In this document: positions 1 through 64,000 of the stretch, in pieces
Position numbering within the stretch: the stretch's first letter is position 1
How the letters are laid out: every line of letters starts with the position of its first letter
Notes under the pieces: generated by a model
Told to the model about the DNA's origin: nothing
The model's input: only the letters and a program-made list of their open reading frames with translations
Database searches by the model: none
Position numbers and translations under genes: made by a program
Source: Methanocella paludicola SANAE
Lineage (GTDB): Archaea; Halobacteriota; Methanocellia; Methanocellales; Methanocellaceae
Reading direction: 5' to 3'
NCBI RefSeq assembly: GCF_000011005.1
Contig: NC_013665.1
Location: 2,581,501-2,645,500, forward strand
DNA: 64,000 nt

Positions 1-380
1 ATGAAGAACCCGAGGGCGTAGACGATGATGCCCTGCAGCAGGGAGTTGGTGCCCACGCCCAGCATCTTGCCGATGAAAATAGAAAGTCTCGACACGGGCG
101 CGACTAAGATCTCCTTCATGAACCCGAACTGCTTGTCCCATATCACGGAGATCCCCATGAACATCGCCGTGAACAGCAGCGTCTGGCCGATGATCCCCGG
201 GAAGAGGAACTCCTGGTACTTGTATCCCGTCTGAGCCCCCACGGACATGCCCAGTCCAGTGCCGAAGATGACCAGCCACAGGATGGGGGTGACCACCGAG
301 CTTACCAGCCGGGACTTCTCCCGGAGGAGCCTGATCACCTCCCTCTTCCAGAGCGTGTAGATGCCCCTAAGCTCGCTCAT
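1..380 (-). CDS. ABC-2 type transporter permease (partial)
   Basis: This is the membrane half of a two-gene ABC exporter; it starts at 380 and runs off the left edge, so about 126 residues are visible. The protein begins MSELRGIYTLWKREVIRLL, a basic amphipathic start typical of ABC-2 permeases, followed by hydrophobic segments near residues 30-45 (ILWLVIFGTGLGM), 65-80 (GQTLLFTAMFMGISV) and at the window edge (LLQGIIVYALGFF). Its ATG overlaps the TGA of the upstream ATPase gene (ATGA), so the two are translationally coupled. The DrrA-like partner suggests export of a lipid, drug-like or antibiotic-like compound. The substrate cannot be told from sequence. Confidence 0.85.
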   Translation of the reverse strand, partial: MSELRGIYTLWKREVIRLLREKSRLVSSVVTPILWLVIFGTGLGMSVGAQTGYKYQEFLFPGIIGQTLLFTAMFMGISVIWDKQFGFMKEILVAPVSRLSIFIGKMLGVGTNSLLQGIIVYALGFF

Positions 381-1360
381 GGCCGCCTCCTCATGCGCAT
401 CATGGCCGACATCTCTTTGCCCTTACTGTCCCTCAGGGCCCGGCCCGTGTAGTGCAGGAACACGTCGTCGAGCTGGGGCTCCTGGACGGAGATGCTCTCG
501 ATGTAGACCTTGTGTTCCGCCGCGATGTTGATGACCCGGGGAAGGAGCGTGTGAGCGTTCTCCACGGTAAGCTTTACTTCCTCGCCCGCGATGACGGCGC
601 TCCTTGCGATGCCCGCCTCCTTCACTTTCTCCAGGAACAGCACATTATTCCTGGTCTTCAGGGTAATGGTCTCGCCTCCAAGCTCTTCCTTCAGCTTTTT
701 GGGCGTGTCGAGCGCGACGATCTTGCCGTGGTCCACGATGGCGATGCGGCCGCAGAGCTTATCCGCCTCCTCCATGTAGTGCGTGGTTAGAATGATGGTG
801 ATGTTCTCTTTTTTAATGAGCTCCCGGATGTAGGACCAGATGTGGTCCCGGCTCTGGGGGTCCAGGCCGATAGTGGGCTCGTCAAGGAAGAGGACTTTAG
901 GATAGTGGATGAGGCTGCGGGCGATCTCAAGCCTGCGGCGCATGCCGCTGGAGTAGGTGCTCATGAAGTCGTGCTGCCGGTCCTCCAGCTCGACCAGCTT
1001 TAAAACTTCGTCGATGCGTTTGCCCATCTCTGACCGGGGGACGCCATACAGGTCTCCGTGCATCGCCAGGTTCTCCCGGCCGGTGAGCTTATCGTCGATG
1101 CTCGGGTCCTGGAACACGATGCCGATGGACTTGCGGACCTGCGATGGCTGCTTGACCACGTCGAAGCCGTTGACGGTGGCCGTGCCCGAGGTCGGCCTCA
1201 GGATGGTGCAGAGCATGGAGATGGTGGTGCTCTTGCCCGCCCCATTCGGGCCCAGCAGGCCGAATATCTCGCCACTCTCGACGTCGAATGAGATGTTGTC
1301 TACTGCGGTCAGGCTGCCGAACTTTCTGGTCAGGTCCCGCGTTTCAATGATATGAGCCAT
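377..1360 (-). CDS. ABC transporter ATP-binding protein, DrrA/CcmA type
   Basis: Cytoplasmic ATPase of 327 residues that would drive the permease encoded just downstream. Visible motifs are Walker A GPNGAGKST at residues 37-45, the ABC signature SSGMRRRLEIA near 140, Walker B VLFLDEPTIGLDP near 160 and the switch histidine in LTTHYMEEAD near 195. A C-terminal extension ending DDVFLHYTGRALRD is typical of the daunorubicin-resistance (DrrA) subfamily, where it helps bind the permease. The last codons overlap the permease start by four bases. About 75 bases separate it from the upstream RNase P gene, so it probably has its own promoter. Family assignment is secure; substrate is unknown. Confidence 0.93.
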   Translation of the reverse strand: MAHIIETRDLTRKFGSLTAVDNISFDVESGEIFGLLGPNGAGKSTTISMLCTILRPTSGTATVNGFDVVKQPSQVRKSIGIVFQDPSIDDKLTGRENLAMHGDLYGVPRSEMGKRIDEVLKLVELEDRQHDFMSTYSSGMRRRLEIARSLIHYPKVLFLDEPTIGLDPQSRDHIWSYIRELIKKENITIILTTHYMEEADKLCGRIAIVDHGKIVALDTPKKLKEELGGETITLKTRNNVLFLEKVKEAGIARSAVIAGEEVKLTVENAHTLLPRVINIAAEHKVYIESISVQEPQLDDVFLHYTGRALRDSKGKEMSAMMRMRRRP

Positions 1361-1436
1361 GCCTTCGCCTCTTCTATTAAATGACTACGAACGGCCTTAT
1401 CGGATATATATTTACAGGGCAATGCGAAAAAACAGG

Positions 1437-2123
1437 TCAGGGAAGGAGTTCTACGCCTTCCATTATGTATCCTGGCGAGCGCCTTTTCAATATCTGCGAA
1501 GGATAGTATGACATGCCTTTTAGCGCATCCTTATCGTTCATGCCAAAAAGCCGGCACAGCGATACGACCGCGCGCACGTCGCGCATATCGTAGTGCGACA
1601 TGGCCCCGGACACCACGACGAAGGGCGTACCGTACTTTTTCGCCAGCGCCAGGTTCGTCTTATAGTTGGACAGCATCCTCACGCGGGAGCCGCCCTTGCT
1701 GCAGATGATGGGCACCAGCTCGAAGCCGATGGCGATGTGCTTGTCGGCCGCCAGCTTCGCTAAAATGTGGTTGATGCCGCTGGTCTTGCCGTCGGGAGGG
1801 TGGAGCAGGATGTCCACGCGGTCGTCCTCGCATGCGGCCCTGTTGATGGCGGAGTCTCCGCCGTGAACTGCAAGGACTTTCACCCGGCTCCGGAACCTGT
1901 CGACCTGCCTTCGCAGGTCATTAGCGTTCTTCGCGACCACTTCAACGCCCTGGATGATCTCAAACCCCTCTATGGGGCTGACTTCGAGGAAAAACTCGGG
2001 GTGGTTGGCCACGCAGATGCCCGAATAGCCGAGGCCTCTGGCGGCCAGCGCCAGCCGGGAGGCCGTGCTGCCTCCCTCGGGATAAGCATGGACCGAAAGG
2101 TCATAAAAAGCGTCATCGGCCAT
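1437..2123 (-). CDS. rnp3: RNase P protein component 3 (Rpp30 family)
   Basis: Protein subunit of archaeal RNase P, the ribonucleoprotein that trims the 5' leader from pre-tRNA. The 228-residue protein has the Rpp30 PHP-like TIM-barrel pattern: the N-terminal strand FYDLSVHAYPEGG, a middle VKVLAVHGGDSAINRAACE, DILLHPPDG, and IGFELVPII followed by a late VVVSGAMSHYDMRDVRAV. The gene overlaps the upstream exosome-associated gene by 11 bases and follows rpl15e in one transcription unit. This order (L15e, COG1325 protein, Rpp30) is a widely conserved archaeal arrangement. No typical Rpp30 region appears to be missing. Confidence 0.9.
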   Translation of the reverse strand: MADDAFYDLSVHAYPEGGSTASRLALAARGLGYSGICVANHPEFFLEVSPIEGFEIIQGVEVVAKNANDLRRQVDRFRSRVKVLAVHGGDSAINRAACEDDRVDILLHPPDGKTSGINHILAKLAADKHIAIGFELVPIICSKGGSRVRMLSNYKTNLALAKKYGTPFVVVSGAMSHYDMRDVRAVVSLCRLFGMNDKDALKGMSYYPSQILKRRSPGYIMEGVELLP

Positions 2124-2541
2124 TGAAGTACTCCCCGAGCTTCTTCAGGCAGAGCTCCTTTTTGGCCGGGTACGCCTCTACCCTGGCCCGGATAGCGATG
2201 GAGTCCTCGGCATACGAGGTCCGGATGTCGCCCAGGTACGCGTCCTGCTTGGAGAGCTTAAAGAAGAAATCGCAGTCCCCGGTGACGCGCTCGGGCACTT
2301 CCTTGATGAGCTCCTTTAAGTCTGATCCCGGAAGCTTAGAAGTTATAAGGTCAAGATACTGCCGGGCCGCCTTCTTTTCAAGACGCGCGCGGAGAATGGT
2401 GATGGGATTATCAAAATAGCCTTTTGTCTCTTCTTCCTCAATGGGAGTTTCGGGGGGAAGAACGTTCGCGAGGGCCTGCCTGACCCGCGCGACGTCCTCA
2501 GTTACGTGTGATTGTGTCCTAAAAAGGATATAATGGATCAT
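2113..2541 (-). CDS. exosome-associated RNA-binding protein (COG1325-like)
   Basis: A 142-residue protein beginning [20 protein letters not shown], with an acidic stretch and a central [16 protein letters not shown]. It matches the small conserved archaeal family predicted to be an exosome-associated RNA-binding protein; this is judged from gene order and overall sequence, as no catalytic motif is visible. It is encoded between rpl15e and rnp3: its ATG overlaps the L15e stop (ATGA) and its end overlaps rnp3 by 11 bases, so the three are co-translated. A role in RNA processing or ribosome biogenesis is inferred from this context. Confidence 0.75.
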
Positions 2542-3128
2542 TTACCCCGTCTCTCGTGGCTGCCGATGGAAGGCCTGGTCTTCTCGGTACCCATGCCCTT
2601 CCTGCGCATGCCTCTGCCCTTTACGCCCGCGCTGGTCAGGCCCCTCTCGGCCCTGCCGCGGTGCGATGAGCCGGCGATCCACTTGAGATCCTTGTCGGCC
2701 AGCACTGACGGGTGGTGCGGGTCTATGAGAACGACTTCATACCACTTGTAGCGGCCGTCCTCGCCTACCCAGTAGGAGTTCATGACTTCCATGTTCCGGA
2801 ACTTCTTGGACGCCCTTTCCTCGGCGATCCTCTGGATGCTCTTCCGCCTGGTCAGCGTCCTGAGGCCCATGTGCTTGGACTTGCGGCCCCTGACGTACCT
2901 GGACTTGCGGCTGCCGCCTCTCCTGACGTGGGAGCGGACGACGATGATGCCCTGCTTTGCCTTGTAGCCGCACTCGCGTGCCCTGTCGAGCCGGGTCGGC
3001 CTTTCTAATCGCACGACGGCGGGCTCACGGCGCCATACCTGTAAACGGTCCCAGAATAGCTTGCCCACATAGGACTTGTCCGGGCGTTTCCACGCCTCGC
3101 CTATGTAGTGATACATTGACTTTGCCAT
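2538..3128 (-). CDS. rpl15e: 50S ribosomal protein L15e
   Basis: Structural protein of the large ribosomal subunit. The 196-residue sequence starts [20 protein letters not shown] and has the very basic L15e pattern: [32 protein letters not shown] and a C-terminal [20 protein letters not shown]. The reading frame stays open 25 codons further upstream, but the ATG at 3128 gives the normal L15e N-terminus and is preceded by GGAGA at a spacing of about 11 bases. First gene of the operon with the exosome-associated protein and rnp3. Its promoter and leader are described separately. Confidence 0.95.
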
Positions 3129-3250
3129 TAGTTTCGTGTCTCCATATGTTTCACGGTTCAGCCTCGTTCTGAGGCTACATTCCGGCGGGAGTTTTAGTCC
3201 CACGTCTGAAACTGCGTTCCATCATAACTTGTGCTAGCATATAAACGTTT
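3129..3250 (-). promoter_or_regulatory. rpl15e: rpl15e promoter and leader with hairpin
   Basis: On the reverse strand a TATA-like TTTATATG lies near 3237-3246, which would place the transcript start near 3215 and give a leader of roughly 85 bases. The leader contains a perfect hairpin with arms AGCCTC and GAGGCT and a 5-base loop at about 3160-3176. Autoregulation through such a leader is common for ribosomal proteins but is only an inference here. Confidence 0.45.
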
Positions 3251-3325
3251 CGTATTTTATCCATTTGAAATAGAGCTAGTTCTCCTTATCCTTCGCGGGT
3301 CGCTTCTATTAGATTATGGTGCGCT

Positions 3326-3730
3326 TCGCGGGTCGACGCCCCGCTGTTGCGGGGCTACTCGGTGTTCCGGGTGCTCCTATGTCGGGGCCGGGCTTGCACC
3401 CTACTCGCCCGGCCGCTGATGCGGCGGGCTCGTACGCAAGCCCTGCTCGAATTGGCATCAGCCAAAAGCGCCTTTTTACCCTTCGGTATAAAAGGCCATT
3501 ACCCCGCCATTATGCACGAGCGCTCCGCGCGGCGAAGCATCGGCCTGATGGCCGACTGATGCCCGGAACGCCTCGACGACCGCGGACTAAGTAGTAATAA
3601 TAACTTAGCGTCGCTTCGTTCATGGTTCGTTGTCTTATTCGTTTGCCATCAGGCAATCATGCTTCGAGGGTCAGCGAGGGAGCGAAGCGAAGCGGAGTCT
3701 CCCTTCAGCCTCAATAAAAGAAAGATGGGT
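3326..3730 (+). repeat. structured dispersed repeat, copy 1
   Basis: A non-coding element of about 405 bases, nearly identical over most of its length to 16857-17275. It is rich in nested inverted repeats. Hairpin H1 is at 3338-3355 (GCCCCGC/GCGGGGC). A GC-rich multi-hairpin core is at about 3380-3465 (GGCCGGGC/GCCCGGCC, GGGCTTGC/GCAAGCCC, GCTGATGC/GCATCAGC). Hairpin H2 at 3470-3496 is capped by CTTCGG. A long-range helix pairs 3361-3371 (GGTGTTCCGGG) with 3562-3572 (CCCGGAACGCC). A second block at about 3640-3715 contains GCGAAGCGAAG. Stems differ from copy 2 by compensating changes. No reading frame is conserved in a convincing way, so I read it as a structured RNA gene or a structured mobile repeat. 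Strand is assigned from the UUCG-type loop only. Confidence 0.7.
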
Positions 3731-3813
3731 GCCAAACCATCCATTATGTTACAGGCCAAACCATCCATTATGTTACAGGCCAAACCATCCATTATGTTAC
3801 AGGCCAAACCATC
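3731..3813. repeat. 24-bp tandem direct repeat, 3 full copies plus a partial
   Basis: Three exact head-to-tail copies of a 24-base unit starting GCCAAACCATCC and ending TTATGTTACAG (3731-3754, 3755-3778, 3779-3802), then a partial fourth at 3803-3813. There is no unique spacer, so it is not CRISPR. It grows out of the 3' end of the structured repeat, whose other copy ends in the related sequence GTGCCTAACCATC near 17261-17273. Confidence 0.9.
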
Positions 3814-3834
3814 GATAGTTATGTAGTTGAAAAA

Positions 3835-4245
3835 TTAGAATTTTCTCATGACTTTCAATATACCATCGATGATGGCCTCGGGCTTCGGGGGGCAGCCGGG
3901 TATCTTCACGTCCACGGGGATGATCTTCTCGACGGGCCCGGCGATGGAGTAGTTCTCGTCGTCGATGAAGACTCCGCACGAGGTGCCGCAGGCGCCCATG
4001 GCGATGACCCTCTTGGGCTCCGGGGTCTGGGCGTAGACGCGCTCGAGGAAGGGCTTCGTGTGCAGCGGGACGGGGCCCGTGACGAGCAGGATGTCGGCGT
4101 ACCTGGGCGAGGCTACCCACTTGATGCCGAGCCTCTCCAGGTCGTAGCGAGGGCCCATGCACGCCAGTAGCTCGATGTCGCAGCCGACGCAGCCGCCGGC
4201 GTGCGCGTGGTAGATCCAGGGTGACTTTTTAATGGGGCTGCTCAT
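3835..4245 (-). CDS. group 4 [NiFe]-hydrogenase small subunit (NuoB/HycG-like)
   Basis: Electron-transfer small subunit carrying the proximal [4Fe-4S] cluster of a membrane-bound hydrogenase. The 136-residue protein has the expected ligand pattern: AGGCVGCDIELLA (Cys 19 and 22), GACGTSCGVF, and a late PGCPPKPEAIIDGIL. It lacks the twin-arginine leader and second domain of uptake hydrogenases, which fits group 4. I chose the ATG at 4245 because it overlaps the TGA of the preceding ferredoxin gene (ATGA). It is the last gene of the hydrogenase operon. By homology it sits in the cytoplasm-facing arm next to the catalytic large subunit. Confidence 0.92.
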   Translation of the reverse strand: MSSPIKKSPWIYHAHAGGCVGCDIELLACMGPRYDLERLGIKWVASPRYADILLVTGPVPLHTKPFLERVYAQTPEPKRVIAMGACGTSCGVFIDDENYSIAGPVEKIIPVDVKIPGCPPKPEAIIDGILKVMRKF

Positions 4246-4832
4246 ATGAACTTCCTCGGGTGGGTGTCCCACTCGATGCTGTACTTCCGCCGGCAGTTAA
4301 CGCACACGGTCAAGTATTTTTCCATGTCCTTCTCCACGATGGCGGCGGTCTCCGGCTTCAGGTTTTTCAGGGTCCTATCCCGGACGACGGCCACATACTT
4401 TTCGGTGACGGGCATGTACTCGCCGCAGATGCGGCACTTCTGGAGCTTCAGCTTCGTATCGACCGTGGGCCTGGGCTCCTCCGAGCCGTGAGACAGGCTG
4501 ACTCTCCCGGTGTCGGTCTCGCCCTCCTTCTTAGGCTCAAGGGTAAGCTCAAGCGCCCTCTCCGGGCATACGTCGGCGCAGCGGCCGCAGAAAATACATC
4601 TTAGGCCGTCGATGGATACGGTCCGCTCGCCGTCCGCGTCGGTGAGGCTCGTGGCGCCGCTGGAGCAGCGCTCGTTACAGGCGCCGCATCCGGTGCACAG
4701 GTCCGCGTTCCGCCTGGGCAGCCAGCGGAAGTTCTCGGCAGTAAAGCCGTAGCTCTCGTCGACCGTGACGGGCTTCCGGAAGAAGTTCAGGGCCAGGTCG
4801 CCAAAGGCCTTCAGCTTTCCGACGATGCTCAT
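4242..4832 (-). CDS. hydrogenase 4Fe-4S subunit (NuoI/HycF-like) with C-terminal CxxC pairs
   Basis: Iron-sulfur subunit relaying electrons between the ferredoxin end and the catalytic module. The 196-residue protein has an N-terminal amphipathic region, then two classical 4Fe-4S motifs, CTGCGACNERC near residue 43 and CIFCGRCADVC near 80. An added C-terminal half contains CRICGEY and CVNCRRK, a four-cysteine site that may bind zinc or iron. The start at 4832 (MSIVGKLKAFGDL) overlaps the NuoH-like stop by four bases. The frame is open much further upstream, but that part lies inside the NuoH-like gene in another frame and is not coding. Confidence 0.9.
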   Translation of the reverse strand: MSIVGKLKAFGDLALNFFRKPVTVDESYGFTAENFRWLPRRNADLCTGCGACNERCSSGATSLTDADGERTVSIDGLRCIFCGRCADVCPERALELTLEPKKEGETDTGRVSLSHGSEEPRPTVDTKLKLQKCRICGEYMPVTEKYVAVVRDRTLKNLKPETAAIVEKDMEKYLTVCVNCRRKYSIEWDTHPRKFI

Positions 4833-5758
4833 ATGATATACGCCCCCAAAACGGCCCATCCCACGGCCAGCAGCGATATGAGCGTCGACACCCGGAAGAG
4901 CCACTTCGTGGCCTGGTCGATCCTGAAGCGGGCGAACAGCGCGTTCGTGAACCCGATGGCCGCTCCCACCAGCAGGATGCCGGCGGCGAATATGACCCAT
5001 GACAGCAGCCCGGTCGAGGGCACCCACAGGAATAGGTCGACGAAGAACGCCGAGAGCGTGAACAGCATGATGAGCTTGACGACCTCCAGGGTGCCGAGCA
5101 GCTTGCCGCTGTACTCGGTGGTCAGCCCGCCGACGATCTCCGAGTCCGCCTCGGGGATGTCGAACGGCTTGACGTGCAGCTTCACCAGGATCGCGATGAA
5201 CACGGCCACTGCCGCCAGCGGGTTCACCAGGATGTTGAACCCCATCATATCCCGGATGGACAGCGTATTGTACGTGATGGCCAGGGCGAAGGTTCCAAGG
5301 ATGAAGGGTATCTCGTTGGCCAGCATCAGCTCCACCTCTCTCACGCCGCCCATGGCCGCGAAGAGCGAGGCGCTCGAGATCCCGCCCACGATGATGAAGA
5401 GCGTGACGAATATTAACAGGTAAAATATGACGACGAGGCTGAAGCTGTAGTCGAAGGCGTTCCCCGCCACCGGGACGAACATGGTGACCGAGAGCGCGCA
5501 AATTAGCGCCAGTACCGGGCCCCATGTGAAGAGCGTGGTGGCCGTATGGGGGATGATGGTCTGCTTAGAGAATAATTTGATGATGTCGTATAAAGGCTGC
5601 AGCACCTTGGAGCGGTTAATGTCCTGCCATGCGCCGGGCATCCACAGCAGGGGGCCCCGGCGGGACTGGACGCGGGCGAATATCTTGCGGAGGTTGAACG
5701 CCAGCACGATGCCCACGGCGAACGCGATGAGCGGGTTGAGCCAGGCCAGGTTGATCAC
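4829..5758 (-). CDS. hydrogenase membrane subunit, NuoH/HycD/EchB-like
   Basis: Integral membrane subunit that anchors the hydrogenase and is thought to link redox chemistry to ion movement. The 309 residues form about eight transmembrane helices. Family motifs include the N-terminal loop RKIFARVQSRRGPLLWMPG, the VREVELMLANEIPFILG helix, and the acidic loop KPFDIPEADSEIVGG followed by TEYSGKLLGTLEVVK, all hallmarks of the NuoH quinone-site region. It uses a GTG start that overlaps the stop of the large-subunit gene (GTGA). Acidic residues in the loops are intact, so the subunit looks functional. Confidence 0.92.
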   Translation of the reverse strand: MINLAWLNPLIAFAVGIVLAFNLRKIFARVQSRRGPLLWMPGAWQDINRSKVLQPLYDIIKLFSKQTIIPHTATTLFTWGPVLALICALSVTMFVPVAGNAFDYSFSLVVIFYLLIFVTLFIIVGGISSASLFAAMGGVREVELMLANEIPFILGTFALAITYNTLSIRDMMGFNILVNPLAAVAVFIAILVKLHVKPFDIPEADSEIVGGLTTEYSGKLLGTLEVVKLIMLFTLSAFFVDLFLWVPSTGLLSWVIFAAGILLVGAAIGFTNALFARFRIDQATKWLFRVSTLISLLAVGWAVLGAYII

Positions 5759-7347
5759 TGCCTGCCTCCCGGCGTCCGCTTGTGATCGACAAGCGTCCTC
5801 ATGTCGACAACGCTCTTCTCATTGTTCTTTATGATGGCGACCCGGTCGGTGCAGGAGAAGCAGGGGTCGATGCTCCCGATGATGGCTGGAACGTCGCCCA
5901 CCCAGCCGCCCTGGATGAGCCTGAGCATGATGTGAGCTGTCAGGAACGTCGGCACTCGGATGCGGACGAAGTCAGGGGTGTTAGTGCCGTTGGACGCGAC
6001 GTGGTAGAGCAATTCGCCCCTCGGGGGCTCGCTCTTGGAGATGGCCTCGCCGCACGGCAGCTCGTTGACCTTAGTGGCGAGCCCGGCGGGCGCCGTCTTG
6101 ATCTTTTCGCAGCACTGCTCGGCGATGTGCATGGACATGAGCACTTCCCGCATCTTCACCTTCATCCTGGCCAGGCTGTCGCCGCCGTTCTCCGTCACGA
6201 TGTCCCAGTCGACGTCCTCGTAGGCCTCGTATGGCGAGTTCTTGCGCACGTCGATCCTGAGCCCGCTGCCTCTGGCGGTCGGGCCGACGGCGCCGAGCTT
6301 TACGCTGTTCTCGAGCGAGAGCACGCCCACGTTCTCGAGCCTGCCCACGAGCACGTCGTTCGAGAGCGCCTGGTCGAAGAACTCGGGCACTGACTTTTTC
6401 ATGATCCTGAGCTTGTTCAGTATGAAGTCCGCCTGCGCGGGCGTGATGTCCCGGCGGATGCCGCCAATGGTGATCAGCCCGTGGGTGACCCTCTGGCCGG
6501 ACACGACCTCCAGGCTGTCCTGCATCTCCTCCCTGACGCGGAGCGAATGCATGAGCATAGTGCGGAAGCCGGTCAGGTCGCCGATAAGGCCGACGGCCAG
6601 CAGGTGGCTCTGGATACGCTCCATCTCGCATAATAGCGTCCTGGCCAGCTTCGCCTTCGGGGGAATGTCGATGGAGGCGATATCCTCCACAGACCGGGCA
6701 AAGCTGAGAGCGTGGTGGGAGTTACAGAAGCCGCAAATGCGCTCGGCCAGGAAGATATCCTTGTAATAGTCCCGCCGCTCCATCAGCTTGATCACGCTGC
6801 GGTGGTTGAATCCCAGCTTCAGGTCCACCTTCTTCACTACCTCGTCCTCCACGGACATCTTCAGGAAGTTGCTCTCGATGAACGCGGGGTGGTAGGGGCC
6901 GTAAGGGATGGCGGTGACCGGCAGGGTGACGATGTTGTCCCTGGGCGTGGTCGCCGGGGGCGCCGCGTTGATGCGCTCGGTCTCGTGGTCGGCCTCCGGC
7001 CTGCCGTTCAGGTACATGTCGTCCCAGTTCAGCGGCAGCCACAGGTGAGTGGGGTTCGGGTGGCCCTGCACCTTCACGCCTAAAAATTCGATAAGCTCCC
7101 GCTCCGACCAGTCGGCCTGGTCGGTGATAGGCGTGATCGACTGGACCACGGGGTTCTCCCGGTCCAGGTACGTCCTGAGTATCGTGTGCTCGCTGGGCTC
7201 CTTCATGTCGAAGCAGAAGTAGTAGTTGACCTTGATGCCCCGGACGCCCATGTCCACGCCCGAGGCGTAGATGAGCCGGGCTCCCCGCTTCAGCAGCTCC
7301 GTCACGTTATCGGAGATGGCGTCAGGCCTGATCTCCACGATGTTCAT
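5755..7347 (-). CDS. group 4 [NiFe]-hydrogenase large subunit, NuoC-NuoD fusion (HycE-like)
   Basis: Catalytic subunit of 530 residues: a NuoC-like 30-kDa domain (about 1-130) fused to a NuoD/hydrogenase large-subunit domain, the arrangement of HycE in formate hydrogenlyase. Both Ni-Fe ligand pairs are present: ERICGFCNSHH (Cys 205 and 208) and DPCFSCTDR (Cys 496 and 499), so it should be a true hydrogenase rather than a dehydrogenase-type NuoD. A 28-residue tail follows Arg 502; in HycE an equivalent tail after DPCxSCTDR is removed by the protease HycI. A HycI-like protease gene lies at 51412-51897. It starts with ATG seven bases after the preceding small membrane gene. Confidence 0.94.
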   Translation of the reverse strand: MNIVEIRPDAISDNVTELLKRGARLIYASGVDMGVRGIKVNYYFCFDMKEPSEHTILRTYLDRENPVVQSITPITDQADWSERELIEFLGVKVQGHPNPTHLWLPLNWDDMYLNGRPEADHETERINAAPPATTPRDNIVTLPVTAIPYGPYHPAFIESNFLKMSVEDEVVKKVDLKLGFNHRSVIKLMERRDYYKDIFLAERICGFCNSHHALSFARSVEDIASIDIPPKAKLARTLLCEMERIQSHLLAVGLIGDLTGFRTMLMHSLRVREEMQDSLEVVSGQRVTHGLITIGGIRRDITPAQADFILNKLRIMKKSVPEFFDQALSNDVLVGRLENVGVLSLENSVKLGAVGPTARGSGLRIDVRKNSPYEAYEDVDWDIVTENGGDSLARMKVKMREVLMSMHIAEQCCEKIKTAPAGLATKVNELPCGEAISKSEPPRGELLYHVASNGTNTPDFVRIRVPTFLTAHIMLRLIQGGWVGDVPAIIGSIDPCFSCTDRVAIIKNNEKSVVDMRTLVDHKRTPGGRQ

Positions 7348-7354
7348 CGGGGAC

Positions 7355-7630
7355 TTACTTATCCTTCATCCCCCCGAACGGCGTCTTCGGCCCGTACATC
7401 TCCTTCGTGTTCAGGTATACCTCGTCGGCACCGCAGTTGAAGTTCTCGTCCACGTTCCTGTACTCCGGGAACAGCGAGGGTATGATGACCGAGAAGAATA
7501 TGTAGAACGATACCAGCGAGGCCAGCTCGGCGAACAGGAAGAGCACGATGAGGCCCCAGTCGGCGAAGAATAGCGCGCCAAGCACGCTGGTAACGAGTAT
7601 GAATATGGCTATGATGAAGTATGGCTTCAT
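7355..7630 (-). CDS. small hydrogenase-associated membrane protein
   Basis: A 91-residue protein with two N-terminal transmembrane helices (about residues 4-24 and 27-52) and a soluble tail containing NVDENFNCGADEVYLN. It lies inside the hydrogenase operon between the HdrB-like gene (ATGA overlap) and the large subunit. The two-helix plus NCGAD-type tail resembles the extreme C-terminus of NuoL/EchA-type antiporter subunits, so it may be a detached piece of that subunit whose main body is encoded at 49929-51401. That identity is an inference; it could instead be an unrelated small anchor subunit. Confidence 0.7.
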   Translation of the reverse strand: MKPYFIIAIFILVTSVLGALFFADWGLIVLFLFAELASLVSFYIFFSVIIPSLFPEYRNVDENFNCGADEVYLNTKEMYGPKTPFGGMKDK

Positions 7631-8535
7631 TTCGATTTGATCTCCAGTTTTTCAATGAGCTTATCGACCGGCGCCGTCCGCATGTAGCGCATGCCGAAAT
7701 CGTCCGGCTTAAGGCCGTACGAGATCGCCAGTAGCTCCGCCAGGTGGATGACTGGCACGTCGAAGTTGTACCCGTCCTTCTTTCTCAATGTCGCGATGGC
7801 CCGCTCGAACTGGTCGTAGCACCCCGAGCAGACCAGGACTAATGCGTCCACGTTCTGTTCTTTTATGGCATCGAACTTCCGCTTCGCCCGGTCGTAGGTG
7901 GCGAACTCCCTGTCCGCCAGGTTCGCCTGTAAGCCGCAGCACATGCGCTCCAGGCCGTACGGCACGACCTCGTCAACGAGCGCCTCGTTGAGCTCCGTGA
8001 AGTACTTTACCAGGTGGCCGTCCTGGAAGATGCGCATGTGGCACCCGGGGTGGATGGCAACCTTGATGGGCAGCTTCCGTGCCTCCCTGCGTATTCTATC
8101 GATCCCCACGTCCTCGTAGAGGACTTCGAGCAGGTGGCGAACTCGGATGTTGGCGTCGAAGTGCTTACCAGCGGCGGCGAGGTAGTGGTTGACCTCCTCC
8201 AGCGCCTTCGGGTCCTCGTTGAGGACCTTATTAGCTTCATAAAGCGTGACGTAGCAGCCGTTACAGGAGACCATGACGTCACGGCCAGCCTGCTCGGCCT
8301 GCAATAAATTGTAGGAGGCGAGCGTAAGCCAGACACGCTTATCGACCGATATCCAGACCCCCGCCCTGGGACAGCAGGTGGACTTCGTGAGGTACTCGAT
8401 ATCCACGCCTAGCCGGGGCAGCGTCTTCATGATGGCCGACTCGGCCCAGGGCATCTTCGTGGGCATGACGCAGCCCAGGAAGTGCGAGTATTTCGCCTTA
8501 GCTTTTATGGCCTGTACGGTCGTTTGCTCGTTCAT
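7627..8535 (-). CDS. HdrB-like protein (heterodisulfide reductase subunit B family)
   Basis: A 302-residue protein of two CCG domains, the fold that in HdrB binds two noncubane [4Fe-4S] clusters and reduces the CoM-S-S-CoB heterodisulfide. Both motifs are complete: Cys 22, Cys 54-55 and CNGC at 91-94 in the first domain, and HPGC, MCCG and CSGC in the second. It overlaps the HdrC-like gene by 38 bases and the small membrane gene by four, so it belongs to the hydrogenase operon. No HdrA accompanies it. The sequence supports a disulfide-reducing or other thiol-redox site; the actual substrate is not shown by sequence. Confidence 0.9.
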   Translation of the reverse strand: MNEQTTVQAIKAKAKYSHFLGCVMPTKMPWAESAIMKTLPRLGVDIEYLTKSTCCPRAGVWISVDKRVWLTLASYNLLQAEQAGRDVMVSCNGCYVTLYEANKVLNEDPKALEEVNHYLAAAGKHFDANIRVRHLLEVLYEDVGIDRIRREARKLPIKVAIHPGCHMRIFQDGHLVKYFTELNEALVDEVVPYGLERMCCGLQANLADREFATYDRAKRKFDAIKEQNVDALVLVCSGCYDQFERAIATLRKKDGYNFDVPVIHLAELLAISYGLKPDDFGMRYMRTAPVDKLIEKLEIKSK

Positions 8536-8803
8536 TGAACTTGTACTCCATCTTTTCCAGGTCTAGGCCCATCTTCTTGTCGATATCGAGCGCTTTGACG
8601 ATATTCTGTATGTCCTCCACCGCCTCTTTATATTTATGCGCCGTGGGCGGTATCGGCTCGATGCCCGCCTTCGTCCGGGCTTCTATCAGCTCGTCTGTCA
8701 CCGGGTACAGCAGCCCGATGGAGAAGTGCCGTATAAGCTGGGGCTTCACCGAGGACGGCAGCGGGATCTTTACCGGTCGCCTCCACGGGTATAGTTCCTT
8801 CAT
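8498..8803 (-). CDS. HdrC-like C-terminal domain protein lacking Fe-S ligands
   Basis: A 101-residue protein that matches the C-terminal part of HdrC: IRHFSIGLLYPVTDELIEAR, then GIEPIPPTAHKYKEAVEDI and VKALDIDKKMGLD. Full HdrC is roughly twice this size and carries two [4Fe-4S] clusters at its N-terminus; here there is not a single cysteine. The gene is intact, coupled by ATGA to the upstream four-cluster ferredoxin and overlapping the HdrB-like gene by 38 bases, so this is a designed short form and not a broken gene. It probably docks the HdrB-like protein to the ferredoxin (inference). Confidence 0.75.
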   Translation of the reverse strand: MKELYPWRRPVKIPLPSSVKPQLIRHFSIGLLYPVTDELIEARTKAGIEPIPPTAHKYKEAVEDIQNIVKALDIDKKMGLDLEKMEYKFNERANDRTGHKS

Positions 8804-9243
8804 TTAGTGATACTCCGGATGATCTTCATGCCTTCCTCGCGGGTGACGAACTTGATGGCCTTGGCCGAGCACACCTTGATGCACTCGGGGTCCCCGCCGC
8901 ACATGTCACATTTGGCCATTGCCTTGAGGCCTCTTTGCATTTGCGGTATGGATATGGGGCATGCCCACACGCACGCCTTGCACCCGATGCAGAGCATCTT
9001 GTCGATGGTGACGAAGCCTGTGGCCTCGTCCTTCTTTATCGCCCCGGCGGGGCAGGCGGCCATGCACATCGGGTCCCTGCAGTGCTGGCAGTGGACTCTC
9101 ACGAAGTCGCCGTGCGGGCCGTCGATGACCTTGCAGAGGGAAAGATCGTAATTGTAGGTCTTATAATTCCTAAAAGAACACGCGGTCATGCACTGCCTGC
9201 AGCCGGTGCACAGGCCGGGGTCGTGGACTATTACCTCAGTCAT
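8800..9243 (-). CDS. four-cluster ferredoxin, HycB/CooF-like
   Basis: A 147-residue electron-transfer protein with four 4Fe-4S motifs in order: CTGCRQCMTAC, CQHCRDPMCMAAC, CIGCKACVWAC and CDMCGGDPECIKVC. This is the layout of HycB, HyfA and CooF, which link a redox partner such as formate or CO dehydrogenase to a group 4 hydrogenase. Here the partner encoded next is HdrC/HdrB-like. I chose ATG 9243 over an in-frame GTG at 9264, which would overlap a palindrome next to the predicted transcript start. First gene of the eight-gene hydrogenase operon. Confidence 0.9.
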   Translation of the reverse strand: MTEVIVHDPGLCTGCRQCMTACSFRNYKTYNYDLSLCKVIDGPHGDFVRVHCQHCRDPMCMAACPAGAIKKDEATGFVTIDKMLCIGCKACVWACPISIPQMQRGLKAMAKCDMCGGDPECIKVCSAKAIKFVTREEGMKIIRSITK

Positions 9244-9262
9244 AGGGTTACCTGGTGTATGC

Positions 9263-9280
9263 ACAACTCATACGAGTTGT
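9263..9280 (-). promoter_or_regulatory. palindromic operator candidate, hydrogenase operon
   Basis: Perfect inverted repeat ACAACTC-ATAC-GAGTTGT with 7-base arms. It sits about 20 bases before the first start codon and a few bases downstream of the transcript start predicted from the TATA box at 9306-9315, a good place for a repressor. No cognate regulator is encoded nearby. Confidence 0.5.
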
Positions 9281-9305
9281 TAAACAATGTTTAATGTTCC
9301 GTAGT

Positions 9306-9315
9306 CATATATTTT
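9306..9315 (-). promoter_or_regulatory. TATA box of the hydrogenase operon
   Basis: The reverse strand reads GAGAAAATATATGACT here, a purine-rich BRE-like stretch followed by a TATA element. A start about 25 bases downstream would fall near 9285, just before the palindrome at 9263-9280. Confidence 0.5.
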
Positions 9316-9356
9316 CTCATGCGTGCACCTAATAAGTGAAAGGCGGCGGCCTCGAT

Positions 9357-10124
9357 TTAGAATAGCGTGCGGAGGATGACGTCCCTCGCCCGGATGACGT
9401 TCCCGTAGTCGTTGAGCTCGATGATCATGCGGTCGTGCATCTTGAGTAAATTCAGGTCCAGTATGCCGTCTCCCGGGCAGAGGTGGGAGTCCTTGTCGCC
9501 CATGTTGTCGTTGACGTGCAAGTAGGAGATGCCGCCCAGCCTGAGGAACGATACCGGGTCGGGGCAGGTGATGGCGTGGCCCACGTCGATGGTGACGCCG
9601 CAGCCGCAGTTGCGCCTGAACTTATCCAGCTCTTCGGCGCTCGTGCACAGGTATGTGGGCTTATTGGGCATGTTCTCGATGGAGAGGGTGACGTTATGTC
9701 CTTTCGCATAGTCGGCCGCCTCGCCCAGCACCTGCATGGCGTACTCCATGCACATCTCCCAGATGCGAGGTAACGGCTTGTGTATGATGCCCGGATGGGT
9801 CGTGACGTGGCTCGCCCCGATGCCGGCCGCCATGTCCAGGGCCTCCTTTAATTGCTTAAGCGTCTCCTCCCTGATGCCCCGGTTCACGCTGGCCGGGTTC
9901 AGGTCCACGGTGGGGGCGTGCAGGTACACGTCCAGGCCGTTGTTTCCCGCGCCCAGGAGCTTCTCCTTCCACAACCCGGAGCGGGGCCACATGGGGCCCT
10001 CGCACAGTATCTCCATGGCGTTAAAATTATCTTTGATGGCCGTATCGGCCCACGACTCCGGCGGCCTCATGAAGATGGAGAGCGTCGAAAAGCCCAGCCT
10101 GATACCCTTCGCTTTTTTCATCAT
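9357..10124 (-). CDS. sugar phosphate isomerase/epimerase-like TIM-barrel protein
   Basis: A 255-residue protein of the xylose isomerase/AP-endonuclease-2 TIM-barrel family. Metal-site features are visible: THPGIIHKP near residue 110, LSIENMPNKP near 150 (Glu ligand), VTIDVGHAITCPDP near 180 (Asp, His), YLHVNDNMGDKDSHLCPGDG near 205, and IIELND near the end. These fit either an isomerase/epimerase or an endonuclease IV-like enzyme; the VHVND-GDG pattern and the absence of the full endonuclease IV zinc set favour the former. No Shine-Dalgarno precedes the two adjacent ATGs. Stand-alone gene; substrate unknown. Confidence 0.82.
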   Translation of the reverse strand: MMKKAKGIRLGFSTLSIFMRPPESWADTAIKDNFNAMEILCEGPMWPRSGLWKEKLLGAGNNGLDVYLHAPTVDLNPASVNRGIREETLKQLKEALDMAAGIGASHVTTHPGIIHKPLPRIWEMCMEYAMQVLGEAADYAKGHNVTLSIENMPNKPTYLCTSAEELDKFRRNCGCGVTIDVGHAITCPDPVSFLRLGGISYLHVNDNMGDKDSHLCPGDGILDLNLLKMHDRMIIELNDYGNVIRARDVILRTLF

Positions 10125-10212
10125 ATTACGTGTATGAGGGATTTCACTAAAACTTTATTGGAAGTTTCTGCCCCTCGTCTACTTCTGAAAAATCGTTTTT
10201 ACTCTCGCATTT

Positions 10213-10533
10213 GAGGCACTAAGCATGCAGAGGCACTATTTTCACCACAATGGCACGAAGCGCACGGAGATTCACAAAGCTTTCTTTTAAATGTGAGTCA
10301 CCAAGGCCTCAGAGAAGGCTTTTTGTGTAAAGAGGCACGAAGGGGACAATGACACGATGGCAAAAAGTGCTCTTGTTCATTCCATTGTGCCATTGTATCC
10401 TTTGTGCCCTATCGCCAATGAACCGGTCTTTGTGACCTCTGTCCCTTACATTTTAAAAAAAGTCTTAGTGAGCCTTCGTGAACTCCGTGCCATTGTGGTG
10501 AGAATAGTGCCTCCGTCAGCTTAGTGCCTTAAA
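10213..10533. repeat. long imperfect palindrome, family A copy 1
   Basis: A non-coding element of about 320 bases with long complementary ends: the left end reads GGCACTATTTTCACCACAAT and the right end ATTGTGGTGAGAATAGTGCC. The middle carries further nested complementary runs such as CAAAGG and CCTTTG. The same element occurs at 30658-30978 in the opposite orientation with high identity. It lies just downstream of the MFS gene 10600-11859. No open frame or target-site duplication was seen. Confidence 0.85.
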
Positions 10534-10599
10534 CAACAGGCTTGATGAAATCAGGAAAAAACAGGTAAGTGTTATAGTTTAAATATGGAATTGCCGGCC

Positions 10600-11859
10600 T
10601 CATTGCCCGACGGCAGCCTTAGTGCGGGCGGGCTCGCGGTGGCCGTCCTCGTACTTACGGAAGAACCGGAAGTAGAGCACGGCGGCCGCCAGATAGAATA
10701 AACAGGTCGCGGCGTAGGGCAGCAGGTAGGAGCCGTAGGACATGAGGATACCCGCAATAAATGAGCTGACGGCGATGGCGATGTAGTTGCCCATGGAGGT
10801 GAGGCTCGATACCGAGGCCATCTCCTCGCTGTGCACGATCTCCATGGAGAAGCTGTTGCTGATGGGCACGGACATGTTCATGAACAGCATCCTGAGGACG
10901 TAGGCGGCACCTGCGACGTACAGGTTCGTGGATATGGCGAGCACGATGAGGAAGGGTATGGACATCAGGTAGGTCAGCGACACGGTCTTGACCTTCCCGA
11001 TGCGGGAGACCATGAAGGGCACGGCCATTGCGCCCACGGCCATGGAGGCCTGCGCCAGAGCAAAAATAAGGCCTATCTGGCCCGGCGAGGCCGAGAGCAT
11101 CTTGCTGAAGTAAACGTTAAAGAAGGGCACGATGAGGCCCGCGCCAAATCCTATCAAACAACTTATCGTCACCAGCCGCTTCACGACGTTCGACGCTGCC
11201 AGCTCCTTGATCATTGAGCCCAGCTTCGGGGCCTCGACGCAGACCTTCTTTTTCTCCCTGAGGAAGAACAGGGGAATGATGGACACGACGGATACGGCCA
11301 GCGACGCGTAAAGCGTATACCGGAACGAGAGGATGTTACCCCCGTCGACGCCGAACACGGACGACCATACCTGGGGCAGGTATCCGCCGATGGCCATGCC
11401 CATCACCGTGGCCACGACGAACAATGCAAAGTTGAAGCTGAATAAATAGATCCGGTCCTCGGCCGTGCTGTTCTCGACCATGAAGGGCGCGGCGATGATC
11501 GTGGGGACGGTAGAGACGATGCCGCTCAGGAGGCTAAGCAGGAGCAGCCACTCCTGGCCGGTCAGAATATACAGTAAGAACGATACGATGCTCGATAGGA
11601 TGCAGGAGACGAGCAGGCTCTTTTTACTGCCAATTCGGTCGCACACCTGGGCCGCCGGGAAGGCGAACACGCCCGTGGCGATCATGGTGGCCGATATGAT
11701 GAGGCCGAGGAACTGCTCGTTGTACCCGAGCTTGATGATGTATAGGTTAAAGATGACGCTGGCCATTCCCACGTATAATGACGTAAGGAAGCTGAAGGCC
11801 AGGTACATCCTGGCGTTCGTCGAGAAGTTCTTTAGGGCTTGAACGTAATTACTCATCAT
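10600..11859 (-). CDS. MFS transporter (tandem paralogue 3 of 3)
   Basis: A 419-residue major facilitator with about twelve transmembrane helices in two halves and a charged central loop (FFLREKKKVCVEAPK). The loop between helices 2 and 3 reads QVCDRIGSKKSLLV, a variant of the MFS GxxxDRxGRR motif, and the equivalent loop in the second half is MVSRIGKVKTVSL. It shares its opening (YVGMASVIFNLYIIKLGY) with the next two genes upstream and is their paralogue. A GGAGGGG Shine-Dalgarno lies about 10 bases before the first of two ATGs. The substrate is unknown; the subfamily resembles drug or sugar efflux carriers. Confidence 0.88.
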   Translation of the reverse strand: MMSNYVQALKNFSTNARMYLAFSFLTSLYVGMASVIFNLYIIKLGYNEQFLGLIISATMIATGVFAFPAAQVCDRIGSKKSLLVSCILSSIVSFLLYILTGQEWLLLLSLLSGIVSTVPTIIAAPFMVENSTAEDRIYLFSFNFALFVVATVMGMAIGGYLPQVWSSVFGVDGGNILSFRYTLYASLAVSVVSIIPLFFLREKKKVCVEAPKLGSMIKELAASNVVKRLVTISCLIGFGAGLIVPFFNVYFSKMLSASPGQIGLIFALAQASMAVGAMAVPFMVSRIGKVKTVSLTYLMSIPFLIVLAISTNLYVAGAAYVLRMLFMNMSVPISNSFSMEIVHSEEMASVSSLTSMGNYIAIAVSSFIAGILMSYGSYLLPYAATCLFYLAAAVLYFRFFRKYEDGHREPARTKAAVGQ

Positions 11860-11991
11860 CCGGGCATCCCCTCCTTTCTAAAGGTTTAAAATAATTCCAA
11901 ATAAAGATAGTTTGTGGTTTTTTCGGCTCATTACGTGCCTTATCATGGTTTTGGGCAGCTTATATCGTCCGCTTTCCATGCGCCACCCCTC

Positions 11992-13263
11992 CTACTCCGG
12001 GTCCACGACGGCCGTACAGGCGGCCTTCGGGATGGGCGTGGCCATCATCAGGGGACGCTCCACGTCCCTGAAGTAGTAGTACAGGAGCGCGGCCGTGATG
12101 AGGTAGAAGGCGCAGGTCGCGATGAACGGCAGGATGTAGTTGCCTCCGGCGATCAGCAGGCCGCTTACCAGGGTGCTGGCGGACACGGCCACGTAGTTCC
12201 CGGTCATCATCATGCCCACGGCGAAGCCCTGCTCCTCCCTCTTTATCTGCTCCATCTGGAAGCTCGTCGTGGCGGGGCCCGCCATGTTGATGAAGAACAT
12301 GTAGGCCACGTAGGCGCCGGCGGCGGCCAGGAAGCTCTTCGTGAGCGCCAGCCCCATCAGGAAGGGGGCTGCCAGTATCTTCGTCGCCACGGCGGTCCTT
12401 ATCTTGCCCATCTTCGAGGTGAGGTAGGGCGTGACGATGAACCCGAGGATCATGACGCCCCCTGCGACCGCCGATATTATGCCGACGTCGAGCACGCTCA
12501 TGTGGAGCGACTGGGTGAAGTAGACGTTAAAGTAGGGGACGATCATGCCCGAGGCGACGCCGAAGGTCAGGCTCGTGAGCGTGAATTTTAAAATGTCCGG
12601 CGAGAGCCGGATGTCCTTGAGCGAGAAGGTCGAGCAGTGGCATTTCGGGGCGGCCTTGTTCTCCCTGACCAGGACCATCACGGCAAGGCCCATCACGAGC
12701 AGTGAGACGGCCGAGAGCAGCGTCAGCCGGAAGCTGTCGACCTGAAGCCCGGCGAACGTGCCCCACAATCCTGGCGCGACCCCGCCCAGCGCGCAGCCCA
12801 ATATCGACGCGATCCAGCTTATGGAGGAGTTGGCGCTGAACACGTGCACCGTGTCGTCCTTCCTGCAGTTCTCCGCCAGGAGGGGCGTCAGCGTCACGGA
12901 GCTTATCGAGACGAACACGCCTCCGGCGATGCTGAAGAAGATCAACGCCCAGGGGGAGGAGAACAGGTACAGGGGCACGGCTGCCAGCGTGGAGAACAGG
13001 CCGGAGATGATCATGAGCTTCCTCTTGTCGAAGCGGTCGCAGAGGATGCCCGCCGGTATGGACATGGCGGAGGACGCCAGCACGTGCGTCGAGAGCACCA
13101 GCCCGAGGAAATCGGCCCCGTAACCCAGGTTCAGTATGTACAGGTTGAACAGGATGCCGTATATGCCCGTGTACAGGCAGATCAGGAAACTGCGCAGCAA
13201 CAGCAGCTTCACGTTCTTATGGAAGCCGCAGATCGTGCGAACGTACTCTTTTAAGATATCCAT
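11992..13263 (-). CDS. MFS transporter (tandem paralogue 2 of 3)
   Basis: A 423-residue MFS carrier with about twelve helices. The N-terminal half includes YTGIYGILFNLYILNLGYG and GILCDRFDKRKLMI; a cysteine/histidine cluster (PKCHCSTF) marks the central loop; the second half has YLTSKMGKIRTAVA. It is most like the 13291-14514 protein, sharing CDRFDKRK/CDRFNKRK and LLAENCRKD/LLTENCERD. A purine-rich GAGGGGGT lies directly before the ATG at 13263. The three genes point the same way with gaps of 27 and 132 bases, so this one and the upstream paralogue may form an operon. Substrate unknown. Confidence 0.88.
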   Translation of the reverse strand: MDILKEYVRTICGFHKNVKLLLLRSFLICLYTGIYGILFNLYILNLGYGADFLGLVLSTHVLASSAMSIPAGILCDRFDKRKLMIISGLFSTLAAVPLYLFSSPWALIFFSIAGGVFVSISSVTLTPLLAENCRKDDTVHVFSANSSISWIASILGCALGGVAPGLWGTFAGLQVDSFRLTLLSAVSLLVMGLAVMVLVRENKAAPKCHCSTFSLKDIRLSPDILKFTLTSLTFGVASGMIVPYFNVYFTQSLHMSVLDVGIISAVAGGVMILGFIVTPYLTSKMGKIRTAVATKILAAPFLMGLALTKSFLAAAGAYVAYMFFINMAGPATTSFQMEQIKREEQGFAVGMMMTGNYVAVSASTLVSGLLIAGGNYILPFIATCAFYLITAALLYYYFRDVERPLMMATPIPKAACTAVVDPE

Positions 13264-13290
13264 ACCCCCTCGACTGTAAGTATCAAGCTT

Positions 13291-14514
13291 TCACGCGGAG
13301 AGTTTATATCTTTGTGCCTGTTCCACGATGGCGCTGTCAGGCGATCTCTCGGCGCCCCTGAAGTAGCGGTAGAGGAGGCAGGCCGCGAGGACGTAGGCGA
13401 CGCACGTCGCGGCGTAAGGGACCAGGTAGTTCCCCTGCGCCATGAACAGGCCGCCCAGGTACGTGGCCGCCGCGACCACGATGCCGCTCACCGTGGACAT
13501 GAACCCGATGGCGAAGCCCCTCTCATCCGGGTCTATCATCTCCATCTGCAGGCTGGTGAGCGCCGGCCCGCCCAGGTTCATCAAGAACATCCTTGACGTG
13601 TAGGCGAAAGAGCCGACCATGAAGTTCGTGGTCAGCGCCATTAAGATCAAGAACGGTATGGACGCCATCTGCGTAAGCGTGGTGGCCCGCACCTTTCCCA
13701 GCCAGGAGGAGATGCGGGGCGTGATGGCGAACCCTACGACCATGAGCGCGTTGGTCACGGCGAACACGATGCCGATCTCCGAGGGCCCGGCGCCCAGCAC
13801 TTTCACGAAGTAGATGTTGAAGTAGGACACGATGGCGCCGGTGCCCACGCCGGTGAGGGCGCTGATGAGCGTGAACCTGAGCAGGTTCGGCGAGAACTGT
13901 ATCTTGAGCGGCTTTCGCCTCGAAGGGGCCGGCTTCCCGTCCTTCATGAGCAGGAGCATGGACCATCCGGCGAGGAGCAGCCCGAGGGCAAGGAGCATGG
14001 CCATCCTGTACTGCCCGGCGCCCGGAAGCAGCCGCATGATGATACCCGGCATTATGCCGCCGGCCGTGCACCCGACGATGGACGCCATCCAGCTGAACGC
14101 GGAGTTCATGCTGAAGATGCGGACCGTGTCCCTCTCGCAGTTCTCCGTGAGCAGCGGCGTGGCGCACACGGCGCCCACGGACCCGCACAATCCTCCCAGG
14201 GCGCTGAAGAACAGCAGCACCGCCGGCGAGCTGGTGAGGAACAACGGCACCAGGGAGAAGAAGGACAGCAAGCTGAAGAGCAGCATCATCTTCCGCTTGT
14301 TGAAGCGGTCGCAGAGTATGCCTGCCGGCACTGAGGCTATCGACGAGGTCAGCAGGCTGACGGCCAGCATCGTCCCCAGGAAGTCCTCGTGGAACCCCAG
14401 GTCGAGAATGTAAAGGTTAAAAATGACGTCGTAGATGCCCGTGTATACGCTCAGGATGAACGAGCGGATGATGAAGAGCCTGACGTTCCTCTGTAGTATG
14501 CCGGTAATGGTCAC
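13291..14514 (-). CDS. MFS transporter (tandem paralogue 1 of 3)
   Basis: A 407-residue MFS carrier, first of three tandem paralogues. It begins with GTG (MTITGILQRNVRLFIIRS), preceded by GGAGGG at a short spacing. Motifs mirror its neighbours: YTGIYDVIFNLYILDLGF, AGILCDRFNKRKMMLLF, TPLLTENCERDTVRIFS and, in the second half, RISSWLGKVRATTL. About twelve helices are predicted by eye. A 205-base AT-rich gap upstream, shared divergently with the DUF1328 gene, probably holds its promoter. No regulator or biosynthetic gene adjoins it, so the substrate cannot be inferred. Confidence 0.88.
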   Translation of the reverse strand: MTITGILQRNVRLFIIRSFILSVYTGIYDVIFNLYILDLGFHEDFLGTMLAVSLLTSSIASVPAGILCDRFNKRKMMLLFSLLSFFSLVPLFLTSSPAVLLFFSALGGLCGSVGAVCATPLLTENCERDTVRIFSMNSAFSWMASIVGCTAGGIMPGIIMRLLPGAGQYRMAMLLALGLLLAGWSMLLLMKDGKPAPSRRKPLKIQFSPNLLRFTLISALTGVGTGAIVSYFNIYFVKVLGAGPSEIGIVFAVTNALMVVGFAITPRISSWLGKVRATTLTQMASIPFLILMALTTNFMVGSFAYTSRMFLMNLGGPALTSLQMEMIDPDERGFAIGFMSTVSGIVVAAATYLGGLFMAQGNYLVPYAATCVAYVLAACLLYRYFRGAERSPDSAIVEQAQRYKLSA

Positions 14515-14719
14515 ATCCCCCTCCTTGCGGTAGATGGGGGAGATTACAATAAACCTATAAATCCTTCTGCTTGCCTGAAAAGCCTTTAAAAATCAAAAAC
14601 AATCCATTACGAAGCCGTATGCCTGCGCTTTCAATGCAAAACGGCCTGAAAACAGCTTAAAAATTAATCAAATTTTATATGGATAAAAAAGATTCTGATT
14701 CTTAGAGGTGGGTGATTCA

Positions 14720-14917
14720 ATGGATGGTCTCATCTGGCTGGCAGTACTGTTCCTGGTACTGGCGCTGGTCGCCTACATTCTCGGAGCTAGAGGAATTGCC
14801 GGGTTCAGCATGGAGATCGCAAGATGGCTTGTGATCATCTTTGTTATCCTGGCGATCATCGTGTTCCTGTTCGGAGGCAGGGTGTTCTTACCGGCACCGC
14901 TGTTCCTGAACGGCTAG
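14720..14917 (+). CDS. DUF1328-like small membrane protein
   Basis: A 65-residue protein with two transmembrane helices (about residues 4-24 and 34-55) separated by [13 protein letters not shown], the GIAG signature of the DUF1328/UPF0391 family. Function is unknown; bacterial members are often stress-induced. I chose ATG 14720 because GAGGTG lies nine bases upstream; an in-frame GTG at 14708 overlaps that ribosome-binding site. It is followed by a strong hairpin and is probably monocistronic. Confidence 0.75.
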
Positions 14918-14939
14918 CGATCCGCGGGATGTTCGGATC

Positions 14940-15042
14940 ATAGTCGATGGCGATGGCCCATCGACTATCGTCATAGTACCAGAGAGGGCGTCCTATGGAT
15001 AACGGCCAGAGTTATCCGGGCGCTCCCAACTATCCTTTTTTA
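14940..15042 (+). terminator. double hairpin and T-run after the DUF1328 gene
   Basis: A perfect 11-base stem (ATAGTCGATGG/CCATCGACTAT, 14940-14968) is followed by a 7-base stem (GGATAAC/GTTATCC, 14997-15017) and a T-run near 15035-15041. In archaea the T-run alone can terminate; the hairpins could also stabilise the short mRNA. Confidence 0.55.
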
Positions 15043-15076
15043 AGCTAACAGACAAGTTCAAATATTCAGACATTGT

Positions 15077-16522
15077 ATGGTACTGCAAGGGATGGAACAG
15101 GCGGCTTACGATAGTTGCCGGCCTATACGGAGTATTACAGTGTTATCGACAAGCCTTCTATTATCGGTACTGCTCATTCTTGTCGTCGGCAAGGCTTTGG
15201 GGATCGTGGCCGAGAAGGTCGGGATGCCCTCGCTGGTGGGCGAGCTACTGACGGGCATCATCCTTGGCCCCGTGGCCCTCGGCATCATCCAGCCTGCTGC
15301 CGCCGGGGCAGAGGACCCCCTCCGGTTCCTGGCCGACCTGGGCATCATCTTCATGATGTTCCTGATGGGCCTGTCGATCGATATCGAGAGCGTTTTCAAG
15401 ACCAACGCCAGGAGCGCTACGTCCATCACGCTCATCGGCGCCGCGCTCGTGTTCACCTTTTCCACCGCCATCATGGCCGCCGTGGGCATGGCGCTGGGCC
15501 AGGACATTTACTTCTCCGTGCTCCAGGGCCTCATCATCGGCATCGGCCTCACGTCCACTTCTACCGTCATCGGCTTCCGTTATTTGACGGACATCGGCGA
15601 CCGCTTCTCGAACGTGTTCAAGACGCTCGTGGCCGTCGAGGTCACGGACGGCATCTTCTCGATCATGGCGCTTGCCGTGCTCCTCTCCATCGTCGGGGTC
15701 ATTTCCACGGCCTCCGGCAGCGCCATCGATACGAACGGCTTCATGTCCGAGATCGGCTGGTCAACGTTCAAGCTGTTCCTGCTGATGCTCGGCTTCATCA
15801 TCTTCGTGATAAAGTTCGGAGGCGTAGTCACGGACACGCTGCTGGGCGTCTCCAGGAAGAGCGGCGGCGAGCAGTCCAGCCAGGCCATCATCACGCTATC
15901 GCTGATCGTCCTGTTCGGCGTGGCCACGATGAGCGACTGGCTGGGCCTGACGTACGTCATCGGCGCGTTCCTCGCAGGCGCCATCCTGGCGGGCTCCCCG
16001 TACACGAGCACGGTCATCGAGCCGAGGATCAAGGCGATCGGCTATGGCCTTTTCATCCCGATCTTCTTCGCCTACACGGGCATCTCGATGGACTTCGGCG
16101 CCCTGCTCCAGGGCCCTGCCCTGATAGTGCCCGGCGGCATCCATCTCCCGCTGTACCTTCTGCTGTTCGCGGGCCTCCTGGTCATCGTGATGGGCGGGAA
16201 GTATATCGGTACGATCGCGGGCTGCGCCCTTTCCGGCGGGTATAAGGATAATGAGCCGAGGCGTATCGGCTTTTCGCTGATGTGCGCGGGCGAGGATGCC
16301 CTTGTCATCGGCGGTATCGGTACCTCGGTGCTTTTGAACGGCTCGCCCCTGGTCACGTCGGAGCTGTTGTCCATCATCGGCCTTGTGGTGCTCGTTTCTT
16401 CGCTTATCGCGCCTATTCTTATTCAGCGTTCGTTCAGGGACCAGGATTATTCTCCGCCTATTGCGCCTCGTACTAAGCAGAGTCTGGGCGGTAAGCCTAA
16501 GGGACGTGTAAAGGGCCTGTAG
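15077..16522 (+). CDS. cation:proton antiporter, CPA2/KefB-type membrane domain
   Basis: A 481-residue integral membrane protein of the Na+/H+ exchanger (CPA2) family with about 12-13 helices. Visible motifs: GMPSLVGELLTGIILGPVALG near residue 50, GIIFMMFLMGLSID near 90, TSTSTVIGFRYL near 160, VEVTDGIFSIMAL near 195, and YVIGAFLAGAILAGSP near 300. There is no C-terminal TrkA nucleotide-binding domain, unlike the second family member at 30989-32968. The start is uncertain: ATG 15077 and an in-frame ATG at 15092 both precede the first helix and neither has a well-placed Shine-Dalgarno. Ion specificity unknown. Confidence 0.9.
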   Translation: MVLQGMEQAAYDSCRPIRSITVLSTSLLLSVLLILVVGKALGIVAEKVGMPSLVGELLTGIILGPVALGIIQPAAAGAEDPLRFLADLGIIFMMFLMGLSIDIESVFKTNARSATSITLIGAALVFTFSTAIMAAVGMALGQDIYFSVLQGLIIGIGLTSTSTVIGFRYLTDIGDRFSNVFKTLVAVEVTDGIFSIMALAVLLSIVGVISTASGSAIDTNGFMSEIGWSTFKLFLLMLGFIIFVIKFGGVVTDTLLGVSRKSGGEQSSQAIITLSLIVLFGVATMSDWLGLTYVIGAFLAGAILAGSPYTSTVIEPRIKAIGYGLFIPIFFAYTGISMDFGALLQGPALIVPGGIHLPLYLLLFAGLLVIVMGGKYIGTIAGCALSGGYKDNEPRRIGFSLMCAGEDALVIGGIGTSVLLNGSPLVTSELLSIIGLVVLVSSLIAPILIQRSFRDQDYSPPIAPRTKQSLGGKPKGRVKGL

Positions 16523-16576
16523 TTGGCTCTTTTTTGTTTTGGCTTTTGTGTTTTGGCTTTGTATTGTGGCAAAATT

Positions 16577-16584
16577 TTTATATA
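16577..16584 (+). promoter_or_regulatory. TATA box of tRNA-Gly
   Basis: TTTTTATATAGC lies about 40 bases upstream of the mature tRNA 5' end, a normal archaeal tRNA promoter distance. Confidence 0.55.
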
Positions 16585-16623
16585 GCATTAGTACAATTAG
16601 GAGTCTGCGCCATTTTTCGAAAT

Positions 16624-16695
16624 GCGCCGGTAGTGTAGTGGTTATCACTATGGCTTGCCAAGCCATAAACTCGGGTTCGAGTCCCGACCGGCGCA
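16624..16695 (+). tRNA. tRNA-Gly(GCC)
   Basis: A full cloverleaf of 72 bases. The acceptor arms GCGCCGG and CCGGCGC pair perfectly, with discriminator A at 16695. The D-arm carries GTGTAGTGGTTATCAC; the anticodon stem ATGGC/GCCAT encloses loop TTGCCAA, giving anticodon GCC; the T-arm is CGGGTTCGAGTCCCG. CCA is not encoded. No intron is present. Confidence 0.96.
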
Positions 16696-16708
16696 CTCGT
16701 CGTTTTAT

Positions 16709-16727
16709 CCCTCTCCGAAGGAGAGGG
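16709..16727 (+). terminator. perfect 8-bp hairpin after tRNA-Gly
   Basis: CCCTCTCC-GAA-GGAGAGGG forms a very stable hairpin 14 bases after the tRNA. It is followed by an A/T-rich imperfect inverted repeat at about 16733-16788 (AAAGTTTTTTGAAA with TTTCAAAAAAGTTT). It may end the tRNA transcript or be part of the repeat-rich intergenic region. Confidence 0.45.
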
Positions 16728-16856
16728 CATTTTAAAAAGTTTTTTGAAAGGCCGGCGGAAAACTTTTTTTCAAAAAAGTTTGCCTGCCAAGTCTAGAAAT
16801 TGTTCTGCTCTACGGGCTTTTAGAACTAGCTGGACTTCGGTTTTTTCTTCTTTCTT

Positions 16857-17275
16857 TTCGCGGGTCGACGCCTTGCCTGATGGCAAGGCTACTCGGCGTT
16901 CCGGGTGCTTCGCCGCGCGGAGCGCTCGTGACTAATGTCGGGGCCGGGCTTGCACCCTACTCGCCCGGCCGCTGATGCGGCGGGCTCGTACGCAAGCCCT
17001 GCTCGAATTGGCATCAGCCAAAAGCAGCGTTTTATCCTTCGGAAAAAACGCTCATTACCCCGCCATCTCCGCATCGGCCTGATGGCCGACTGATGCCCGG
17101 AACGCCTCGACGACCGCGGACTCACGTTATAATAGGTTTGCATCGCTACATCTATGGTTCGTTATTTTATTCGTTTGCCATCAGGCGATCATGCTTCGGG
17201 GGTCGGCGAGGGGGCGGAGCGAAGCGAAGTCCCCCTTCAGCCTCAGTAAAAGAAATAAGGGTGCCTAACCATCGT
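16857..17275 (+). repeat. structured dispersed repeat, copy 2
   Basis: Second copy of the element at 3326-3741. The linear core from GGGGCCGGGCTTGCACCC to GGCATCAGCCAAAAGC is identical. Hairpin H1 (16870-16889, GCCTTGCC-TGAT-GGCAAGGC) and H2 (17026-17052, AGCGTTTT...AAAACGCT) keep their pairing while the bases differ from copy 1. The long-range helix pairs 16895-16905 with 17096-17106. A 25-base module at 16906-16930 is present in copy 1 at another position in inverted orientation (3515-3539). An extra 19-base fragment of the element (GCCTCGACGACCGCGGACT) recurs at 17321-17339. It lies between tRNA-Gly and the convergent trmY. Confidence 0.7.
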
Positions 17276-17369
17276 GATCATCGCTGGCCTAACCTTCGAT
17301 TTTCTTCTTGAACCCGAAAAGCCTCGACGACCGCGGACTGACCCTATTCAGGGTAAATGAAAAAGGTTC

Positions 17370-17957
17370 TTATTTTACTTCCCGAAGGTCTAACTCATGG
17401 TTTACCATCACGATACAATGGTCGGCATGGTACAGCTTTTTACCCAGGCTGACCTTGCGTGCCCCTTTCTTCTCTAAAATGGCCTCTTCTTCGGGCGTCA
17501 GGTTCTGGTGGTCGCTCAGCACGTAGGCCTCGTCGCCCTTGAGATCGGCCTTACGGATATCCTCGCCATCCTCATGCAGGTAGACGATGTTATCAAGGCT
17601 TTCGATCACATCAGCGAATGAACACTTTGAAATGTGCACTCCGGGAGTCGACTCTTCCTCCCCGGTGGGCGGGGCGCCCTTCTCCAGCGCCTTCTTGATG
17701 AGAGCGGCGGCGCTGCGCTCATCGGGGCTCAGGTAGCGGACCTTTTCGCCGTTGAACCGTATCGTCACCGGCGGGCTGGGGTCGCCGAGCAGCACGGCGC
17801 AGGTGTCCACGTCACGGCGAAGGTCGTGCGATAAGAATAAGGAGGCGTTGATGCACCGGGCGATGATGTCCATGCGGCCGGCGCCGCCGGGAAGATCATT
17901 TAAAGAAAATTTGGGAGTGGTGACGGCCTTATGGGCCACGATGACGAAAGTCCGCAT
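17370..17957 (-). CDS. trmY: tRNA (pseudouridine54-N1)-methyltransferase TrmY
   Basis: SPOUT-fold methyltransferase that N1-methylates pseudouridine 54 in the archaeal tRNA T-loop using S-adenosylmethionine. The 195-residue protein shows the family pattern: MRTFVIVAHKAVTTPKFSLN, LPGGAGRMDIIARCIN, LSHDLRRDVDTCAVLLG, RYLSPDERSAAALIKKAL, STPGVHISK and the C-terminal knot region LSDHQNLTPEEEAIL with LGKKLYHADHCIVMVNH. The frame is open further upstream, but MRTFVIVAHKA at 17957 is the conserved start. It faces the structured repeat downstream and the secreted-protein gene upstream. Confidence 0.9.
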   Translation of the reverse strand: MRTFVIVAHKAVTTPKFSLNDLPGGAGRMDIIARCINASLFLSHDLRRDVDTCAVLLGDPSPPVTIRFNGEKVRYLSPDERSAAALIKKALEKGAPPTGEEESTPGVHISKCSFADVIESLDNIVYLHEDGEDIRKADLKGDEAYVLSDHQNLTPEEEAILEKKGARKVSLGKKLYHADHCIVMVNHELDLREVK

Positions 17958-17991
17958 ACGCAGTATCATCTCCGCCCGGCCGCTATAACCG

Positions 17992-18423
17992 TTACGGTCT
18001 GGAAGAGAGCCAGCCGAGCAGGCCGCCGGCACTGGTGGCGTTCATTGTTGCATTATTCGCGGGAGCGCCCTTCACGGTAGTCGCATTTTTAGCGCCCGGC
18101 GCAGGCCCGAAGCCAGAGACCTTATTGCCGAAGGGCAGCGAGGAGCCGAAGCTCAGGTGATTACGGAACGCGTCCGCGCCGTAGGCGCAGCCCGGATAGA
18201 CGAGCCTGGCACGGTCGACTGGGGGGTAGCCCCACTGGAGCGTGCCCGGAAGCATGGCGTCGTACGGGGGCGGAAGCGCGGGGCCTCCGCACAGGTTAGG
18301 GCAGCCCGACTCCGGGGGAACGTAACCCATGATCGGCCAGTACCATCCACTGGCGGGCATTATACCCAGAGGCAAAACGAACATTAAAAGGACCATCAAC
18401 ATCAGCAGTCGCTCCGCACGCAC
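17992..18423 (-). CDS. predicted secreted protein, unknown function
   Basis: I do not recognise this family. Using the GTG at 18423, which has GGAGATGG eight to nine bases upstream, gives 143 residues starting with a signal peptide (RAER followed by LLMLMVLLMFVLPLGIMPASG). The mature part is rich in Pro, Gly and Tyr (YWPIMGYVPPESGCPNLCGG, PALPPPYDAMLPG), with several Cys that could form disulfides, then an Asn/Ala/Thr-rich tail with possible N-glycosylation sites (NATT, NATM, NATS). A longer frame to 18504 is possible but would bury the signal peptide. It is divergent from the next secreted-protein gene. Confidence 0.6.
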   Translation of the reverse strand: MRAERLLMLMVLLMFVLPLGIMPASGWYWPIMGYVPPESGCPNLCGGPALPPPYDAMLPGTLQWGYPPVDRARLVYPGCAYGADAFRNHLSFGSSLPFGNKVSGFGPAPGAKNATTVKGAPANNATMNATSAGGLLGWLSSRP

Positions 18424-18575
18424 AACCCCATCTCCAGATAAGCTTCTATGCCGGGAAGCAAAAAAGATTGCCTGCCCGTAAAGCGGATTTAAAAGGGCGA
18501 TCATCGATTAAAATATGATAACATTTATATTTAACGTCGGAAAACCACTTCTTTGTTAACGGAGGGTATCTAGAG

Positions 18576-18986
18576 GTGAGAGCATATTTAGCGTACGCGG
18601 CGACGATAGCGCTTTTACTGGCCTTTGCCGCACAGCCGGCGACGGCCTTTACAGGCATGGGCATCCCTTACATATCGAGCTGCGGATTCCTCTATATGCA
18701 GCCCTTCTCGGCAGCGGACCTCACGATCATCGAGTTCAACTCCGCCAGGGCCGCCACCCATGACTTCGAGACGATAGACATCGACTTTCCTCTTTTCACG
18801 GACAGCTTTACGGCAGGCCCGACTGCCGGGCAGGTCGAGTCTGGAGATGCCGCCCTCGGCGCCGGGTCGACATCCAATATCCTCCCGTTCGGCCCCGTGA
18901 GCCTGGCGTTCCCATCTATCGGGCAGACCGCCTTCCGGCAGGCCGAATATGAGCGGACGTACTTCTACATCGACTCGATCGAGTAG
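18576..18986 (+). CDS. predicted secreted protein, unknown function
   Basis: A 136-residue protein with a GTG start supported by GGAGGG nine bases upstream. It has a clear signal peptide (MRAYLAYAATIALLLAF, cleavage probably after QPATA). The mature part is acidic and aromatic (PFSAADLTIIEFN, DFETIDIDFPLFTD) with no known motif. It lies between two other genes for secreted proteins and is convergent with the next, whose end is only eight bases away. Function unknown; a cell-envelope role is inferred from the cluster. Confidence 0.6.
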   Translation: MRAYLAYAATIALLLAFAAQPATAFTGMGIPYISSCGFLYMQPFSAADLTIIEFNSARAATHDFETIDIDFPLFTDSFTAGPTAGQVESGDAALGAGSTSNILPFGPVSLAFPSIGQTAFRQAEYERTYFYIDSIE

Positions 18987-18993
18987 TCACGCC

Positions 18994-19692
18994 TCAGTAT
19001 CCATAGCCGATGACTCTTATGGCGACGTTCGCGCAATCGCCCCCCGGGAGCTGCAATCCCATGAGCCGGCCATAGGCGTTCGTGGCTATGCCGTGAGGGT
19101 GCTGGTACATCATGTCTCCGAGAGGCCTTCCCAGGAGAAAGGTATGGTACGGGTCGTTCAGCGGTATACTTTTTTCAGCCGTTACTTCGGCCTGAGAGCC
19201 TGCGGGCACATCGCCGTTCAAGGGCGCGGCCACGCTCGTTTCGTTGCCCCGGCCGGTCTCGCTCTCGAACTCCGGCTCGGTGATGTTCTCGGCGTATCCG
19301 GGCACTACGCCCTCGCCCGATATGCTGACCGTGGTCAGCCGCGACGGGTCATAGGGCGCCGTAGAAACGTCGGCGGCCATATAATACTCCCCCGAATAGT
19401 CGATCACCCGGTTACCCGTGGCGTTGAGCGCGTCCAGGCTCCCGTTGCCCAGCCCGACGTTGCCGAGCATGTTCGTGGAGTTCCACCCCAGCGTATCCCG
19501 GATGAATAACGGGGCGCTGCCGCTCACGTTGAAGCCCTTCATCTGCCATGTGTTGGGGCCGGACGTCGTATAGGCCGTGAGGTTCGCCCTGGCCTCCGCC
19601 GCCGGCGCCTGGAACGAGATGAGCCACGCCAGCAACAGCACGGAAAAAAATATAGCTGGCGCTTTTAAATGGCGATAAGGTCCAATCCCCAT
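18994..19692 (-). CDS. predicted secreted glycoprotein, unknown function
   Basis: A 232-residue protein with an N-terminal signal/anchor (residues about 10-33, IFFSVLLLAWLISF, cleavage near APAAEARA). The mature region has many N-x-S/T sequons (NLTA, NVSG, NSTN, NATG, NITE, NETS), as expected for an archaeal surface glycoprotein, and ends in PGGDCANVAIRVIGYGY. It shares no motif with the two neighbouring secreted proteins except length class and cell location. Start at ATG 19692. No family recognised. Confidence 0.6.
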   Translation of the reverse strand: MGIGPYRHLKAPAIFFSVLLLAWLISFQAPAAEARANLTAYTTSGPNTWQMKGFNVSGSAPLFIRDTLGWNSTNMLGNVGLGNGSLDALNATGNRVIDYSGEYYMAADVSTAPYDPSRLTTVSISGEGVVPGYAENITEPEFESETGRGNETSVAAPLNGDVPAGSQAEVTAEKSIPLNDPYHTFLLGRPLGDMMYQHPHGIATNAYGRLMGLQLPGGDCANVAIRVIGYGY

Positions 19693-19754
19693 ATTAGCTA
19701 AATTAGCTTACGTAATATTATGCGTGACCTAAATTAAAAACGAAAAAACAGAAT

Positions 19755-21083
19755 TTACTTAATGTTCATCTGCTTCATGATCTTCTTCAGGTTCTTGTTA
19801 CTCTGGCCGCCGCCCTTCATGCCCTTCATGGCCTTCTGCATCATCTTGTGGTATTTTAATAGCTCGCGCACGTCCTCCGGAGCCCTGCCCGAGCCCATGG
19901 CTATGCGGGCGATACGGCTGCTCCCGATGAGCTTCGGGTCGTCCTTCTCATCCTCGGTCATCGAGTCCATGATGATGCGGTAGCCCTGCATCTTGTCCTG
20001 GGTCATCCTGTAGGCGTCGTCCGGGATATTTCCCAGGCCACCCAGGGGAAGCATCGACATGATCTGCTTCAGGGGGCCCATCTTGTTGATGGCCTCGAGC
20101 TGCGAGTACATGTCGTTGAGCGTGAACTTGCCCGTCATCATCTTCTCGACGTTCACGTCCTTCTGCGAGAGCACCTCGTTGGCCTTCTCCACGAGCGCCT
20201 TCAGGTCGCCCATGCCGAGCAGGCGCGAAATGAAGCCGTCCGGGTCGAAGCGCTCCAGGTCGTCCGGGGTCTCGCCCACGCCGATGAAGGCGATGGAGGT
20301 GTTCGTGTCCGAGACTGCGGAGAGCGCGCCGCCGCCCTTTGCCGTGCCGTCCAGCTTGGTGATGACGACGCCCGTGATGCCCACGGCATCGTTGAACGCC
20401 TTCGCCTGCTCGCTGGCCTGCTGGCCGATGGCGGCGTCTAACACTAAAAAGCGGTGAGTGAAATTCGTGAGCCCCCAGATGTCCTTCATCTCTTTTATTA
20501 GCTCGGTCTCGAGGGCATGGCGGCCGGCGGTATCGACGATCCTGACGTCGTATTTCTGGGTCTCCTTCAGCCCGTTCCTCACGATGGCGACCGCGTCCTT
20601 GTTGTCGCGCTCGCCGTAGAACATGACGCCCAGCTTCTCGCAAAGCTGGCTTAACTGGTCGTAAGCGCCCGGCCTGTACGTGTCGGCGCAGATCACGGCA
20701 GGCTTGAGGCCCTTACGGGAGAAGAAGCGGGCCAGCTTGGCCGTGGTCGTGGTCTTGCCCGACCCCTGGAGGCCCACCATCATGATGGTCTGGGGCTCCA
20801 GCGCGATGGGCGTGGCCTTGCCAATGATATTGACCAATTCGGTATACACGATGCGGAGCACGTGCTCCCTGGAGTCCATCCCGGCCGGGGGGGCCTCGGT
20901 CAGCGCCCTCTCCTTGATACGGTTCGAGAGCTTCATGACCAGCTTCACGTTGACGTCGGCCTGGATCAGCGCCCTCTGGATGTCCTTCACCACGTCGTCG
21001 ATTATTTCCTTGTCGATCTTGCCGGCGTTGGCGAGCTTCTGGATCGCGCTCTTCAGCGAAGACCCGAGGTTATCGAGCACCAT
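19755..21083 (-). CDS. srp54: signal recognition particle 54 kDa protein
   Basis: GTPase subunit of the signal recognition particle; binds signal peptides and SRP RNA and targets ribosomes to the membrane via FtsY. The 442-residue protein has the N domain, then G-domain motifs [18 protein letters not shown] near residue 105, [11 protein letters not shown] near 135, DTAGRHALE near 185 and [14 protein letters not shown] near 245, then a Met-rich M domain ([37 protein letters not shown]) and a basic C-terminus. Length is normal. The C-terminal Gly/Lys-rich tail is typical of archaeal SRP54. Confidence 0.97.
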
Positions 21084-21201
21084 GTTATCCTCTTGAAAAT
21101 TCCAGCTTAATTCTGGCTCATTGACTTATAAACCTTATGTACCGTATCAGCAACTTGGTTATATACTTTAAGGGTTTGTCAATACAATAGGAGTGATGCT
21201 T

Positions 21202-21822
21202 ATGGAATTTAAGGTTGCTTTGTTTGTTTTGGCTCTGGCCGGGGTTTTGCTTGTTTCGGGTTGTACTTCGCCTTCGGCGACTCCGACCGCTACGCCTCAG
21301 GCCTCTATTGAGGCGACCCCGACGGCGACTCCCATCGCCAACGCCTCGACGCCGACGCCTGCACCGTCCGAAACGGCGACACCCGTGCCTTCGGCGACCC
21401 CGACGCCCGCGGCGGCTCCCGCATACACGAACGGCTCGCCCGTGGCCGTCTCCGACATAAAGATCAACTGGGACACGACCACGTACGACGGCATGGCCCA
21501 TCAAACGGCCACGATGGCCGTGGATAACGTCAACAAGGATAATCTCACCATCGGCGTCGTCGTGCTCTACAAGGTGTCCACGCCCATGACCATCATCAAC
21601 CCGGACGGAAGTACGCAAAACCTGACCAACACGATCACCAAGCGCCAGGACCTCGGGACGATGCAGTGGAACGACCACGAGGACCTCACGTTCGACGTGA
21701 GCCATAACAAGAACGTGCCCGTGACCATCACCATCGAGGTACAGTGGCGGGGCGGACAGGCCGTGGTCTTCGAGAAGACGCTGACGATGGCCGACCACAA
21801 TTTCGGCACCTTCGAGTTCTAA
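21202..21822 (+). CDS. predicted lipoprotein with Thr/Pro-rich linker
   Basis: A 206-residue membrane-anchored extracellular protein. The signal peptide ends in a lipobox-like LLVSGCTS, then a low-complexity Thr/Pro/Ala linker (TPTATP and variants) of about 50 residues, then a beta-rich domain of about 130 residues (SDIKINWDTTTYDGMAHQTA, VVVLYKVSTPMTIINPDG, NVPVTITIEVQWRGGQA). The domain resembles an Ig-like fold but I cannot name a family. ATG 21202 is chosen because AGGAG sits eight bases upstream; an earlier in-frame GTG at 21193 overlaps that site. Confidence 0.75.
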   Translation: MEFKVALFVLALAGVLLVSGCTSPSATPTATPQASIEATPTATPIANASTPTPAPSETATPVPSATPTPAAAPAYTNGSPVAVSDIKINWDTTTYDGMAHQTATMAVDNVNKDNLTIGVVVLYKVSTPMTIINPDGSTQNLTNTITKRQDLGTMQWNDHEDLTFDVSHNKNVPVTITIEVQWRGGQAVVFEKTLTMADHNFGTFEF

Positions 21823-21888
21823 AGGGCAGGCTTTCCTGCCTATTTTTGGTTAAAGCCCCTCGAAACTTTTAAAGAATACTCGAAGACG

Positions 21889-22150
21889 TTTTCAGCCACG
21901 AAGCGTCTCGAAGAGGGCGTGAAGTGGCACTAAGATTTTCCTATGAAAGATTCTCGAAAAGAGGAGATATCAAAGGATATTTTCAATTTCGAGAAATTTT
22001 CATCTATTATGCACGAGCCCACGGCTCATACGCGTTTTTTTAAAAAATTGATTATGAACATTTTCTTTAATAATCAGTTAATGATATACAATACTTAAAG
22101 AATCTTAGTGTAACTTCAGGCCCTCTTCGAGTCGCTTCGTGGCTGAAAAA
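21889..22150. repeat. long imperfect palindrome, family C
   Basis: A 262-base AT-rich non-coding element with complementary ends: TTTTCAGCCACGAAGCG on the left pairs with CGCTTCGTGGCTGAAAA on the right. The pairing continues through CTCGAAGAGGG/CCCTCTTCGAG and ACTAAGATT/AATCTTAGT. The centre has other inverted runs (TTAATAATCAG, CATTTTC). It lies downstream of the lipoprotein gene. Nothing protein-coding is seen in it. Confidence 0.8.
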
Positions 22151-22242
22151 GTCTTTGTGCATTCTTATTATTTTTCGAGTCGCTTATCCGGGAGCAAACG
22201 ACTTAAGTAAGAGCAAGCCCTTCTCATACGGGGAATTGGATT

Positions 22243-22386
22243 ATGCGCTGTTTAATGTGCGAACGCATGTATAGCGAAGAGAATGGCGACTCGGCGGAAG
22301 GCTTCTGCAGCGAGTCCTGCCGGCACGTTTACGAGCACCTCTATAGCATGAGCGAGATGGCCGCCGCCACTAAGCTAAAAGCATAG
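22243..22386 (+). CDS. 47-residue Cys-rich mini protein
   Basis: A short open frame, ATG 22243 to TAG 22386, encoding MRCLMCERMYSEEN followed by FCSESCRHVYEHLYSM. Two pairs, CxxC and CxxxC, could hold one zinc ion as in small zinc-ribbon or TRASH/MYM-like proteins. GGGGA lies about 12 bases upstream of the start. It lies directly before thiI on the same strand. Codon use (GC-rich third positions) looks coding. Function unknown. Confidence 0.55.
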   Translation: MRCLMCERMYSEENGDSAEGFCSESCRHVYEHLYSMSEMAAATKLKA

Positions 22387-22455
22387 GTATCGGCCCTTTT
22401 TATTTTGCCGCGTCCCATAATGCTTTAACGTGTGGCGCGCATAATGTTCCAGCGT

Positions 22456-23622
22456 ATGGATTTTCATTGCGTCATGGTGCGCTATGGCGAGATCGGCATT
22501 AAGAGCGAGCAGATCCGCGCTAAGTACGAGCGCCTGCTCGTTAAGAATATAGAGGCTATGCTCCGCGAGAATGGGATCCCATTCGAGGATATCGTCAGGG
22601 AGCGGGGCCGTATCTTTGTGTTGAGCGGCGACCGGCGGGCACCGGATATCATCGCGCGCGTTTTTGGGGTCGTCTCCTCGAGCCCCGTCGCCGTTACGGG
22701 CACCGACATAAAGGACGTCCAGGGGACGGCGGCCGCCCTGGGCCGGGAGACCATAGGCATGAACAGCTCGTTCGCCATCCGGGCCCGCAGGGCGGGGGAT
22801 CAGCCCTATACATCACAGGAGATAGGGCGCATGTGCGGCGATGCCGTGTTCGAGGCCGTCAGGGAGCGTAATCCCCGGGTCGACCTGAAGGGCCCGGACC
22901 ACGAGATATTCGTGGAGATGCGGGAGAGCCGGTCATATGTCTTCTCTAAGATCATCAAGGGAGTGGGTGGCATGCCCATGGGCTCCCAGGGAAAGATGGT
23001 CGCCCTCATCTCGGGGGGAATAGACTCCCCGGTGGCGGCGTGGCTCATGATGCGCCGGGGCTGCGACCTCATACCGGTCTTCTTCAACAACGGCAAGTTC
23101 TCGGATAAGGACTACACCGAGCGGGCCATGGATACCATCAAAAAATTAAAGGAGTGGGCCCCTGGCCGAACTTTCAAGATCTACGAGGTGCCCCACGGCG
23201 ACTCGCTCAGGGAGTTCATCGACCGGGGCAACGTGAAGTACACCTGCGTGTTCTGCAAGCACATGATGTACAGGACGGCCATTGAGATCGCTAAAAAAGA
23301 GGGCGCCCACGGCCTCATCACCGGCTCGTCGCTGGGGCAGGTGGCCTCGCAGACGTCGGATAACCTCATGATCGAGCACTACCGGATCGACTTTCCCATT
23401 TACCACCCGCTCATCGGGCTGGACAAGAACGAGATCGTCGAGATAGCGAGAAAGATCGGCACCTACGATATCTCGGTGCGCCCGGCGACGTGCTGCAAGG
23501 CCGTGCCGAAGCACCCGTCCATCCACGGGCAGCTCGAGGAGATCGAGCGCATCGAGGCGGATTTTGACATGAAGGCGCTGGCCCGCCGGGAGCTCGACGG
23601 GGCCGTCATGACTACGCTGTAG
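22456..23622 (+). CDS. thiI: tRNA 4-thiouridine synthetase / thiamine biosynthesis protein ThiI
   Basis: Sulfur-transfer enzyme that makes 4-thiouridine at position 8 of tRNA and can serve thiazole synthesis. Domains in order: ferredoxin-like N-terminal domain (VMVRYGEIGIKSEQIR), THUMP domain (to about residue 165), and a PP-loop AANH ATPase with ALISGGIDSPVAAWLMMRRG. The C-terminal part has YTCVFCKHMM and VRPATCCKAVPKHP, supplying the cysteines used in archaeal ThiI; there is no rhodanese domain, so sulfur must come from another donor. The start is uncertain: GTG 22432, ATG 22444 and ATG 22456 are in frame, none with a Shine-Dalgarno. I chose 22456 as closest to the conserved domain. Confidence 0.93.
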   Translation: MDFHCVMVRYGEIGIKSEQIRAKYERLLVKNIEAMLRENGIPFEDIVRERGRIFVLSGDRRAPDIIARVFGVVSSSPVAVTGTDIKDVQGTAAALGRETIGMNSSFAIRARRAGDQPYTSQEIGRMCGDAVFEAVRERNPRVDLKGPDHEIFVEMRESRSYVFSKIIKGVGGMPMGSQGKMVALISGGIDSPVAAWLMMRRGCDLIPVFFNNGKFSDKDYTERAMDTIKKLKEWAPGRTFKIYEVPHGDSLREFIDRGNVKYTCVFCKHMMYRTAIEIAKKEGAHGLITGSSLGQVASQTSDNLMIEHYRIDFPIYHPLIGLDKNEIVEIARKIGTYDISVRPATCCKAVPKHPSIHGQLEEIERIEADFDMKALARRELDGAVMTTL

Positions 23623-23632
23623 GTGGCTTTGC

Positions 23633-24001
23633 TTGAAGGTCGTGGCGGTGGATATCTCGGGCAGGCATAAGCTGGCTGATGGCCGATACCATCTGGTATG
23701 CGTGGCCGTGTCGGCCGTCCTCTCCCCGTTCGACGTCGAGAAGATCGAGGACATGCGGATATACCACGAGGAGGCGGACGACGTTTCCGTGGAGACGGTC
23801 GCCGACCTGATCAAGCGGGCGGCCACCCGGTACAGGGGGGCTGTCGTAACGGAGCCCGGCGAGTTCTACAATTATCCGGAGTGGCGGGTGGAGGCCATAC
23901 TCGGGAGAAAGTTCAAATACGCGGAGAGCGTGGGCGAAAGAAAGGCCATCGAGGTCGCGCACCACGTTTCGCTGGCCGTGCACAGGATGCTTCATGAATA
24001 G
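23633..24001 (+). CDS. conserved archaeal protein (DUF2209-like)
   Basis: A 122-residue protein starting KVVAVDISGRHKLADGRYH, which has the look of an RNase H/actin-like first strand (hydrophobic run, Asp, Ser-Gly). It continues with RYRGAVVTEPGEFYNYPEW and VGERKAIEVAHHVSLAVHRM. It appears to match an uncharacterised archaeal family (DUF2209, low certainty). The start is TTG, supported by AGGTGG six bases upstream. It overlaps the start of hflX by eight bases and follows thiI by 10 bases, so the three are probably one operon. Confidence 0.65.
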   Translation: MKVVAVDISGRHKLADGRYHLVCVAVSAVLSPFDVEKIEDMRIYHEEADDVSVETVADLIKRAATRYRGAVVTEPGEFYNYPEWRVEAILGRKFKYAESVGERKAIEVAHHVSLAVHRMLHE

Positions 24002-25256
24002 TGACGTAAAAGGGGTTTTGCTCGTTAAGCGTATTCAGCCAGGCACTGACGGTAGCCTCGAAGAGCTTGAAGAGCTTTCGCATTCCGCCGGGTATGAAGT
24101 GCTCGGGGAGGTGACCCAGGTCCGGACGCCCGATAAGGCGTTCGCCGTGGGCCGGGGGAAGGCGGAGGAGATCGCCGCCCTTGTACAGGAGCTGAAGCCC
24201 GAGAAGGTGGTCTTCGACGAGAAGCTCAACGCCGTCCAGATATACAATCTTTCCAAATTGTGCAGGGTCGAGGTCATCGACCGCTTTAACCTGATCCTTG
24301 AGATCTTCGCCAGCCGGGCTCGCACGAGGGAGGCGAAGCTCCAGGTGGAGCTGGCTTCGCTTATCTACGAGCGCCCGAAGGCCCGCATGAAGGTCACGCT
24401 CGCGAAGAGGGGCGAGCAGCCCGGGTTCAAAGGCCTCGGCCGGTACCAGGCAGACATCTACGAGAGCGAGATCACCGGGCGCATCGCCAAAATAGAGGCG
24501 GAGCTGGACGTCATCCGGAAGCGCCAGCACGAGACCCGGAAGCAGCGGAAAGAAAAGGGCTTTGACCTGGTGGCGCTGGCCGGGTACACGAACGCCGGCA
24601 AGAGCACCCTCATGAACGCCCTGGTCGGGGAGACCGTAGTGGCGAAGGACCAGCTGTTCACCACCCTCGTGCCCACGACTCGGTCGCTCCAGATCGGGCA
24701 GCGAAAGACGCTTTTAACGGACACGGTCGGGTTCATCAAGAACCTCCCCCACTTCATGGTGGAGGCGTTCCGGTCCACGCTCGAGGAGATCTACCTGGCC
24801 GACGTCATCATCTTAGTCGTCGACGTGAGCGAGCCTCCGGAGGCACTCGTGGACAAGCTGGTCACCTGCCACGACACCATGTGGGACGAGATCGGCCCCG
24901 TGCCCGTCATCACGGCGCTGAACAAGAGCGACCTTATCACTGAGGAAGAGCTCGAAGAGAGGAAGCAGGCCATCGTGCACCTGGCCCCTCACCCCGTGGT
25001 CATCTCGGCGAGGACCGGTGAGGGGCTGGACGAGCTGAAGCAAAAGATCGGCAAGTACCTGCCGAAGTGGACATCGTCCGAGGTCGTGCTTCCCCGCACG
25101 GTGGAGGGCCTGTCGATGCTCTCGCAGCTCTATGATGAGGCCATCGTGCACCACGTCGATTATAGCGACAGCACCATAAAAGTCAACCTCGAGGCCAGGG
25201 AGAGCGTCCTCCGGCGGCTCGGGAAGCGCCTCGACAGCCCCGCCATAAATCCTTAA
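23994..25256 (+). CDS. hflX: ribosome-associated GTPase HflX
   Basis: GTPase of the HflX family, which binds the 50S subunit and rescues or splits stalled ribosomes. The 420-residue protein has the HflX N-terminal domain (VRTPDKAFAVGRGKAEEI, EKVVFDEKLNAVQIYNLSK, RTREAKLQVELASLIYERP), a coiled-coil linker near 160-190, and the G domain: GYTNAGKSTLMNAL near 200, DTVGFIKNLPHFMVEAF near 245, NKSD near 310 and a SART loop (VVISARTGEGLDEL). It overlaps the preceding small gene by eight bases. All nucleotide-binding motifs are intact. Confidence 0.94.
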   Translation: MNSDVKGVLLVKRIQPGTDGSLEELEELSHSAGYEVLGEVTQVRTPDKAFAVGRGKAEEIAALVQELKPEKVVFDEKLNAVQIYNLSKLCRVEVIDRFNLILEIFASRARTREAKLQVELASLIYERPKARMKVTLAKRGEQPGFKGLGRYQADIYESEITGRIAKIEAELDVIRKRQHETRKQRKEKGFDLVALAGYTNAGKSTLMNALVGETVVAKDQLFTTLVPTTRSLQIGQRKTLLTDTVGFIKNLPHFMVEAFRSTLEEIYLADVIILVVDVSEPPEALVDKLVTCHDTMWDEIGPVPVITALNKSDLITEEELEERKQAIVHLAPHPVVISARTGEGLDELKQKIGKYLPKWTSSEVVLPRTVEGLSMLSQLYDEAIVHHVDYSDSTIKVNLEARESVLRRLGKRLDSPAINP

Positions 25257-25282
25257 TATGGCGGCGGCACTATTCTTCTAGC

Positions 25283-26185
25283 ATGAAGATCTCGGTCGTG
25301 GGCGCGGGCGCGCTGGGCACTTTTTATTGTGCAATGCTTTCCTCGTCGGGCCAGGACGTCACGCTGGTCTGCCGGGAGAAGGACGCGGCCGCGTTGAGTA
25401 AAGGTATCCAGGTTACAGGCGCCGTTGAGGTTTCAGCAACTCCTTCTATCGCTACTTCTGTACCGTCGTCAGACCTTGTCCTCGTCACCGTAAAGGCGTA
25501 CGATGTGGGAGATGCGGTCAGGGGCATAAAGCCGAAGCCCGGCGCCATCGTGGTAGTCATCCACAACGGCCTGGGCCCGGACGAGGCGGCAGCCTCTATC
25601 ATTGGTAAGGGCCATGTTGCAGTGGGCGTCTCATATAGCGGCGTAACGTTCATGGGACCGGGCAACGTGAGGCTTGCAGGATATACGGAGACCGTGCTTG
25701 GCTCCGTAGAGCCTGAGGTGGCCACACGACTGTCGGTTGTTCGTGAGGCGCTTGAAAAGGCGGGATTAAAAGCCCGCATCGCCGGCGACATCAGGGCCGC
25801 CCAGTGGGAAAAGCTGTACGCCAACATCGCCATCAACCCGGTCACGGCCATCACGGGACTGAACAACGGCGCGCTCCTCGAAGTGCCGGAGCTGAAAGCT
25901 CTTGTCGCGAACGTCGTAAACGAGGCCGCGCAGGTCTCGAAGGCCATGGGCATCGTGACAAGCGTCGACCCGCTGGAGAATACCTATAAGGTAATAAGGG
26001 ACACGTCCGGAAACCGCTCTTCCATGCTCCAGGACGTCACGCGCCGGAGGCGCACGGAGATCGATGCGTTAAACGGCAAAGTGTGCGAGCTAGGCCAAAA
26101 ACACGGCGTGCCCACGCCTTACAACGACACGATAACGTCACTCATAAAGGGGATAGAGCATAAAAACATGGTACGGGGCCAATAA
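25283..26185 (+). CDS. panE: 2-dehydropantoate 2-reductase (ketopantoate reductase)
   Basis: Reduces ketopantoate to pantoate with NAD(P)H, an early step of CoA synthesis. The 300-residue protein has the Rossmann motif VVGAGALGTFYCAMLSSSGQ at residues 5-24, a second-strand VLVTVKAYD and IVVVIHNGLGPDE near 90-100, and the catalytic-domain pattern EKLYANIAINPVTAITGLNNG near 180-200 (catalytic Lys) and NRSSMLQDVTRRRRTEIDA near 250. Other CoA-pathway genes are at 35704-36246 and 36609-38656. It follows hflX by 26 bases. Confidence 0.92.
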   Translation: MKISVVGAGALGTFYCAMLSSSGQDVTLVCREKDAAALSKGIQVTGAVEVSATPSIATSVPSSDLVLVTVKAYDVGDAVRGIKPKPGAIVVVIHNGLGPDEAAASIIGKGHVAVGVSYSGVTFMGPGNVRLAGYTETVLGSVEPEVATRLSVVREALEKAGLKARIAGDIRAAQWEKLYANIAINPVTAITGLNNGALLEVPELKALVANVVNEAAQVSKAMGIVTSVDPLENTYKVIRDTSGNRSSMLQDVTRRRRTEIDALNGKVCELGQKHGVPTPYNDTITSLIKGIEHKNMVRGQ

Positions 26186-26202
26186 GAACCCCGCAAAATA
26201 TT

Positions 26203-26412
26203 TTAAATAAGCCTCTGGGAAGCCAGCTTGATATCCTCTTCCTTGACCGTCTTACGGCCGGCATGTTTACAGAGCTTAATGGCTTCCACCGAAACTTTCA
26301 TTCCATAGTCCTCCAGGATCGAGGCAAGGGCTTCCTTGGCATCCTCACTGACCCTGTCTGCGCCCGCATTCCTGATTATCCTGTCAACTGAAGCAACTGG
26401 AAGTTCTTTCAT
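26203..26412 (-). CDS. archaeal histone
   Basis: Histone-fold DNA-wrapping protein of 69 residues (MKELPVASVDRIIRNAGADR...), with the fold helices SEDAKEALASILEDYGMKVS and AIKLCKHAGRKTVKEEDI and the archaeal C-terminus LASQRLI. A strong GGAGGTG lies seven bases before ATG 26412; the codon just upstream is also ATG, but the chosen one gives the usual N-terminus. No tail is present. It is divergent from the TPR gene with an H1-like tail. Confidence 0.95.
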   Translation of the reverse strand: MKELPVASVDRIIRNAGADRVSEDAKEALASILEDYGMKVSVEAIKLCKHAGRKTVKEEDIKLASQRLI

Positions 26413-26473
26413 CATATTCCACCTCCTATCTCGAAAATAGGGGATAATTCGTCTACATATTAGTTAAAAACCA

Positions 26474-26490
26474 CTCTATATATAATTTAT
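26474..26490 (-). promoter_or_regulatory. TATA box of the histone gene
   Basis: The reverse strand reads ATAAATTATATATAGAG, a strong TATA element about 65 bases before the histone start. The whole 26416-26568 gap is very AT-rich and is shared with the divergent TPR gene. Confidence 0.55.
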
Positions 26491-26628
26491 GGTAAATCGA
26501 GGGTTATTTAGGCTTATTAGGTGATTATTAAAGTTATTAAGGCTTTATAGCGATTTTACATAAAAATTATGATTGAGAAGGTTTATCCGCTATGGCCCAC
26601 AATATACGAGAGGATCAGAGGCGTAAAG

Positions 26629-27201
26629 ATGGTCAAGGCTACGAAGGTCACGAAGTCGGGAAAGGCATCCCGCTCGCCGAAGGCGGTCAAGGCCCCGGCA
26701 AAGAAGCCTGCTGCAAAGAAGGCCCCGGCAAAGAAGCTGAGCAAGACGAACCTGGACGAGATGTTCAAGGCGGCCGTTTCCAGTAACGAGTCCTACCAGG
26801 CGACCGACGATGACTACGATAAGGCCATCGAGCACTTCAACGGGATCATCCGGCTGCTCGACGCCATCATAGCCATCGACCCGTCGTACAGGAACGCCGT
26901 GAACTACAAGGGCATGATGCTGTACGGCTGCGGCCGCATCTCCGAGGCCATCGAGTGTTTCGAGCTCATCCTCAAGAATAACCCGGTCGATAAGGAAGCG
27001 CTGAATAATAAGGGCATCTGCCTCTACGGCCTGGGCCGGGACGAGGACGGCCTGAAGTGCGTCGAGGCGGCGATCGCTGTCGATAAGCGCTACGCTGATG
27101 CCTATATGAACAAGGCCATTATCCTGACGGGCCTGGGCCAGGTCGAGGAGGCCGATAAGGCTTTCCGTAAGGCCAGGGCGCTCGACATCGTCGTGGGCTG
27201 A
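26629..27201 (+). CDS. TPR protein with Lys/Ala/Pro-rich N-terminal tail
   Basis: A 190-residue protein in two parts. Residues 1-40 are a basic tail of Lys, Ala and Pro with repeats of APAKK and PAAKK, like histone H1 or HMG-type tails. Residues about 55-190 form three to four tetratricopeptide repeats (AVNYKGMMLYGCGRISEAIE, ALNNKGICLYGLGRDEDGLK, AYMNKAIILTGLGQVEEADK). ATG 26629 is chosen because AGAGG lies eight bases upstream; the frame stays open to 26569. The tail suggests nucleic-acid or polyanion binding and the repeats suggest a protein partner. It faces away from the histone gene across a shared promoter region. Confidence 0.75.
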   Translation: MVKATKVTKSGKASRSPKAVKAPAKKPAAKKAPAKKLSKTNLDEMFKAAVSSNESYQATDDDYDKAIEHFNGIIRLLDAIIAIDPSYRNAVNYKGMMLYGCGRISEAIECFELILKNNPVDKEALNNKGICLYGLGRDEDGLKCVEAAIAVDKRYADAYMNKAIILTGLGQVEEADKAFRKARALDIVVG

Positions 27202-27233
27202 GCCTTAAAAAATTTTCAATTCAGGGATACCCG

Positions 27234-27440
27234 TTATTCTTCTTTTTTCTTACCGCTGCGCTCACGTTCCGGTAGATAGACGACATGTGCGCCCAGGTCC
27301 TTTGCGATCGTTTCAATGTCCACTTTCCGCAGGTGGTCGGCGTGGAACCGCAGTTCGCCTCCCTGGGACGCGATGACGCGGAAGCGGGGGTTGCGGCTTC
27401 CTTCCTTGCTTCGGGTACGTTCTCTCACGTAAATCTTCAT
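27234..27440 (-). CDS. conserved small basic protein, unknown
   Basis: A 68-residue protein, MKIYVRERTRSKEGSRNPRF then RVIASQGGELRFHADHLRKV and a Lys/Glu-rich tail. The pattern is that of small conserved methanogen proteins without assigned function; the HADHLRKVDIETIAKDLGA part could be a small alpha/beta fold. ATG 27440 is preferred; an in-frame GTG lies two codons earlier. Monocistronic, convergent with the TPR gene. Confidence 0.6.
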   Translation of the reverse strand: MKIYVRERTRSKEGSRNPRFRVIASQGGELRFHADHLRKVDIETIAKDLGAHVVYLPERERSGKKKEE

Positions 27441-27529
27441 GGTCACACTCTTCTTACCAGTAAAAGTTATTATTTTATACTATTTATTATTAACACTTTA
27501 TAAAGAATCTTATCCACGAGGTATCATCG

Positions 27530-28333
27530 TTGAAGCGTAAAGAGATCAGGTCAAGGCTTACTGGTGAAACGCTTGTCAGGAGGACGCTGGTCGAGTCGAC
27601 CGCCATAGAAAAGCCCTACCGTGTCACGCCCGAGCTGAACGTCATCAAGATAGGCGGTCATGGTGCCATCGATTATGGCAGGGAAGTGGTCATACCGCTC
27701 ACAGAGGAGATCGGGCGCCTCTCGAAGAAGAACCAGATACTCGTGGTCACTGGCGGCGGCACCAGGGTGAGGCACATCATGGACATCGGCCTGGACCTGG
27801 ACATGCCGACCGGCGTGCTCTCCGAGCTTGCGGGCAAGGTAAGCGAGCAGAACGCCATCATGATCTCCATTTTACTGTCAAAATACGGCGGCGTGCGCAT
27901 CAAGCGGGACGACCTTTTAGAGCTACCGATGCTCTTCAGGATGGACTGCCTGCCCGTCACGCACGGCACCCCGCCATTCGGGCTCTACGAGCCACCTCCG
28001 GAAAAGGGCAGGATACCCGCTTTCCGCACCGATACGGGGGCGTTCCTCATCGCCGAGACCATGGGCGCAAAGCGCTGCATCTTCGTCAAGGACGTGGACG
28101 GCCTCTGCACGGAGAACCCTAAGAAAAATAAGAAGGCGAAGCTGCTCAAGGACGTCGCGGCGGAAGAGGTGCTCTCGATGGGCATGGAGGACATGGTCAT
28201 CGAAAGGAAGGTGGTGGAGCTGCTCCGGTATGCCGTGAACATGAAAGAGGTGTACATCGTCAACGGTATGCGCCCGGAGAACATCGCCCGCGTCCTCAAG
28301 GGAGAGAACCCAGGCACCATCATACGGGCATAA
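27530..28333 (+). CDS. amino-acid-kinase-fold protein, molybdenum/tungsten storage protein (MoSto)-like
   Basis: A 267-residue protein of the amino acid kinase superfamily. It is closer in pattern to the molybdenum storage proteins MosA/MosB than to UMP kinase: LNVIKIGGHGAIDYGREVV near residue 35, TGGGTRVRHIMDIGLDL near 75, PTGVLSELAGKVSEQNAI near 95, FGLYEPPPEKGRIPAFRTD near 150, AKRCIFVKDVDGLCTENPKK near 180, and VNGMRPENIARVLKGENPGT near the end. In MoSto the hexamer uses ATP to build polyoxometalate clusters. The start is TTG with GAGGT seven bases upstream. A tungstate-binding protein gene follows 82 bases downstream, supporting a Mo/W role. Confidence 0.8.
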   Translation: MKRKEIRSRLTGETLVRRTLVESTAIEKPYRVTPELNVIKIGGHGAIDYGREVVIPLTEEIGRLSKKNQILVVTGGGTRVRHIMDIGLDLDMPTGVLSELAGKVSEQNAIMISILLSKYGGVRIKRDDLLELPMLFRMDCLPVTHGTPPFGLYEPPPEKGRIPAFRTDTGAFLIAETMGAKRCIFVKDVDGLCTENPKKNKKAKLLKDVAAEEVLSMGMEDMVIERKVVELLRYAVNMKEVYIVNGMRPENIARVLKGENPGTIIRA

Positions 28334-28415
28334 ATTTTTTTACTGGCGCTGGTAATTACTTTTGGTTACGCTACGTTTATTTAGTAAGCACCATTAAATA
28401 AGGGAGAGGTATTAT

Positions 28416-29327
28416 ATGTCTAATAAATTAATGAAGCTCTTTATCATAACAATGGTCTTTCTAGCCATTGCAGTGCCCCTGTCCGGCTGTACGACCGAGC
28501 AGGGCGCCACCGCGACGCCGACGGCGACGCCGCTGCCCAGCACGGGGCCGGCCCAGACGCTAAAGCTCGCCACGACCACGAGCGTGAACGACTCGGGCCT
28601 GCTCGGCTACATCCTTCCCGACTTCGAGAAGGAGAACAACGTTAAGGTCCAGATCCTGTCGGCCGGCTCCGGCCAGGCGATCGCCTACGGCACCAGCGGC
28701 GACGTGGACGTGCTCATCGTGCACAGCCCGGCGGCCGAGAAGACCTTCATGGACCAGGGCCACGGCTGGAACAAGACCCAGATCGCCCACAACTTCTACG
28801 TGATCGTCGGCCCGGCCAGCGATCCCGCGGGCATCAAGGGACTGAACGCCACTGAGGCATACTCGAAGATCGCAGAAAAGCAGGTTCCCTTCGTAGCGAG
28901 GCAGGACGCTTCGGGTACAGACTCTAAGAACAAGGACATATGGAACAAGTCCAGCCTGAAGGCGGTCCCGTCGAACAAGACCAACTCCTGGTACATCGGC
29001 ACCGGCACCGGCATGGGCGACGCCCTGCGCCTGGCCAACGAGAAGCAGGCCTACACGCTGAGCGACATCAGCACGTTCCTGTCCCTGCAAAAGAACCTGG
29101 ACCTCGTGGTGCTCGTCGAGAACGACCCGTCGATGCTCATCAACAAGTACGACGTGATCGCGGTCAACCAGACGGAGTATCCGTCGGTCAACTATCCGAT
29201 GGCCAAGAAGCTCGTCGATTACCTGACCAGCCAGTCGTGCCAGCAGAAGATCGCCAAGTACGGGCAGGCCCAGTATGGCAGGCCGTTATTCTACGCGGAC
29301 CTGCTGAACAACACGACCTCCAAGTAA
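28416..29327 (+). CDS. tungstate ABC transporter substrate-binding lipoprotein TupA-like
   Basis: Extracellular oxyanion-binding lipoprotein of 303 residues. The signal peptide ends in the lipobox PLSGCT (Cys 25), followed by a TPTATP linker. The binding domain begins with LKLATTTSVNDSGLL, the TTTS motif of TupA that contacts tungstate, followed by VQILSAGSGQAI, VDVLIVHSPAAE, FVARQDASGTDSKN and SWYIGTGTGMGDAL. GGGAGAGGT precedes the ATG. No TupB permease or TupC ATPase gene lies next to it, so it is an orphan receptor here. It is downstream of a molybdenum-storage-like gene on the same strand. Confidence 0.88.
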   Translation: MSNKLMKLFIITMVFLAIAVPLSGCTTEQGATATPTATPLPSTGPAQTLKLATTTSVNDSGLLGYILPDFEKENNVKVQILSAGSGQAIAYGTSGDVDVLIVHSPAAEKTFMDQGHGWNKTQIAHNFYVIVGPASDPAGIKGLNATEAYSKIAEKQVPFVARQDASGTDSKNKDIWNKSSLKAVPSNKTNSWYIGTGTGMGDALRLANEKQAYTLSDISTFLSLQKNLDLVVLVENDPSMLINKYDVIAVNQTEYPSVNYPMAKKLVDYLTSQSCQQKIAKYGQAQYGRPLFYADLLNNTTSK

Positions 29328-29381
29328 GATCATAAGGCATGGCAGCCCGGGGGCGCTCACCTCCGCCCTCGTCCTTATTTT

Positions 29382-29729
29382 TTATCTCCAGCGTTTTTGA
29401 CTATCGTAAGCTTTCCCCATCTTCGCCGCCAGGATGAAGTCGTTCTCTGTGAGGCCTCCGCAGCAGTACGTATAGAGCGAAAGCCGCATTTTGTTATAGT
29501 CCTCGATGCACACGTCCGGCGTGTGCTCCTCCTCGGCGGCGATGACCGCTATCTTATTCAGGAAAGAGACGGCCTCCATGAACGTGCCGAACTCGTAGTT
29601 CATCAGCAGGCGGCCGTTCTCTATCCTCCAGCCGGGAAGCTCCTTGAGTAAGTCGAGCGCGTCTTTCTCCGCGAGAGGTCGCTCATTCTCTCCCATACAC
29701 GGCCTGCATCGCCTGTCCACAAGCTGCAT
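29382..29729 (-). CDS. pterin-4a-carbinolamine dehydratase family protein
   Basis: A 115-residue PCD/DCoH-family protein. It starts MQLVDRRCRPCMGENERPL; the CxxC opening is common in archaeal members. The core GWRIENGRLLMNYEFG and the catalytic pattern EEEHTPDVCIEDYNKMRLSL (His, with the downstream His replaced by Tyr/Cys in YTYCCGGLTENDF) differ from the canonical [EDKH]xxxH-H-W set, so dehydratase activity is not certain. Some COG2154 members are linked to molybdenum cofactor metabolism, which would fit the neighbours. The frame is open to 29825, but 29729 gives the family N-terminus. Confidence 0.8.
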   Translation of the reverse strand: MQLVDRRCRPCMGENERPLAEKDALDLLKELPGWRIENGRLLMNYEFGTFMEAVSFLNKIAVIAAEEEHTPDVCIEDYNKMRLSLYTYCCGGLTENDFILAAKMGKAYDSQKRWR

Positions 29730-29804
29730 CAAAAAGGAGTCATGGCGCAGGATTAAATCGTTAATCGCAAAACATATTCGTGTACCTGCCATATACGATA
29801 TGGA

Positions 29805-30566
29805 ATGATCGACACTCATACCCACGTGGATACCCGGCCCTACGAGGATTTCGAGGCCATGGCCCTGGCCGGCATCACCGATGTGCTAACGCTCGCCCAT
29901 GACCCGATGCGCATGAGCTCCAGCGTCGTTCTCAGGGACCACTTCGAGCGATTATTCGCCGAAAGGGAACGCGTCGAGAAGTCAGGCCCCCATCTTCACG
30001 TGTGCCTTGGGCTGCACCCGCGGATCAAGCCGGATGACCCCGATAAATGCCTTGCTTTGCTCGAGTCTTATCTCGTGAGGGGCGACAGGAAGGCCGTCGC
30101 CCTGGGGGAGACGGGCCTCGAGACGGGCAGCCCGTTCGAGATAGGGCTGCTGGAGCGGCAGCTTGACCTCTCGGTGAAGTATCGCCTGCCGATCATCGTC
30201 CATACGCCCCGGTCGAATAAGCTAATGGTCACCCGGGACATACTGGACATCCTTTCCACGCGCCCTCTCGATAAGAAGAAGGTCATCGTCGACCACGCTG
30301 ACGGGGGCACGGTCGCCCTCATACTGGACGGGGGCTACAACGCCGGGCTCACGGTCCAGCCGTCGAAGCTCACACCGTCGCAGGCGGCCGATATCGTCGA
30401 GCATTATGATGCTGGCATGCTGGTGCTGAACACCGACGCCTCGTCGAACCCCACGGACGTGCTGGGCGTGCCCCGCACTGTGCTCCTTCTCAGGCTGCGT
30501 AAGGCGGACGAAGATAAAATAAGACTTGTTGGCGAGCTTAACGCCAGGCGGATATTCGGGCTTTGA
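29805..30566 (+). CDS. TatD-related metal-dependent hydrolase
   Basis: A 253-residue TIM-barrel metallohydrolase (COG1099-like). Metal-site motifs: MIDTHTHVDTR at the N-terminus, HVCLGLHPRIKPDD near 65, ALGETGLETGSPFE near 100 (Glu), PIIVHTPRSNK near 130 (His), VIVDHADGGTVALIL near 155, and VLNTDASSNPTD near 210 (Asp). These match the amidohydrolase/TatD set. The family may act on nucleic acids or small amides; no substrate is established here. Stand-alone gene, divergent from the pterin dehydratase gene. Confidence 0.82.
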   Translation: MIDTHTHVDTRPYEDFEAMALAGITDVLTLAHDPMRMSSSVVLRDHFERLFAERERVEKSGPHLHVCLGLHPRIKPDDPDKCLALLESYLVRGDRKAVALGETGLETGSPFEIGLLERQLDLSVKYRLPIIVHTPRSNKLMVTRDILDILSTRPLDKKKVIVDHADGGTVALILDGGYNAGLTVQPSKLTPSQAADIVEHYDAGMLVLNTDASSNPTDVLGVPRTVLLLRLRKADEDKIRLVGELNARRIFGL

Positions 30567-30657
30567 TGGCTTCTTTGCTATTTATCTGGTCATTGCTTGT
30601 ATAATAATCGCTTGATATTGTTGCGATTTATAAAGCTAAGTTGATCTGCTCCACTTT

Positions 30658-30978
30658 GAGGCACAAAGAGTACAGAGGCACTATTCTCACCACAATGGCA
30701 CGGAGTTCACGAAGGCTCACTAAGACTTTTTTTTAGATGGAGGGACAGAGGTCACAAAGAACGGTTCATTGGCGTCAGGGCACAAAGGATACAATGGCAC
30801 AATGAATGAACATGCGAACACTTTTTGCCATCGTGTCATTGTCCCCTTTGTGCCTCTTAACCCAAAAAGCCTTCTCAGTGGCCTTAGTGACTCAAATTAA
30901 AAAGAAAGCTTTGTGAAACTTGGTGCGCTTCGTGCCATTGTGGTAAAAATAGTGCCTCCGTAAGCTTAGTGCCTTAAA
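30658..30978. repeat. long imperfect palindrome, family A copy 2 (inverted)
   Basis: The reverse complement of this 321-base element aligns almost base for base with 10213-10533, including GGACAATGACACGATGGC, CCATTGTATCCTTTGTGCCC and the ends CCACAATGGCACG. It is itself palindromic: GGCACTATTCTCACCACAAT near its left end pairs with ATTGTGGTAAAAATAGTGCC near its right. It lies between the convergent TatD-like and KefB-type genes, ending 10 bases from the latter's stop codon. Confidence 0.88.
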
Positions 30979-30988
30979 AACCGTGCCA

Positions 30989-32968
30989 TCAGGCGGGGCG
31001 CCCGAACAGCGCCGACGCCCCGGATAATTTAGCGGGCTCGCCGAACACGAAGAGCCAGTCGCCGGGCATCAGTCGGGTATCGGCATCAGGGTTATAGATC
31101 GTCTCGGCTCCCCTCTTCAACAGCAGCACAGTAACGCCGTACTTCTTCCTCAGCTCGACGTCCTTGATGGTCTTGCCGGAAGCGGCCGCGCCCTCCTTGA
31201 CCTGGATCGTGCTGACCTCCACGTTCCAGGCCGGAGTATCGAGGTCCGACAGCACGTAGCCGTTCGGCCTCTTCCGGAGCGCCTCGTAGCTCTCCGAGCG
31301 GAGCTCCGCGGTCATGGTGTCCACGCTCTCCCGGGGCACCAGGTACTTTTTCAGGACCCTGGCGAATATTTCGAGCGAAGTCTCGAACTCCTCGGGCACG
31401 ACCTCGTTGGCGCCCATGTCGTACAGCGGCCCCATCTCTTTAAGGTAGCGCGTCCTCACGATGATGTGCACCTTGGGGCTCATCTCCCGGACTGCAGCCG
31501 TGATCCTCCGGGTGGCGTTAGCGTCAGATATCGCGATCACCGCGACCCGGGCATACGGGACGTTGGCGTGCTCGAGCACCTTCTCGTTCGTGGCATCCCC
31601 GTAATGGATGGGCTCGCCTTTTTCCTTTTCGACGGCGACCGTATCGGGGTTCATCTCGATGATAACGTAAGGCACGCTGGCCGCCTTCGCCGCCCGTGCC
31701 AGGTTCCGGCCGTTGAGGCCGTAGCCGATGATCACGAGATGGTCATTCGCAGTCATCTTCGCCGATCGTATATCGCACGAGTTTTCGATGAAGCGCTGCG
31801 GCAGGGGCAGCTTACAAATTACGTCGGAGACGCGAGGGGAGAAGTTGATCAGGAAGGGCGACAGCGCCATGGTCAGGATGGACGTGGCCAGGAAGAACTG
31901 GTACATGTCCTGGCTCAATAATCCGGTGTCGACGCCGAGCTTCGAGAGGATGAACGAGAACTCCCCGACCTGGGACAGCGCGAACCCCGTCAGCACGGCG
32001 GTCCTCATCTGGTATCCCAGGGCGATCGCCGTGCCGCCGGCCAGGATAGCCTTGACCACGAGGACGGCGACGACAGCCAGGAGAATGACCGCGGGGTTGT
32101 CCAGCACGAACTGGACGTCCAGCAGCATGCCGATAGAGACGAAGAAGAAGCTGGTGAACACGTATCGGAAGGGCAGGATACCCCCCAGCGCCTGTGTGCT
32201 ATATTGCGATTCTGAAATAATTAAGCCGGCCAGGAACGCTCCCAGCGCGAGCGAGAGGCCGATGCTCGAGGTCAGCCAGGCCATCGCGAGTAAAAGCACG
32301 ACGACGCTCAGCATGAACAGCTCCTGGCTCCTTGTCCTGGCCACCCTGTACAGGACCTTGGGCACCAGCCAGACCGTGCCGACGATCACCAGTACGACGA
32401 GGCCGACCACCTCCACGAGGAGCAGCGGGATCGACTGGAGCAGGGTGCTCGAGCTGCCGGACAGGAACGGTATGAGGAGCATCATGAGGACCGACACGAT
32501 GTCCTGGAAGATCAGTATGCCGACGATGATGCGCCCGTGGGGTGTGTCCATCTCGTCCTTTTCCTGGAGAAGCCGGAGCACGATGGCCGTGCTGCTCAGC
32601 GACACTAAAAATCCGGCCATTATGGCGGTGTTCAGCGATACGCCGAGGGCCATTGTGATGAGGAAGGTGGCCGCGAACGTGAGAAGCACCTGCAGCGTGC
32701 CGCCGACGAAGAACTGTTTCTTTAGCTCGATCAGGTTCTTGAAGGAGAACTCGATGCCGATGGTGAACAGCAGCAGCACGACGCCGATCTCGGCGAGAAA
32801 ATCGATCTCCTGCATGTTGGTGAAGATGCCGAGCCCGTAGGGGCCGGCCATGATGCCCGTGAGGAGGAAGCCGATGATCTCGGGTATCTTGAAACGGTAG
32901 CAGATGAGGAGCACGGCTATCGCAAATGCCAGTAATATGCTGATGTTCCTGAATAGTGTTACGTCCAT
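30989..32968 (-). CDS. KefB-type cation:proton antiporter with TrkA-N/TrkA-C regulatory domains
   Basis: A 659-residue CPA2 protein. Membrane domain of about 12-13 helices: FKIPEIIGFLLTGIMAGPYG near residue 30, GVVLLLFTIGIEFSFKNL near 70, SLSSTAIVLRLLQEKDE near 125, LALGAFLAGLIISES near 270. Then a cytoplasmic TrkA-N (RCK) domain with HLVIIGYGLNGRNLARAAKA near 420, the nucleotide-binding GxGxxG, and a TrkA-C domain (about 580-659, STIQVKEGAAASGKTIKDVE). It is probably gated by nucleotide or metabolite binding. The frame is open 119 codons upstream, but that part overlaps the divergent ribK; ATG 32968 gives the normal start. Confidence 0.93.
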   Translation of the reverse strand: MDVTLFRNISILLAFAIAVLLICYRFKIPEIIGFLLTGIMAGPYGLGIFTNMQEIDFLAEIGVVLLLFTIGIEFSFKNLIELKKQFFVGGTLQVLLTFAATFLITMALGVSLNTAIMAGFLVSLSSTAIVLRLLQEKDEMDTPHGRIIVGILIFQDIVSVLMMLLIPFLSGSSSTLLQSIPLLLVEVVGLVVLVIVGTVWLVPKVLYRVARTRSQELFMLSVVVLLLAMAWLTSSIGLSLALGAFLAGLIISESQYSTQALGGILPFRYVFTSFFFVSIGMLLDVQFVLDNPAVILLAVVAVLVVKAILAGGTAIALGYQMRTAVLTGFALSQVGEFSFILSKLGVDTGLLSQDMYQFFLATSILTMALSPFLINFSPRVSDVICKLPLPQRFIENSCDIRSAKMTANDHLVIIGYGLNGRNLARAAKAASVPYVIIEMNPDTVAVEKEKGEPIHYGDATNEKVLEHANVPYARVAVIAISDANATRRITAAVREMSPKVHIIVRTRYLKEMGPLYDMGANEVVPEEFETSLEIFARVLKKYLVPRESVDTMTAELRSESYEALRKRPNGYVLSDLDTPAWNVEVSTIQVKEGAAASGKTIKDVELRKKYGVTVLLLKRGAETIYNPDADTRLMPGDWLFVFGEPAKLSGASALFGRPA

Positions 32969-33046
32969 CCGTATACCTGCTCGTGCACCGTAAATGATGG
33001 GGCATGTAAAATAAATTTTTCTGAGGCGATCCGGCAAACGAGAAAC

Positions 33047-33055
33047 ATTATATAT
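33047..33055 (+). promoter_or_regulatory. TATA box of ribK-ribB
   Basis: ACATTATATATTCG gives a TATA element centred near 33051, placing the transcript start near 33076. That is downstream of the in-frame ATG at 33069, so it supports the start at 33099. Confidence 0.5.
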
Positions 33056-33098
33056 TCGCTTATCATACATGACAAGCATCTTAAATTTGAGGGACCAC

Positions 33099-33731
33099 AT
33101 GGAAGTCGAGATACTGAAGCGGCTCGCGCTCATGGGCGCCGTAAAAGGCCAGGTCAGCCTTTCGTCGACCAGGCTGGGCTCGACCATCGGCATGAGCCCC
33201 CAGACGGCGGCCCGCCGCCTCGTGCACCTCGAGAAGCAGGGGTACATCCGGAGGACGGTCACCACCGAGGGCCAGGACGTGCGCCTCACCGACCGGGGCG
33301 TCTCGAGGCTCAAGTCCGAATTCATGGACTATAAGAAGATCTTCGAGGACGCGCACGAGCAGCGCTTTAAGGGCCGGGTCACGACGGGCCTCGGCGAGGG
33401 CCAGTACTATATTTCGCTGGACGGCTACCGGGACCAGTTCATGAAAAAGCTGGGCTTCGAGCCCTACCCGGGCACGCTGAACTTACAGCTGAAAGAGCCC
33501 TTCGCCCAGCACGACTCGTCAGCCGTCAGCATCATCGGCTTCAAGGATGCGGCCAGGACCTTCGGCGGCGGCAAGTGCTATCCCGTGACCATCGGCGGGG
33601 TCAAGGCGGCCATCATCCGCCCGGACCGCTCGAGCTATCCCTTGAATTTAGTCGAGATCATCGCGCCCGTGAACCTGAGGAAAACGCTTGGCCTCAAAGA
33701 CGGGGACGAGGTAGAGGTGACACTGGAATGA
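33099..33731 (+). CDS. ribK: CTP-dependent riboflavin kinase with N-terminal HTH domain
   Basis: A 210-residue protein that phosphorylates riboflavin to FMN, using CTP in archaea. Residues 1-85 form a winged-helix domain (STRLGSTIGMSPQTAARRLV as recognition region, then GYIRRTVTTEGQDVRLTDRG). Residues about 90-210 form the riboflavin-kinase barrel: FKGRVTTGLGEGQYYISLDG, FEPYPGTLNLQL, NLVEIIAPVNLRKTLGLKDG. I chose ATG 33099 because GAGGG lies five bases upstream and the TATA box predicts transcription starting at about 33076. It overlaps ribB by four bases (ATGA), so both riboflavin genes are co-expressed; the HTH part may autoregulate (inference). Confidence 0.92.
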   Translation: MEVEILKRLALMGAVKGQVSLSSTRLGSTIGMSPQTAARRLVHLEKQGYIRRTVTTEGQDVRLTDRGVSRLKSEFMDYKKIFEDAHEQRFKGRVTTGLGEGQYYISLDGYRDQFMKKLGFEPYPGTLNLQLKEPFAQHDSSAVSIIGFKDAARTFGGGKCYPVTIGGVKAAIIRPDRSSYPLNLVEIIAPVNLRKTLGLKDGDEVEVTLE

Positions 33732-34471
33732 TTCAAGAAGCGATCAAGGCACTACAGGACGGGCAGCCCATACTCTTATACGACTTTGACGATCGTGAGA
33801 CCGAGACCGATATCGTGATACCTGCCGAGCACACCACGCCTAAGGAAGTATACCGCCTCAGGCGTGACGCCGGCGGCCTGATCTGCACGGCCATCGATCC
33901 TATCATTTGTGACAGGATCGGCATCCCATACATCGTGGACGTGCTGCGGTTCGCGGGCAACTCCGGCAACGGGTTCAAGGCCATCGAGTCGATCTATGAG
34001 CGCGTTGGCGACATCCCCTACGACGCGAAGTCGTCGTTCTCGCTGTGGGTGAACCACCGGAAGACCTTCACGGGCATCACCGATAACGACCGCTCGCTCA
34101 CGATCACAAAGCTTGGAGAGATCACGAAGAAGGCCATGAACGGCAACAAGGTCAACTTCGGCGCCGAGTTCCGCTCCCCCGGCCACATGCCCCTGCTAAG
34201 GGCGGCCCCCGGCCTGCTGAAAGACCGGAGAGGCCAGACCGAGCTCTCCATCGTCCTGGCGAGGGCGGCCAACATCACCCCCGCCATGGTCATGTGCGAG
34301 ATGCTCGACGGCGAGACCGGCAAGGCCCTCAAGAAACAGGACGCCATCGCCTACGGCAAGAAGCACGGCCTCGTGTTCATCGAGGGTAAAGAGGTCGTGG
34401 ACTACTTTAACCGGGAGATGGCCAAAGTCATAGCGTCGTCTAACGGTAAAGTGCCCCAGAGCACGACATAA
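33728..34471 (+). CDS. ribB: 3,4-dihydroxy-2-butanone 4-phosphate synthase
   Basis: Converts ribulose 5-phosphate to dihydroxybutanone phosphate and formate, giving the four-carbon unit of riboflavin (and supplying the route to F420 and FAD). The 247-residue protein has the family motifs DFDDRETETDIVIPAEH near residue 20, LRRDAGGLICTAI near 45, a Thr-rich loop FTGITDNDRSLTI near 120, and FRSPGHMPLLRA near 155, with Met/Cys-Glu VMCEMLDGETG near 190. There is no fused GTP cyclohydrolase II domain. It starts within the ribK stop codon (ATGA). Confidence 0.94.
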   Translation: MIQEAIKALQDGQPILLYDFDDRETETDIVIPAEHTTPKEVYRLRRDAGGLICTAIDPIICDRIGIPYIVDVLRFAGNSGNGFKAIESIYERVGDIPYDAKSSFSLWVNHRKTFTGITDNDRSLTITKLGEITKKAMNGNKVNFGAEFRSPGHMPLLRAAPGLLKDRRGQTELSIVLARAANITPAMVMCEMLDGETGKALKKQDAIAYGKKHGLVFIEGKEVVDYFNREMAKVIASSNGKVPQSTT

Positions 34472-34555
34472 CTTTTTCTTATTTTTAAATTTAACGGTTC
34501 TTGTGTGTTTTTGGGATGATATATTGCTTTGGCTGATGCCTTCGCTCGTTTTTAT

Positions 34556-34870
34556 GTTATGCCGTCGTTGAGTATTCCAACCACAGGGGCACGGAGAGCG
34601 CTGAGTTTCACGGAGTTTTCTTATAAATGGAGACCCAGAGGCCACGGAGTACGGGTTTATAACATTCCCGGGGCACGGAGTTGAAAGAGGCACTGCCGAG
34701 GATAAACCGCATTATTGTTTATTGGTCAACCGAGCCTCAATAAACTCTGTGCCCCAGGCAAACTAATAAACCGGCCTCTGAGCTCTCTGGGTCTCAAATT
34801 ATAAGAAAACTCTGTGAAACTCCCGTGCGCTCCGTGCCCCTGTGGTTGGACCACTCAACGACGGCATAAC
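34556..34870. repeat. long imperfect palindrome, family B
   Basis: A 315-base non-coding element with 17-base perfectly complementary ends: GTTATGCCGTCGTTGAG at 34556-34572 and CTCAACGACGGCATAAC at 34854-34870. Pairing continues inward: CCAACCACAGGGGCACGGAG with CTCCGTGCCCCTGTGGTTGG, TTTCACGGAGTTTTCTTATAA with TTATAAGAAAACTCTGTGAAA, and GGGTTTATAA. It lies between ribB and the convergent ribosomal operon; the rest of 34472-35070 holds nothing else I can support. Confidence 0.88.
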
Positions 34871-35070
34871 TAGAAAAGAATAAAAAAAACATTCATCACA
34901 AAACCGCGGAAGAGTCAATTTAACTAAATAGCGAATGATAAAAGGTTTTTGCGCGCCGCCATATACGGGGTAATACCTGCCCATATAGACGACGCACCTA
35001 TAATCATCACCCGACTCGGGGGAGCGTCCTCGTCGGTGATAGTTATGGCCACAAATACTCTACGTCTGAT

Positions 35071-35301
35071 CTACTTCTTCTTGTACTCGGTATAGCCGCA
35101 CTTGCCGCACGATAAACGGTCCGCGTGGCTCGCGAGGAATACGCCGTCGCCGCACCTCGGGCACGACTGGCCCTTGCGCACGACCTTACCCTCTTTCACT
35201 TCATACATGCGGGACTTCAGGCCCTTGCCCTTAGCGCCGCCCTTTGCGCCGCCCTTTGCGCCGCCCTTTGCAGGTGCTGCTGCTGGTTTCTTATCTGCCA
35301 T
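35071..35301 (-). CDS. rps27ae: 30S ribosomal protein S27Ae
   Basis: Small-subunit zinc-ribbon protein, 76 residues. The zinc site is two pairs, CPRCGDG and [12 protein letters not shown], with the conserved GQSCPRCG. The N-terminus carries an unusual AKGG repeat tail ([20 protein letters not shown]) encoded by a 12-base tandem repeat at about 35236-35275. ATG 35301 is chosen over a TTG two codons earlier. It follows rps24e by 13 bases as the last gene of the spt4 operon. Confidence 0.93.
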
Positions 35302-35314
35302 GTTCAAGCCTCAC

Positions 35315-35626
35315 TTACTTCTTCTCTTCTTCGCCTTCTTTCTTCGGCTCTTTCTTGGCGTTCCGCTGCACGATATGCTCGGTCTCGGTCTTCTTCATGT
35401 GCTCTTCGGTCTCGTAGATCTTGGCGTAGCCCTTGGTCTCGCGCCTGCCGAAATCGGACCTCATGTGGTCGACGATGACCAGTTCCGGCTTCGAGTTCAG
35501 GTAGGCGGCGATCTTCGCCTTGATCTCCTCCCTGGACGGGGTGCCCAGGTTGTGGGAGACGCTGAACTTGACCTCGCGCCTCTGCAGGAGAGGGTTCTTC
35601 TTCTCTTCAAGTACTTTTATGTCCAT
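35315..35626 (-). CDS. rps24e: 30S ribosomal protein S24e
   Basis: Small-subunit protein of 103 residues: MDIKVLEEKKNPLLQRREV, then FSVSHNLGTPSREEIKAKIA, ELVIVDHMRSDFGRRETKGY and a charged C-terminal tail. ATG 35626 is preceded by GGTGAT; an in-frame GTG three codons upstream overlaps this site. It is part of the classic archaeal order spt4, dephospho-CoA kinase, S24e, S27Ae. Confidence 0.94.
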   Translation of the reverse strand: MDIKVLEEKKNPLLQRREVKFSVSHNLGTPSREEIKAKIAAYLNSKPELVIVDHMRSDFGRRETKGYAKIYETEEHMKKTETEHIVQRNAKKEPKKEGEEEKK

Positions 35627-35703
35627 TTCTATCACCAGATTGCTCCAGTTGTGTTTTCATATTACGGGCGTACAATGTATATATAATTTTACTGGCCTGA
35701 GCG

Positions 35704-36246
35704 CTACTCCGTCACGGAGTTATTACTCCGTACCATCTGTTCCATGAGCGACAGTGTCTCGCGCTTCTTCTCGGGCGTGACCTCGACGGCCACGACGCCC
35801 TCCTTTGGCTGGCCGTATAATACTAGTGAGCCGGCGGGCGCGTACTCGCACGCGGGTATGACCGCCAGGTCCTCCTCGCCGTCCACGAAAATGCGCACGG
35901 GCCTCGGGGAGGCCATGTTATTCTTAATGGCGTCGATGAGCTCCTGCGTGATGACACCCGCAGGGTTCTTGACGACGATATCGACGAACGACTCGTGGGC
36001 CGTGCCCTTCCTGACCTCGTGGGCCACGGGAAGGCGCATGGTCATGTCGTCGACGATACACATATCCGGCACGATGCCGGCCTTTAAAAGATGGTACGCG
36101 GTCACGTCGCCGATGGCGATCACTTTGGGCGCGCCCTTATAGCTCTCGACAACGCCCCTGAGGCACGCGTCGTCCTTACAGCGATAGAGCCTGCCGAACG
36201 GCGTTTTCAGCCTGTCCCGAAGCGCCGCCGTCAGCCGGTATGCCAA
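35704..36246 (-). CDS. GTP-dependent dephospho-CoA kinase
   Basis: Archaeal enzyme (formerly DUF359) for the last step of CoA synthesis, phosphorylating dephospho-CoA with GTP. The 180-residue protein has PKVIAIGDVTAYHLLKAGI near residue 40, PDMCIVDDMTMR near 60, VVKNPAGVITQELIDAI near 90, and IFVDGEEDLAVIPACEYAP near 115 with LVLYGQPKEGVVAV near 140, the acidic motifs thought to bind metal and nucleotide. It is two bases from spt4 and in one operon with S24e and S27Ae. It complements the CoA genes on the other strand at 36609-38656. Confidence 0.9.
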   Translation of the reverse strand: MAYRLTAALRDRLKTPFGRLYRCKDDACLRGVVESYKGAPKVIAIGDVTAYHLLKAGIVPDMCIVDDMTMRLPVAHEVRKGTAHESFVDIVVKNPAGVITQELIDAIKNNMASPRPVRIFVDGEEDLAVIPACEYAPAGSLVLYGQPKEGVVAVEVTPEKKRETLSLMEQMVRSNNSVTE

Positions 36247-36248
36247 CT

Positions 36249-36473
36249 TTATCGCACCTTCAGCGCGAACTTGCCGGGCCTCTTGATGCCCATGAGCTTA
36301 GCTATCTCGGACTTCAGCGGGTCCACGATGACTAAATAGCCGCTCCAGTCCTCGCTCAGCGAGCTCGACTGGCACATGGGGCACACATCGCCTTCGACGA
36401 GGCTGTGGCACTCCCTGCATGCCTTCAGGTTGCTGCCCTTCTTCCGGGCGCGGGAATCTTTGCCTTTGACCAT
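36249..36473 (-). CDS. spt4: transcription elongation factor Spt4 (RNA polymerase subunit E'')
   Basis: A 74-residue zinc protein that pairs with Spt5 to raise RNA polymerase processivity. The zinc site is CRECHSLVEGDVCPMC near residues 19-34, followed by SLSEDWSGYLVIVDPLKSEI, the Spt4 beta-sheet core that binds Spt5 NGN, and GIKRPGKFALKV. First gene of the reverse operon; a promoter must lie in 36474-36608, shared with coaBC. Confidence 0.94.
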   Translation of the reverse strand: MVKGKDSRARKKGSNLKACRECHSLVEGDVCPMCQSSSLSEDWSGYLVIVDPLKSEIAKLMGIKRPGKFALKVR

Positions 36474-36608
36474 TTATAATACTCCTAAAATGTTGATTGC
36501 CTCAGGTAACTGTGACGACATACTTACTTTGAAGTATATATAGATTAGGTCAGCCCGATAGAAACGTTAATGTCTCTCGTGCCCCGATATTAATTCGAGG
36601 CCTTAGCT

Positions 36609-37823
36609 ATGGATATCTCTCACCCCACGCTCGATCTGAAGTCCACGAAGAGCCGTTCCCTGGACGGCAAGCGCATCGTCTTTTGCATTACGGGCAGCAT
36701 CGCGGCCGTAGAGACTGTGAAGCTGGCCCGGGAGCTCATCAGGCACGGCGCCGAGGTGCAGGGCGTGATGAGTAAGGCGGCACAAACCATCATCCATCCG
36801 TGGGCTCTGGAGTATGCGACCGGCCGGAAGGCTATTACAGAGATCACCGGCGACGTGGAGCACGTCGCCTACTGTGGGCAGCGTAAGGAGGCCTACGACC
36901 TGCTGCTTATCGCGCCGTGCACGGCGAACACCATCGGCAAGATCGCCTCCGGGGTGGACGATACGCCGGTCACTACCTTTGCCACCACCGCCATAGGCTC
37001 GAAGATGCCCATTATGATCGTGCCCGCAATGCACGGCTCCATGTTCGAGCACCCTCTCGTGAAGGAGAACATTCGGAAGCTGGAAGGCATGGGCATCACG
37101 TTCATCATGCCAAAGATCGAGGAAGGCGCCGCCAAGATCCCGCCAAACGATGAGATCGTGCTCAGGGTGGAAAGGGCGCTGTCAAGGTCGCCCCTCAGGG
37201 GCAAGAAGGTCCTCATCACCAGCGGCCCCAACTTCGAGGCGGTCGACCCGATACGGGTGCTCACGAGCCGGAGCACGGGACGCATGGGAGACGAGCTGGC
37301 GCTCGAGGCTTACCGCAGGGGCGGCGAAGTAACGGTGGTGCACCGCTCGAAGCTCAATGTCCGGGGCATCAGGGACGTGTTCGCCGACGGCTTTAGCGAT
37401 ATGAAAGACGCCGTCCTGAAGGAGCTGGAGAGCGGCTACGACATATACATCAGCGCGGCGGCCATCTCCGACTTTACCGTGGACCCCGCGTTCGAAAAGC
37501 TCAGCTCCGCAGCGCCGGTAACGCTGAAGCTCAAGCCCGCGGAGAAGCTCCTCGACCGGGTAAGGCACGACTATCCTGGAGTGTTCATAGTTGCGTTCAA
37601 GGCCGAGACCGTGGGCGACGATGAGCTGATCGACCGGGCCGTGAAGGCGATGGACCGCTCCATGGTGAACCTGGTGGTCGCCAACAAGTTCGGCGGGGTA
37701 AGGGACCTCGAATATAACGAGGCATATATCATCAAGCCGGACGGCAACATCGAGCACGTCTCGGATAAGAAGAGCGTCGTGGCCTCGAAGATCATTGACG
37801 CCGTGTCGGAGTACTTCGAATGA
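36609..37823 (+). CDS. coaBC: bifunctional phosphopantothenoylcysteine decarboxylase/synthetase
   Basis: Flavoprotein that couples cysteine to phosphopantothenate (CoaB) and decarboxylates it (CoaC) to 4'-phosphopantetheine. In 404 residues: CoaC domain with ITGSIAAVETVKLARELIRHG near residue 25, the active-site PCTANTIGKIASG near 100, and IVPAMHGSMFEHPLV near 135 carrying the reductive loop; CoaB domain from about 195 with TSGPNFEAVDPIRVLTSRST, YISAAAISDFTV near 280, KLKPAEKLLDRV and VVANKFGG near 360. It overlaps the pantoate kinase gene by four bases. Confidence 0.95.
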   Translation: MDISHPTLDLKSTKSRSLDGKRIVFCITGSIAAVETVKLARELIRHGAEVQGVMSKAAQTIIHPWALEYATGRKAITEITGDVEHVAYCGQRKEAYDLLLIAPCTANTIGKIASGVDDTPVTTFATTAIGSKMPIMIVPAMHGSMFEHPLVKENIRKLEGMGITFIMPKIEEGAAKIPPNDEIVLRVERALSRSPLRGKKVLITSGPNFEAVDPIRVLTSRSTGRMGDELALEAYRRGGEVTVVHRSKLNVRGIRDVFADGFSDMKDAVLKELESGYDIYISAAAISDFTVDPAFEKLSSAAPVTLKLKPAEKLLDRVRHDYPGVFIVAFKAETVGDDELIDRAVKAMDRSMVNLVVANKFGGVRDLEYNEAYIIKPDGNIEHVSDKKSVVASKIIDAVSEYFE

Positions 37824-38656
37824 TCGGCAAGGCCTTCGCGCCCTCCCATATCACGGGCTTTTTTTACGCTCACGACGATCCCGACCCGCTGAAGATGGGC
37901 TCCTGCGGCTGCGGCTTCACGCTGGAGGCGGGCGTCCACACGGCGTCCTGGCCCTCGAACGCGACTGAAGTATACGTCGATGGCATGCCTTCTGAGGCGT
38001 CCACGACGCGCACGGTCATCGAGCTATTGACAGATAAGCCCGTCCACGTCGAGAGCGACATGGACATGCCCGTAGGGGGAGGATTCGGCGCCAGCGGCGC
38101 CGGGGCGTTCAGCACGGCCCTGGCCGTCAACAGGGCGCTCGGGCTGGGCAAGACATATAACGAGCTTTCGTATGCCGCCCACGTGGCCGAGGTGAAGAAC
38201 CGGACGGGCCTGGGAGACGTGGCCGGCATGACGCTCGGCGGCCTGGTCATCCGCCTTGTGCCGGGGGCACCCTTCACGCTTGACCGCATCCCCGTCGAGG
38301 CGAAGGATATCTACTGCGTCCATTTCGGGCCCATATCGACGAAGAGCGTCCTCTCGGACCCTAGAGAGAAAGCGCTCATCAACGAGGCGGGAAAGAAGTG
38401 TCTCAAGGAGCTATTAAGACAGCCGACGTTCGAGCAGTTCATGCGCCTCTCCCGTAAATTTTCGGTGGATACCGGGCTCATCAGCCCGAAAGCATTGGAT
38501 ACGGTGGAAGCGGTGGAGGCGTTCGACGGCATGGCATCCATGGCGATGCTGGGGGACACAGTGTTCTCCACCATCCCGGAGGGGCTGTCCGGGAACGTTA
38601 TAAAGAGCAGGATAAGCCTTTGCGGGGCACGCCCCATCGGCGCCAACAACGAATAG
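37820..38656 (+). CDS. pantoate kinase (GHMP family)
   Basis: Archaeal enzyme phosphorylating pantoate to 4-phosphopantoate, replacing bacterial pantothenate kinase order. The 278-residue GHMP kinase has the opening KAFAPSHITGFFYAHDDPDP, the phosphate-binding loop MPVGGGFGASGAGAFSTALA near residue 75, and TGLGDVAGMTLGGLVIRL near 130. It overlaps coaBC by ATGA, giving a two-gene CoA operon divergent from the operon containing dephospho-CoA kinase. Phosphopantothenate synthetase and CoaD are not seen in the window. Confidence 0.9.
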   Translation: MIGKAFAPSHITGFFYAHDDPDPLKMGSCGCGFTLEAGVHTASWPSNATEVYVDGMPSEASTTRTVIELLTDKPVHVESDMDMPVGGGFGASGAGAFSTALAVNRALGLGKTYNELSYAAHVAEVKNRTGLGDVAGMTLGGLVIRLVPGAPFTLDRIPVEAKDIYCVHFGPISTKSVLSDPREKALINEAGKKCLKELLRQPTFEQFMRLSRKFSVDTGLISPKALDTVEAVEAFDGMASMAMLGDTVFSTIPEGLSGNVIKSRISLCGARPIGANNE

Positions 38657-38741
38657 TCCTCCGCCTTTACTTTTTTGTAGCCTTCTATTTAACCGTCGAG
38701 CTTTTATGACTATTTAGAAGTAGGCAACAGCGGGGCGCTTA

Positions 38742-41420
38742 ATGTTTTACCAGAAGGGCATTGACGACACGTTCAAGGAGCTGCGGACCGGAAGCTCCGG
38801 CCTGTCGACCGAAGAGGCTAAGAGGCGGCTGGAGGAGTACGGCCCGAACGTGCTCGAAAAGGCCGAGGGCCCGAGCCCCGTACAGGTCTTTATTCACCAG
38901 TTCGCCGACCCGCTCATTTACATCCTCATCATTGCGGCCTTCATCACCATAGTCCTCCAGGACTGGGTGGACACGGGGGTAATTCTGACGGTCATCACGC
39001 TGAACGCCATCATCGGCTTCTCGCAGGAGATCAAGGCAGAGCAGGCGGTCCGGGCGCTCCGTAGCCTGGCCGCACCCAAGGCGGTGGTCATACGGAACGG
39101 CCGGGTGGAGGAAGTTGACGGCGAGGAGCTCGTGCCCGGGGACATCGTGCTGCTCACGTCGGGCACGCGAGTCCCCGCCGACCTGAGGCTCATCGAGATC
39201 ATCCGCCTGGAAGTCGACGAATCGGCCATGACCGGGGAGTCGATACCGGCCAGGAAAATGACGGCCCCCCTGAGCCTGGAGAGCTCTTCGGTCGGGGATA
39301 TGAAAAACATGGCGTTCATGGGCACCCTGGTCGTGTCCGGCCGTGGCCAGGGCATCGTGACGGCGACCGGCGCGAAGACGCAGCTCGGCAGCATTTCCAG
39401 GGAGGTGGCCCGGGTCAGGTCGGCCGTGACGCCTCTGCAGGCCAAGCTCGACCACATGGGCCGGAGGATAGGCATCGCTGTCATCGGTGTTTCCGGCATC
39501 GCTGTCGTTCTCGGCATCTTCATGGGTGAGAAGCTGGTCGACATGGTGCTCACGGGCATCGCCCTCGCCGTCGGCGCGATCCCCGAGGGCCTTCCCGTCG
39601 TAGTCACCATCACGCTGGCCATCGGCGTCAAGCGCATGGCCGACAAGAACGCGATCCTTCGCCGGCTGCACGCCGTGGAGACGCTGGGCAGCACGACGGT
39701 CATCGCCTCCGATAAGACGGGCACGATGACGAAGAACGAGATGACCGTGGTGAGGATCTTCGCGGGCGGCAGGCTGTATAGCGTCACGGGGACCGGGTTC
39801 TCCCCGGACGGGGAGATCGTGCCGGGAAGTCCCGGCGGAAGGAACATGGCGCTGGAAATGTGTCTCAGGGCAGGGCTCATGGCGAACGAGTCGGGCCTGG
39901 AGTTCGATGAAAAGAAAAAGACTTACGTCCCGAGGGGGGACCCGACCGAGGTCAGCCTCATCGTCTCCGCTATCAAGGGCGGCTTCCGCGAGGGCGAGGA
40001 GAGGGTCAAGTACGTCGACGTGGACGAGATACCCTTCGAGTCCGAGCGCATGTACATGGCCACGCTCCATAGCGACCCCGATGGAAAAGGGCATATAGCA
40101 TTCATCAAGGGAGCCCCGGACCGTATCCTGGGCATGTGCGACCGGGAGCTGGGTCAAGATGGTATGGAGGCGGGACTTGATAAGGGGCGGGTGGCCGCCG
40201 AGAACGATTCCATGGGCTCCGAAGGCCTGCGCATCCTCGCCATGGCGTATAAGAAATTCCCGGCCGATGTTACGGGCATCGAGCCGTCCATGCTCGAGAG
40301 CGGCTCGGTCTTCCTGGGCATACAGGGCATGTATGACCCTCCCCGGGAGGAGGTGCACGAGGCGATCCAGCAGGCGAAGAGGTCCGGCATACGGGTGGTC
40401 ATGGTCACGGGAGACCACAAGGTAACTGCCCTGTCCATCGCGCGGAAGCTGGATATAGTGGACGACGAGAATGCAGCCGTTCTCACGGGGCAGGACCTGG
40501 AGCCCATGACGGACGAGGAGCTATACGAACAGGTGGGCCGGGTGTCCGTGTTTTCCCGGGTGTCGCCCATCCATAAGCTCCGGATCGTCCAGCAGCTGAT
40601 CAAGCGCGGCGAGATTGTGGCCGTCACCGGGGACGGCGTTAACGACACGCCGGCGCTCAAGGCGGCCCACATCGGCGTGGCCATGGGGAAGAGCGGGACC
40701 GACGCGGCCAAGGAGACCGCCGAGATGGTCATCACCGACGATAACTTCGCGAGCATATTCGCCGCCGTGAAAGAGGGCCGCGTCGTGTTCGCCAACATCC
40801 GAAAAGTGGTCTTATTTTTGCTGTCGAGCGGCCTGGGGCAGGTCATCTTCATCCTGGCCACCCTCGTCATGCGCCTGCCGCTGCCGCTGCTCCCGTCCCA
40901 GATAATCTGGATGAACCTGGTTACCAACGGCCTGCAGGACGTGGCCATGTCTTTCGAGCCGGCGGAGAAGGGCATCGAGTACCAGAAGCCCCGGCCGCGG
41001 AACGAGCCCATCATTTCGAGGCTTATGATGGAGCGGCTGGTCGTCATCGGCATCGTGCTGGCGGCGGGCTCGCTGGCCCTGTTCGTTTGGGAGCTGGGGC
41101 AGGGGTCGAGTATCGAGAAGGCCCGCACTGAGGCGCTCACCGTCATGGTATTCTATCAATTGTTCAACGTCTTCAACGCCCGCTCGGAGACCAGGTCGGC
41201 CTTCAGGATGAACCCCCTGGCCAACCCGTTCCTGTTCTTCAGCATCGTCGCCTCGATCATCGCCCAGTTCGCCGTCATCTACTGGGCCCCGCTGCAATAC
41301 ATATTCAGGACCACGCCCCTGGGGCTCAAGGACTGGCTGTTGATCCTGCCCGTCGCCTTCACGGTCATTATCGTTGTGGAGATCGACAAGGCAGTGAGGC
41401 GCATTATGGCAAAAAAGTAG
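38742..41420 (+). CDS. P-type cation-transporting ATPase (P2/calcium-type)
   Basis: An 892-residue ion pump. Domains: actuator with MTGES near residue 165; TM4 with GAIPEGLPVVVT near 283, as in Ca2+/Na+ pumps of the P2 class; phosphorylation site SDKTGTMTKNEM near 325; nucleotide-binding domain with FIKGAPDRIL near 455; hinge VTGDGVNDTPALKAAHIG near 630; and a C-terminal six-helix domain with ILATLVMRLPLPLLPSQIIW and WMNLVTNGLQDVAM. The N-terminus has the cation-ATPase pattern GLSTEEAKRRLEEYGPNVL. No CPx heavy-metal motif is present. Ca2+ is the likely ion but Na+ or K+ cannot be excluded. Its stop codon directly abuts the convergent tRNA-Arg. Confidence 0.93.
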   Translation: MFYQKGIDDTFKELRTGSSGLSTEEAKRRLEEYGPNVLEKAEGPSPVQVFIHQFADPLIYILIIAAFITIVLQDWVDTGVILTVITLNAIIGFSQEIKAEQAVRALRSLAAPKAVVIRNGRVEEVDGEELVPGDIVLLTSGTRVPADLRLIEIIRLEVDESAMTGESIPARKMTAPLSLESSSVGDMKNMAFMGTLVVSGRGQGIVTATGAKTQLGSISREVARVRSAVTPLQAKLDHMGRRIGIAVIGVSGIAVVLGIFMGEKLVDMVLTGIALAVGAIPEGLPVVVTITLAIGVKRMADKNAILRRLHAVETLGSTTVIASDKTGTMTKNEMTVVRIFAGGRLYSVTGTGFSPDGEIVPGSPGGRNMALEMCLRAGLMANESGLEFDEKKKTYVPRGDPTEVSLIVSAIKGGFREGEERVKYVDVDEIPFESERMYMATLHSDPDGKGHIAFIKGAPDRILGMCDRELGQDGMEAGLDKGRVAAENDSMGSEGLRILAMAYKKFPADVTGIEPSMLESGSVFLGIQGMYDPPREEVHEAIQQAKRSGIRVVMVTGDHKVTALSIARKLDIVDDENAAVLTGQDLEPMTDEELYEQVGRVSVFSRVSPIHKLRIVQQLIKRGEIVAVTGDGVNDTPALKAAHIGVAMGKSGTDAAKETAEMVITDDNFASIFAAVKEGRVVFANIRKVVLFLLSSGLGQVIFILATLVMRLPLPLLPSQIIWMNLVTNGLQDVAMSFEPAEKGIEYQKPRPRNEPIISRLMMERLVVIGIVLAAGSLALFVWELGQGSSIEKARTEALTVMVFYQLFNVFNARSETRSAFRMNPLANPFLFFSIVASIIAQFAVIYWAPLQYIFRTTPLGLKDWLLILPVAFTVIIVVEIDKAVRRIMAKK

Positions 41421-41494
41421 CGGACTCGCCGCGATTCGAACGCGGGTCTCCGGGTCCGAAGCCCGGTAGGATATCCTGGCTACCCCACGAGTCC
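41421..41494 (-). tRNA. tRNA-Arg(TCG)
   Basis: Reverse-strand cloverleaf of 74 bases: acceptor GGACTCG/CGAGTCC with discriminator G; D-arm with GGGGTAGCCAGGATATCCT; anticodon stem CCGGG/CCCGG around loop CTTCGGA, anticodon TCG; T-arm CGCGTTCGAATCGCG. CCA is not encoded. Its 3' end is immediately next to the stop codon of the P-type ATPase gene. The arginyl-tRNA synthetase gene is 1 kb away. Confidence 0.96.
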
Positions 41495-41607
41495 ACGATA
41501 TGCCTAAACACGCATGAGCGTATATAAGCTTTGTCTCAGCATAATAGCTACGATTTTGCTCGCAGTCAAAGCCATTTTTAAATAATCAAATGCCCACATA
41601 TGGTATT

Positions 41608-42537
41608 ATGAACACTCACCTCCCTGTTAAAAAGGGATTAATGGCACTTACGATACTCTGCATAGTATCGTTCGTTCTTTTATCGGGCTGCACATCCGGC
41701 TTCAACACTCCGTCGGTATCCACGGGGGAAAAGGGATACTCCGACGGCTCGAGTAACTATGCAACGCCGGCGTATGGCGGCACCCAGACAGCGTACGCGA
41801 CGCCCATGCCCGCGTCGAGCGCAGGCAACGTCTACACGAACGTCAACGACCGCAAGGTCATCATGACCGCCTCGGTCTCGATGGAGACGAGCGAGCACGA
41901 CAAAGTGGTCAACAGCATAAGGAGCATCACTACAGGAGCGGGAGGCTATGTCCAGTCCTCCAGCACCTGGCTCTCCAGCACGGACAAGAAGCAGACCACT
42001 ATCTCCATAAAAGTGCCGGCTGCACAGTACGAGTCGGTCCTCTCACAAATAAAAGCGCTCGGCAAGATCAAGTCAGAGTCGAGCTCCGGGTCGGACGTCA
42101 CCATGACGTACATCGACCTGAGCGCCCGCCTCAAGAACCTCCAGGCCGAGGAGAAGCAGCTCACAGAGATCATGGGCATGTCCAAGAACGTAACCGAGAT
42201 CCTCACGGTAGAGAAGGAGCTGTTCAGGGTGAGGGGAGAGATCGAGAGCACGACGCAGCAGCTTAACTACTTAGGCAGCCAGGTGGACTTCTCGACCATA
42301 ACGGTCACCGTCGCGGAGCCGCAGCCCACGGTCGAGTATGACTGGGGCATCGACACCGCGTTCAAGGAGGGCATCCGGGCGTTCATAGGGATGATCGGGG
42401 CCCTCATCGTGGTCACGGGGTACCTGGTGCCGCTGATACTCTACCTGGCCATCGGGCTCGCGATACTGTACTTCGTGGCGAGGTTCCTCTGGAACTTCTA
42501 CAAGAGCTGGAAAAATAAGAGAGCGGGTAAGCCGTAA
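41608..42537 (+). CDS. DUF4349 lipoprotein with C-terminal membrane helix
   Basis: A 309-residue envelope protein. The signal peptide ends in the lipobox LLSGCTSG, then a Ser/Thr/Tyr/Pro-rich linker. The DUF4349 domain (about 80-250) includes VSMETSEHDKVVNSIRSI, GGYVQSSSTWLSS, ISIKVPAAQYESVLSQIKAL and a coiled-coil stretch SARLKNLQAEEKQLTEIM with VEKELFRVRGEIESTTQQLN. A transmembrane helix near 270-300 and a basic end (WKNKRAGKP) follow. ATG 41608 is favoured by a TATA-like TTTTTAAAT about 30 bases upstream, suggesting a leaderless transcript; another ATG is at 41590. Function unknown. Confidence 0.82.
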   Translation: MNTHLPVKKGLMALTILCIVSFVLLSGCTSGFNTPSVSTGEKGYSDGSSNYATPAYGGTQTAYATPMPASSAGNVYTNVNDRKVIMTASVSMETSEHDKVVNSIRSITTGAGGYVQSSSTWLSSTDKKQTTISIKVPAAQYESVLSQIKALGKIKSESSSGSDVTMTYIDLSARLKNLQAEEKQLTEIMGMSKNVTEILTVEKELFRVRGEIESTTQQLNYLGSQVDFSTITVTVAEPQPTVEYDWGIDTAFKEGIRAFIGMIGALIVVTGYLVPLILYLAIGLAILYFVARFLWNFYKSWKNKRAGKP

Positions 42538-42560
42538 GACGACTAAAAGTCGTAAGCGGC

Positions 42561-44255
42561 TTACATCTCTTCCGGGGCGGCGATGCCCAGCAGGTCGAGC
42601 GCGTTGGCGAGGGTGATCCTCGCCGCATCGACCAGCGCAAGGCGGGCCTCGCGCAGCTCCGGCTCGGCGCTGAGCACGGGCACGAAGCGGTAGAACTGGT
42701 TGAAGCTCTCTGCCAGTTCACGGGCGTAGTTCGCCAGCAGGTGGGGCTTCAAGTCCTTCGACGCTACGTCCACGACGTAGGGGAGCATGGCCATCTTCTT
42801 GATGAGGGCCGCCTCCTCCTTTTCTTTTAGCACCGTGGCATCGAAGCTGCCGGGCTTTGCTTTCTCGAGAATGCTGCACGTGCGGGCGTGGGAGTACTGG
42901 ATGAAGGGGGCGCCCTGCTTCTCGAAATCCAGGGCCTGCTCCCACTTGAACGTTATAGACTTCTCGGGCGCGACCCGGATTATGTCGAACCGGATGGCGC
43001 CGATGCCCACGAGGTCGGCGATCTTCCGCTTCTTGTCCTCGGGCAGGTCCTTCCGGCGCTTATCGACCTCGATATAGGCCCTGGCGACCGCTTCGTCCAG
43101 GAGGTCGTCCAGGTTGACGACGACGCCCTTGCGGGTCGACATGCGGCCCTCGGGTAGCGAAACGAACGAGTAGAACACGATGCGCGGGGTCTTCTTCTCG
43201 CCCAGTATTTTTAGCGTTGCGTCAAGGCGCTGCATGGCCAGCTTCTGGTCCTCGCCCAATACATTAACTGCCTCGTCGCAGTTCGAGAGCTTCCAGATGT
43301 GGTAGGCGATGTCCCTGGTGGTGTAGAGCGAGGTGCCGTCGGCCCGGGTGAGCACGAAGTCCTTGTCCATGCCGAACGACGACAAATTCAGGGCCAGCGC
43401 CCCGTCCTTGCGCTCGGCGTAGGGCGTCTTTGCCAGCCTCTCCACGATCTCGTTCACCGAGCCGTTCTTCACGAACCCGGACTCCCACACGAAGAGGTCG
43501 TAGAAGACGTTCATCCTCGCGAGGGTCGTCTTCTGGCCGTCCATGCAGGTGTTGACCATTTTCTTGAACTTCTCGGACACTTCGGGATCCATGTGCTCGT
43601 ACTTATTGAGTATCTCGGAGATCTCCTTCTCGACGGCCTCGTTCGACTTCCGCAGGTCAGTCGCGGCGCGGTAAACCTCAACTATAGCGTGGTCGGGCTT
43701 CTCTATCTCGGGCGGCTTCAGGGAAAGCGAATCCAGGTGATCGTAGCCCCAGACGATGGTCGCCTCCTGCTTGCCCATGTCGTCCACGTAGTACTGCACC
43801 TGCACGTCGTACCCGCCGCTCCGCATGACCCGGGCCAGCGTGTCCCCGATGACGGGGTTCCTGCCCCGGCCCACGTGCAGCGGCCCGGTCGGATTGGCCG
43901 ACGTATGCTCCAGTACGACCTTCACGCCTTTGGGCGGCAAAAGCACGCTCGAGCGGCCTTTTTTAAGAATATCGCCCAGAGACTCTGCCAGGTACTTCTC
44001 ATTAGCGTAAAAATTGACGTACGGGCCTGCGGCATCCACCTTTCCGATGTGCTCGCTCGTGCCCATCTTAGAGACGATCTCTTTCGCGATCTGCGCGGGA
44101 TTTTTCTTGAGCTCCTTGCCCAGCCTGAACGGCAGCGCCGAGCTCACGTCGGCGTGCGCCGACTCTCCCAGGTACATGTCCGGCGACGAGTAGCCCGCCC
44201 CGGCCACGGCCTTCTCCATCAGCGAGCGGGCCTCGCTTAAAAGTTCCAGGTACAT
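42561..44255 (-). CDS. argS: arginyl-tRNA synthetase
   Basis: Class I synthetase charging tRNA-Arg, 564 residues. The N-terminal additional domain includes DVSSALPFRLGKELKKNPAQ. The HIGH-type signature is in TSANPTGPLHVGRGRNPVIG near residue 120. The YYVDDMGKQ region follows, the KMSK-equivalent is GRMSTRKGVVVNLDDLLDE near 385, and the anticodon-binding DALR domain (QYSHARTCSILEKA to FNQFYRFVPVL) ends the protein. It lies two bases after prf1, so release factor and synthetase are in one transcript. Confidence 0.96.
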   Translation of the reverse strand: MYLELLSEARSLMEKAVAGAGYSSPDMYLGESAHADVSSALPFRLGKELKKNPAQIAKEIVSKMGTSEHIGKVDAAGPYVNFYANEKYLAESLGDILKKGRSSVLLPPKGVKVVLEHTSANPTGPLHVGRGRNPVIGDTLARVMRSGGYDVQVQYYVDDMGKQEATIVWGYDHLDSLSLKPPEIEKPDHAIVEVYRAATDLRKSNEAVEKEISEILNKYEHMDPEVSEKFKKMVNTCMDGQKTTLARMNVFYDLFVWESGFVKNGSVNEIVERLAKTPYAERKDGALALNLSSFGMDKDFVLTRADGTSLYTTRDIAYHIWKLSNCDEAVNVLGEDQKLAMQRLDATLKILGEKKTPRIVFYSFVSLPEGRMSTRKGVVVNLDDLLDEAVARAYIEVDKRRKDLPEDKKRKIADLVGIGAIRFDIIRVAPEKSITFKWEQALDFEKQGAPFIQYSHARTCSILEKAKPGSFDATVLKEKEEAALIKKMAMLPYVVDVASKDLKPHLLANYARELAESFNQFYRFVPVLSAEPELREARLALVDAARITLANALDLLGIAAPEEM

Positions 44256-44257
44256 GT

Positions 44258-45505
44258 TTACACGCCCGTCTTATACCGCAGGATGGCCGCGATGCCGCCG
44301 AAGGCGTTATACAATTGCTCGCCTTCCTCGAACTCGGTGGAGATGAACTCGACCTCGGTGTTCATCTGCTCCGCCGTGATGGACAGCTCGTCCACTACAT
44401 CGACCTGCTCCGCGATATTCAGTGTCGACTGGCACTTCGGGCACTTGCCATAGTCGAGCGTGGCCTTCTCTCCTGCCCGGTGCTTAACAGTGGTAGTCGA
44501 AGTGTACTCGCAGTTCTGGCACTTCAGCGTGATCCGGCTCCTGCGAAGGTCTTCCGAAAGGAGTAGCACGTCCACGGAGCCCATCTTGAGGTTATTACGG
44601 ACGGAATCCTCCCCGTACGCCGCCAGGCCGCCCTCGCTCACCAGTTCCCGCATGAAGCGCTCCATGAGCTTCTTCTCCTTGACCACTTCGAGGTCGGAGA
44701 GCGTGTCCTCTGCCGCATCCATTAGCTCTCCCAGGCCCGACTCGTCCGTGTAGGCGATGTCGAACAGGCCCAGTATCTTGGGCTGAAGCTCATGGTGCAA
44801 ATACTCCCCCTTGACGAACTCCTCCTTCGTCGGGGTGGGGCCGCCTATGAGGATGCCCTGGAAGTCGTTCCGGTCGATGGCGTTAAAAATATCGCTGGCC
44901 GCGTCCCCTATCCTCGTGTTGAAGTCGTTGATGGCGATGAGACGCAACTGCTGGAAACGGTGAGAAGACTGGCCGCCCTTCCTCTGCTTGCCCGGGACTG
45001 TGCTCGTGAGGTGCCTCATGGCAGTGACCTTTTTGCCTTTTAAGGTCCCGATGGTCGCCTCCCGGCGGTCAAGCACGATGAGCCCGAACGTCTTCCGGTC
45101 GACGAGCATCTCGTCCAGCTTGTCCGTCTCGAAGTTGCTGCCGCACCGGTAGGAGAACGAGGTGATCGGCTGGGGCGGCTCGATGGTGATGGCCTCCATG
45201 GAGGTCCGGTCGCCGCCGATGCTGATGGCGCCGCAGAAGATGGCCATGCCGTTCTCCGGCGGCTGCTTGTAATATTTGAGGCGGGACATGATGGACTCCA
45301 GCGCGCTCTGGACGTTGTCCCTTGTAGACTTGGACTTGATGTTGGCCGACGAGCCATGCTCGTCCCGGAGGTACGCCACTACGTCCGATATTCTTTTCTC
45401 GTGCGGTATGTAAAGGGATATGAGCTCGGTGCCCTGGCCCTGCTTGCTCTTTAATTCTTCGAGTTGCTTCTTGAACTCGTACTTATGCCTTGCTTCTGCG
45501 GTCAT
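44258..45505 (-). CDS. prf1: peptide chain release factor aRF1
   Basis: Recognises all three stop codons and triggers peptide release. The 415-residue protein has the N-domain stop-codon motif ANIKSKSTRDNV near residue 60, the catalytic GGQ in KQRKGGQSSHRFQQLR near 180, and a C domain with a four-cysteine mini-domain (CQNCEYTS ... CPKCQST). The start at 45505 (MTAEARHKYEFKKQLEELK) is the conserved one and has AGGAT nine bases upstream; the frame stays open 19 codons further. Co-transcribed with argS. Confidence 0.95.
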   Translation of the reverse strand: MTAEARHKYEFKKQLEELKSKQGQGTELISLYIPHEKRISDVVAYLRDEHGSSANIKSKSTRDNVQSALESIMSRLKYYKQPPENGMAIFCGAISIGGDRTSMEAITIEPPQPITSFSYRCGSNFETDKLDEMLVDRKTFGLIVLDRREATIGTLKGKKVTAMRHLTSTVPGKQRKGGQSSHRFQQLRLIAINDFNTRIGDAASDIFNAIDRNDFQGILIGGPTPTKEEFVKGEYLHHELQPKILGLFDIAYTDESGLGELMDAAEDTLSDLEVVKEKKLMERFMRELVSEGGLAAYGEDSVRNNLKMGSVDVLLLSEDLRRSRITLKCQNCEYTSTTTVKHRAGEKATLDYGKCPKCQSTLNIAEQVDVVDELSITAEQMNTEVEFISTEFEEGEQLYNAFGGIAAILRYKTGV

Positions 45506-45757
45506 GTGTTGATATCCTGTGAAATTAAGTTCGAAAACGTTACGGGGCTGTTTAAAACGCACAGCTAAGCGTTATAACGATGAGAAATGTGCGATGCGCT
45601 AATCACGACGGGCTGACGACGATAGAACGGGCTCGTTGCCGGCATTTAGAAATGTACTGTGGTTGCGCACAACCCCGACAATGGTGGGACACATTATATA
45701 AAGCTTACGCAGGAAAAAAAGCCGAAAAAATAAAAGAAGAAGTGGGTTGAAGCCCAC

Positions 45758-46735
<978 letters not shown>

Positions 46736-46763
46736 TTATACCTCACTTTAGGTCTTTTTAACC

Positions 46764-46780
46764 TAAGTATATTGTAATGA
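46764..46780 (-). promoter_or_regulatory. mer: TATA box of mer
   Basis: Reverse-strand TCATTACAATATACTTA includes a TATA element about 35-40 bases before the start codon, giving a short leader containing the GAGGT ribosome site. The rest of 46733-46861 is very AT-rich. Confidence 0.5.
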
Positions 46781-46861
46781 AACTACTTACTTAAAAGAAT
46801 ATCGGTTTTTTAGCTTTTTATAAATAATCAATTATCATATTATAATAATATTATTATGCGC

Positions 46862-47521
46862 TTACCTGAGGCCTCCCACGATCTTTGGCCCGGAGCTTGT
46901 GCCTATGCGCGATGCGCCCGCGTCAATGAACTTTTTTGCGTCCTCGTAGGTGCGGATGCCCCCGGAAGCCTTTATCTTTATGCCCGGCACCTCTTTTTTT
47001 ATTAGTGTTACGTCCTCGACGGCGGCGCCCTTCGGGCCGTAGCCCGTCGAAGTTTTTACATAGGCTGCGCCCGAATCCTTTACGAGGCGCGCCGCGAGCA
47101 CCTTCTCCTCGTCCGTCAGGTAGCACGTCTCGATGATGACCTTTACCGCTGCGCCCTGCGTAACGGCCACGACGGCGGTCAGCTCCCGCCTTATTTCCCC
47201 GATCATGCCTGACTTGAGGTACCCGAAGTTCATGACCATGTCGACCTCGTCCGCCCCCGAATCGACGGCCGCCCACGCCTCGGATGCTTTTGCGTATGGC
47301 GCTGCGGAGCCGAAGGGGAACCCGACGACGCAGCAGGCCTTCACGCCGCTGTCCTCCAGGCGCTTTTTGGCCGTGCCCGCCCAGCACGAGGCCACGCAGG
47401 CCGAGGCGAAGCCGTACTCGACGGCCTCGTCGCACAAATTCAGTATATCCTGCTCCGTGGCGTCAGGCCTGAGCAGCGTATGGTCGATACATCGGGCAAA
47501 CTCGCGGGCGTCCATGGGCAT
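46862..47521 (-). CDS. deoC: deoxyribose-phosphate aldolase
   Basis: Class I aldolase splitting 2-deoxyribose 5-phosphate to glyceraldehyde 3-phosphate and acetaldehyde. The 219-residue protein has FARCIDHTLLRPDATEQDI, the CVVGFPFG region, DEVDMVMNFGYLKSG (Asp), the Schiff-base lysine in AAYVKTSTGYGPKGA near 150, and the second Lys in IKIKASGGIRTYEDAKKFID near 180. ATG 47521 has GGAGTG seven bases upstream; an ATG two codons later is also possible. It lies 32 bases after the TPR gene and probably forms a two-gene unit with it. Confidence 0.94.
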   Translation of the reverse strand: MPMDAREFARCIDHTLLRPDATEQDILNLCDEAVEYGFASACVASCWAGTAKKRLEDSGVKACCVVGFPFGSAAPYAKASEAWAAVDSGADEVDMVMNFGYLKSGMIGEIRRELTAVVAVTQGAAVKVIIETCYLTDEEKVLAARLVKDSGAAYVKTSTGYGPKGAAVEDVTLIKKEVPGIKIKASGGIRTYEDAKKFIDAGASRIGTSSGPKIVGGLR

Positions 47522-47553
47522 AAGTAAGCACTCCGACGATAAAAAGGTGCTTT

Positions 47554-48630
47554 TTAGTTGTACACGTCGTAGGCGTTCGGGTCGAAATCGGGGTTGATCT
47601 CGATGGTCCGGGTGATGCACCGGGCGGCCTCCTCGTTATTGCCCAGGATGCTGGCGAACAATCCCTTATGATACCACGCCTCGGCGAATCGCGGGTTGAT
47701 CTCCAGCGCCTTATCGAAGCACGGCATGGCCTCCTCGTATGCCTCCAGCCGGCCCAGCAGCACGCCCCGCATGAACCATGCGGCCTGGCTCCCGGGCTGG
47801 AGCTCCGTTACCTTCCTGTAGCAGTCAAGGGCCTCGCGAATCCGGCCGCTGAGCTCGAGCACGCACCCCCGGTAGAACCACGCGTCGGCGTGGCCGTCCC
47901 TCATCTCCACGGCCTTATCGAGCATGGCCAGCGCGTCGTCGTACTTTCCGCCTTTTATGAAGAGCATGCCCTTCCCATACCACGCCCCGGCGATGTCCGG
48001 GCTGATCCGTATGGACCGGTCGTAGCACTCCAGCGCCTCCGCTTCCTTTCCTTCCTTCGAGAGCACTTCGCCCCTGCCCATCCAGGCGGCGGCGTTGTCC
48101 GGCTCGATGAAGATGGCCCGGTCATAGGATTCCAGGGCCTTATCCAGCATGCCCAGGCTGTACTGGTATGAGCCCAGGTAGAACCACAGGTCTGCGCTCA
48201 TGGGCTCGAGCTCCAGGGCCTTATCCATGCACGACAGCGCCTCCTCGCTCTCCCCGATGCGGGCCAGCGACCGGGCGCAGCTATGCCAGGCCTGCACGGA
48301 CTTCGGGTCGAACTTGAGGGACATCAGGCAGGCGCCGGCCTCGTCCTCGTACATCCCCAGCTCCCTGAAAAGAATGCTCTTGTTATACCAGAATTTCGGG
48401 TTCTGCGGCTGGAGCGTTAAAGCGCGCTCGAAGCACGAGAACGCCTGGTCGAACCGCTTCAGCTCTGTCAACACTAAGCCTTTGCAATTGTATGCGTCGC
48501 CATAGTCGCGGTCGAGGCCGATGGCGTGGTCGAACAGCACGATGGAGTCCGCCATGCGCCCCGCGCCCGCCATCTCCAGCCCCTTTTCCAGGGCCGCCTC
48601 AGCCTCGATCCGAACGTCTTCCCCCGCCAT
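47554..48630 (-). CDS. TPR repeat protein
   Basis: A 358-residue protein made almost entirely of tetratricopeptide repeats, about ten units of 34 residues (examples: AYNCKGLVLTELKRFDQAFS, DLWFYLGSYQYSLGMLDKAL, AAWMGRGEVLSKEGKEAEAL, AWYGKGMLFIKGGKYDDALA). No signal peptide or catalytic domain is visible, so it is probably a cytoplasmic scaffold. ATG 48630 is preceded by GGTGA at a five-base spacing; the frame extends 12 codons upstream. It is adjacent to deoC on the same strand. Confidence 0.88.
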   Translation of the reverse strand: MAGEDVRIEAEAALEKGLEMAGAGRMADSIVLFDHAIGLDRDYGDAYNCKGLVLTELKRFDQAFSCFERALTLQPQNPKFWYNKSILFRELGMYEDEAGACLMSLKFDPKSVQAWHSCARSLARIGESEEALSCMDKALELEPMSADLWFYLGSYQYSLGMLDKALESYDRAIFIEPDNAAAWMGRGEVLSKEGKEAEALECYDRSIRISPDIAGAWYGKGMLFIKGGKYDDALAMLDKAVEMRDGHADAWFYRGCVLELSGRIREALDCYRKVTELQPGSQAAWFMRGVLLGRLEAYEEAMPCFDKALEINPRFAEAWYHKGLFASILGNNEEAARCITRTIEINPDFDPNAYDVYN

Positions 48631-48732
48631 ATGGCTCACCGAATGACAGCTAATACGCTTCACCACGTTATAGACTTTTTGAAAATCAGAAGCCTTATAT
48701 GCCAGCGTGGCAATTAATCAAGAGGTGTCTGT

Positions 48733-49611
48733 ATGGCCGATTATATCTATATCGACGGTAAGTTCTACACGAAGGAAAACGCGAAGATCTCAGTCTACGA
48801 TCATGGGCTATTATACGGCGACGGTGTTTTCGAGGGGATCAGGGCCTACAACGGCAGGGTATTCAGGCTGGACGAGCACATAGACAGGATGTTCGATGGC
48901 GCGAAGGCGATCATGCTGAAGCCCCCCGTGACGAAGGAGGAGATGAAGGAGATCATCCTCGAGACGTTGCGGAAGAACAACCTGAAGGACGCGTACATCC
49001 GGCCCGTCATGACCCGGGGCAAGGGCGACCTGGGGCTGGACCCCAACAAGTGCCCGAAGCCGACCATCATCTGTATCGCCGAGACCTGGGGCGCCATGTA
49101 CGGCGACCTGTACGAGAAGGGCCTGAACGCCATCACGGTGAGCATCCGCAGGAACGCGCCGCAGACGCTGCCGCCGAACATCAAGTCTTTGAATTATCTG
49201 AACAACATCCTCGCCAAGATCGAGGCCAACGTGAAGGGCGGCAACGAGGCCATCATCTTCGATATCAACGGCAACTTATCGGAAGGCTCGGGCGACAACA
49301 TCTTCGTCATCAAGAACGGCCAGATCCGGACGCCCATCGTCGAGGTCAACCTGAAGGGCGTGACCAGGGGCGCCGTGTTCGACCTGACGAAGCAGCTGAA
49401 AATGCCGCTCAGCGAGGCCGACATGAGCTACTATGACCTCTATACGGCGGACGAGATCTTCGTGACCGGAACGGCCGCCGAGCTCTGCCCCGTGACAAAG
49501 GTGGACGGCCGCGAGGTCGGCAACGGCAAGCCCGGCCCCATGACGAAGAAGCTCATGGCCGCGTACAAAAAGCTTACCCAGACCACGGGCACGCCCATAT
49601 TCAAGAAATAA
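48733..49611 (+). CDS. ilvE: branched-chain amino acid aminotransferase
   Basis: PLP enzyme of fold type IV making valine, leucine and isoleucine from their keto acids. In 292 residues: [20 protein letters not shown] near residue 22, [17 protein letters not shown] near 88, the PLP-lysine region [20 protein letters not shown] near 148, [20 protein letters not shown] near 175 (PLP-phosphate contacts) and [20 protein letters not shown] near 240. AGAGGTG precedes the start. It is divergent from the TPR gene. Confidence 0.95.
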
Positions 49612-49928
49612 CCCGTTTTTCCCATTTTTTATACGGCTATTGCATGTTTAGCCGCTGATATTTTTCCAAACGCTTGTTATGCCGTCGATAAAGAATAGAA
49701 CATACGATTATCATAGCCATAGACTCCCTAGCAGTTAGCCCGGGAACGGCAGTACGGCATATCGATCGAAAGGGCTTTGAATGCTTCCCCTCCAATGCCT
49801 TTTTGCCTCGAAAGCCATCACGTCTCCACATATATCGCAAACATGATGCCATATGAGCCTGTCCCGGGCCAAAAATGCTCTTTTTAATCCGCAAAACTAT
49901 ATTTGATTGGCTGGCGTAGAAGCCTTGG
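49612..49928. other. 317-base intergenic region with a TATA box
   Basis: No gene, repeat or RNA that I can support. Near its right end AAAACTATATTTG (about 49893-49905) is a TATA element whose expected start falls within a few bases of the ATG at 49929, suggesting a leaderless or near-leaderless transcript for the antiporter-like gene. Confidence 0.5.
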
Positions 49929-51401
49929 ATGTACGAGTACCTGGCGCTTGTTCCTATTATACTGCCCATCGCTGGAGCCCTGCTCACGTACGTGCTGGGA
50001 AGGTACTCGGAAAAGCTCCAGGACATCTTCATCGTGGCCTTCGCCGCCCTGCTTTTCGTGTTCAACGCCTCGTATTTCGTGGCCCTCAGGGAGGGAATAC
50101 TGAGGCCCGTGACTTACGGGTTCATGGTGCTCGACGCGCCCGGCATCTTCATCGGCACGCTGGTCGCGTTCATCGGGACGCTGGTCGTCTTCTACTCGTT
50201 CGTATACAAGGACAGGACGCACTACGATAACACGTACTTCATCATGTATTTCCTGCTCATGGGCATGATGAGCGGCCTGGCGAGCACCTACAACGTCATC
50301 GTGATGCTCATCTTCCTGGAGGCCGCCACGGTCATCAGCGCCGTCCTCATACTGTTCGGCCGCACCAAGAAAGCGATCCGGGCGACCTACGTGTACCTGG
50401 CCATCAGCATCGTCGAAGTGATACTCGTCGTTACGGGCGCCTTCATCCTCTACAACGACGCGGGCACGCTGGACCTCAATAAATTAACGGCAGGCGCCGT
50501 AAGCGAAGGGGACATGTTCCTGCTGGCCATGCTCTTCTTCTTCGGCTTCGGCACCAAGGCAGGGCTGTTGCCCCTGGGCATCATCTGGCTCCCGTCCGCG
50601 CACTCCGAGGCGCCGCCCCCGATCAGCGCCACCATGTCGGGCATACTCATCAAGGCGAGCGTCGTGGCCATGGTCAAGGCCATCTACCCGTTCTACCTCA
50701 TATCGGGAGTTGAGACGCTCATCCTGGTCGTGATCGGGTTCGGGGTCCTGAACATGCTCGTGGGCGTAATCATGGCCCTGCTATCCGAGGACATTAAGCG
50801 CCTGCTGGCGTTCCACAGCATCAGCCAGATGGGCTACATCATCATGGGCTTCGGGCTGGCCACGCCTGCGGCCGTCTACGGCGCCCTGTTCCATATCACG
50901 AACCACATGCTCTTCAAGGGCTGTTTATTCCTAATTACGGGCGCCCTCATACTGCGGGTCAACACCCGGCAGATCCATAGGATGGGCGGCCTGATGAAGC
51001 AGATGCCCCTCACAGGCCTTTGCTTTTTAATCGCATCACTGGCCATGTCGGGCGTTCCGCTCTTGAACGGCTTCGTCAGTAAAGAGCTGATATACGAGGG
51101 CTCGGTGCAGGCCGGATACCCCGTGCTGTTCTCGGCCTTCGGCCTTGACCTGACCATATTAGGCCTCGTCGGATGGCTCACCAGCATCCTGACCTTCGCC
51201 TGTTTAATTCACGCATTCTACGTGATGTTCCTGGGCAAGCCGAAGGAAGAGTTCAAGGACGTGAAGGAGCCTCCCCTGTATATGTTGCTGCCCATACTGA
51301 TCATGGCGGGGCTATGTATCGTCATAGGCGTGTACCCGGACCTGGTCTCCGGCGCCCTGGAGTTCGCCGCCGACGCGCTTCTTGCGCTTACGCACTTATG
51401 A
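49929..51401 (+). CDS. proton-conducting antiporter-like membrane subunit (NuoL/M/HycC family)
   Basis: A 490-residue integral membrane protein with about 14 helices of the complex I/Mrp antiporter family. The conserved lysine/glutamate helices are visible: VMLIFLEAATVISAVLIL (TM5 Glu), FGFGTKAGLLPLGIIWLPSA with HSEAPPPISATMSG (TM7 Lys and loop), LLAFHSISQMGYIIMGFGLA, HITNHMLFKGCLFLITGA (Lys) and PLLNGFVSKELIYEG. Such subunits pump H+ or Na+ in group 4 hydrogenases. No hydrogenase core genes adjoin it, but a HycI-type protease gene follows by 10 bases, and the hydrogenase operon at 3835-9243 lacks a full antiporter subunit, so it probably belongs to that complex. Confidence 0.9.
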   Translation: MYEYLALVPIILPIAGALLTYVLGRYSEKLQDIFIVAFAALLFVFNASYFVALREGILRPVTYGFMVLDAPGIFIGTLVAFIGTLVVFYSFVYKDRTHYDNTYFIMYFLLMGMMSGLASTYNVIVMLIFLEAATVISAVLILFGRTKKAIRATYVYLAISIVEVILVVTGAFILYNDAGTLDLNKLTAGAVSEGDMFLLAMLFFFGFGTKAGLLPLGIIWLPSAHSEAPPPISATMSGILIKASVVAMVKAIYPFYLISGVETLILVVIGFGVLNMLVGVIMALLSEDIKRLLAFHSISQMGYIIMGFGLATPAAVYGALFHITNHMLFKGCLFLITGALILRVNTRQIHRMGGLMKQMPLTGLCFLIASLAMSGVPLLNGFVSKELIYEGSVQAGYPVLFSAFGLDLTILGLVGWLTSILTFACLIHAFYVMFLGKPKEEFKDVKEPPLYMLLPILIMAGLCIVIGVYPDLVSGALEFAADALLALTHL

Positions 51402-51411
51402 CCGGAGGAGA

Positions 51412-51897
51412 ATGTACCCGGCACTACAGAAAGAGCTAGAGGAAAGACTTCGAGGGATATCGCCCGAAAGAGTCGTCTTTGTCGGCGTGGGCAACCGCAT
51501 GAGGGGCGACGATGCGATAGGGCCGGCGCTCATCGACCACATCAAGGACGAAGTGCCCCATGCCATCGACGCGGACGGAGTCCCCGAGAACGTGACGGCC
51601 TCTATCAGGCGGCTCAACCCGAAAGTCATCATCTTCTTAGACGCGGCCAGCCTGGGGGAAGCCCCGGGAAGCGCCAGGATCGTGGAGGCGGGCGAAATGC
51701 AAAAGCTCGAGTCCAGCGTCCACAATTTTTCGCTCGACGTCGTCATGGAATACCTGGAGGCCGCGGCGGGCGCCGACGTGTTCCTGGTGGGCGTGCAGCC
51801 GGAAAGGATCGGCGAGGGCGAGAGCATCTCTCAGGAGTTAAAAAAGCCGCTTGAGGATATCGCCTCTATCCTGATAAGTGCAATAAAAAAGGGCTAG
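51412..51897 (+). CDS. hydrogenase maturation protease, HycI-like
   Basis: Endopeptidase that removes the C-terminal tail of a hydrogenase large subunit after nickel insertion. The 161-residue protein has VVFVGVGNRMRGDDAIGPAL near residue 20 (Asp/Glu nickel ligands in the GNxxxGDD motif), AIDADGVPENVTASIRRL, KVIIFLDAASLGEAPGSARI, VHNFSLDVVMEYL (His) and VFLVGVQPERIG, matching HycI more than HyaD or HupD. ATG 51412 follows GGAGGAGA. It overlaps the convergent acylphosphatase gene by four bases (CTAG). Confidence 0.92.
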   Translation: MYPALQKELEERLRGISPERVVFVGVGNRMRGDDAIGPALIDHIKDEVPHAIDADGVPENVTASIRRLNPKVIIFLDAASLGEAPGSARIVEAGEMQKLESSVHNFSLDVVMEYLEAAAGADVFLVGVQPERIGEGESISQELKKPLEDIASILISAIKKG

Positions 51898-52160
51898 CGG
51901 ATCTCGAAGCCCCGGTACCCGGCGGCATCGGCCGGATTCACCCTGACCTCGCGGACCTCGGAGACCCGGGGGCCGTGCCTGACGATCTCTAAAAGCTTAT
52001 CGACCTGGTGGTCATAGCCCTCGAAGACGGCGTGCACCCGGCCGTCCTCAAGGTTCTCCACGTAGCCGCGCACGCCAAGCATGACTGCGTTTCGCCGGGT
52101 AAAGGCCCTGAACCCGACGGCCTGCACCCTGCCCGATACGATGACGTCTATGGCTTTCAT
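51894..52160 (-). CDS. acyP: acylphosphatase
   Basis: Small hydrolase of carboxyl-phosphate bonds, 88 residues. The active-site arginine is in VSGRVQAVGFRAFTRRNA and the asparagine in VRGYVENLEDGRVHAVFEG; GPRVSEVREVRV completes the ferredoxin-like fold. It starts 16 bases after the gapdh stop and probably shares its transcript. Its stop codon overlaps the stop of the convergent protease gene. Confidence 0.95.
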   Translation of the reverse strand: MKAIDVIVSGRVQAVGFRAFTRRNAVMLGVRGYVENLEDGRVHAVFEGYDHQVDKLLEIVRHGPRVSEVREVRVNPADAAGYRGFEIR

Positions 52161-52176
52161 TAAGGAGTGCCGCCCA

Positions 52177-53238
52177 TCAGGGCGGCGTAAGCTTCCACGG
52201 GTTGAAGTTGCCGATGGCGAGGGCCTTATTGGTCTTCTCCATGGACTTCTTGCCGTCCTTTTCGATCCCGGTCATCGCCCGGATGCAGTCGATGTTCTCG
52301 GGCACCACGTCGGACTCCTGGTGGATGGCCTGGAACACGTTGAACTCGCCTTCCTTGTCGATGGTCACCGACTCCTCCCAGATGGCGTTCTCCATGATGT
52401 CGTTCCTGGGCCTGCCGAGCTCCCGGCCGAACTCGATGACGTCGCCGGTGAACTTGATGGTGTACCAGGAGGGGATGAGCCAGAGCCTGGGGTACTGCTT
52501 GATCGCTGCGATGATCTCGTCCCTGGACGGCTTTTTCTTTAGCGTGGCGTTCACGAAGTGCATGTGCATCAGCGTGGTGGGCACCTTCATGGCGGCCGTG
52601 TCGATGTTGATGTGGGGGAGCACGGTCTGCACGTCCGGGCCGTGGTGGGATGGTAAGTGAATGGGATCGGGCACGATGCCGTTGATCGGGCCGCGCTTGG
52701 CGTCGTTAGGGTCGCCGCCTCTCCTTACCAGGACGACCCTGGCTTTCTGCACGCCGAAGGCCGTGTCCATTGCATAAAGCAGCCTGCACAGGCCCGTGGT
52801 GTTGCACGAGACCACCCGGACGTACTTCTTGCCGATGGCCTGGGCGTAGTTGGCCGCGGCGTTAAATGACGTGCCGGCCACCTCGTGCTCCTCGCCGCCC
52901 TGGAAGATGGCGGGCTTGTCGAGCTTGTCGTAGATGCTCTTCTTGTTCTCCTCTCCCAGGCCCTCGGGGGCACAGTCGACCACGATGTCGGCCTTCTTGA
53001 TCATGTCCAGGTTTGAGCCCGCGAGGGAGATGCCGGCCGCCTTGAACTTCGACTCGGCCTTGGCCGGGTCCACGGCGTAAATGGGATAGCCCTTCTTATT
53101 GGCGGCGTATGCCTCGTAGTCGGGCTTCGTCTTGGCGATTCCTACCAGCGTCATGTCGTCCTGGCGCATCACTGCGTCGGCGACTCTCTTGCCTATGGTG
53201 CCATAACCGTTGAGCGCTACTTTGATCTTATCTGCCAT
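52177..53238 (-). CDS. gap: glyceraldehyde-3-phosphate dehydrogenase, archaeal type II
   Basis: Central-metabolism enzyme interconverting glyceraldehyde 3-phosphate and 1,3-bisphosphoglycerate with NAD(P). The 353-residue protein has the Rossmann GYGTIGKRVADAVMRQDD near residue 12, VDCAPEGLGEENK near 87, the catalytic cysteine in RVVSCNTTGLCRLLYAMD near 143, VLVRRGGDPNDAKRGPINGI near 170 and PSHHGPDVQTVLP near 198. AGAGGA lies eight bases before the ATG. Acylphosphatase follows in the same direction. Confidence 0.96.
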   Translation of the reverse strand: MADKIKVALNGYGTIGKRVADAVMRQDDMTLVGIAKTKPDYEAYAANKKGYPIYAVDPAKAESKFKAAGISLAGSNLDMIKKADIVVDCAPEGLGEENKKSIYDKLDKPAIFQGGEEHEVAGTSFNAAANYAQAIGKKYVRVVSCNTTGLCRLLYAMDTAFGVQKARVVLVRRGGDPNDAKRGPINGIVPDPIHLPSHHGPDVQTVLPHINIDTAAMKVPTTLMHMHFVNATLKKKPSRDEIIAAIKQYPRLWLIPSWYTIKFTGDVIEFGRELGRPRNDIMENAIWEESVTIDKEGEFNVFQAIHQESDVVPENIDCIRAMTGIEKDGKKSMEKTNKALAIGNFNPWKLTPP

Positions 53239-53271
53239 CAGGAATTCCTCTTGAAATTATATTATCGGGTA

Positions 53272-53283
53272 TCATATTATATG
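53272..53283 (-). promoter_or_regulatory. gap: TATA box of gap
   Basis: Reverse-strand GCAACATATAATATGAT, about 35-45 bases before the start codon; the short leader holds the AGAGGA ribosome site. Confidence 0.5.
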
Positions 53284-53307
53284 TTGCGAGAAAAGTATGA
53301 GCCGGTC

Positions 53308-54210
53308 TTACCCGTCCATCATCTTCCTGAGGCTTTCCGGGTCGATGCTGCCCCTCTCCGAGGACAGGAAGCCGTACTGGTTGAACGTCCCCCGGAACAT
53401 GCCGATGTTCAGGCCGAAGAACACGGGCCTTCCCCACGAGTCGGTGCCGATGTATATGGCGTTCTCGCCCTGCTCAGGCGTGCCCTCCGTCATCGGGTGG
53501 TTCTTGAAGTACACGTAGTCTCCCGTCCTGAGGCCTTCTGCGGAGCCCGGCGAGTACTCGTTGCCCGACCACTTCTCGAGCGTCTTGTACTCCTCCAGCT
53601 CGCCGTCCTTTGAGGTGGTGTACGTCTTCCACCCCCTGATCATCAAAGTGGGAAGCCGCCTGTCGAAGTTCCTTTCGCCCACGGTGTCGAGCTTCGACTT
53701 TAGCAAAATTAAGTTTATGGCCGCCGCGCAGTCGATCTTGTACTTGCCACCGCTGGAACTGATAAAGTCGTGCATGGCGTCCGCCTTGTCCACGCCGTCC
53801 TTGAGCTTCCAGAACTGGCTTCCCTGGTGATAGACGGGCTCCCAGTACTTCGTGTTAAAGTACTGGCTCTCCATGTGCCGCCCGAACTGGAGGCGCCCGG
53901 AGGACATCTTCTTATGGAAGGTGACGCAGTTGTCCACCACGGCCCTTCGGTAAGCGGCCTCTTCGGGCGACATGCTGTCGAACCCCTTGTTCGTGTCGAT
54001 GCCGGCCAGGGTCTGGGAGCTGAGTGCCTGTGCCGAGGGCATCCCCGAGGACGAGTCCTGCATGCCATACATGCCCTGCATCCCGAACGGCGACATGCCC
54101 TGCATATCATATGGCACTTGTGCCTGCGGCATCTGGGCGAGCGCCGGCGTGCAGAAAGCGGTCAGCGTGACGACGAGCGTTATTAAGGTGGCGTAGTGTT
54201 TCGGCAGCAT
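53308..54210 (-). CDS. secreted transglutaminase-like protein (bacterial Tgl type)
   Basis: A 300-residue exported protein. With ATG 54210 it has a signal peptide (MLPKHYATLITLVVTLTAF, cleavage near TPALAQ), then a Met/Gln/Ser-rich spacer. The C-terminal two thirds resemble the spore-coat protein-glutamine transglutaminase Tgl of Bacillus: YKIDCAAAINLILLKSKL carries the candidate catalytic Cys, followed by FDRRLPTLMIRGW, GDYVYFKNHPMTEGTPEQGE, NAIYIGTDSWGRPVFFGLNIG and FNQYGFL. The HGIG-type histidine of Tgl appears as LNIG here, so activity is uncertain. An in-frame start at 54294 is possible. The target would be cell-surface protein (inference). Confidence 0.6.
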   Translation of the reverse strand: MLPKHYATLITLVVTLTAFCTPALAQMPQAQVPYDMQGMSPFGMQGMYGMQDSSSGMPSAQALSSQTLAGIDTNKGFDSMSPEEAAYRRAVVDNCVTFHKKMSSGRLQFGRHMESQYFNTKYWEPVYHQGSQFWKLKDGVDKADAMHDFISSSGGKYKIDCAAAINLILLKSKLDTVGERNFDRRLPTLMIRGWKTYTTSKDGELEEYKTLEKWSGNEYSPGSAEGLRTGDYVYFKNHPMTEGTPEQGENAIYIGTDSWGRPVFFGLNIGMFRGTFNQYGFLSSERGSIDPESLRKMMDG

Positions 54211-54429
54211 CGATAGCGATACGCGGCTTATGGGGGCTAAATGATTCGTCGAAAGAATGAATGACACGGGGCGCGGGCCGCTCTTTGTTTTCACATCCTG
54301 CCCGCGCCCCCGGTCGCTGAAACTCCAGTGTTCTAATCGCGGGCTTCCGATAGTATGCCCCCGCGCTAAGTACCCTTACCCCCCTCTAAAGGGATTTATA
54401 CCAATAGCGGGAATATCGTTGGTTGTATC

Positions 54430-55005
54430 ATGGTCAATATAAAGATGTTGGCTTTTGACGCCATCGTTATCGCTTATACGGCCATCGCCCTGGCAGAGTT
54501 CGTCCCCTGGGTATTACTTTCGCTGACGGGGTACGCTCCGCTCGCCCTGGGCATCTCCGATACCATCTTCAGATTTTTCTCCATCTTCTGTCACCAGCTT
54601 CCCTGGAGGTCGCTGTTCTATGACGACATCCAGATGCCGGTGTGCGCCCGGTGCGCCTCCATCTACGCGGCCACGGCGCTGGGGCTGATATTTTTGAGGC
54701 TCAAGGGTTTTGGAGAGAAGGAGTTCAAGATGAACTGGCTTTTGTTCGTGCTCCTTTTGGCCCCGACTGGCATCGACGGCCTGACGCAGCTGTTCGGCTG
54801 GCGGGAGAGCACGAACGCCCTGAGGCTTGTCACCGGCGTGCCCTATGGCCTCGCCTACGCCTACGTCCTTGCCTGGGCCGTGCCGTTCGTCTACGCCCTG
54901 CTCGAGCTGATCTATGTGGCCCTCAAGCGTGACGGGCAGCGGACGGATGCTGTGCTGGCCCGTGTTAAGGATATGGCGTGGCCTTTCAACTCGAAGAAAA
55001 ATTGA
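54430..55005 (+). CDS. DUF2085 membrane protein
   Basis: A 191-residue protein with about five transmembrane helices. The DUF2085 signature is present: FCHQLPWRSLFYDDIQMPVC with ARCASIYAATALG, a His/Cys arrangement that could bind metal, followed by LLAPTGIDGLTQLFGWREST. Function unknown. A paralogue with the same motifs is encoded at 55763-56356 in opposite orientation, with a large palindromic repeat between them. Confidence 0.85.
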   Translation: MVNIKMLAFDAIVIAYTAIALAEFVPWVLLSLTGYAPLALGISDTIFRFFSIFCHQLPWRSLFYDDIQMPVCARCASIYAATALGLIFLRLKGFGEKEFKMNWLLFVLLLAPTGIDGLTQLFGWRESTNALRLVTGVPYGLAYAYVLAWAVPFVYALLELIYVALKRDGQRTDAVLARVKDMAWPFNSKKN

Positions 55006-55060
55006 CTTCAACAGTTCCATTCCGGGATATCAATGATGTTACTGCTAGCCTATTTCGCTG

Positions 55061-55580
55061 ATTAGTTCGGTTTCAGACACTCCTTTTTTTAGTGTTCTCC
55101 TGTGACAGGTAAGCGACGCACGCTGAATAGTACGGTTTCAGACACTAAAACACGAAATTCCTTTTTAGAGTAACACGAAGTACCCGAAGTACTCTATGCT
55201 TCACGGTTAATTCTCTAAAACCATGAAAATCACTATTAAAACCAAAGGGCACCAAAGTCGCGGTTTAAAATCAAATAACAAACTGACGTAAAGTCACGAG
55301 CGCACACCAACTAAAACAATTAATCAAACGCTACTCCAGGTTTGTGTGGTATACCAAACAATCGCTCGCCTTTGCTGTCGTTCTCTTTGATTTTTAGTTG
55401 GTGTGCGTTCGTGTCCTTAAGTCAATTTGTTATTTGTTTTTAAACCGAGTATTTGGTGCCCTTCGATTCTTAATTGTGGAATTTGAGTATTTAGAGAATT
55501 AACCGTGAGCCATAGGGTATTTAGAGTATTTAGTGTAAACTCTAAAAAATCGTTTCGTGTTTTCGTGTCTGAAACCGAAC
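55061..55580. repeat. long imperfect palindrome, family D
   Basis: About 520 bases of AT-rich non-coding DNA with complementary arms. On the left are TACGGTTTCAGACACTAAAA, CACGAA, TTTTTAGAGT, CACGGTTAATTCTCTAAA, GCACCAAA, CGGTTTAAAA and GCGCACACCAACTAAAA. These are mirrored on the right by TTTTTAGTTGGTGTGCG, TTTTTAAACCG, TTTGGTGC, TTTAGAGAATTAACCGTG, ACTCTAAAAAA, TTCGTGTTTTCGTG and TCTGAAACCGA. It lies between the two convergent DUF2085 genes. Short frames inside it look random. Confidence 0.85.
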
Positions 55581-55744
55581 TAATATGCAAAAGGCGCTTG
55601 CCCGACATAGGAAAACTCTAAACAAGGAGTGTCTGAAACCGAACTAATATGCAAAAGGCGCTTGCCCGACATAGGAAAACTCTAAACAAGGAGTGTCTGA
55701 AACCGAACTAATATGCAAAAGGCGCTTGCCCGACATAGGAAAAA
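55565..55744. repeat. 64-bp tandem repeat, nearly three copies
   Basis: Direct repeat of period 64 with units starting at 55565, 55629 and 55693, each beginning GTGTCTGAAACCGAAC and containing GGCGCTTGCCCGACATAGG. Copies are identical until the truncated third. A diverged copy in inverted orientation lies at the far end of palindrome D (55066-55145). The intervals are not unique spacers, so this is not CRISPR. Confidence 0.9.
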
Positions 55745-55762
55745 ATATGGAAACTGTCCGAC

Positions 55763-56356
55763 CTACGGGTCTTGCTGATTGGTTTTAGCCCCCACTGAAT
55801 CCTTTTTAGGCCCGTCCTCGGACTCGATGATATGCTGCACGTAGGGCAGAACGAACAGGGCGCTGCCGAGGCCGAATATAGCGCCAGTGATGACTCGAAT
55901 CTCGTTATTACTCAGCGTGGTCCATACCAGTTCGAAGCCGGGGCCGACGCCGCGGGGTATGGGTATGCCGAAAAGCTGGGCTGTACCGTCGATGGCCATG
56001 GGCACGCACAATAAGACATAGTAAAAGATATGGAAGGGCTTCAGCCAGGTCCGCAGGAAGTAGAAGGCCAGGCCTCCGACAAGGAAAGCGGCGTAGATGG
56101 CGAAGCACCGGGAGCACACGGCCATCTCGTAGCCGAAGACGAACAGGCTACGGTCGGGGAGCTGGTGGCATGTGACGTGGTAGGCCGCCATGATCAAGCC
56201 GGCGACCTGCACCATCAGGGGGTTGCCCGTGGAGTAGAGGTACGGGGCCAGCACGATGGGGACTATGAACAGGAACAGCAGTACGTTCATAATGGTAAGC
56301 CAGTGCCGCACCACGAAGGAGGCGGATGCCAGCAGATATCGGTCGATCGTGCTCAT
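55763..56356 (-). CDS. DUF2085 membrane protein (paralogue)
   Basis: A 197-residue membrane protein with about five helices. The signature CHQLPDRSLFVFGYEMAVC with SRCFAIYAAFLVGG matches the 54430-55005 protein, as does PMAIDGTAQLFGIP. The C-terminal tail is charged and cytoplasmic (ESEDGPKKDSVGAK). Unknown function; the conserved His/Cys residues suggest metal binding or redox. It starts 30 bases after the AI-2E-family transporter stop and may share its transcript. Confidence 0.85.
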   Translation of the reverse strand: MSTIDRYLLASASFVVRHWLTIMNVLLFLFIVPIVLAPYLYSTGNPLMVQVAGLIMAAYHVTCHQLPDRSLFVFGYEMAVCSRCFAIYAAFLVGGLAFYFLRTWLKPFHIFYYVLLCVPMAIDGTAQLFGIPIPRGVGPGFELVWTTLSNNEIRVITGAIFGLGSALFVLPYVQHIIESEDGPKKDSVGAKTNQQDP

Positions 56357-56386
56357 ACCAGTCTAAACGAAAGAGGCGCCTCTGGT

Positions 56387-57529
56387 TTATATCTTTGATG
56401 CTTCCGACTCACGCGAGATCGCGGGTACGACGATGCGGAAGTAGTGCGTGAGAAGGACGAGTACGATGGCGCCGATGAAGAGGCCGGCGATGCCGAACAC
56501 GATGGGGCCCAGGATGTAGGCGAACATGAGCAGGCCCGTGTGGACCCTGCCGCTGGACATGAAGGGCCTCAGGACGAAGTCGGGCAGCACCTCTACGAAG
56601 ATCATGATGGCGGCCACCATCATGATGTAGAAGACGATATTGGGGAAGAACGTGCCCGCCATGAGGGATATCACGAGCACGTACAGGAGCAGGGGCACGA
56701 TGACTATGTACATGCCCACGACCGGCAGGAGGGCGGACACTCCGCACAGGATGCCCATCAGGATGGGCGACGGTATGCTCATGCCCGGCGGCGCGAACAT
56801 GTTGAGTACGCTGAACACGGTGGCGGCCAGGATGGCGAAGAACACGATGCTCAGGATGTTGCCGAAGAATATCTTCTCCAGGTCCTCGTCCACGGCCCGG
56901 CCGTACTTCAGGAGCATTCCGTCGTACTCCGCCATGAGCGAGGGGAACGTCGACTTCAGCCACGACACGAGCTTCTCGTCCTCCCTCAGCATGTAGAACA
57001 CGATGACGATGACTAGGAACAGTTTGAATATGATGTCGACGATGGTGGAGCCGGTAGAAATGACGAGCTGCTGGAGGTTCGCGATCGAGCTGCCGTACCC
57101 CTGCAGTGCCTCATAAAGGTCCTGGGGCACTATGGCGCCGAAGTTCCCCGACATGATGTTCTCCATGGTGAAGTTCCGCTGGATCTCGGAGACCACGTTG
57201 CTCATGTTCGACAGCGGCCCCTCGGGCAGGGATTGCAGCCCTATGCCCGTGATCAGGGCGTTAAACTGGGACAGGGCGAGCAGCAGCGTGTAACCGATGA
57301 TGAGAAGCAGCGGCAATACTAACAACAGCATGCACACCGTAACGAGCAGCGTCTCGTTCTTGATGTGCGGCTGCAGCATGCGCTTGATGGGCCTCGCGAT
57401 GTAGTAGATGAAGACCGCGTAGACGATGACCGTGAGGAACGGCCACATGACCCACAATAATAGCAGCACGAGGGCCGCGCCGAAAATGAGCCATTTGGCG
57501 TCGTACGCCCGCTGGAATATCCCTGACAT
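56387..57529 (-). CDS. AI-2E family transporter (DUF20/PerM-like)
   Basis: A 380-residue membrane protein with seven to eight helices of the AI-2E/UPF0118 family. Features: paired N-terminal helices (WLIFGAALVLLLLWVMWPFL), a periplasmic-type loop of about 90 residues after TM3, then FFGNILSIVFFAILAATVF, a PSPILMGILCGVSALLPVVG motif, FVEVLPDFVLRPFMSSGRVH with the conserved Asp and Pro, and LGPIVFGIAGLFIGAIVLV. Members export small molecules or act as ion antiporters; the substrate here is unknown. Confidence 0.9.
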   Translation of the reverse strand: MSGIFQRAYDAKWLIFGAALVLLLLWVMWPFLTVIVYAVFIYYIARPIKRMLQPHIKNETLLVTVCMLLLVLPLLLIIGYTLLLALSQFNALITGIGLQSLPEGPLSNMSNVVSEIQRNFTMENIMSGNFGAIVPQDLYEALQGYGSSIANLQQLVISTGSTIVDIIFKLFLVIVIVFYMLREDEKLVSWLKSTFPSLMAEYDGMLLKYGRAVDEDLEKIFFGNILSIVFFAILAATVFSVLNMFAPPGMSIPSPILMGILCGVSALLPVVGMYIVIVPLLLYVLVISLMAGTFFPNIVFYIMMVAAIMIFVEVLPDFVLRPFMSSGRVHTGLLMFAYILGPIVFGIAGLFIGAIVLVLLTHYFRIVVPAISRESEASKI

Positions 57530-57576
57530 CTAATTGAGGTAAATGTTTATTAGATGAAATACGTTATGTATGCTTG

Positions 57577-57744
57577 ATGGTCAGCGACTTTTTCAAGGGA
57601 AAAAAGTGCGGCATCTGCGGGAAGGATGCCACTAAAGCCATGTTCGGGCGCTATCTTTGCGACTCTGAGGAGTGCTACTGGAAGGCCCGCGAGGCCCGCT
57701 CCCAGGAGTGCGCCGGCAAGACGATGAAGCCCGGCGATAACTGA
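57577..57744 (+). CDS. 55-residue Cys-rich mini protein
   Basis: A short frame from ATG 57577 to TGA 57744: MVSDFFKGKKCGICGKDATK, then RYLCDSEECYWKAR and SQECAGKTMKPGDN. CxxC plus CxxxxC form a likely zinc-ribbon site. It fills the gap between a divergent promoter region and the convergent M32 gene, whose stop is two bases away. Codon use matches the surrounding genes. Function unknown; small single zinc-ribbon proteins of this type are common in methanogens. Confidence 0.6.
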   Translation: MVSDFFKGKKCGICGKDATKAMFGRYLCDSEECYWKAREARSQECAGKTMKPGDN

Positions 57745-57746
57745 GC

Positions 57747-59240
57747 TTACAGGCTTATCCCGTAGAGCTTGCCGTATTTCTCTTTAATGTAGCGGACGAA
57801 GTAGTCCTCGTTGAGGGCTTCGCCGGTGGCCTTTTTCACGAGCGTGGCGGCGCCGTAGCGTTTGCCGTGCCTGTGCACGTTCTTCCGCAGCCAGCCCAGC
57901 AGGGCTCCGGTGTCCCCTGCAGCGATGCTGTCCTCGAGGCCGGGCACCTGGCTTTTGGCGGCGTGCCAGAACTGGGCCGCGTACAGGTTGCCGAGCGTGT
58001 AGGTGGGGAAGTACCCGAAGTTGCCCCCGGACCAGTGGATGTCCTGCAGGCATCCGGACGCATCGTCGGTCACGGGTATGCCCAGGTACTTCTCGAAGAG
58101 CTCGTTCCAGTACGAGGGGATGTCGGGCGTTTTTATCTTATTTTCGAAGAGAGCCCTCTCCACGTCGTAGCGGAGCATGATGTGCAGGTTATAGGTGACC
58201 TCGTCGGCGTCCGTGCGGATGTAGGAGCGCTTTACGGCATTCACATGACGGTAGAAAGCCCCGGGGGACATTTTCTTAAATGCCGGGTAAGCCTGCCTGA
58301 ACTTCGGGTAATAGAAACTCCAGAAGGCCTCGCTCCTGCCGACCATGTTCTCCCAGAGCCGTGACTGCGACTCGTGGATGCCCATGGACACGCCCTCGGC
58401 CAGCGGAGTGCCGTAGTACTTCTCCAGGAAGCCCTGCTCGTACAGGGCGTGGCCGGCCTCGTGCATGGCCGGGAACACGACGTACGAGGGATCGGCCTCG
58501 TTATAACGGACTGTGATGCGGACGTCCCGGCAGGCGCCGGACGTGAACGGGTGCGCCGATACGTCGATGCGGCCCCTGTTCAGGTCAAAGCCCATGTCGG
58601 CCGCGAGCCCGGCGACGAAGGCGCCCTGGGCCTCCACAGGGTACGTCCCCTTCGGGACGGCGCCGTCGAGGCAGGGCTCATTAAGAATTTTAGAGGCAAT
58701 AGGTATGAGCTTCTTTTTGAGGCGGGAGAACACGGCGTCTATGTCTTTCGACTTAGCGTAAGGCTCGTACTCGTCCAGCAGGGCGTCGTAGAGCGTGTCC
58801 TCGTAGCCGATGTGCTCCGCTATCTCGAACCGGAGGCCGATCACCTTATCGAGCAGCGGCTCCAGCATTCCAAAGTCGCTCCCGGCCCTGGCCTTCACCC
58901 AGGCGTTCATGGCCTCGGACTGGGCACGGCTGGCCTCTTTAACGAGGTCGCCGGGGACGGCCGACGCGAGCCTCCACTTCCGCTCAGTTTCCCTGAGGAT
59001 GACGGCCCCGTCCACGGATAGCTCCTGCTTTTTCAGGGCCCGGATAAGCCGGCCCATCTCCTTTGACGTGAGGCGCTCATGAATGATGCCCGACATGACG
59101 GCGTGCTGCTTCGCCCTGTCCGGCGCAGAGCCGGGGGGCATGCAGGTGCGCTCGTCCCACGTGAGGATGCCCGCCGCCTGCTCCAGCGTGCCGATCTCCC
59201 TCACCCTCTCCAGTAATTCCCTGTATTCCGCGCTTGCCAT
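57747..59240 (-). CDS. M32 family carboxypeptidase (Taq type)
   Basis: Zinc metallocarboxypeptidase of 497 residues. The zinc motif is AMHEAGHALYEQG (HExxH) with the third ligand in GIHESQSRLWENMVGRS. Family motifs also include TWDERTCMPPGSAPDRAKQ at the N-terminus, DVSAHPFTSGACRDVRITVR and QDIHWSGGNFGYFPTYTLGN. The ATG at 59240 shares one base with the stop of the upstream DUF89 gene (TAATG), so the two are coupled. Cytoplasmic. The frame extends 22 codons upstream, inside the DUF89 gene. Confidence 0.95.
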   Translation of the reverse strand: MASAEYRELLERVREIGTLEQAAGILTWDERTCMPPGSAPDRAKQHAVMSGIIHERLTSKEMGRLIRALKKQELSVDGAVILRETERKWRLASAVPGDLVKEASRAQSEAMNAWVKARAGSDFGMLEPLLDKVIGLRFEIAEHIGYEDTLYDALLDEYEPYAKSKDIDAVFSRLKKKLIPIASKILNEPCLDGAVPKGTYPVEAQGAFVAGLAADMGFDLNRGRIDVSAHPFTSGACRDVRITVRYNEADPSYVVFPAMHEAGHALYEQGFLEKYYGTPLAEGVSMGIHESQSRLWENMVGRSEAFWSFYYPKFRQAYPAFKKMSPGAFYRHVNAVKRSYIRTDADEVTYNLHIMLRYDVERALFENKIKTPDIPSYWNELFEKYLGIPVTDDASGCLQDIHWSGGNFGYFPTYTLGNLYAAQFWHAAKSQVPGLEDSIAAGDTGALLGWLRKNVHRHGKRYGAATLVKKATGEALNEDYFVRYIKEKYGKLYGISL

Positions 59241-60115
59241 TATTTCACCAGCTTTGCCACGTTCCAGCCTTTCTTTACTCCGATGGACCTGGCCACGGGC
59301 TCGCACTTCGCCCTCATGAGATAGGCGATCGGCCTGAACCCCTCGTCCGAGAGGGACTCGTAGTTGGCCATGCCTTTACTTACGATGACGTCGGCCTCCT
59401 TCATGGCCCCGAGCGTTTCCGCGGGCAGTTCTCTCATGCAGAAGCCGATAGCATTTGAGCCCGTGGTGAGCACCCGGTCCACCTTCTTTTCAAGGCCCAT
59501 CTTCCGAACATCGTCCATCGTCGCATCCGTAACGATGTTCCCGCCGCGCACGACCAGCGTGACCTTTGCCCCTGCCGATTTTAACAATTCAAGGACGAGC
59601 TCGTCGAAGTATATCTCGCCGCAATTATCCGTAAGATAAGCGACTTTACCGCCCTTTGCCAGGCCCATGATGGCGTCCGTGTCGTCTACCTGCAGGCCCC
59701 GTTCCATCTCCTCCGCGAACAGCGACTCGAAGTCCCCGATGTCGACCTGGTGTTCCTGCAGGCCGAAGTCGAAGTTATTGCCCACGATGGAGGCCAGCAC
59801 GGCGAGCCTGAACCGGTCTCCCAGAGGCGCCTCCGCAACCCGCTCCCTGACGGCCGGCATGAGCTTCGCGGCAATAGCGTTGCTCTGCGCCTTAATTTCA
59901 CTGTACGGGTCGTCGTCCCTCAGGATGGCGTAAGCCCTGCGGTGAATGCCGGTGGATATGTTAGTGGCATTCACGCCCTCCTCGAAGTTCTCATTCAGGT
60001 ATTCAAGGCCGCTCTCCATGACCTTGAAAATAAGGGACGGGTCCTTCGTGGAGAGCCCGGCCTCGTACAGCGTTCGATTTAATAAGCAGGGAGCGCATCT
60101 CGGGTCCGACTTCAT
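59240..60115 (-). CDS. DUF89 family metal-dependent phosphatase-like protein
   Basis: A 291-residue protein of the DUF89/ARMT1-like family: N-terminal Cys pair RCAPCLLNRTLYEAGL, EGVNATNISTGIHRRAYAI, GNNFDFGLQEHQVDI, the metal-site DNCGEIYFDELVLELL near residue 165, VVRGGNIVTDATMDDVRKMG near 190, and SKGMANYESLSDEGF near 245. Members of the fold are Mn/Ni-dependent phosphatases acting on damaged or reactive phosphometabolites. It overlaps the M32 gene by one base. ATG 60115. Confidence 0.88.
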   Translation of the reverse strand: MKSDPRCAPCLLNRTLYEAGLSTKDPSLIFKVMESGLEYLNENFEEGVNATNISTGIHRRAYAILRDDDPYSEIKAQSNAIAAKLMPAVRERVAEAPLGDRFRLAVLASIVGNNFDFGLQEHQVDIGDFESLFAEEMERGLQVDDTDAIMGLAKGGKVAYLTDNCGEIYFDELVLELLKSAGAKVTLVVRGGNIVTDATMDDVRKMGLEKKVDRVLTTGSNAIGFCMRELPAETLGAMKEADVIVSKGMANYESLSDEGFRPIAYLMRAKCEPVARSIGVKKGWNVAKLVK

Positions 60116-60172
60116 AGTGGATACAGAATGGCGGCGGTACGATATATGCTTTATCAGGCAGGTAATTGAATA

Positions 60173-60182
60173 CTTATATATT
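60173..60182 (+). promoter_or_regulatory. TATA box of the glycosyltransferase gene
   Basis: ACTTATATATTTG puts the expected transcript start at about 60203, five bases before ATG 60208, so the mRNA is probably leaderless; no Shine-Dalgarno is present. Confidence 0.5.
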
Positions 60183-60207
60183 TGTAAAAATATATTAGTT
60201 GATACCT

Positions 60208-61368
60208 ATGGAGACATTACGCATCGCGATGTTCGCGTGGGAATCGCTCCACGGCGTCAAGGTGGGCGGCCTGGCGCCCCACGTGTCCGAGATATCGGAG
60301 GCGCTGGCCAGGAAGGGGCACGAAGTGCACGTGTTCACCCGGAGGGGCGCGTACGGCCCTTACGATATGATAAACGGCGTCCACTACCAGAGAGTGAGGA
60401 ACGATGGCGGCGGAAGCATCGTCCGCCAGATGGACTCGCTCTGCGGCTCGTTCCTGGACCGCTATCATGCCGTTAAAAAATTATTTGGGGAATTCGACGT
60501 CCTCCACGGCCATGACTGGCACCCCGTCACGGCGCTTACGCGGCTCAAGAAGAAGGGCAGGGACTTCGTGATGACGTACCACTCCACCGAGTGGGGCAGG
60601 AACGGGAACCGCCATAGCGCCTCGCAAGAGGCCAGGGAGATCTCTCACAGGGAGTGGCTGGGCGGATACGAGGCAAAGGAGCTCATCGTCACCTCTAAGG
60701 CGCTCATGGACGAGCTTCAGATGATCTACAGCATGCCGCCGTACAAGCTCAACCTCGTGCCCAACGGCATCTTTCCTAAGAAGATCGGGCGCGATGTCGA
60801 CCTGGTATCAGTGAAGAAGCGGTATAAGATCGAGCCGGAGTCCCCGATGGTCCTGTTCGTGGGGCGCATGAAATACCAGAAAGGGCCGGACCTGCTCGTG
60901 AACGCGGTGCCGCAGGTGCTTAAGAAGAGCAGGGATGCCAGGTTCGTGTTCGCGGGCGAGGGCGACATGCGGCCGCTCTGCATTGATAAGGCCCGGAGTC
61001 TGGGGGTATCTGGCGCCTGCAGGTTCCCCGGATACGTGCCGGACGGCGAGCTCGCGGACCTCTTCAACTCGTGTGACATGCTCGCGGTGCCTTCGAGGAA
61101 CGAGCCGTTCGGCATCGTGGTGCTGGAGGCATGGGACGCGTGCAGGCCTGCCATCGGAACGGATGCCGTCGGCATCATCGATAACTTCGTCAACGGCATA
61201 AAAGCGAGGCCGCAGCCCGAGTCGCTGGCCTGGTGCATCAGCGATGTGGTGGATAAGCCTCGAGCACTCAAATGGATGGGCATGCAGGGAAAAAAATTAG
61301 TGGAATCCATCTACGACTGGAACAACGTCGTGGACAAGCTCCTCAAGGTATACGGCAGGGTCGCCTAG
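60208..61368 (+). CDS. GT4/GT5-like glycosyltransferase
   Basis: A 386-residue GT-B fold enzyme transferring sugar from a nucleotide donor. N-terminal domain: IAMFAWESLHGVKVGGLAPH near residue 5 and FDVLHGHDWHPVTALTRLKK near 98, resembling glycogen/starch synthases; C-terminal domain: VLFVGRMKYQKGPDLLVNAV near 215, DARFVFAGEGDMR, RFPGYVPDGELADLFNSCDM and the donor-site VPSRNEPFGIVVLEAWDA near 300 (ExxFG). It may make glycogen-like storage polymer or a surface glycan. ATG 60208 fits a leaderless start; a TTG three codons upstream is less likely. Confidence 0.9.
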   Translation: METLRIAMFAWESLHGVKVGGLAPHVSEISEALARKGHEVHVFTRRGAYGPYDMINGVHYQRVRNDGGGSIVRQMDSLCGSFLDRYHAVKKLFGEFDVLHGHDWHPVTALTRLKKKGRDFVMTYHSTEWGRNGNRHSASQEAREISHREWLGGYEAKELIVTSKALMDELQMIYSMPPYKLNLVPNGIFPKKIGRDVDLVSVKKRYKIEPESPMVLFVGRMKYQKGPDLLVNAVPQVLKKSRDARFVFAGEGDMRPLCIDKARSLGVSGACRFPGYVPDGELADLFNSCDMLAVPSRNEPFGIVVLEAWDACRPAIGTDAVGIIDNFVNGIKARPQPESLAWCISDVVDKPRALKWMGMQGKKLVESIYDWNNVVDKLLKVYGRVA

Positions 61369-62522
61369 CGCAGAAGCTGGCCGTCCTTCATCATCAGCTT
61401 CTTTTTGCCATCCCTGTATTCGACCTCTAGAGTAACGTCGGGTGCCGTGACGAAGTCCCAGTGCATGTTGCTCGAAACGTTGCCGCCGTACATGTCGCTC
61501 CGGCCGAAGGCCACGTGCACCGAGCCGCCGATCTTCTCGTCCGTGAGGATATAGCCGATGGCGCGGTCGATGACGGGGTTCAGGCCGATGCCCAGCTCCG
61601 CCACCTTCAGGGCGTTTTCCGCCCCGTATTTCTCCTTATCCAGCTCCGTCATCTTGTGCAGGGTATCGCGCAGCACTTCCTGGTTATGCTCGGCCGTGCA
61701 CTCGTCAGGGAGCAGCGTCCCGTCCTTGAACTTGAGCCGTACGCCTTTGATGATGGTGCCCCGGGTCAGGTCGTCGATGGTCAAAGGACAGTAAATGGTG
61801 CCGCTGCCGTAGGTCTCCACTGGCGCCACGAAGACCTCGCCTGCAGGCAGGTTGCCGCCCAGGTCGCCCACCGCCACTTTCTCGGGAGTGAGCACGCCGT
61901 CGTCCGGGTTCAGGCGCCGGCCCTCGATGTCCAGCCGGAAGTCGGTGCCGTGCGGGTCGGTAACGTGCACGTACTTCGCGTTGTGGAGGACCCGCATCAC
62001 ATGCTCGCAGTCCTCTTTTAAAATACCGTAATCTATGAGGCAGCCGCCGATCACGAGCTTTTCCAGCTCGCTCAACGGAACGTTATACATCCGTGCCATG
62101 CCGTCCGTAGCCCAGCCCATGTACAGCCAGCGCTTACCTGGCTTACCATAGATGATCTGCATGACCGGGAAGTTGCCCTCGGAGCGCGCCTGGAGCTTTT
62201 CCCGGAAGTGCTTCTTAATGCTCGGGTCGCTGTACGGCTCGACGATAACGTAGGCGTCCATGGCCTGGACCACGCCCATCATGATCTTGGGCATCTTCTT
62301 GAGCTGCTGGACCGTGCACGTATCCAGGAGGCGCTTCTGGTAATCGTTGGATACTGCGGTGATGAACGGCTGGCCGCCGCGCTTCGCCACGGCGATGCCG
62401 ATCTCCTCCAGGAACTTCTGTTCGTGCGTTCCCCCGCTTATTAAAACAGCGTCGCCCTCCTGCACGTCGAGCGAGCCCAGGACGTCCTCCGCCAGCTTCG
62501 GGTATATCTTCTCGTCGATCAT
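61365..62522 (-). CDS. aminopeptidase, M29-like
   Basis: A 385-residue metalloaminopeptidase-like protein (leucyl/thermophilic aminopeptidase M29 family). Features: the N-terminal IYPKLAEDVLGSLDVQEGDA and VLISGGTHEQKFLEEIGIAV, VHVTDPHGTDFRLDIEGRRL near residue 200, GNLPAGEVFVAPVETYGSGT near 235, and the metal-site region VAELGIGLNPVIDRAIGYIL, GSVHVAFGRSDMYGGNVSS with NMHWDFV. ATG 62522 has GGTG six bases upstream; an ATG at 62534 is also in frame. Its stop overlaps the convergent glycosyltransferase stop by four bases (CTAG). Confidence 0.9.
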   Translation of the reverse strand: MIDEKIYPKLAEDVLGSLDVQEGDAVLISGGTHEQKFLEEIGIAVAKRGGQPFITAVSNDYQKRLLDTCTVQQLKKMPKIMMGVVQAMDAYVIVEPYSDPSIKKHFREKLQARSEGNFPVMQIIYGKPGKRWLYMGWATDGMARMYNVPLSELEKLVIGGCLIDYGILKEDCEHVMRVLHNAKYVHVTDPHGTDFRLDIEGRRLNPDDGVLTPEKVAVGDLGGNLPAGEVFVAPVETYGSGTIYCPLTIDDLTRGTIIKGVRLKFKDGTLLPDECTAEHNQEVLRDTLHKMTELDKEKYGAENALKVAELGIGLNPVIDRAIGYILTDEKIGGSVHVAFGRSDMYGGNVSSNMHWDFVTAPDVTLEVEYRDGKKKLMMKDGQLLR

Positions 62523-62580
62523 CGTGAACACCATGCATTCATTTAGACTAGATTGTCTCTCCGTAATCAATAATGTGTTC

Positions 62581-64000
62581 TCACGTTTCGTCGGGCACGA
62601 TGGTGATGCCGTCATCGTCGTACACGGCGAGCCAGCGCCGGTGGGCTTTGAGCTCGCCCGTCAGGATCAGGCGGCTCAGGGGCACGTAGATGAACTGCCG
62701 CACGACCCTCCTGAGCTCCCTGGCCCCGTATTCGGGGCTGTACCCGGCACGGGCCAGATAATCCTCCGCCTCATCGCTGAGGCGAAGGGCCACGTGGTGC
62801 GTCCGCTCAAGCTCTGCGAGGGTCTCGGTCAGCGTCTTTCTCAGCAGGCGCCTGACGGCGTCCACGTCCAGCGGCCTGAACGAGACGATCTCGTCGATGC
62901 GGTTGATGAGCTCCGGCTTGAACGTTTCCAGCCCCTTCTTACGCGGCCTCCGCTTCATGCCCTCTTCCATCTCCTCGTAGCTCACGCCCCCGCCGGGCTC
63001 CAGGTTGGACGTGAGGATGAAGATGGCGTTCCTGGCGTCCGCCGTCCTTCCCTTGGAGTCTGTAATCCGGCCCTCGTCAAAAAGCTGCAGGAACACGTCG
63101 AACACCCGGGGGTGGGCCTTCTCAACCTCGTCGAACAGGGCGACCGTATAGGGCCGTGCCCTAAGCATGCGGACCAGCAGGCCGCTCTCCTCATAGCCGA
63201 TGTATCCGGGCGGCGAGCCGATGAGCCGGGCCACGCTGTTCTCCTCCGAGTACTCCGAAAGGTCCAGCCGGATCATCTCCGACGGGCTGCCGAATAAAAA
63301 CTCCGCCAGGAGCCTCGCCGTCTCGGTCTTCCCCACGCCAGTGGGGCCGGTGAACAGGAAAACGGCGAGCGGCCCCTGCCGCTTCTCGATGCCGGAGTAG
63401 GCCACCATGAGGCGCTTGCTGACTTTCGCTATGGCCTCCTCCTGTCCCGCCAGCCTGCCCCTTAAAAATCCTTCGAGCCCGAGCAGCCGGGACGTGGTGG
63501 GGCCCTCGAGGTGAGAGGCGGCCAGCTCGAGCGGCATGCCGGCGCTGCCGGCCAGCGTTTCCGCGATGGAGCGGGCGTCCACCTGCCTGCGGGGCTCGTC
63601 CATGGAGCCCATGCTGAGCACAGGTATCCTTGCCCCGGAGCACGCCATATCCAGCAGGTCCACGGCCTTGTCCGGCAGCATGTGCTCCGCGTCGAACCGC
63701 ATGGATAGGTCCACAGAAGCCTCGAGCGCTTCGTCCAGGATGCGCACGCCGTGGTGCTCCTCCAGCTTAGGCCTGAGCGTGCCCAGCATGGCCAGCGCCT
63801 CTTCCCGGCAGGGCTCTTCGACGAGTATCGTCTCGAAACGCCTTTCAAGGGCGGGGTCGGCCTCGATGTGGCGGTGGTACTCGGCGATGGTGCTCGTCCC
63901 GATACACCGGAGTCCCCTTACGAGGTAGGGCTTGAGAATGTTCGAGGCGTCGAGCGCCGAGCCGTCGCTCCTTCCCGCGCCGACGACGGTGTGGATCTCG
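62581..64000 (-). CDS. Clp/Hsp100 AAA+ ATPase, ClpA/ClpC-like (partial)
   Basis: Protein unfoldase cut by the right window edge; 472 residues of the C-terminal part are visible. The edge reads EIHTVVGAGRSDGSALDASN, the end of NBD1, followed by LRCIGTSTIAEYHRHIEADP, LERRFETILVEEP and MLPDKAVDLLDMACSGARI. NBD2 has Walker A GPTGVGKTETARLL, Walker B VALFDEVEKAHPRVFDVFLQ, and NRIDEIVSFRPL. NBD1 passes into NBD2 with only a short linker (EPRRQVDARSIAETLAG), so the roughly 100-residue coiled-coil middle domain of ClpB is absent. It lies 58 bases upstream of the aminopeptidase gene on the same strand. Confidence 0.9.
   Translation of the reverse strand, partial: EIHTVVGAGRSDGSALDASNILKPYLVRGLRCIGTSTIAEYHRHIEADPALERRFETILVEEPCREEALAMLGTLRPKLEEHHGVRILDEALEASVDLSMRFDAEHMLPDKAVDLLDMACSGARIPVLSMGSMDEPRRQVDARSIAETLAGSAGMPLELAASHLEGPTTSRLLGLEGFLRGRLAGQEEAIAKVSKRLMVAYSGIEKRQGPLAVFLFTGPTGVGKTETARLLAEFLFGSPSEMIRLDLSEYSEENSVARLIGSPPGYIGYEESGLLVRMLRARPYTVALFDEVEKAHPRVFDVFLQLFDEGRITDSKGRTADARNAIFILTSNLEPGGGVSYEEMEEGMKRRPRKKGLETFKPELINRIDEIVSFRPLDVDAVRRLLRKTLTETLAELERTHHVALRLSDEAEDYLARAGYSPEYGARELRRVVRQFIYVPLSRLILTGELKAHRRWLAVYDDDGITIVPDET

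Follow-up and report, generated by a model that had tools for sequence, protein, structure and literature searches.

The Drh operon of Methanocella paludicola, a formate-hydrogenlyase-type [NiFe]-hydrogenase with an HdrB subunit, and an unlinked antiporter and protease as its candidate partners

In Methanocella paludicola SANAE a formate-hydrogenlyase-type [NiFe]-hydrogenase is encoded together with the heterodisulfide reductase subunit HdrB, which raises the question of where the electrons from H2 go and whether their transfer conserves energy. We analyzed this locus in a window of 64,000 nucleotides (NC_013665.1, positions 2,581,501 to 2,645,500; all coordinates refer to this window). The operon is Drh, the "disulfide-reducing hydrogenase", an already described system: the available text of PMC6046458 credits Lyu & Lu 2015 with the name in Methanocella, and the Drh of PMC6046458 and PMC9723716 likewise belongs to Methanocellales and pairs a group 4 [NiFe]-hydrogenase with HdrB, as found here. 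The accessible part of the M. paludicola genome paper (PMC3146512) lists Ech, Mvh, Vht and Frh without mention of Drh, and in the accessible Drh literature we found no assay of H2-dependent disulfide reduction by Drh. In PMC9723716 (Fig. 4C,G) Drh, Ehd and Ehe are grouped as group 4 hydrogenases that interact with HdrB, and it is concluded that Drh, having no antiporter subunit, is unlikely to generate an ion gradient. Judged from sequence, a cluster-free HdrC, an unlinked antiporter, a HycI-type protease and a homolog outside Methanocellales appear to go beyond the accounts in these papers.

Subunits encoded by the operon

The operon runs on the minus strand from position 9243 to 3835 and consists of eight contiguous genes, overlapping or nearly so, in the order HycB-like, HdrC-like, HdrB, 91-aa membrane protein, NuoCD-type [NiFe] large subunit, NuoH, NuoI and NuoB. 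All open reading frames of the eight-gene operon described in a first-pass annotation of this DNA are present, and Pfam and NCBIfam searches were concordant on the subunit assignments. The first gene (8800..9243) encodes a HycB/CooF-like ferredoxin subunit of 147 aa with four [4Fe-4S] motifs, which matches Fer4 families and whose PDB matches include subunit 2 of formate hydrogenlyase (FHL). Its 16 cluster Cys are invariant in an alignment of Methanocellales, E. coli HycB and a genome from another class (G053, see below), in agreement with the four clusters assigned earlier.

The large subunit (5755..7347) is a HycE-type NuoC-NuoD fusion with matches to Complex1_30kDa, 49kDa and NiFeSe_Hases families. 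Both Ni-ligand CxxC pairs, expected from the first reading, were found as ERICGFC and DPCFSC, and the protein extends C-terminally past CTDR; its nearest PDB entry is E. coli HycE (7z0s_E). The three genes that follow were likewise assigned as before: a NuoH/HycD-like membrane subunit (4829..5758; PF00146, NADHdh) that keeps the PFD..EA..E....EYS loop common to NuoH and HycD, a NuoI/HycF-like 2x[4Fe-4S] subunit (4242..4832; NF009053, an FHL Fe-S family of the FHL/Hyf-H-like kind) that has a C-terminal Cys4 region and is conserved in relatives, and a NuoB/HycG-like small subunit (3835..4245; PF01058, Oxidored_q6) with cluster Cys conserved with HycG. The 91-aa protein (7355..7630) has two predicted helices, a conserved Glu35 and a likewise conserved CG...YL tail, and is found in all five genomes that carry Drh; Pfam and NCBIfam searches gave no family match. 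A structure model reproduced two helices at low confidence (pLDDT 62), and its Foldseek matches, all with E>6, are meaningless. A relationship to NuoK/MrpC, considered for the similar Gly-Glu spacing, was not supported: profile comparison gave non-significant E values of 0.04-0.3 and the reversed-sequence control 0.07-0.3.

The operon resembles E. coli FHL-1 (Hyc) in its HycB-type ferredoxin, its HycE-type NuoCD protein with C-terminal extension, and its HycD, HycF and HycG counterparts, to which a HycI-type protease can be added (see below). However, NuoCD identity is only 31%, HdrB takes the place of FdhF, the formate dehydrogenase partner, whose gene is absent from the Drh operon, and no antiporter gene is present in the operon although NuoH is, whereas FHL-1 carries the antiporter HycC inside its operon.

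Distribution in Halobacteriota

We carried out the search across genomes that had been proposed with the first reading, using 394 Halobacteriota genomes, a sample covering part of the phylum in which absence is uncertain for incomplete genomes. All eight genes occur in the same order in 4/4 Methanocellales genomes from three genera, with 52-93% protein identity, which is more than chance. A profile search with the large subunit gave >1,040 bits in these four genomes, 521 bits in G053 and at most 372 bits elsewhere, and Drh-type HdrB (E<=1e-75) was found in the identical five genomes. The five large subunits form a Drh clade (support 100/99) in a tree that had also been proposed beforehand, with G053 as highly supported sister to the Methanocellales; in six sister genomes of G053 the Drh large subunit was not found. 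A contig scan with the large-subunit alignment, based on narrow peptide patterns, returned a single match, one Methanocella MAG. For Met12, a Methanocellales MAG lacking Mcr, the corresponding paper reports that Hdr, Ech and Mvh are missing and does not mention Drh.

The G053 genome is 61% complete and its Drh-related genes are spread over three contigs. HycB, the 91-aa protein, NuoCD, NuoH, NuoI and NuoB are encoded on one contig and HdrC-HdrB on another, where hdrC-hdrB lie downstream of mtr and are flanked by McrA-thioamidation genes (YcaO, TfuA) and by hycI, which directly follows hdrB. Relatives of G053 have TfuA-HycI without HdrCB, so that hdrCB was inserted beside a resident hycI, and we downgraded the HycI-HdrB adjacency as independent proof of a link. 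A formate dehydrogenase had also been considered as hydrogenase partner in G053, where MoeA is encoded beside the hydrogenase and antiporter genes; this candidate was dropped once the Drh-type HdrB of G053 turned up on a different contig. By their gene content both carrier lineages, Methanocellales and G053, are methanogens.

HdrB, the HdrC remnant and the route of electrons

The HdrB-like subunit (7627..8535, 302 aa; PF02754, TIGR03288) has two CCG domains, and all ten Cys of the two CCG motifs, corresponding to two noncubane clusters, are kept, also in the alignment with the G053 homolog. Its best PDB match is HdrB of the HdrABC complex (5odc_B, E=1.5e-66) and all of its closest solved relatives are methanogen HdrB proteins, confirming the full HdrB-like protein seen at first. 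As it scores 236.5 bits against the TIGR03288 equivalog, below the cut-off of 345.15, we file it as HdrB-like. The neighboring HdrC-like domain of the first-pass annotation (8498..8803, 101 aa) is indeed homologous to HdrC, but only to its C-terminal third: it covers positions 95-143 of TIGR03290 and matches residues 127-181 of PDB 8rvu_c (E=5e-9). None of the five homologs, this protein and four others of ~90 aa each, contains a Cys, and its structure model is of low confidence (pLDDT 51). Hence, it is a cluster-free remnant.

These features suggest a group 4 formate-hydrogenlyase-type hydrogenase in which HdrB would replace the dehydrogenase arm. H2 would be oxidized at the NuoCD subunit and electrons would travel via NuoB and NuoI to the four-cluster HycB-like protein and from there on to HdrB and its pair of noncubane clusters. 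As the HdrC remnant is cluster-free, this last transfer would have to be direct, and the remnant may serve as a docking piece for HdrB only. NuoH and the 91-aa protein would anchor the complex in the membrane, and the disulfide, most likely CoM-S-S-CoB, would be reduced at HdrB, with HdrA, flavin, cytochrome and methanophenazine all dispensable.

Such a route differs from that of MvhADG-HdrABC, which also delivers electrons from H2 to a homologous HdrB. There, HdrA with FAD, MvhD and a soluble group 3c hydrogenase are employed; Drh has none of these and a membrane-bound group 4 enzyme instead. Compared with bifurcating HdrABC reductases, the operon has neither the HdrA flavoprotein nor a cluster-bearing HdrC. 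The hydrogenase and HdrB might nevertheless merely be co-transcribed, the hydrogenase using ferredoxin via its HycB-like subunit while HdrB joins a separate HdrA-based complex. The available text of PMC3146512 reports additional hdrABC sets in M. paludicola, where we also saw other HdrB loci, and contigs of G053 place hdrCB apart from the hydrogenase genes. However, the remnant lacks both [4Fe-4S] clusters that normally join HdrA to HdrB, which argues against a hidden HdrA partner, and no hdrA gene was found in or near the operon. In addition, the gene order is kept across three genera, and HdrB and NuoCD occur together in 5/5 genomes, so that we consider mere co-transcription very unlikely. 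The membrane hydrogenase with HdrB but without HdrA proposed at first is thus the best reading and had already been published as Drh; the association of its subunits and its disulfide substrate are predictions.

CoM-S-S-CoB is favored as substrate by the homology to HdrB and by the position of the G053 hdrCB genes behind mtr and McrA-thioamidation genes. Drh could also act on another disulfide/thiol couple or run in reverse, with ion influx driving thiol oxidation and H2 being evolved, since CCG proteins of the HdrB type serve many oxidoreductases, the HdrB score lies under the TIGR03288 cut-off, and the related Ehe occurs in non-methanogens without CoM/CoB synthesis (PMC9723716). This is improbable in our view as the nearest solved relatives are without exception methanogen HdrB, as both carrier lineages are methanogens, G053 keeping hdrCB amid Mtr and McrA-modification genes, and as Drh is upregulated in M. 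conradii in syntrophic, H2-limited coculture (PMC6046458).

The unlinked antiporter and protease and energy conservation by Drh

The first-pass annotation had raised possible ion pumping. The operon alone, with NuoH and no antiporter, does not suggest this; pumping becomes plausible only with an orphan MrpD/NuoM-type antiporter of 490 aa encoded on the plus strand 41 kb away (49929..51401; PF00361). Distances between antiporter and operon are 41-54 kb, and the homologs in the other three Methanocellales genomes have 60-69% identity and are directly followed by a protease gene. Glu in TM5, Lys in TM7 and Lys in TM12, residues of the ion path, are present, and among solved structures MbhH of the Pyrococcus membrane-bound hydrogenase is closest. 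Close homologs (>500 bits) were found only in the five Drh genomes, the next best among the 394 genomes scoring 271 bits, and they form a clade with support 100/100 in which G053 is again sister to the Methanocellales with high support. The orphan antiporter hence has exactly the distribution of the large subunit and HdrB of Drh, all three occurring in the same 5/394 genomes. Since four of these genomes belong to a single family, we count them as one event; among the 390 genomes outside Methanocellales, Drh and the antiporter each occur once and in one and the same genome, for which the odds by coincidence are ~1 in 390.

PF00361 has just two matches in M. paludicola, the orphan antiporter and EchA, and PF00420 (NuoK/MrpC-type) has none, so that, apart from Drh, we saw only Ech as a complex that could use the orphan antiporter, and Ech has its own. 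Ech is similar to Drh in being a group 4 hydrogenase with a NuoB/D/H/I-type core, but belongs to a separate tree clade, has no C-terminal extension of the large subunit and no HdrB. These results point to the orphan antiporter as a candidate for a trans-encoded subunit of the Drh membrane arm, a new and moderately supported proposal.

The protease gene following the antiporter (51412..51897, plus strand; PF01750, TIGR00142) encodes a HycI-type [NiFe]-hydrogenase maturation protease that scores 100 bits against TIGR00142, below the cut-off of 119, and conserves the Asp/Asp/His positions of E. coli HycI. Each Methanocellales genome contains three hydrogenase proteases: FrhD in the frh operon, the HycI-type protein encoded beside the antiporter and a third one of HyaD/HupD type. 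The two Ech-type large subunits stop at DPCIGCFDR without C-terminal extension, whereas the large subunit of Drh has a HycE-like extension, so that the HycI-type protease fits Drh and may process its large subunit. HycI proteins exist, however, in methanogens without Drh (PMC3087415), and the antiporter-linked protein may thus serve Mvh instead. Antiporter and protease genes adjoin in 4/4 Methanocellales genomes. General synteny of this region accounts for part of the pairing.

The published reading takes Drh for an H2:heterodisulfide reductase that is attached to the membrane without conserving energy, and the antiporter would then act independently or with another enzyme. This position, taken in PMC9723716, agrees with an operon that has no antiporter gene and with an antiporter 41-54 kb distant, but is at odds with the exact co-occurrence of antiporter and Drh in 5/394 genomes including an unrelated lineage, with the absence of any other antiporter-lacking complex among those found in M. 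paludicola, and with the retained loop residues of NuoH. We therefore regard a non-conserving Drh as rather unlikely. Ehd and Ehe (Methanomethylicia / Culexarchaeia) also combine a group 4 hydrogenase with HdrBC, and their large subunits are reported to cluster with Drh; as described in PMC9723716, they differ from Drh in that the antiporter gene lies within the cluster, and Ehe is set apart further by SdhA, CdhA and GcvH.

Our best explanation, to which we assign a probability slightly above even, is that Drh and the antiporter together form a two-locus, ion-pumping, flavin-free H2:CoM-S-S-CoB oxidoreductase. The unlinked antiporter would complete the membrane arm, electron transfer from H2 to the heterodisulfide would pump ions, and the adjacent protease would process the large subunit. 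At low H2 pressure, reduction of the heterodisulfide (about -140 mV) provides energy for one or two ions per electron pair. Besides the synteny around the antiporter/protease pair, the occurrence of HycI without Drh and the weak HycI-HdrB adjacency in G053, several observations speak against this explanation: in Methanocellales operon and antiporter lie at separate loci, HdrB stays below the NCBIfam equivalog cut-off for the CoM-S-S-CoB reductase, and the G053 genes come from three contigs of an incomplete genome. The claim that Drh is a two-locus ion pump with antiporter and dedicated protease encoded as a separate pair, and that the published non-conserving conclusion is wrong, we consider evenly balanced.

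While the operon itself had been named before, the unlinked antiporter/protease pair is the part that is new, can be tested and runs counter to the published inference. Methanocellales are major methane producers in rice fields, and their competitiveness at very low H2 still awaits an explanation. An ion-pumping Drh would give them a third route for conserving energy from the reduction of the heterodisulfide, in addition to flavin bifurcation by soluble enzymes and to the chain of cytochromes and methanophenazine. If such a Drh also reduces CoM-S-S-CoB with H2, it would provide a simple energy-conserving terminal step free of flavin and cytochromes, and would form a link between formate hydrogenlyase and heterodisulfide reductase.

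Surroundings of the Drh operon

Immediately downstream of the Drh operon, which encodes the disulfide-reducing hydrogenase, lies a perfect 24-bp tandem repeat of 3.5 copies (window 3731-3813), and upstream of the operon a tandem of three paralogous 12-TM transporter-like genes was found (window 10600-14514), coding for about 407-423 aa each. In three of the four Methanocellales genomes a locus for a soluble MvhAG-type hydrogenase is located near the operon and divergent from it (loci L018, L019 and L020), M. paludicola being the exception to this arrangement.

Other loci with EchE-like or Hyf/Mbh-like genes

Outside the window M. paludicola carries an orphan gene for a [NiFe] large subunit that is EchE-like and retains its ligands (L021:3447-6976; C1, about 511-515 kb). 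It is preceded by a gene for an Mrp/NBP35-type ATPase and directly overlaps a gene for methyl-CoM reductase component A2 (TIGR03269, 778 bits), and no further Ech subunits were seen beside it at this locus. Among the genomes compared, a second EchE-like copy is also present in G002 and absent from G001 and G003. G001 contains a Hyf/Mbh-like operon with two antiporters (L109; G001:C1:760-774 kb), whose complex is probably not a hydrogenase because the large subunit ends in ...NLSYSGNDL and lacks Ni ligands.

The hdrC-hdrB pair of G053

On contig C107 of G053, a Drh-bearing genome from another Halobacteriota class, hdrC-hdrB is positioned downstream of mtr, between tfuA, the McrA thioamidation gene, and hycI (L138:1198-12175). 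In genomes related to G053 tfuA and hycI are directly adjacent, and the hdrC-hdrB pair is an insertion between them.
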